DNA of 16,747 nucleotides from an uncultured archaeon. Its GTDB lineage: Archaea; Nanobdellota; Nanobdellia; Pacearchaeales; GW2011-AR1. Positions 1 to 16,747 of the stretch are shown here, piece after piece; within the stretch, counting starts at the first letter, position 1; every line of letters starts with the position of its first letter. The notes beneath the pieces were generated by a model. The model searched no databases. It was not told the origin of the DNA and saw only the letters and a list, made by a program, of their open reading frames with translations. Location of the stretch: assembly GCA_937982425.1 (NCBI GenBank), contig CALJLT010000005.1:1-16747 (forward strand), written 5' to 3'. The translations under genes and the position numbers were made by a program.

Positions 1-43
1 TCGTATTCGGTGACTGGAGTTCAGACGTGTGCTCTTCCGATCT
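1..43 (-). other. Illumina sequencing adapter (technical)
   Basis: These 43 bases are the reverse complement of the TruSeq index-read adapter: on the minus strand they read AGATCGGAAGAGC onward, then the 8-base index CGAATACG and one further P7 base. They are an exact inverted copy of 16705-16747. Genomic sequence begins at 44. This is library sequence left on a contig or synthetic long read, not biology. Confidence 0.98.
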
Positions 44-2804
44 ATTCTTTTTTACTCTCTCCAGAAAAAGTTGTGGCGTCAACTATTTTTCCTTTTATAG
101 AAGCTACTTTTCCTGCTAAAAGTTCTAATAAATATCCAACAGTCATACGGCTTGGTAACCCATGAGGATTAAACATAACATCAGGCCTAATTCCCGAAGC
201 TGTAAAAGGAATATCTTCTTCTGGAAAAACAGCCCCAATAACTCCTTTTTGACCATGTGCAGTAGCATATTTATCTCCTAACTCAGGAATTCTTTGATCT
301 CTTGTTTTTACCTGAACTATTTTATTTCCTTCATCATCTGAAGTTATAAAAACAGATTCAACAATTCCTTTTTCCTCTTGTCGTAATGTGATTGAGGATT
401 CTTTTTTAGTTCTAACTGAAATTTCTCTTGCTTCACTTAAAAATTTAGGAGGCGATGTTTTACCTATAAGAACTTCTCCTTCATTAATTTCTGCTTCGGG
501 ATAAGTTACTCCATCATCTTCCAATAATTTATAGAGAGATTCCATCTTATAACCAGAAGTATCTTTATCTGGAATTTCTATATCGTCTCTTAATCCTCCA
601 GCATAATTCATTTCAATTGCAGAATAAGGTCTAAAGTAAAAACTTCTTCCAACTCCTCGATCTAAACTTCCTTTATTAAAAACCAAAGCATCTTCCATAT
701 TATATCCTTCATAAGTCATGATTGCAACAGTTAAATTTTGACCTGCAGGATAAGTATTAAGTGTATCATAAACAAAACTCCTAACGAGAGGTTTCTGAGG
801 ATATTGTAAAACTGAAACATCTGTATCCAACCTACATAAAAAATTAGCAGTATATAATCCTAAAGCTTGTTTTTGAGTTTTTGAACCTCTATTTAAACGA
901 GAAGATTGATCATGATTTCCATAGGGAACAAGACTTGTAACAACTCCTAAAAAAGAAATGCTATCTACTTCAAGATGAGTGTGTTCTGAAGTAAGATCTT
1001 CTTCTTTCAAAGCAACAAGAGATGATTCTTCTTCTCCTGCATCCAAATATTCTACAATTCCTTGCTTAACTAAGTCTTCCCACTTCATTTCTCCTTGTTG
1101 AAGTTTCAATAAAATTTCATTGTTCAGCAAAGAAGAACCCTCTTTAACAATTACAAGCGGCCTTAAAACTCTTCCCGGTTCGCTAGATAAATTTATAACA
1201 TTAAGTCCTTGATTAAAACTTATTCCAACTTGAGAAGGAATAACTCCTGCCCTTCTTTTAGATTTTAAAGATTCCACAAATAAAGAACCATTCAAAACGT
1301 TTCCAAGATAATTTCCATTGAAAAAAATCTCATAACCTTCAACTAAATCTTTTTGTAATCCAAGAGATTCAAGAATCTTCAAAAATTCAGATTCTTTTAA
1401 ATCAACCCTAGTTGAAACTTTTGCTAATAAAGCTAAATTTTTTCTCAACCCAATTTCGGTACCTTCAGGAGTTTCAATTGGGCAAAATCTTCCAAAATGA
1501 GTAGGATGCAAAGTTCTCGCCTTAAAATTTTCTTGACCAGATTCAAGCATACTTGAAACTCTTTGTAATTGAGAAATCATCGCTAAATAATTTGTTTTAT
1601 CAATATTTTGGGTAACCCCACTTCTTTCCCCCGTCCAAGAACCAGTTGCAATTGCAGATTCGACTCTATGAGAAAATAAAGTAGATTTTGCTAAAACTTT
1701 TATAGAAAAAAATTTCTTTCTTTTAGAAGACTTTTGTAAAGAATATTGTATATCTCTAATTAAAATACCTAAATTCACTCTAAATAAAGTAGACAATAAA
1801 TCTCCAGAAAGTCTAACTCTTTTATTTGCATAATGATCTTTATCTGTTTTTATAGAAGGATTTTCTTTTGCTATTAAGTATTGTTTAACTAATTTACAGA
1901 GAGTAACTGCTTTTTTTATTCTATCTGATTTTTCTTGACCAATGTGAGGAAAAAGATAAGAATCCAATCTTTGTTTAACCCTGTCTAAAATTTCCTTTTT
2001 AGTTCCTTGAAGGTTTGCTTTTTCCGCAATATACATCATAGCATCTTCTTCATTAGAAATATTTGCAAATTCATAAACATTAACAATTACACTATCTGTT
2101 TCTTTTCCTATATACTTAACAATATCCGATTCTTTAATCAAACCTAAAGCTTTCAAAACAATAACTACTGGAATATCCTTAAATCTAGTAAATGATAAAT
2201 CAAAAATTCCTTCTTTATTCTCGCTAATATTAGTTGGAATTCTATAAGTACCTTTCAAAGAAAAAACTCTTAAATTCAACTTTCCTTTTGCATCTGTTTC
2301 AATAAAAGGTTGATTTTCAGCAAGATCTTCAGCCATAACCATAACTCTTTCATTACCTTTTATAATAAAATAACCTCCAGAATCTAGGGGATCATTGTAA
2401 TTTTTTACCAAATCTTCTTTACTCATACCGAAAATGTTACACGCTTTACTTTTAACCATAACTGGGATTTTTCCGATTTCTACAACTTCTGAATCAACAT
2501 GGCCATCTTTTTTAACAGTTAACTCAAGATAAATTGGAGCTGCATAAGTTAAATTCCTAATTCTTGCTTCGTGAGGCATTATTTTTGAAGAAGAACCATC
2601 TGCTTCTATAACTGTAGGATGCCCAACTTCAATTTTACCTAATTTAATCTCAAAATCATCTTGTTCAATAGAAGCTGAAAGTTCATTAACTATTTCTTGC
2701 ATCCTATATTCTAAAAACTCGTTAAAAGAAATTAAATTTGATTCAACTAAAGAATGATCTTCAAGATATTTTTGAACAACAATATGTTTTTTTAAATTTG
2801 ACAT
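42..2804 (-). CDS. rpoB: DNA-directed RNA polymerase subunit B, 3'-truncated by the fragment end
   Basis: This is the second-largest catalytic subunit of archaeal RNA polymerase, which forms one side of the active-site cleft. The 920 visible residues contain the expected blocks in order: the lobe/protrusion region, DKDHYANKRVRLSGDLL near 321-337, the fork region with FGRFCPIETPEGTEIGLRKN near 438-456, the hybrid-binding YNMEDALVFNKGSLDRG near 715, and GDKYATAHGQKGVIG near 845. The B''-like and B'-like halves are fused in one frame, unlike the split genes of many methanogens and haloarchaea. The start abuts the rpoH stop with no gap. The protein ends before the C-terminal clamp and zinc region, so roughly 200 residues are missing. 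The apparent TAG stop (44-42) uses one genomic base and two adapter bases, so the gene is incomplete rather than naturally short. Confidence 0.96.
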   Translation of the reverse strand: MSNLKKHIVVQKYLEDHSLVESNLISFNEFLEYRMQEIVNELSASIEQDDFEIKLGKIEVGHPTVIEADGSSSKIMPHEARIRNLTYAAPIYLELTVKKDGHVDSEVVEIGKIPVMVKSKACNIFGMSKEDLVKNYNDPLDSGGYFIIKGNERVMVMAEDLAENQPFIETDAKGKLNLRVFSLKGTYRIPTNISENKEGIFDLSFTRFKDIPVVIVLKALGLIKESDIVKYIGKETDSVIVNVYEFANISNEEDAMMYIAEKANLQGTKKEILDRVKQRLDSYLFPHIGQEKSDRIKKAVTLCKLVKQYLIAKENPSIKTDKDHYANKRVRLSGDLLSTLFRVNLGILIRDIQYSLQKSSKRKKFFSIKVLAKSTLFSHRVESAIATGSWTGERSGVTQNIDKTNYLAMISQLQRVSSMLESGQENFKARTLHPTHFGRFCPIETPEGTEIGLRKNLALLAKVSTRVDLKESEFLKILESLGLQKDLVEGYEIFFNGNYLGNVLNGSLFVESLKSKRRAGVIPSQVGISFNQGLNVINLSSEPGRVLRPLVIVKEGSSLLNNEILLKLQQGEMKWEDLVKQGIVEYLDAGEEESSLVALKEEDLTSEHTHLEVDSISFLGVVTSLVPYGNHDQSSRLNRGSKTQKQALGLYTANFLCRLDTDVSVLQYPQKPLVRSFVYDTLNTYPAGQNLTVAIMTYEGYNMEDALVFNKGSLDRGVGRSFYFRPYSAIEMNYAGGLRDDIEIPDKDTSGYKMESLYKLLEDDGVTYPEAEINEGEVLIGKTSPPKFLSEAREISVRTKKESSITLRQEEKGIVESVFITSDDEGNKIVQVKTRDQRIPELGDKYATAHGQKGVIGAVFPEEDIPFTASGIRPDVMFNPHGLPSRMTVGYLLELLAGKVASIKGKIVDATTFSGESKKE

Positions 2805-3011
2805 TTAAACCACCACTCTGAAATAAATATTTATTTCATCCCCTTCTTTTCTTTCAATTTTAATAAAATCTCCCACTTGGCAACCTTCTGGAAGAGATGG
2901 ATCATTAAGGAAAATTTTTGGAATTTGGGATTTGGAAACATTTAACTTGTTAAGAATTTCTCCTGCTTCTTTTTCAGTTAATTTTATGTGTTTTGGTTGT
3001 AGAATGTGCAT
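2805..3011 (-). CDS. rpoH: DNA-directed RNA polymerase subunit H (Rpb5 C-terminal-like)
   Basis: This 68-residue protein corresponds to archaeal RpoH, equivalent to the C-terminal assembly domain of eukaryotic Rpb5, a small subunit on the RNA polymerase jaw. It shows the family signature in order: an N-terminal PKHIKLTEKEA block, a helix ending in the SQIPKIFLNDP block (the QLPKI..DP motif), the GDFIKIERK strand, and the YFRVVV C-terminus. The length is typical. It immediately precedes rpoB on the same strand, with its TAA touching the rpoB ATG, the conserved rpoH-rpoB order of archaea. No Shine-Dalgarno sequence precedes the ATG. An in-frame stop upstream (the TAA of a TAGATTAAACC stretch) rules out a longer N-terminus. 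Confidence 0.95.
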   Translation of the reverse strand: MHILQPKHIKLTEKEAGEILNKLNVSKSQIPKIFLNDPSLPEGCQVGDFIKIERKEGDEINIYFRVVV

Positions 3012-3075
3012 TTGAGGTTAATCGTCGGTGTTTTGGTTTAATCTAGCATAATTGTCTCCGCCAAATGAAAAACAA

Positions 3076-3086
3076 TTATAATATAA
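3076..3086 (-). promoter_or_regulatory. Possible TATA element for rpoH-rpoB
   Basis: The minus strand reads TTATATTATAA, about 70 bases before the rpoH ATG, inside the 149-bp gap between rpoH and the tRNA. It would give a leader of roughly 45 bases. No better-placed element was seen, and the rest of the gap holds no recognisable gene. Weakly supported, as the region is AT-rich throughout. Confidence 0.35.
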
Positions 3087-3154
3087 CAGACAGATTAATT
3101 TTTGGTTTTTAAATGTTTCGTTTTATTAAAAAATAAATTTTCAAAAACAATCAT

Positions 3155-3160
3155 AAAAAA
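3155..3160 (-). terminator. Oligo-T terminator after tRNA-Lys
   Basis: Six consecutive T on the transcribed strand directly follow the discriminator base of the tRNA. Short T-runs are the usual termination signal for archaeal RNA polymerase. Confidence 0.5.
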
Positions 3161-3235
3161 TGGCCCCGACGGGATTTGAACCCGCGACACCTGGATTAAA
3201 AGTCCAGTGCTCTAGCCAGACTGAGCTACGGAGCC
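3161..3235 (-). tRNA. tRNA-Lys (anticodon UUU)
   Basis: This 75-base gene folds into a complete cloverleaf. The 7-bp acceptor stem pairs GGCTCCG with CGGGGCC (one G-U). The D arm uses GCTC/GAGC, the anticodon stem CTGGA/TCCAG encloses the loop CTTTTAA with anticodon TTT, and the T arm is GCGGG/CCCGT around TTCAAAT. The discriminator is A. CCA is not encoded, as usual in archaea, and there is no intron. No TATA element sits at the normal distance upstream of this copy; the nearest well-placed one is upstream of the partial repeat at 3236-3348, so the tRNA is probably processed from a longer precursor. Confidence 0.96.
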
Positions 3236-3348
3236 AATTTATTAATTACTCAGAATGGCTAGCCAAACCGAGCAATTTTAATTGCACAAAACTGTGCAAA
3301 GCACCTAACCTAATCGCAATTGAAATTGGGAGTTAAGCTACGGAGCCA
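3236..3348 (-). repeat. Partial tandem copy of the tRNA-Lys 5' region, with a palindromic insert
   Basis: On the minus strand this segment starts like the adjacent tRNA: the 13 bases at 3336-3348 are identical to those at 3224-3236, covering the acceptor 5' strand and the start of the D arm. A second block, 3259-3273, matches the tRNA D-arm bases 3212-3226 at 13 of 15 positions. The two blocks, contiguous in the tRNA, are separated here by 62 bp (3274-3335) rich in small palindromes: TTGCACA/TGTGCAA, GCAATT/AATTGC and CAATT/AATTG. No anticodon arm, T arm or acceptor 3' strand exists, so it is not a tRNA gene. It could be a degenerate duplicate or a scar of an element that used the tRNA 5' end as attachment site. 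Confidence 0.7.
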
Positions 3349-3369
3349 TTAATCAAAATAGAAATAATT

Positions 3370-3380
3370 TATTTATAAAA
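3370..3380 (-). promoter_or_regulatory. TATA element upstream of the tRNA-Lys repeat unit
   Basis: The minus strand reads TTTTATAAATA, centred about 27 bases before the first G of the partial tRNA copy at 3347. That is the normal archaeal TATA-to-start distance, implying transcription begins at or near the partial copy and continues through the real tRNA-Lys. Confidence 0.55.
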
Positions 3381-3388
3381 CTATTCTT

Positions 3389-3715
3389 TCAAAGATGTTT
3401 TTTTATAAGGTCACCAAGTTCTTCTTGAGTTCTTGAACCAGAAATAATTTCAAGAACTTTCCCCTCTCTTAAAATAATAAATGTGGGAACAACGCTTACA
3501 TCAAATTTTTGAGCAATTTCAGGAGAATCATCAATATTTACTTTCGCAAAAGAAACTTCTTCTTTAAATTCTTCAGCAAGATCTTCTATAACTGGGCCCA
3601 TCATTACACAAGGCATGCACCATTCTCCAAAAAAATCAATAAATAGCAATCCTTCTTTCTTGAAAAATTTTTCAAATTCTCCATTTGTTAATTCCGGTAC
3701 TTCTTCACTTTCCAT
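3389..3715 (-). CDS. trxA: Thioredoxin
   Basis: This 108-residue cytoplasmic thioredoxin has the normal length and fold order. Residues 32-36 are WCMPC, the redox-active CxxC motif in a variant of the classical WCGPC. The cis-proline lies in VVPTF at residue 77. The strands LLFIDFFGEW and VSFAKVNID and the C-terminal GKVLEIISG block also fit. It is a protein-disulfide reductant. Its place at the end of the nucleotide cluster suggests that one client is the ribonucleotide reductase NrdJ, whose C-terminus carries a redox-type Cys cluster; that pairing is inferred. It follows thyA by 45 bp and has a possible promoter of its own. No thioredoxin reductase is in the window. Confidence 0.95.
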   Translation of the reverse strand: MESEEVPELTNGEFEKFFKKEGLLFIDFFGEWCMPCVMMGPVIEDLAEEFKEEVSFAKVNIDDSPEIAQKFDVSVVPTFIILREGKVLEIISGSRTQEELGDLIKKHL

Positions 3716-3735
3716 CCAAAAATCAAGAAAATCCT

Positions 3736-3746
3736 TTTTATAAAAT
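3736..3746 (-). promoter_or_regulatory. Probable TATA element for thioredoxin (leaderless)
   Basis: A TTTTATAAAAA-type stretch on the minus strand is centred about 25 bases before the trx ATG at 3715, the spacing expected for a leaderless archaeal transcript. It suggests trx can be transcribed apart from the upstream nucleotide genes. Confidence 0.45.
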
Positions 3747-3760
3747 TTTATATTTTAGAA

Positions 3761-4942
3761 CTAAACACACATTTCTCTTTTTATCCTTTTATGAGATTGA
3801 TAATTTATTATATTAAAATCTTCCAATTCTAATTTATCAAAAGGTTTATCAGCAATTTCAAGAGTGCAAAGTTCTAAAGGATCATTTGCAAGTTGTTCAA
3901 GAATTGCTGTGACATGGTCGTAGTTTTCCATATTTCCATCAGCAGGTGCATTTTTATTTATCAATTCAACAACCTCAAGATAACCAGATTTATCTCCTTT
4001 TCTATCTTCCAAAGAAACAGCTTCATTTATTTTTCCTTGAACTTCTGAAAAATTTTCTTTATACCATTCTGTTCTCTCTCCTATTGAAGCATAGAAATGA
4101 GCATCTCCGAAAGTATGAACAAATGTTTTTGGAGTCATTCCAGCTTCTTTAGCAATTATTTGAGTTAATGCAGCATATTGTGCAATATTAAATGGAACTC
4201 CCAAAAACATATCACAACTTCTTTGATAAAGTTGCATTTCCATTTCTCCATTTTCGTTTGCAGTAGCTTGAAATAAAAGATGACAAGGAGGTAAAGACAT
4301 ATCCTCAATATCAGCAACATTCCATCCGGTTAAAATATGTTTTTTACCTGTAGGTTTTTTCTTTAAACCTTCAATCATAGCTCTAACTTGATCAATAAAT
4401 TTTTCTTGATAAATTTTTCCTTGAACTGGAACAAAAACTCCCCTTTCATTTTTAATATATACTTGCCCTTGATTTTCAACAGGAGAAAATTTACTCCATC
4501 TTCTCCATTGCTTTGGATATATTGGTCCCGCATCTCCCCATTGTCCCGCAAAATTAGAATCTTCTTTAATTCTATTCCCATAGTCTTCTTTTGCAGCAGT
4601 CCATTCAGGAGAATATTTTTGCATTCCTTTAGGATAAATTCCTGCTTCAACCATTTTATCTAAATTATAATTAAAAACATCTGCTCTCCAAACCGGAGAA
4701 CCCTTATCTTCAAGGTACTTGATATTTGTATCTCCTTTCAAAAACCACAATAATTCTGTAAACATAGATTTAGATTTAGCAGGCATTTGTTTTGTCGTCA
4801 GCAAAGGAAATCCTTTTGTTAAATCATACTCATTCTGGTATCCAAATAAAGAAATTATTCCCGACTCTTTACTTCCTCCCTTAAAATTTGAACGAGGAGA
4901 GGTCAATATTGCTTTAGCATGATCAAGGTATTGTTGCACCAT
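3761..4942 (-). CDS. thyA: Thymidylate synthase (ThyA type, enlarged)
   Basis: It methylates dUMP to dTMP using methylenetetrahydrofolate. Family motifs are clear: ELLWFLKGDTNIKYL (63-77), GPIYPKQWRRW (139-149), the catalytic LPPCH with Cys220, QRSCDMFLGVPFN (240-252) with the dUMP-binding Arg241, Asp244 and Asn252, HTFGDAHFY (276-284), and an FNIINY block near the end. At 393 residues it is about 130 longer than E. coli ThyA. Extra sequence lies near 86-137 (resembling the Lactobacillus casei insertion), 150-180 and 290-355. The paired phosphate-binding arginines of the partner subunit (Arg126-Arg127 in E. coli) are Lys200-Lys201 here, and the N-terminal loop that normally carries Arg21 reads SKESG. 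A TATA element 25 bases upstream supports this start as leaderless. Confidence 0.96.
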   Translation of the reverse strand: MVQQYLDHAKAILTSPRSNFKGGSKESGIISLFGYQNEYDLTKGFPLLTTKQMPAKSKSMFTELLWFLKGDTNIKYLEDKGSPVWRADVFNYNLDKMVEAGIYPKGMQKYSPEWTAAKEDYGNRIKEDSNFAGQWGDAGPIYPKQWRRWSKFSPVENQGQVYIKNERGVFVPVQGKIYQEKFIDQVRAMIEGLKKKPTGKKHILTGWNVADIEDMSLPPCHLLFQATANENGEMEMQLYQRSCDMFLGVPFNIAQYAALTQIIAKEAGMTPKTFVHTFGDAHFYASIGERTEWYKENFSEVQGKINEAVSLEDRKGDKSGYLEVVELINKNAPADGNMENYDHVTAILEQLANDPLELCTLEIADKPFDKLELEDFNIINYQSHKRIKREMCV

Positions 4943-4962
4943 TTAAAATAAAAATTTTTACT

Positions 4963-4972
4963 CTTTATAAGT
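4963..4972 (-). promoter_or_regulatory. TATA element for thyA (leaderless)
   Basis: The minus strand reads CTTATAAAG here, centred 25 bases before the thyA ATG at 4942, with no Shine-Dalgarno sequence between. This fits a leaderless internal promoter in the nucleotide cluster. Confidence 0.5.
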
Positions 4973-4983
4973 ATAATTATACT
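4970..4983. promoter_or_regulatory. 14-bp perfect palindrome ahead of the thyA TATA element
   Basis: AGTATAATTATACT is a perfect inverted repeat overlapping the upstream edge of the thyA TATA element, where an archaeal regulator or BRE-proximal factor could bind. It does not match the NrdR box, because the C and G at the conserved positions are absent. AT-rich palindromes arise easily by chance in this DNA. Confidence 0.3.
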
Positions 4984-4987
4984 AAAA

Positions 4988-5452
4988 TTATCTTTTTGAA
5001 ATAATACCAAAAAATCCAGATTTATCTAAAGCCATGTTAAATAAAAGAGCTCCTAAATCCTTTTCTTTAATTAAACCATCAGAAGGATCAATATATTTTA
5101 AAAGAGGATCCCTAAATTCTTCCATTAAAACTACATGTCTATCCCAAGCAATTAATACGTGTTCTTTTTTTGAACTAATCAATAAATCGCTTGGTTCATT
5201 AAACGGAGTTTCATTATAAGAATACAAATTAAAATTATAACCTTGATTAAATAAAAAATTTTCAAATTTGGAATCATTAAAATAAAAACCAGATTCATCT
5301 TTATTTAACTGACTTGCAATTAATTCTTGAGAAAATTTCTTTTTATCTTTATCTAAAATAGCTTGAACAACGGAACACAAACAATAATTTCTTTTTTCTT
5401 GGGAAATTAAACTATAATTTTTCATTTTATATTTTTGGTCCTTTTTGATCAA
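4988..5452 (-). CDS. Small protein with a putative papain/C39-like Cys-His-Asp triad
   Basis: I do not recognise a named family with certainty. From the first ATG the protein has 154 residues, but the start at 5425 (145 residues) is more likely: it lies one base after the dcd stop, giving translational coupling, whereas the longer form overlaps dcd by 26 bp. In short-form numbering, Gln9 is followed six residues later by Cys15 in NYCLCSVVQAIL, the Gln-to-Cys spacing of C39 peptidases. His97 in RHVVLME and Asp113 in KYIDPSDG complete a possible catalytic triad. No signal peptide or membrane segment is visible, so it should act in the cytoplasm. It sits between dcd and thyA; a role in nucleotide metabolism or its control is only a guess from position. 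Confidence 0.7.
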   Translation of the reverse strand: MIKKDQKYKMKNYSLISQEKRNYCLCSVVQAILDKDKKKFSQELIASQLNKDESGFYFNDSKFENFLFNQGYNFNLYSYNETPFNEPSDLLISSKKEHVLIAWDRHVVLMEEFRDPLLKYIDPSDGLIKEKDLGALLFNMALDKSGFFGIISKR

Positions 5453-5960
5453 GAAATTCTCCTTTATATCCTTTAGTAGATTTTGAACTTAATTGATGAA
5501 ATTCAATTTGACAAATAAGATTTCCATAATTAACCTCTATAGGAATTTGAGCAGAATTAAATAATTCAAGAGTTATTTCCCCCCTGAAACCTGGACCTAT
5601 GTGTCCTGCAGTTTGAACAATTAATCCTTTTCTACCTATTTTACTTTTTCCATCAACTCTAGCAGAAATATAATTTGGAAGGGTTAGTTTTTCTAAAGTA
5701 GTTCCTAAAATAAAATGATGTGGAAGAATAGTTATTTTTTCAGTTATTCTTTCCTCATGAGGAAAATCTTCATTTAGTTTTATTACTGCTTTTCCTAAAT
5801 CATTATAATAACTTGGAATTAAAAAGTGATTGCCTAATCTAAAATCAATAGTTGCTCCTTGGACATTTTCTTTAATATAGGGTTCAATTTTGATGACCCC
5901 GTCTTGTACATACCTTTCAATATCTACATTAGATAAAATTCCCATAAAATATTTTTTCAT
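5427..5960 (-). CDS. dcd: dCTP deaminase family protein
   Basis: It belongs to the trimeric dCTP deaminase/dUTPase superfamily and is expected to deaminate dCTP to dUTP. The start at Met6 (5945, MGILS...) matches the usual family N-terminus and has an AT-rich TATA-like stretch 26 bases upstream; 5960 gives five extra residues. In the longer numbering, GATIDFRLG (35-43), DGKSKIGRKG (103-112) with Ser106 and Arg110 (E. coli Ser111 and Arg115), and the core GFRGEITLEL with Glu132 (E. coli catalytic Glu138) are present. The Asp normally ten residues before that Glu, needed for diphosphate hydrolysis in bifunctional DCD-DUT enzymes, is Gly122 (HIGPGF). With a separate dut next door, a deaminase-only role seems likely. 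Confidence 0.92.
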   Translation of the reverse strand: MKKYFMGILSNVDIERYVQDGVIKIEPYIKENVQGATIDFRLGNHFLIPSYYNDLGKAVIKLNEDFPHEERITEKITILPHHFILGTTLEKLTLPNYISARVDGKSKIGRKGLIVQTAGHIGPGFRGEITLELFNSAQIPIEVNYGNLICQIEFHQLSSKSTKGYKGEFLDQKGPKI

Positions 5961-5998
5961 TTAAACTTTTTAAATTAAATTATTCAAAATAATATAAA

Positions 5999-6421
5999 TT
6001 ATTTCAAACCACTACTTCCAAAACCTTTTTTTCCTCTTTCGGTTTTATCTAAATCTTTAACTTCTTCAATTATTCCGCAAACAATCGGTTGAATTAAAAT
6101 CTGCGCAACTTTTTCGCCCTTTTTTATTTCATAAGGTTTACTGGATACATTAAGTAATGCAATTTTAATTTCCCCCCTGTAACCAGAATCAATAACTCCC
6201 GCCATTGTTTTAATTCCCTTAGTAGCCAAACCAGATTTATCCCAAACTAAAGCAACATATTTTTTTGGAACAGCAATGGCAATCCCCGTTGGAACAAGAG
6301 TTCTATGATGAGGCATTAAAAAAAGATCTGTATTTGAATATATATCCATTCCTGCATCTCCCGGATTTGCATAAGTTGGTAATTTTGCCGAAGAGTCTAA
6401 TCTTTTAATTTTTATCTTCAT
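5999..6421 (-). CDS. dut: dUTP diphosphatase (dUTPase)
   Basis: This 140-residue trimeric dUTPase hydrolyses dUTP to dUMP and diphosphate, protecting DNA from uracil and supplying ThyA. All five family motifs appear in order: I, PGDAGMDIYS; II, WDKSGLATKG; III, GVIDSGYRGEI with the catalytic Asp and uracil-stacking Tyr; IV, GEKVAQILIQP; and V, ERGKKGFGSSG near the C-terminus, which closes over the substrate. Motif II has DKSGLA instead of the commoner PRSGLA. Length is normal. It lies between nrdJ and dcd on the same strand, with gaps of 46 and 38 bp, so it is probably co-transcribed. There is no fusion to the deaminase. Confidence 0.97.
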   Translation of the reverse strand: MKIKIKRLDSSAKLPTYANPGDAGMDIYSNTDLFLMPHHRTLVPTGIAIAVPKKYVALVWDKSGLATKGIKTMAGVIDSGYRGEIKIALLNVSSKPYEIKKGEKVAQILIQPIVCGIIEEVKDLDKTERGKKGFGSSGLK

Positions 6422-6467
6422 AAAAATAAAACAAAGAATTAGTTTTTAAGAATTATTGTGGTGAAGA

Positions 6468-9047
6468 TTAAGAACACTTTTCTCCACATCCGCAAGTTTC
6501 ACATCCATTTTGAAAAATAATTGGAAAATTACACTCTGAGCAAACAATTCCTTTTTCTTCTCCATCTGGAACGTATTTTCTTAATGCCCTCAAAACACCT
6601 TTCTTCCAAGTATTAAATCCTTCCATTTCTTCATCGAGTTTTTCAACAATTTTAATTATGTGGGTAACAGGTGAACCTTCACGAAGCAAACCAGAAACTA
6701 ATCTTGCATAATTCCAATATTCTCTATTAAATTGATGAGAGATTCCTCCAACAACATTTTCAAATCCAACTTCATTAGGATAAATAAAATCATACTGAGA
6801 ACCTTTTCCTTGAATCTTAGATCCTATTTTTTTAATTTTTCCTTTATCTATCTCTTCTGGAATATAAAGCATAGATCCCTCTGGTTTACCTGTAAAAATT
6901 TCATAAGGTTTTCCATTTATAGTTCCAATAAAAGCTATCCAATCTTCTCCTCCATTATCGTTAGAATTTTTAAATCTCCAAAGATCTGCATCGATAATTT
7001 CAGGTCTGTCTTTAGGAAAAGTTAAATCTTCTAATTTATTACTTTTACGATTCATTACTCCTTGTCTAGAACCCTCTCTATAAACTGTCATTCCTTTACA
7101 TCCAACTTCCCAAGCTCTCATATAAGTTGCTCCCACAATTTCTTCAGAAACATCCTCTGGCATATTAATTGTGACACTAATTGAATGATCTACCCATTTC
7201 TGAATTTCTCCTTGCATTCTAACTTTTTCGAGATAATCCACATCAGCAGAAGTGGCTTTATGATAAGGAGAAACTTCAATTATTCTTTTAAATTCTTGAG
7301 ATTCTGGATCCATTTTTTCAACTTCTTCAAGATTATAACCATTAATAATTAACCAATCCCTGAATTTGTGATGGAAAACATTAAAATCCTGCCATTTAGT
7401 TCCGTCTTTATCCACCCTGCTAACTTCAATTTCTGGATCATCTTTATTTACTTTGGTGCTCCTAACATAACTTAAAAGATAAGCTGGTTCTATGCCTGAA
7501 GTGGTTTGAGACATCATGCTAACAGTTCCTGTTGGAGCAATAGTTAACAAAGCAATATTTCTTCTTCCATGTTTAACCATTTCTTCATATAAGTTTGGAT
7601 CGACTTCCGCTAATCTTTTTATAAAAGGATTATTTTTTTCTAATTCTGGATTATAAATTCCAAAAGCCCCTCTTTCTTTTGCTAGCTCTACTGACCCCCT
7701 ATAAACTTCAGTAGAAAGAGTCCTATGAATCTCTGTTGAAAATTCAGTGGCCTCGGGAGTTCCATAAGTATAACCCAAAGCAGCAAGCATATCTCCTTCT
7801 GAAGTAACTCCTATTCCAGTACGTCTTCCTCCATTATTTTTTTCTCGAATTTTTTGCCATAATGTCCTCTCTCTTATTTTCAATTCTTCTGGTTCACCAT
7901 CTGAATCTATTTTCCTTAGGATTTCTTCTATCTTTTCTCCTTCGAGATCAACTATGTCATCCATAACTCTCTGAGCATATCTTGCATGTTGACGAAACTT
8001 TTCTTTGTTAAATCTGGCTTCAGAAGTAAAAGGATTTTCTACATAATTAAATAAATTAATTGACAATAACCTACAAGAATCATACGGGCAAAGTGGAATT
8101 TCTCCGCAAGGATTAGTTGAAGTAGACTTATACCCAAATTCTGAATAAACATCTGGAACAGATTCTCTTTCGATAGTATCCCAAAATAAAACTCCCGGTT
8201 CTGCAGATTTCCAAGCATTATGGATAATCTTTTCCCAAAGAGCTCTAGCATCAATTTCTCGTGTATAAATTGGATTATTTGAATCTACAGGAAACTGTTG
8301 AAGATAAGGTTTATCTTCTATGACTGCTTTCATAAAATCATCTCTAATTTTTATAGAAACATTTGCTCCCGTAATCCTCTCAGTATCTAGTTTAGCATCA
8401 ATAAATCTTTCTGCATCAGGATGTCTTATATCTAAACTTAACATTAAAGCTCCACGACGTCCTCCTTGAGCAACTTCTTTAGTAGAATTAGAATATCTCT
8501 CCATAAAAGGAACAACTCCCGTAGAAGTCAAAGCACTATTATTAACATGACTTTCATACGGCCTTATATGTGAAAGATCATGTCCTACTCCTCCTCGACG
8601 TTTCATTAATTGAACTTGCTCTTCATCAACGGCCATTATTCCTCCATATGAATCAGCTCCGTGCCCAATAACAAAACAATTAGAAAGAGAAACAATTTGT
8701 TTATTATTTCCAATACCGAACATATTGCTTCCTCCTGGAATTAAATATCTAAAATTATCAAATAAATCAAAAATTTGCCCTTCCGAAAGTTGATTTTCTC
8801 CCCCGTATTTTGCTTCAATTCTAGCAATTTCACTTGCCATCCTATGATGCATTTGATTTGGACTACCTTCATATAAATTTCCTTGAGAATCCTTAAGAGC
8901 ATATTTTTCAACCCATTTTTTAGCGGCAAGTTCATCTCCCCTAAAATAATCCAAAGAAGAATTAATTGCCTCTTCCTTAGAATAAATTCTCAAATCACTT
9001 CTAACAACTCTCGGAGAATCAAATTTATCGCTTAACTCTTTTCCCAT
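6468..9047 (-). CDS. nrdJ: Ribonucleotide reductase, class II, adenosylcobalamin-dependent
   Basis: It reduces ribonucleotides to deoxyribonucleotides using adenosylcobalamin to start the radical. At 859 residues it has the standard catalytic residues: Cys124 in SLSNCF, the NPCGE motif at 312-316 (Asn312, radical Cys314, Glu316) and Cys325 in DSCRLLS. These spacings match Thermotoga maritima NrdJ. RRGGVGHDLSHIRP (150-163), IAPTGTVSMMSQ and CKGMTVYREGS follow. The C-terminus has CSEC and CETCGCGEKC, a Cys cluster expected to pass electrons from thioredoxin to the active site. There is no N-terminal ATP cone and no intein, although this gene family often carries one. It follows nrdR by 53 bp. 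Need for cobalamin implies uptake from outside or from a host, as no cobalamin genes or riboswitch are visible. Confidence 0.97.
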   Translation of the reverse strand: MGKELSDKFDSPRVVRSDLRIYSKEEAINSSLDYFRGDELAAKKWVEKYALKDSQGNLYEGSPNQMHHRMASEIARIEAKYGGENQLSEGQIFDLFDNFRYLIPGGSNMFGIGNNKQIVSLSNCFVIGHGADSYGGIMAVDEEQVQLMKRRGGVGHDLSHIRPYESHVNNSALTSTGVVPFMERYSNSTKEVAQGGRRGALMLSLDIRHPDAERFIDAKLDTERITGANVSIKIRDDFMKAVIEDKPYLQQFPVDSNNPIYTREIDARALWEKIIHNAWKSAEPGVLFWDTIERESVPDVYSEFGYKSTSTNPCGEIPLCPYDSCRLLSINLFNYVENPFTSEARFNKEKFRQHARYAQRVMDDIVDLEGEKIEEILRKIDSDGEPEELKIRERTLWQKIREKNNGGRRTGIGVTSEGDMLAALGYTYGTPEATEFSTEIHRTLSTEVYRGSVELAKERGAFGIYNPELEKNNPFIKRLAEVDPNLYEEMVKHGRRNIALLTIAPTGTVSMMSQTTSGIEPAYLLSYVRSTKVNKDDPEIEVSRVDKDGTKWQDFNVFHHKFRDWLIINGYNLEEVEKMDPESQEFKRIIEVSPYHKATSADVDYLEKVRMQGEIQKWVDHSISVTINMPEDVSEEIVGATYMRAWEVGCKGMTVYREGSRQGVMNRKSNKLEDLTFPKDRPEIIDADLWRFKNSNDNGGEDWIAFIGTINGKPYEIFTGKPEGSMLYIPEEIDKGKIKKIGSKIQGKGSQYDFIYPNEVGFENVVGGISHQFNREYWNYARLVSGLLREGSPVTHIIKIVEKLDEEMEGFNTWKKGVLRALRKYVPDGEEKGIVCSECNFPIIFQNGCETCGCGEKCS

Positions 9048-9100
9048 CTTAGTTTTTAATTTTCATCCTTTTTAACTTTTTATTTAATTTGAAATACATT

Positions 9101-9538
9101 TTACAAACTTTTTATCTCCTTTATAAAATCATCAATTTCTTTGAACTCCCTATAAACTGAAGCAAAACGAACATACGCAACCTTGTCTATTTTTTTTATT
9201 TTATTCATTACCATTTCACCCAGTTTTCTTGATTCTATTTCTTTTTTTCCTTTTCTCCTTATATCTTGTTCAATTGAATCTGCAATTTCTTCTATTTTAT
9301 TTCTTGGAATCGCTCGCTTTTCAAATGCCCTATCCAAAGCTCGCTTTATTTTTTCTAAATCAAATCTCTGACGAGATTTATCTTTTTTTATTACGTAAAT
9401 TTCCGATTCAACCACATTCTCGTAAGTCGTATATCTTCTACCACACTTTAAACACTCTCTTCTTCTACGAACTCCTTCAGGAGAACTCCTCTTATTTGTT
9501 ACCTTGGATTTTGTATCGCCGCAAAATGGACAATTCAT
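9101..9538 (-). CDS. nrdR: Transcriptional repressor NrdR
   Basis: NrdR represses ribonucleotide reductase genes after sensing ATP and dATP. From Met at 9538 it has 145 residues: a zinc ribbon starting MNCPFCG and continuing through RRRRECLKCGRRYTTYE (four zinc Cys), then an ATP-cone domain (YVIKKDKSRQRFDLEKIKRALDRAF onward), and a C-terminal helix. An ATG at 9556 would add six residues not typical of the family, and that ATG lies within the NrdR-box palindrome, so 9538 is preferred. NrdR is near-universal in bacteria but sparse in archaea, so horizontal origin is possible. It heads the cluster, directly upstream of nrdJ, and probably autoregulates. Confidence 0.96.
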   Translation of the reverse strand: MNCPFCGDTKSKVTNKRSSPEGVRRRRECLKCGRRYTTYENVVESEIYVIKKDKSRQRFDLEKIKRALDRAFEKRAIPRNKIEEIADSIEQDIRRKGKKEIESRKLGEMVMNKIKKIDKVAYVRFASVYREFKEIDDFIKEIKSL

Positions 9539-9551
9539 ATTTTTTATTAAA

Positions 9552-9565
9552 TACAATATATTGTA
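9552..9565. promoter_or_regulatory. NrdR box, proximal
   Basis: TACAATATATTGTA is a perfect 14-bp palindrome. Its central CAATATATTG matches the core of the known NrdR box (CWATATATWG) at every position. It ends 14 bases before the preferred nrdR start. The match to the box of the very regulator encoded next to it makes chance unlikely. Confidence 0.75.
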
Positions 9566-9583
9566 CTTAATACCCCCTTAAAT

Positions 9584-9597
9584 TACCACTAATGGTA
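9584..9597. promoter_or_regulatory. NrdR box, distal and degenerate
   Basis: TACCACTAATGGTA is an imperfect palindrome (TACCA/TGGTA) matching the proximal box at 9 of 14 positions. Its centre is 32 bp from the proximal one, the roughly three-helical-turn spacing typical of paired NrdR boxes in bacteria. Confidence 0.55.
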
Positions 9598-9624
9598 TTT
9601 TGTAGATTATTAAAAATTAATAAG

Positions 9625-9632
9625 TATTTAAA
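9625..9632 (-). promoter_or_regulatory. Probable TATA element for nrdR and the nucleotide cluster
   Basis: The minus strand reads TTTAAATA here. Transcription would begin near 9600-9605, placing both NrdR boxes in the first 50 or so transcribed bases, a normal position for repression. A second TTAATAATC-like stretch near 9606-9617 is an alternative. Confidence 0.45.
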
Positions 9633-9697
9633 CATTAGTAATTATTTTTTGGTGAAAATATTTGAAACTATAAAGGAAAGGTAACAAAAACGAAAGA

Positions 9698-9707
9698 TTT
9701 ATTAAAT
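9698..9707 (+). promoter_or_regulatory. TATA element for the plus-strand unit (leaderless)
   Basis: TTTATTAAAT is centred about 25 bases before the ATG at 9727, with no Shine-Dalgarno sequence, as expected for a leaderless archaeal transcript divergent from nrdR. The 188-bp gap between nrdR and this gene holds both promoters and the NrdR boxes. Confidence 0.5.
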
Positions 9708-9726
9708 AATAATCTCCCCCCGAATT

Positions 9727-9972
9727 ATGATAAATTTATTTAGTAAAGGAAAAAAATTTGAAGATCTAGTAGATATCTCAAGTGAATACAATCTCTCTAT
9801 TTTAAGATTAAACCTAATCTATGAAAAAATCATAAATAAACAATACAACAGAGAGCTTTTAACAAAAGAAAATTATAAAAATGGAATAAAGGAAAGAATA
9901 GAATCGGATTCTATTGAAATTTTAAAAAGATATTTAAGTTTGCATTACAAAAAAAGAAACCAAAAACCATAA
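9727..9972 (+). CDS. Small hypothetical protein (81 residues)
   Basis: I do not recognise this protein. It is short, highly charged and lysine-rich, mostly predicted helical, with no Cys, no membrane segment and no signal peptide. A central stretch, FEDLVDISSEYNLSILRLNLIYEKI, could be a helix-turn-helix-like or coiled segment, but no family can be assigned. The reality of the gene is supported by a well-spaced TATA element, by its codon use resembling that of the next gene, and by the gap of only 24 bases to the U32 gene, suggesting one transcript. An RNA-binding or accessory role beside the U32 protein is speculation. Confidence 0.7.
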   Translation: MINLFSKGKKFEDLVDISSEYNLSILRLNLIYEKIINKQYNRELLTKENYKNGIKERIESDSIEILKRYLSLHYKKRNQKP

Positions 9973-9996
9973 AAATAAAATTTTTCTCAATATAAT

Positions 9997-11184
9997 ATGA
10001 AACCTGAATTATTGGCTCCAGCCGGAAGTTTTTCAACTTTAGTTACCGCAATAAATGCAGGAGCCGACGCGGTTTATTTCGGATTAAAAGAATTTTCTAT
10101 GCGAGCAAATGCAAAAAACTTTACAATTAAAGATTTAGAAAAAATAAATAAAATTTGTGGAAAAAAAACAAAAAAATATTTGACTTTAAATATAATAATT
10201 TACGACGAGGAATTAAATAAAATAGAAAACATTTTTAAAAAAATAAAAGGAAAAGTTGATGCAACTATCTGCTGGGATTTATCCGTTATTAATTTATGTA
10301 AAAAATACAAAATTCCTTTCCATATTTCAACTCAAGCGTCAGTTTCAAATACTGAATCAGCAAAATTTTATAAAAAACTCGGAGCAGAAAGAATAGTTTT
10401 AGCGAGAGAATTAAATTTAAAACAAATAAAAAAAATTTCTAAAATAATTCCTGTTGAAACATTCATCCACGGAGCAATGTGCGTAGCAATATCCGGAAGA
10501 TGTTTTATGTCCCAAGATTTATACAATCGTTCGGCAAATCGAGGAATGTGCACACAAGTTTGTAGAAGAAGTTACACAATTAAAGACGAAGAAGGTAAAG
10601 AATTAAAATTAGAAAGAAACACAGTCATGTCTGCAAAAGATTTATGCACTCTGCCTTTCATAGAGAATTTGAAAAAAACTGGAATAACTTCATTCAAGAT
10701 AGAAGGAAGAAACAGAGATGAAAGATATGTTGACAGCGTAGTAAAGGTTTACAGAAAAGCAATAGATAAAAAATTAAATAAAAAAGAAATTGAAGAAGGA
10801 TTAGAGGAATTAAAAAAAGTTTATACAAAAGGATTTTCTTCTGGATTTTATTTAGGTTTACCGACTTCGGATGATTTTTCAAACACTGAACATTCTGCCG
10901 CAACGGAAAAAAAAGAATTCGTGGGAAAAATTACTCACTATTATCCTAAAATAGAAGTAGGAACTGTTTACATTAATACTGGAGAAATAAAAGTGGGAGA
11001 TGAAATCGCAATAATTGGAAACACAACTGGAATTGAAAAATTAAAAATAGAATCCCTTGAAATAAAAGGAAAAAAAGTTGCTTTAGCAAAAAAAGGACAA
11101 GAAGTCGGAATTCCTCTTCCTCGTGTAAGGAAAAATGATGAAGTTTATCTTGTTAAAGAAAATTTTAATCTTGGTAGTATATAG
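9997..11184 (+). CDS. U32-family protein (peptidase U32/TrhP-RlhA-like)
   Basis: The first half is a TIM-barrel typical of U32: PELLAPAGSFSTLVTAINAGADAVYFGL at the N-terminus, then the signature HGAMCVAISGRCFMS (158-172) and NRGMCTQVCRRSY (181-193). Cys162, 169, 185, 189 and 217 (SAKDLC) include the ligands expected for an iron-sulfur cluster in this family. The FKIEGRNRDERYVDSVVKVYRKA block follows, and a C-terminal small beta domain (about 310-390) completes the 395 residues. Despite the peptidase name, characterised members (TrhP, RlhA, UbiU/V) hydroxylate RNA or quinones using prephenate or other oxygen donors. A tRNA or rRNA hydroxylation role is the best guess. It overlaps the convergent pilin gene by 20 bp at the 3' end. 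Confidence 0.92.
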   Translation: MKPELLAPAGSFSTLVTAINAGADAVYFGLKEFSMRANAKNFTIKDLEKINKICGKKTKKYLTLNIIIYDEELNKIENIFKKIKGKVDATICWDLSVINLCKKYKIPFHISTQASVSNTESAKFYKKLGAERIVLARELNLKQIKKISKIIPVETFIHGAMCVAISGRCFMSQDLYNRSANRGMCTQVCRRSYTIKDEEGKELKLERNTVMSAKDLCTLPFIENLKKTGITSFKIEGRNRDERYVDSVVKVYRKAIDKKLNKKEIEEGLEELKKVYTKGFSSGFYLGLPTSDDFSNTEHSAATEKKEFVGKITHYYPKIEVGTVYINTGEIKVGDEIAIIGNTTGIEKLKIESLEIKGKKVALAKKGQEVGIPLPRVRKNDEVYLVKENFNLGSI

Positions 11185-12007
11185 GACCAGTTTCAGGATA
11201 ATAATGTTCTTCATTACAATAAATTTTATTTCCTTCTTCGTCTAAATAATATGCAATTGTCTTCACTTTTTCTGGAAAGAAGGTTAAATTGGGAAATTGT
11301 AGATAATTTGTTCCCCCGGGAAGATTAAATGGATTTGTATTTAGTCCTTTTCCTGGAAGGAAACCAGCACCTAACTTGATTACACTTTCATTAGAAATAT
11401 TATACCAATATTCTTGAGATCTATTAAAAAATACAGCAGAAAAATTAAATGGTTTATTAATTCCTTCATTTAACCTAGTGAATTGAATTAAACATGCTAA
11501 ATCCGTAAGCGAACACATAAAATAATTAAATCTAAACCCTACTCCAGCACATCTATTATTAAATTCAAAACTCTTAGTTTCGGAACATAAATGTTCTTTT
11601 CCAAATTCATCTCTGAAAAAAGGCGTGACCTCAACCTTGTTTGCATTTGATAAATCTGAAGTTATTTCGGAAGTTATTATTGAAAGAGGGGACAAACCTT
11701 CTTCAAAATTAGAAGGAGAAGATTTTTTATCAAAATAAGAATTACTAAAAACTACCTTTGCATAAAAAGGAATATCTGCTCCCAAAGAATTTCTCTTTAG
11801 AGTAACGCTGTATTTTCCAACCTCAAGCTCACTCGCTTTTAAAATTTCAAGCTCAACGCCCATACAAGTATTTTTGACATAAACACTTTCCCGATTTTTT
11901 TCAATTAAATTATGAGCCACGCTCCAAACAACTCCTATAGCAACAAGTGTTAATAGAATTATTATAAGAGTCGTAACAATCTCCGATAAACCTCTTTTAA
12001 ACTTCAT
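11165..12007 (-). CDS. Type IV pilin-like protein, two-domain form (280 residues)
   Basis: The N-terminus is a class III (prepilin) signal: MKFKRG, then LSEIVTTLIIILLTLVAIGVVW, a hydrophobic assembly helix. Cleavage by an archaeal prepilin peptidase is expected after Gly6. The next about 130 residues match the globular domain of the 12083 and 13084 pilins, including SLGADIPFYAKVVFSN and KVEVTPFFRDEFGKEHLC, with the same Cys pair (Cys48 and the Cys of HLC). Unlike them it has a further C-terminal domain of about 110 residues with additional Cys, ending GPIYYQD. Several N-x-S/T sequons suggest glycosylation. A TTTTTATA element 25 bases upstream and no Shine-Dalgarno suggest a leaderless transcript, unlike the other three. 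It may be a minor or tip pilin. Confidence 0.85.
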   Translation of the reverse strand: MKFKRGLSEIVTTLIIILLTLVAIGVVWSVAHNLIEKNRESVYVKNTCMGVELEILKASELEVGKYSVTLKRNSLGADIPFYAKVVFSNSYFDKKSSPSNFEEGLSPLSIITSEITSDLSNANKVEVTPFFRDEFGKEHLCSETKSFEFNNRCAGVGFRFNYFMCSLTDLACLIQFTRLNEGINKPFNFSAVFFNRSQEYWYNISNESVIKLGAGFLPGKGLNTNPFNLPGGTNYLQFPNLTFFPEKVKTIAYYLDEEGNKIYCNEEHYYPETGPIYYQD

Positions 12008-12028
12008 TAAATTGAAAAGTTGCTTTGC

Positions 12029-12036
12029 TATAAAAA
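12029..12036 (-). promoter_or_regulatory. TATA element for the 280-residue pilin (leaderless)
   Basis: The minus strand reads TTTTTATA, centred 25 bases before the ATG at 12007, with no Shine-Dalgarno between. Confidence 0.5.
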
Positions 12037-12082
12037 CATTCCCTTCTCAAATAAAATAAAAAATAAAAACAAAAAATAAAAA

Positions 12083-12556
12083 TTAATTTCCAAACTCAAA
12101 AGTACTTGTTATTGAACAAAGTTGAGCTGCTCCCGATTCATCCTTAAAATACGGAGTAATCTCTACCTTAGTTGCATTAATTATTGTTCCATTAATTCTC
12201 TCTGTTTGAGTTTCTAAAGGAGATAAACCTTTAGTAAAATCTATCGGTACTGAATTATCTTCCTCATTAAAGAAAACCAATTTTGCAAAAAATTCATCTT
12301 CAGTTCCAGCCGCACCCCTAGATAAAGTTACGTTATAAAAAGTCTTACCTATATTTGCAGGATCACTATAATTGTAAAAGACCTTAGTTGCCTTTATATC
12401 TACATCTAAACACGTAGCAGTCACACTTATTGTTTTTTTACTATTATCCATTAAATTGCTAACAACTGCCCAAATTATTGATGTAGCAACAAGAACCAAT
12501 AGAATAATTATTAGAGTTGTAACCACAGTTGATAAACCTCTATTATTTTTTTTCAT
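12083..12556 (-). CDS. Type IV pilin-like protein (157 residues)
   Basis: The likely start is the ATG at 12556, giving MKKNNRG followed by LSTVVTTLIIILLVLVATSIIW, a class III signal and assembly helix with cleavage after the Gly. An upstream in-frame ATG at 12574 would translate its own Shine-Dalgarno sequence as MKGGK, so it is rejected; the ATG at 12559 is less well spaced. The exposed domain of about 120 residues carries the conserved Cys pair (TATCLDV and AQLCSIT), a DEFFAKLVFFN strand, a KGLSPL loop and ATKVEITPYFKDESG. Sequons NYS, NVT, NGT and NAT suggest N-glycosylation. It is closest to the 13084 pilin. It probably forms part of a surface pilus built by machinery not in this window. 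Confidence 0.86.
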   Translation of the reverse strand: MKKNNRGLSTVVTTLIIILLVLVATSIIWAVVSNLMDNSKKTISVTATCLDVDIKATKVFYNYSDPANIGKTFYNVTLSRGAAGTEDEFFAKLVFFNEEDNSVPIDFTKGLSPLETQTERINGTIINATKVEITPYFKDESGAAQLCSITSTFEFGN

Positions 12557-12562
12557 CATTTT

Positions 12563-12571
12563 ACCTCCTTT
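12563..12571 (-). promoter_or_regulatory. Shine-Dalgarno sequence deciding the pilin start at 12556
   Basis: AAAGGAGGT on the minus strand lies 6 bases before the ATG at 12556 and 3 bases before the one at 12559. It strongly complements the 16S rRNA 3' end and shows that the longer reading from 12574 is not the real start. Confidence 0.8.
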
Positions 12572-12604
12572 CATAATACAAATATAAGAAGATATAGAAA
12601 AACC

Positions 12605-12615
12605 AATATAAAAAA
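12605..12615 (-). promoter_or_regulatory. TATA element for the 157-residue pilin
   Basis: TTTTTTATATT on the minus strand would start transcription near 12585, giving a leader of about 30 bases that contains the Shine-Dalgarno sequence. Confidence 0.45.
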
Positions 12616-12635
12616 CTTACTAAAATAAAAAATGG

Positions 12636-12650
12636 TGGGCATAAAGCCCA
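12636..12650 (-). terminator. Hairpin and T-rich terminator after the Cys-rich pilin
   Basis: TGGGC/GCCCA forms a 5-bp stem around a 5-base loop, flanked by T-rich runs on the transcribed strand (12620-12635 and 12651-12670). It lies 30 bases beyond the stop of the upstream pilin and before the TATA element of the next one, separating the two transcripts. Confidence 0.5.
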
Positions 12651-12680
12651 AAAAATAAAAAAATAAAAAATTAACTAAAT

Positions 12681-12980
12681 TTATGCTGCAACACAACCAA
12701 AACCAGTAGTAGTATCCTCATTGTCTTCAATACAACAATATTGTGTATTTTTAACCGTGTAGATACTTCCATTCGCACATATTTGATTATTAGTACAAAT
12801 TTTTCCATCAAGTTCAGCACAACTCTTCATTAAATATTGTGATTCTTCTTCAACTTCAGTACCACTATTTTGTATAAGAGGAAGAACGAAAGCCCATATT
12901 AATCCTATAGCAACAAGAACTAAAAGAACTATGATTAAAGTTGTAACCACTGTAGACAAACCTTTATTATTTTTTTTCAT
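12681..12980 (-). CDS. Short Cys-rich type IV pilin-like protein (99 residues)
   Basis: Starting at the ATG at 12980 the protein reads MKKNNKG, then LSTVVTTLIIVLLVLVAIGLIW, the same class III signal and assembly helix as its neighbours. The in-frame ATG at 12998 is rejected because a long Shine-Dalgarno sequence lies between. The exposed part, only about 60 residues, differs from the other three: six Cys in the order C-x7-C-x5-C-x14-CC-x11-C, with short loops (SCAELDGKIC, NNQICANG, YCCIED). This resembles small disulfide-rich modules in archaeal surface proteins, likely held by three disulfides. Its role could be a structural or adhesive pilin variant. The strongest ribosome-binding site of the cluster suggests it may be the most abundantly translated. 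Confidence 0.82.
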   Translation of the reverse strand: MKKNNKGLSTVVTTLIIVLLVLVAIGLIWAFVLPLIQNSGTEVEEESQYLMKSCAELDGKICTNNQICANGSIYTVKNTQYCCIEDNEDTTTGFGCVAA

Positions 12981-12983
12981 AAT

Positions 12984-12995
12984 ATCACCTCCTTT
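12984..12995 (-). promoter_or_regulatory. Near-complete Shine-Dalgarno sequence of the Cys-rich pilin
   Basis: AAAGGAGGTGAT on the minus strand complements at least 11 contiguous bases of the conserved 16S 3' end and ends 3 bases before the ATG at 12980. This is unusually long and fixes the start. Confidence 0.82.
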
Positions 12996-13040
12996 CATAT
13001 TCTCTTAGCATAAAGCTATAGATATATAATGCAAAAACTA

Positions 13041-13049
13041 GTATAAAAA
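13041..13049 (-). promoter_or_regulatory. TATA element for the Cys-rich pilin
   Basis: TTTTTATAC on the minus strand would start transcription near 13020, with a leader of about 40 bases containing the Shine-Dalgarno sequence. An ATATATC stretch nearer the gene is an alternative. Confidence 0.45.
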
Positions 13050-13083
13050 TGTTTTTATTCAAAAAAGAACAGATCTATAAAAT

Positions 13084-13527
13084 TTAAAATTTAAAACTAC
13101 TAGTTGTAGGACAAAGATAAGTCTTTCCAGATTCATCTTTATAATAAGGAGTAATTTCTAATTTATTTGCATCCAAAATTCCTGATTCTATATTTTCCTT
13201 TTTGGAATAAAGTGGTTTCAGGCCTATACTGAAATCTAAAGGATTACTTGAATCTGTATCATTTGAAAAAACAAGTTTAGCATAAAAAAATTCATCAGGA
13301 CCAGAGGAAGTTCTTGAAAGAGTTACTGAATAATTTGTAAGACTATTATTAACAATAGTAGTTGCTCTTATACTTACTTCCATACACATAGCACTCGTTC
13401 CCATCGCCTCTGTATTTTTAGATAAAAGATTATCTACTACACTCCATATAATTGCAGTTGCAATCAAAACTAAAAGTATAATTATTAAAGTAGTTACAAT
13501 CGTTGACAAACCTCTTCTGTTTTTCAT
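13084..13527 (-). CDS. Type IV pilin-like protein (147 residues)
   Basis: The N-terminus MKNRRG followed by LSTIVTTLIIILLVLIATAIIW is a class III signal with cleavage expected after Gly6 and then an assembly helix. The exposed domain matches the 157-residue pilin: the Cys pair in SAMCMEV and TYLCPTT, DEFFYAKLVFSND, a GLKPL loop, and ANKLEITPYYKDESG. Sequons NNS, NYS and NDT suggest surface glycosylation. AGAGGT 3 bases before the ATG is a moderate Shine-Dalgarno, and a TATA element lies about 40 bases upstream. It is the first of four tandem pilin genes and follows gltX by 55 bp on the same strand, but its own promoter suggests separate control. Confidence 0.86.
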   Translation of the reverse strand: MKNRRGLSTIVTTLIIILLVLIATAIIWSVVDNLLSKNTEAMGTSAMCMEVSIRATTIVNNSLTNYSVTLSRTSSGPDEFFYAKLVFSNDTDSSNPLDFSIGLKPLYSKKENIESGILDANKLEITPYYKDESGKTYLCPTTSSFKF

Positions 13528-13562
13528 TTAACCTCTAAATTACCTAAATATGAATTAAAACT

Positions 13563-13572
13563 AATATAAAAA
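13563..13572 (-). promoter_or_regulatory. TATA element for the 147-residue pilin
   Basis: TTTTTATATT on the minus strand lies in the 55-bp gap after gltX and would start transcription near 13542, just ahead of the AGAGGT ribosome-binding site. Confidence 0.45.
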
Positions 13573-13582
13573 GCTTACCATT

Positions 13583-14803
13583 TTATTGCTTATTAAAATT
13601 ATCAATTATTTGAAAAAAATCCTTAGAAGAGATTAATTTATCTGATTCAGTTAAACCTCTGTTTTCTAAAAAAAGAGAAAAAGCCTTTCTTGTGTATCCT
13701 CTTTTCCTTAAAGAAGAAACAGTTGGAAGTTTCAAATCATCCCAACCAGAATACTCTCCGGAATTTATCTTTTCAACTATTTTTCTTTTTGATAAAACTA
13801 AATCTTTGAATTTTATTCTTCCTATAAAAAAAGTCCAAGGATATTTTTTTCCAAAAATTTCAAAAATCATTTTCTGTCTTTCGGCATTGTCTTTATGATC
13901 CTTTCCTCTTATTATGTGTGTCATGCCTAATTCCATATCATCAACAGAAACAACTAAATTCATTAGGGGCCAAACCCGATATTTATTTTTTTGAATAGGG
14001 TGAGAACTTTCGTTTATCCTCGCCAAAGGAAAATCTCTCATAGCAGGATTAGGGTTATTAATTCCTCCATATTTTTCTGGAGTTTTAAATCTCAAAACGC
14101 ACTCTCCTGGCTTATATCCTTTTTTATCTAACATTTTTTTCCAAGAATTTAAATTTTCTTCAACACTTTTTTTTCTACACTCACAAGATTTTTTTATTCC
14201 CGCATTTTTTTTAAATTCTTCCTGAGAACAAAAACAAACATAAGCAGAATTTTTTTCTATAAGTTTTTTTGCGTATTCATAATAAATTTTCATTCTATTA
14301 GAAGAAATTAAAAATTCTGCAACATTACCAAAAATCCAATTTGAATCTTCAACTATTTTTTCATAAGCATCTTTCAAAACCGCTTCAGGATCTGTGTCGT
14401 CAAAAATAATATAGAATTTACCTCCATATTTTTCAACATATAACGAAGAAACTAAATTAGAAATGACATGCCCAACATGCATCGGCCCAGAAGGAGCAGG
14501 TCTAAATCTCATAATAACTCCAGATTTTGGAACATTTGGCAATTCAGGCAATCCTTCTCTAATCTCTCTTTCAGAAACTAAATCTTTTAATTTTTCAAAT
14601 TCTTTTTCTTGTTTAGCCAAACTAAATCTAGAAATTTCTTCAACAACTTTATTTATTTTTAACATAACTTCTTTTACTTCGGATTTTTCCAAACCCTCAT
14701 TAAATAGAGCCGACAAAACTGCCCCAGAATTTGCTTTTCCTTTATGAGAAATTGCATTTTTTAAAGCATAAGCTTTTATTTTTTTATCAATATTTTCAAT
14801 CAT
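13583..14803 (-). CDS. gltX: Archaeal-type glutamyl-tRNA synthetase lacking the anticodon-binding domain
   Basis: It should attach glutamate to tRNA-Glu (and, in archaea, to tRNA-Gln for later amidation). The archaeal N-terminal helical region is present (AYALKNAISHKGKANSGAV, 11-29), then the class I Rossmann core: RFRPAPSGPMHVGH (99-112, HIGH motif), a Cys set at 190, 192, 207 and 209 likely binding zinc, KYRVWPLMNLVVSVDDMELGMTHIIRGKDH, and LVLSKRKI (335-342, KMSKS motif). The stem-contact segment GWDDLKLPTVSSLRKRGY follows. The protein then stops at residue 406, where full-length archaeal GluRS (about 550-570) continues into the beta-barrel anticodon domain. No remnant of that domain is visible before the next gene. 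Either the reduced enzyme works alone or the domain is encoded elsewhere. Confidence 0.93.
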   Translation of the reverse strand: MIENIDKKIKAYALKNAISHKGKANSGAVLSALFNEGLEKSEVKEVMLKINKVVEEISRFSLAKQEKEFEKLKDLVSEREIREGLPELPNVPKSGVIMRFRPAPSGPMHVGHVISNLVSSLYVEKYGGKFYIIFDDTDPEAVLKDAYEKIVEDSNWIFGNVAEFLISSNRMKIYYEYAKKLIEKNSAYVCFCSQEEFKKNAGIKKSCECRKKSVEENLNSWKKMLDKKGYKPGECVLRFKTPEKYGGINNPNPAMRDFPLARINESSHPIQKNKYRVWPLMNLVVSVDDMELGMTHIIRGKDHKDNAERQKMIFEIFGKKYPWTFFIGRIKFKDLVLSKRKIVEKINSGEYSGWDDLKLPTVSSLRKRGYTRKAFSLFLENRGLTESDKLISSKDFFQIIDNFNKQ

Positions 14804-14837
14804 AATTTAAATCGGAAATTAAACTTTATTAATTTAA

Positions 14838-15161
14838 TTAATACCCAATCCTTTCTTTTCTTTCAAGAACTTCAATACGCTGTTTAAGTTGATATATTTG
14901 ATTTTCTAAATCTTCTATTCTATTAGTCATATCTATCAATCTTTTCGCAAGTTTTTTCTTTTTTTCATCTGAATCTGAATTATAACTCTGAGTCTCACCA
15001 GAACTAGAGCTATCAAAAAAAGCTGGAAAAGGAACTTCTTCCGTTTGAGAAGGAACACTTTCGGACTTAGAATTTTCTTTGAATCTATTAATTCTTTCCT
15101 GATTTGACATCATTCTGCCAGAAAGATCAACATATCCCTTTTTTTTAGACCAAAAAACCAT
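14838..15161 (-). CDS. Hypothetical coiled-coil protein (107 residues)
   Basis: I do not recognise a characterised family. The start at 15161 (MVFWSKKKGYVDLSGRMM...) is preferred to the ATG at 15176 because a TATA element lies about 25 bases before 15161 and only about 10 before 15176. The N-terminal 20 residues look like a short conserved tag (WSKKKGYVDLSGR), followed by a Ser/Glu-rich, probably disordered linker (about 30-65), then a heptad-patterned helix (LAKRLIDMTNRIEDLENQIYQLKQRIEVLERK) that should form a coiled coil. No Cys cluster or membrane span is evident. It lies upstream of gltX with a 34-bp gap and divergent from the 483-residue unknown gene; the two may share control. Confidence 0.72.
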   Translation of the reverse strand: MVFWSKKKGYVDLSGRMMSNQERINRFKENSKSESVPSQTEEVPFPAFFDSSSSGETQSYNSDSDEKKKKLAKRLIDMTNRIEDLENQIYQLKQRIEVLERKERIGY

Positions 15162-15180
15162 ACAGAAATAAAGCATTTCT

Positions 15181-15190
15181 TATTTTTAAG
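15181..15190 (-). promoter_or_regulatory. TATA element for the coiled-coil gene (leaderless)
   Basis: CTTAAAAATA on the minus strand, about 25 bases before the ATG at 15161, supports that start and a leaderless transcript. Confidence 0.45.
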
Positions 15191-15205
15191 TATGTTGGTA
15201 GGTTT

Positions 15206-15213
15206 TTTAAATA
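15206..15213 (+). promoter_or_regulatory. TATA element for the 483-residue gene (leaderless)
   Basis: TTTAAATA is centred about 24 bases before the ATG at 15233, with no Shine-Dalgarno sequence. It lies only about 20 bp from the oppositely facing TATA element. Confidence 0.5.
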
Positions 15214-15232
15214 TTAGTTATCTCTTAATATA

Positions 15233-16684
15233 ATGGTGAGTTTTAAATCTGTTTCAGATATAATTCAAGAAATTAGTCCGTATTACAAAGCACGGACAGA
15301 AGAAAAAAATAAAGGAAAAAGAGATTACGTTGCCGAGCAAGAGCATAAGTTAATTTACGATTCTACAACTGAAACTCTTGAACCAATTTATTTTTTTATT
15401 TTAGATTTAATGAAGGATTTTGGATTTCAAACAGAAAAATTAATTGACAATTTCGTTTCTTCTTCGGGTTCTCAACACTTCGGAGAAATGGGCCAAAGAT
15501 CATCTATAATGCAACAACAAGGTTCAAAACTTATGGGGGATATAAATACTGTTTTAAGAAGCATACTTAATTTAATTTATGATTTAAGAGAATTTAAAAT
15601 AAGAATGGAAAATTATAAAGATTTAGAAAATCCTAAAAAGAAAGATGCGGCTATTTTAAGTTTAAAACAAATTTGGATGGATAAGGTAGACATTCAAAAA
15701 GGAAATTCTTCAATAAAAGCTATGGCCATGAGTCAAGGAGGTTTTGTAACTCTTATAGACGGATTTTTGGCTGCAAAAGATGAAAACGAAGTTGAAAAAA
15801 TGGATTTAAACCAAATTGTAAAAAGAATACTCAAATCTAGAATTTACGAATTTAATGTATGGTTAAAAGAATCAGGAGCTGAATTGGAAAAAAGATACAA
15901 ATTAGAAAGAACTTATTTGAAAAGCCAAGTAAATGCATTAAAAATATATTCTCGTTGGGCAAAACCTTATATGAGAGCAGCTCAAGAGTTAGAAATGTCC
16001 GAATCCGGAAAAAGACCCGAACTAGTAAAAATGTTTAACACCTTAATTCTGGAACTAAGTTTAATGGGAAAAAGAAAAGTTTCCTTAGATTATCCTCACA
16101 AGTATAAACAAAAAAGAGAATATTATTCTGTGGTTCTAATAGATTTCTTTTTCAGAGGAATTCCTAGTCGTTCTCAACAAGGTTACGTTATGGGAGGGCG
16201 AGCTGAAGTAACATTCCGATCTTACTCTCTAAACGAAGAAGAATTAAAAAAATTAGATCACGAGCTAGAAAAATCAGATTTAGGCTCAGCTTTATCTTTA
16301 ATTGAAGGAGCAACCACTGAAAGTTTAGGTGAACTTCAGGAAGATATAAATTATTATCTTGAAGAAGAAAAAAAAGAAAAAGGAGAATCCAAAAAAGTAT
16401 TTCTCTCAACAGATAAATCAAATCCTTTCAAGGCATTAATTGGAGGATACGATGAAGGTGGATCTCCCTTCAAAGGAATTTTTTCTAAACCAAAAAAAGT
16501 AGATGCAAAAAAATTTGATCCTTCTAAAGATGAAATAAAAAAAGACGATTGGATTGAAAAAAATTATTTAAGAAATGTTGCCGCAGAAGGGGCGCTACAA
16601 TCTGCATTTAAGTTCTTCGATATTTATAAAAAAGCGCACCAAATGGCAAGTTACACTCAATTTCCCCAGAAAGATTTTGTTTAA
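15233..16684 (+). CDS. Hypothetical protein, 483 residues, function unknown
   Basis: I cannot assign a family. The protein is complete: a leaderless start with TATA element, and a TAA stop 20 bases before the adapter. It appears cytoplasmic and mainly helical, with no signal peptide, no transmembrane span and no Cys at all. Segments stand out: a charged N-terminus (YYKARTEEKNKGKRDY); a long helical centre (about 120-270) with RWAKPYMRAAQELEM; an aromatic-rich strand region (EYYSVVLIDFFFRGIPSRSQQGYVMGGRAEVTFRSY, about 300-335); a Glu/Lys-rich stretch; and a Gly/Pro-Lys linker (GGYDEGGSPFKGIFSKPKK) before a final helix. The absence of Cys and the modular build suggest a structural or scaffold role, but this is a guess. 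It is divergent from the coiled-coil gene. Confidence 0.75.
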   Translation: MVSFKSVSDIIQEISPYYKARTEEKNKGKRDYVAEQEHKLIYDSTTETLEPIYFFILDLMKDFGFQTEKLIDNFVSSSGSQHFGEMGQRSSIMQQQGSKLMGDINTVLRSILNLIYDLREFKIRMENYKDLENPKKKDAAILSLKQIWMDKVDIQKGNSSIKAMAMSQGGFVTLIDGFLAAKDENEVEKMDLNQIVKRILKSRIYEFNVWLKESGAELEKRYKLERTYLKSQVNALKIYSRWAKPYMRAAQELEMSESGKRPELVKMFNTLILELSLMGKRKVSLDYPHKYKQKREYYSVVLIDFFFRGIPSRSQQGYVMGGRAEVTFRSYSLNEEELKKLDHELEKSDLGSALSLIEGATTESLGELQEDINYYLEEEKKEKGESKKVFLSTDKSNPFKALIGGYDEGGSPFKGIFSKPKKVDAKKFDPSKDEIKKDDWIEKNYLRNVAAEGALQSAFKFFDIYKKAHQMASYTQFPQKDFV

Positions 16685-16704
16685 TAATAAAAATAAAATT
16701 TCAA

Positions 16705-16747
16705 AGATCGGAAGAGCACACGTCTGAACTCCAGTCACCGAATACGA
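16705..16747 (+). other. Illumina sequencing adapter (technical)
   Basis: The sequence starts AGATCGGAAGAGC, continues through the TruSeq index-read adapter, carries the 8-base index CGAATACG, and ends one base into P7. It is the exact inverted copy of 1-43. The genomic insert ends at 16704. Confidence 0.98.

Follow-up and report, generated by a model that had tools for sequence, protein, structure and literature searches.

Two palindromes lie upstream of nrdR in a 16,747-nucleotide stretch of DNA from an uncultured archaeon (hereafter the window), and we consider them, with a probability of roughly 0.8, to be the predicted operator of the NrdR repressor encoded directly behind them. The observed basis for this reading consists of the sequences of the two sites, their spacing and statistics, the protein family of the repressor and the residues retained in it, and box-like sites at other archaeal nrdR genes; from these we infer that NrdR binds, responds to nucleotides, and represses, as well as which promoter element is used. 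The repressor and the logic of its boxes are bacterial, but neither the type of promoter nor the set of contact residues is. Positions of the features are given in Table 1.

Table 1. Features of the window and of the loci compared with it (window coordinates unless a locus is named; for clostridial loci, matrix scores of the two boxes and their spacing).
Feature	Position	Strand	Details
nrdR (Zn ribbon + ATP-cone repressor, 145 aa)	9101-9538	-	ATG 9538
nrdJ (adenosylcobalamin-dependent class II ribonucleotide reductase, 859 aa)	6468-9047	-	TIGR02504, 538.9 bits (cut-off 399.95)
dut, dcd, 154-aa ORF, thyA, trx	3389-6421	-	Pfam/NCBIfam
Predicted NrdR box 1 (core 14-mer, proximal to nrdR)	9552-9565; 16-mer 9551-9566, ATACAATATATTGTAC		contact pair C9554/G9563; perfect palindrome; 17.2 bits
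Predicted NrdR box 2 (degenerate, distal)	9584-9597; 16-mer 9583-9598, TTACCACTAATGGTAT		C9586/G9595 kept; 32-bp spacing; 6/7 pairs
Candidate TATA element P1, TTTAAATA	9625-9632	-	exact consensus match; -94 from ATG
Alternative TATA element P2, TTAAGTAC	9563-9570	-	by eye; -32 to -25 from ATG; overlaps box 1
L045 (clostridial nrdR)			proximal 18.8, distal -0.6; 32 bp
L046 (clostridial nrdR)			proximal 24.0, distal 5.3; 30 bp
L047 (clostridial nrdR)			proximal 22.0, distal 5.1; 30 bp
L054 (clostridial nrdR)			proximal 22.8, distal -3.8; 30 bp
Haloarchaeal box-like pairs	L131-L136, about 3924-3970
Bathyarchaeia-like nrdR promoters	L063 7916-7971; L064 4106-4161		TATA-like element, palindrome GCGCTAA..ATAG.GT, ACACTA 32 bp further

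A Probable NrdR Box Pair at the Bacterial Spacing

The site nearer to nrdR (box 1) has at its core the palindrome TACAATATATTGTA, read directly from the DNA. Perfect 14-nucleotide palindromes are frequent in the AT-rich window, which contains six of them, and for this reason the palindromy of box 1 was dropped as evidence in itself and its letters were tested against the NrdR box. Ribonucleotide reductase (RNR) genes were sought in two sets of 60 genomes, drawn around two bacterial genomes, with matches in 26 and 58 of the 60, respectively, and 60 loci were taken. A scan of these loci (two duplicates included) with the NrdR box consensus gave 54 box pairs at a spacing of 17-49, 37 of the 54 at 31 or 32, and the best pair lay at 30-32 in 31 of all 60 loci. 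A matrix was then built of 29 pairs from 58 loci, leaving out L164 and L165 as repeats of L151 and L145; L163 and L166, further pieces of the L158 and L157 genes, were kept among the 58, and neither supplied a pair. The training pairs score high by construction because they were selected with the known consensus; the window was excluded from the training.

A plain count of consensus letters, with which box 1 agrees at 13 of 16 positions, proved too coarse over the whole window, where shuffling gave a single site equal to box 1 in 92 of 400 trials and an equally good pair in 10 of 400, and we therefore adopted the matrix. Within the 189-nt intergenic region, the same count was attained by a pair in 5 of 20,000 shuffles. 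On the matrix, box 1 ranks first among 16,732 window positions, the runner-up scoring 11.2 bits, and its score was reached in 0 of 1000 whole-window shuffles and in approximately 1e-4 of 50,000 intergenic shuffles. The other five perfect palindromes all fall outside the eight top matrix sites of the window. These data support the original prediction that the palindrome corresponds to the core of the NrdR box, which a 2014 review, in its accessible text, gives for bacteria as acaCwAtATaTwGtg (PMC4009431).

The partner (box 2) has the core TACCACTAATGGTA, identical to TACAATATATTGTA at 9 of 14 positions. The box centres at 9558.5 and 9590.5 are separated by the distance that had been claimed for this weaker palindrome, and that distance matches the bacterial spacing of 31 or 32. 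Box 2 has 8 of 16 consensus letters, lacks the A-T centre typical of bacterial boxes, and scores -2.0 on the matrix, a value attained in about 3% of draws over four allowed offsets; the lowest weaker box among the 29 bacterial training pairs scores 3.5. Its offset from box 1 gives the highest palindromy among the 119 tried. Given box 1, the chance of finding its number of complementary pairs together with the C/G anchors at any of the four allowed offsets is about 6e-4. In intergenic shuffles the top 31/32-bp matrix pair was attained in 1 of 20,000, a result owed mostly to box 1.

The Encoded NrdR Protein

The repressor encoded behind the boxes matches the equivalog model TIGR00244 at 168.7 bits over residues 1-145 (cut-off 124.65), and Pfam identifies an ATP-cone (PF03477, 75.7 bits) and Zn_ribbon_NrdR. 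The sequences of five solved NrdR chains match it over nearly the full length, the best match spanning residues 1-143. The Zn ribbon is kept (C3, C6, C29, and C32 in two CxxC motifs), as are R17 and the RRRR motif at R24-R27. In the ATP-cone, K51, K52, Q57, K63, and Y129 occupy the contact positions held in Streptomyces coelicolor NrdR by K50, R51, E56, K62, and Y128, the numbering having been carried through the solved-chain alignment with a constant offset and not through an alignment to the S. coelicolor protein itself; the roles of these residues in S. coelicolor are described in the accessible text of PMC9110341. Q57 is also found in 61 of 63 bacterial rows. With the nucleotide-contact residues present, the window NrdR is a putative dATP sensor.

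Asp15, a conserved bacterial specificity contact that is not part of the family-model definition, is absent here, its place being taken by Asn. Among bacterial rows of the alignment, Asp15 is present in 62 of 63 and Ser16 in 61 of 63. Among the best 120 of 7999 NrdR matches (own protein included), position 15 is Asn in 87 and Asp in 33, and Lys16 is found in all. In S. coelicolor the D15A protein binds every DNA tested, including, weakly, a control promoter, and the R17A protein binds none (PMC9110341). By analogy with D15A, Asn15 may make box recognition less stringent, a property that would go well with the degenerate box 2.

Besides the protein itself, the best 120 matches comprise 119 relatives with identities of 57-72%. 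Every one of the eight entries among them that carry an organism name belongs to the archaea (Nanoarchaeota, Nanoarchaeia, Pacearchaeota, or 'archaeon'). A 102-row tree groups the 28 members sampled from this set, the window protein among them, on one side of a branch (100/99) and away from Clostridia and haloarchaea; the analysis used few columns, its branches are long, and the bootstrap is unsettled. A scan of genome contigs with a single NrdR sequence gave 58 loci, all bacterial by title, and no close archaeal relative. Scanning viral contigs with a 28-row NrdR alignment gave 54 loci, among which L062-L067 match most or all of the protein, none at more than 47% identity. A 421-base query covering the start of nrdR and the intergenic region had no match among phages.

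Comparison with Bacterial NrdR Operators

One of the closest known systems is the S. coelicolor nrdRJ promoter (PMC9110341; NrdR chains 7p37, 7p3f, and 7p3q), where nrdR and nrdJ stand together and encode a class II RNR, as here. The tetramer mechanism of that NrdR is published, and the protein reads C/G pairs at positions 9/18 and 40/49 (PMC9110341). In both systems the C/G pairs of a box are 9 apart and the boxes are spaced by three turns (31 in S. coelicolor, 32 here), and both NrdR proteins are full-length with R17, RRRR, and the nucleotide contacts. The window differs in its archaeal promoter, in its very weak second box, and in Asn15-Lys16, which replaces Asp15. The stretch from R17 to RRRR is also two residues shorter in the window NrdR (compared with the solved chain 9fvr), the arginines being at 24-27 and in S. 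coelicolor at 26-29.

We also examined 68 nrdR loci from bacteria and a viral collection, nine of which have a site of at least 11 bits within 300 nt. Four of the nine, all clostridial, combine a strong proximal with a weak distal box (Table 1). Here too the strong box lies near the gene and its weak partner away from it, so far as the sequences predict, and the asymmetric pair thereby appears to resemble that of the four clostridial genes. The strong clostridial box is nearly the same as box 1 at the nrdR genes of L046, L047, and L054 and at the RNR genes of L138 and L157 (class of G001); its letters are ATACAATATATTGTGT in L046 and L138 and ATACAATATATTGTAT in L157. Unlike the window sites, the clostridial boxes belong to bacterial promoters and go with bacterial NrdR of the Asp15-Ser16 type.

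A scan of viral contigs for nrdJ gave nine loci, none with an NrdR match in the stretch examined; one of these, L118, is a gene fragment. None of the five best matrix sites at each of the nine lies within 300 nt before an intact nrdJ start. In L119-L124 (IMG/VR), the nrdJ matches come in pieces separated by about 1-1.6 kb, a pattern expected of inteins or introns.

Candidate Promoter Elements

P1 matches the archaeal TATA consensus exactly, and P2 has fewer than seven of the eight consensus letters in the TATA scan. If P1 is used, transcription is predicted to start near 9602, leaving a leader of about 65 nt that contains both boxes; use of P2 would give a near-leaderless start right at the ATG. 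We examined 16 gene starts, and six of them (trx, dcd, u81, two pilin-like ORFs, and u483) are preceded by a TATA-like octamer that matches at 7 or all 8 letters and has its first position between -29 and -26, so short leaders may be usual in this DNA. The original prediction had placed both boxes between the TATA element and the nrdR start, which holds true for P1; P2 overlaps box 1. With either candidate, the boxes are predicted to be on the core promoter or on the first transcribed turns.

Box-Like Sites at Other Archaeal nrdR Genes

Two further groups of archaeal nrdR genes have box-like sites. Six haloarchaeal nrdR-RNR operons (L131-L136) were taken from the seven records listed, a second Halomicrobium mukohataei record being left out as a near-copy; the six are mutually related, so they do not represent six independent cases. 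The best matrix pair lies at 29 bp in five of these and at 30 bp in one, with shuffle fractions of 0.019, 0.0005, 0.00175, 0.00325, 0 of 4000, and 0.00025. In their alignment, an invariant TTTAT is followed by the first box-like site, so that in both the nrdR-nrdBA and nrdR-nrdAB arrangements two box-like palindromes stand just downstream of a TATA-like element. These operons differ from the window in being plasmid-borne, in encoding a class I RNR, in their spacing, and in their separate tree group; their NrdR keeps Asp15 and has lost Arg17, with Gly (four) or Glu (two) at position 17. A spacing of 29 corresponds to a 13-bp spacer if the box is 16 bp, outside the 14-17 bp spacers at which bacterial NrdR binds well according to the available text of PMC12051234. 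Haloarchaeal nrdR-RNR operons are listed in PMC3019208, the accessible text of which does not mention boxes. Used as a query, haloarchaeal NrdR produced four partial matches.

The second group is represented by two IMG/VR contigs, L063 and L064. The best 120 matches of the L064 NrdR are at 84-94% identity, and the 11 among them with an organism name are all assigned to Bathyarchaeia, Bathyarchaeota, or Bathyarchaeales; E15-T16-R17 is found in all 120 of these listed relatives. In the tree the NrdR of L063 lies close to that of L064, and on the L063 contig nrdR is followed by nrdD, with a portal-like gene (below the Pfam cut-off) on the same stretch. In L064 a 14.1-bit site directly follows CTTATATA and has a weak partner at 32 (shuffle fraction 0.002). 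L063 has no pair above its shuffles (0.51), although a palindrome sits at the equivalent place.

L062 has a pair of 26.2 bits, 33 bp apart, centred 117 nt from nrdR and attained in 0 of 4000 shuffles. On the nrdR strand, no open frame of at least 40 aa with a start codon covers the pair; on the opposite strand a 59-aa TTG frame does. We consider this pair a weak parallel to that of the window.

Alternative Explanations

Several findings count against the operator reading: loss of Asp15 makes S. coelicolor NrdR bind unspecifically, and the window protein has Asn15; 59 of the 68 nrdR loci have no strong site; box 2 scores below all 29 weaker bacterial boxes; and the haloarchaeal 29-bp spacing, the L063 pair at shuffle level, and the 10 of 400 consensus-count shuffles point in the same direction. 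The weakness of box 2, in its matrix score and its missing A-T centre, would also fit an arrangement in which only box 1 is an NrdR site, with the partner a chance palindrome and NrdR binding one site or pairing elsewhere. We regard this as unlikely given the palindromy and C/G anchors of box 2 at exactly 32 bp, where it is the best of all offsets tried. Similarly weak partners moreover stand at bacterial nrdR promoters (L045 and L054), and one L062 box agrees with box 2 at 12 of 16 letters, counted by hand.

It is also conceivable that box 1 is part of an AT-rich core promoter, as a TBP site, and resembles an NrdR box by accident, given that AT-rich palindromes are common in the window, two of the perfect ones lying in the gaps before thyA and trx, and that TTAAGTAC and AATATATT overlap box 1. 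Box 1, however, has both the C/G pair and the flanking letters of bacterial boxes and a matrix score that no window shuffle attained, whereas the remaining perfect palindromes are absent from the top matrix sites, and such an accident seems highly improbable. Least probable of all, in our judgement, is that the repeats work in RNA as two hairpins within the 65-nt leader of the nrdR mRNA. Both palindromes do fold as hairpins (-12.7 kcal/mol, z -1.93), with 8 of 200 shuffles folding equally well, but hairpin folding is inherent to palindromic DNA, and an Rfam scan of the window at gathering scores returned tRNA and no other RNA element. The letters fit a protein-binding motif with helical spacing, neither of which RNA hairpins would need.

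Proposed Mechanism and Significance

In the operator reading, high dATP would load the ATP-cone of NrdR with dATP and ATP and bring the protein into a tetramer, the two Zn-ribbon pairs of which would bind the two boxes three helical turns apart and bend the DNA. Box 1 would serve as the high-affinity site, with box 2 as a weak partner held through the tetramer. Bound NrdR would then exclude TBP/TFB or RNA polymerase from the nrdR-nrdJ promoter, and the levels of the class II RNR and of NrdR would drop together. If this is correct, a dATP-sensing repressor sets the dNTP supply in small archaea, and the promoter targeted by this bacterial-type repressor is of the eukaryote-like type. The natural change of Asp15 would likewise lend itself to testing how the repressor recognises its box.

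According to the 2014 review, archaea have no NrdR box (PMC4009431), in contrast to the good box pair found here before an archaeal nrdR-nrdJ. Papers of 2022 (PMC9110341) and 2025 (PMC12176259) describe NrdR, in the text available, as rare in archaea. The organism-named NrdR entries among the best 120 matches of the window and L064 proteins (8 and 11) are all archaeal. In a search covering few subscription papers, we found no literature on NrdR together with DPANN, Nanoarchaeota, Woesearchaeota, or Bathyarchaeota, so that a report elsewhere is possible. As a speculative extension, with the odds somewhat against it, NrdR-box control might be general in archaea, present in at least three groups (with class II RNR in DPANN, class III in Bathyarchaeia, and class I in Haloarchaea), each with operators beside or downstream of TATA, its own residues 15-17 (N/D-K-R, E-T-R, and D-T-G/E, respectively), and its own spacing or letters. 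A bacterial dATP-sensing repressor would then have been adapted to TBP/TFB promoters on at least three occasions.

The Deoxynucleotide Cluster

Elsewhere in the window are genes for subunit B of an archaeal RNA polymerase and for a glutamate-tRNA ligase of archaeal type. The claim that the boxes stand before an archaeal nrdR-nrdJ pair is supported by the matrix, the spacing, the statistics of the partner, the identity of the genes, and the archaeal parallels. Autoregulation had also been proposed for the whole deoxynucleotide cluster. The 53-nt gap between nrdR and nrdJ is free of runs of five T, whereas dut, thyA, and trx are each preceded by a gap with such a run. That NrdR controls every gene of the cluster is possible.

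Three minor observations concern the genes of the cluster. Two of the perfect 14-nt palindromes, at 3739-3752 (gap before trx) and 4970-4983 (before thyA), lack the NrdR C/G pair and are perhaps TATA elements or sites of another regulator. Neither Pfam nor NCBIfam gives a match at 1e-3 for the 154-aa ORF (4988-5452, - strand), which overlaps dcd; its Cys/His/Asp pattern, judged by eye, resembles that of a C39-type peptidase. The product of thyA (3761-4942, - strand) has 393 aa against 266 Pfam model positions, pointing to inserts.
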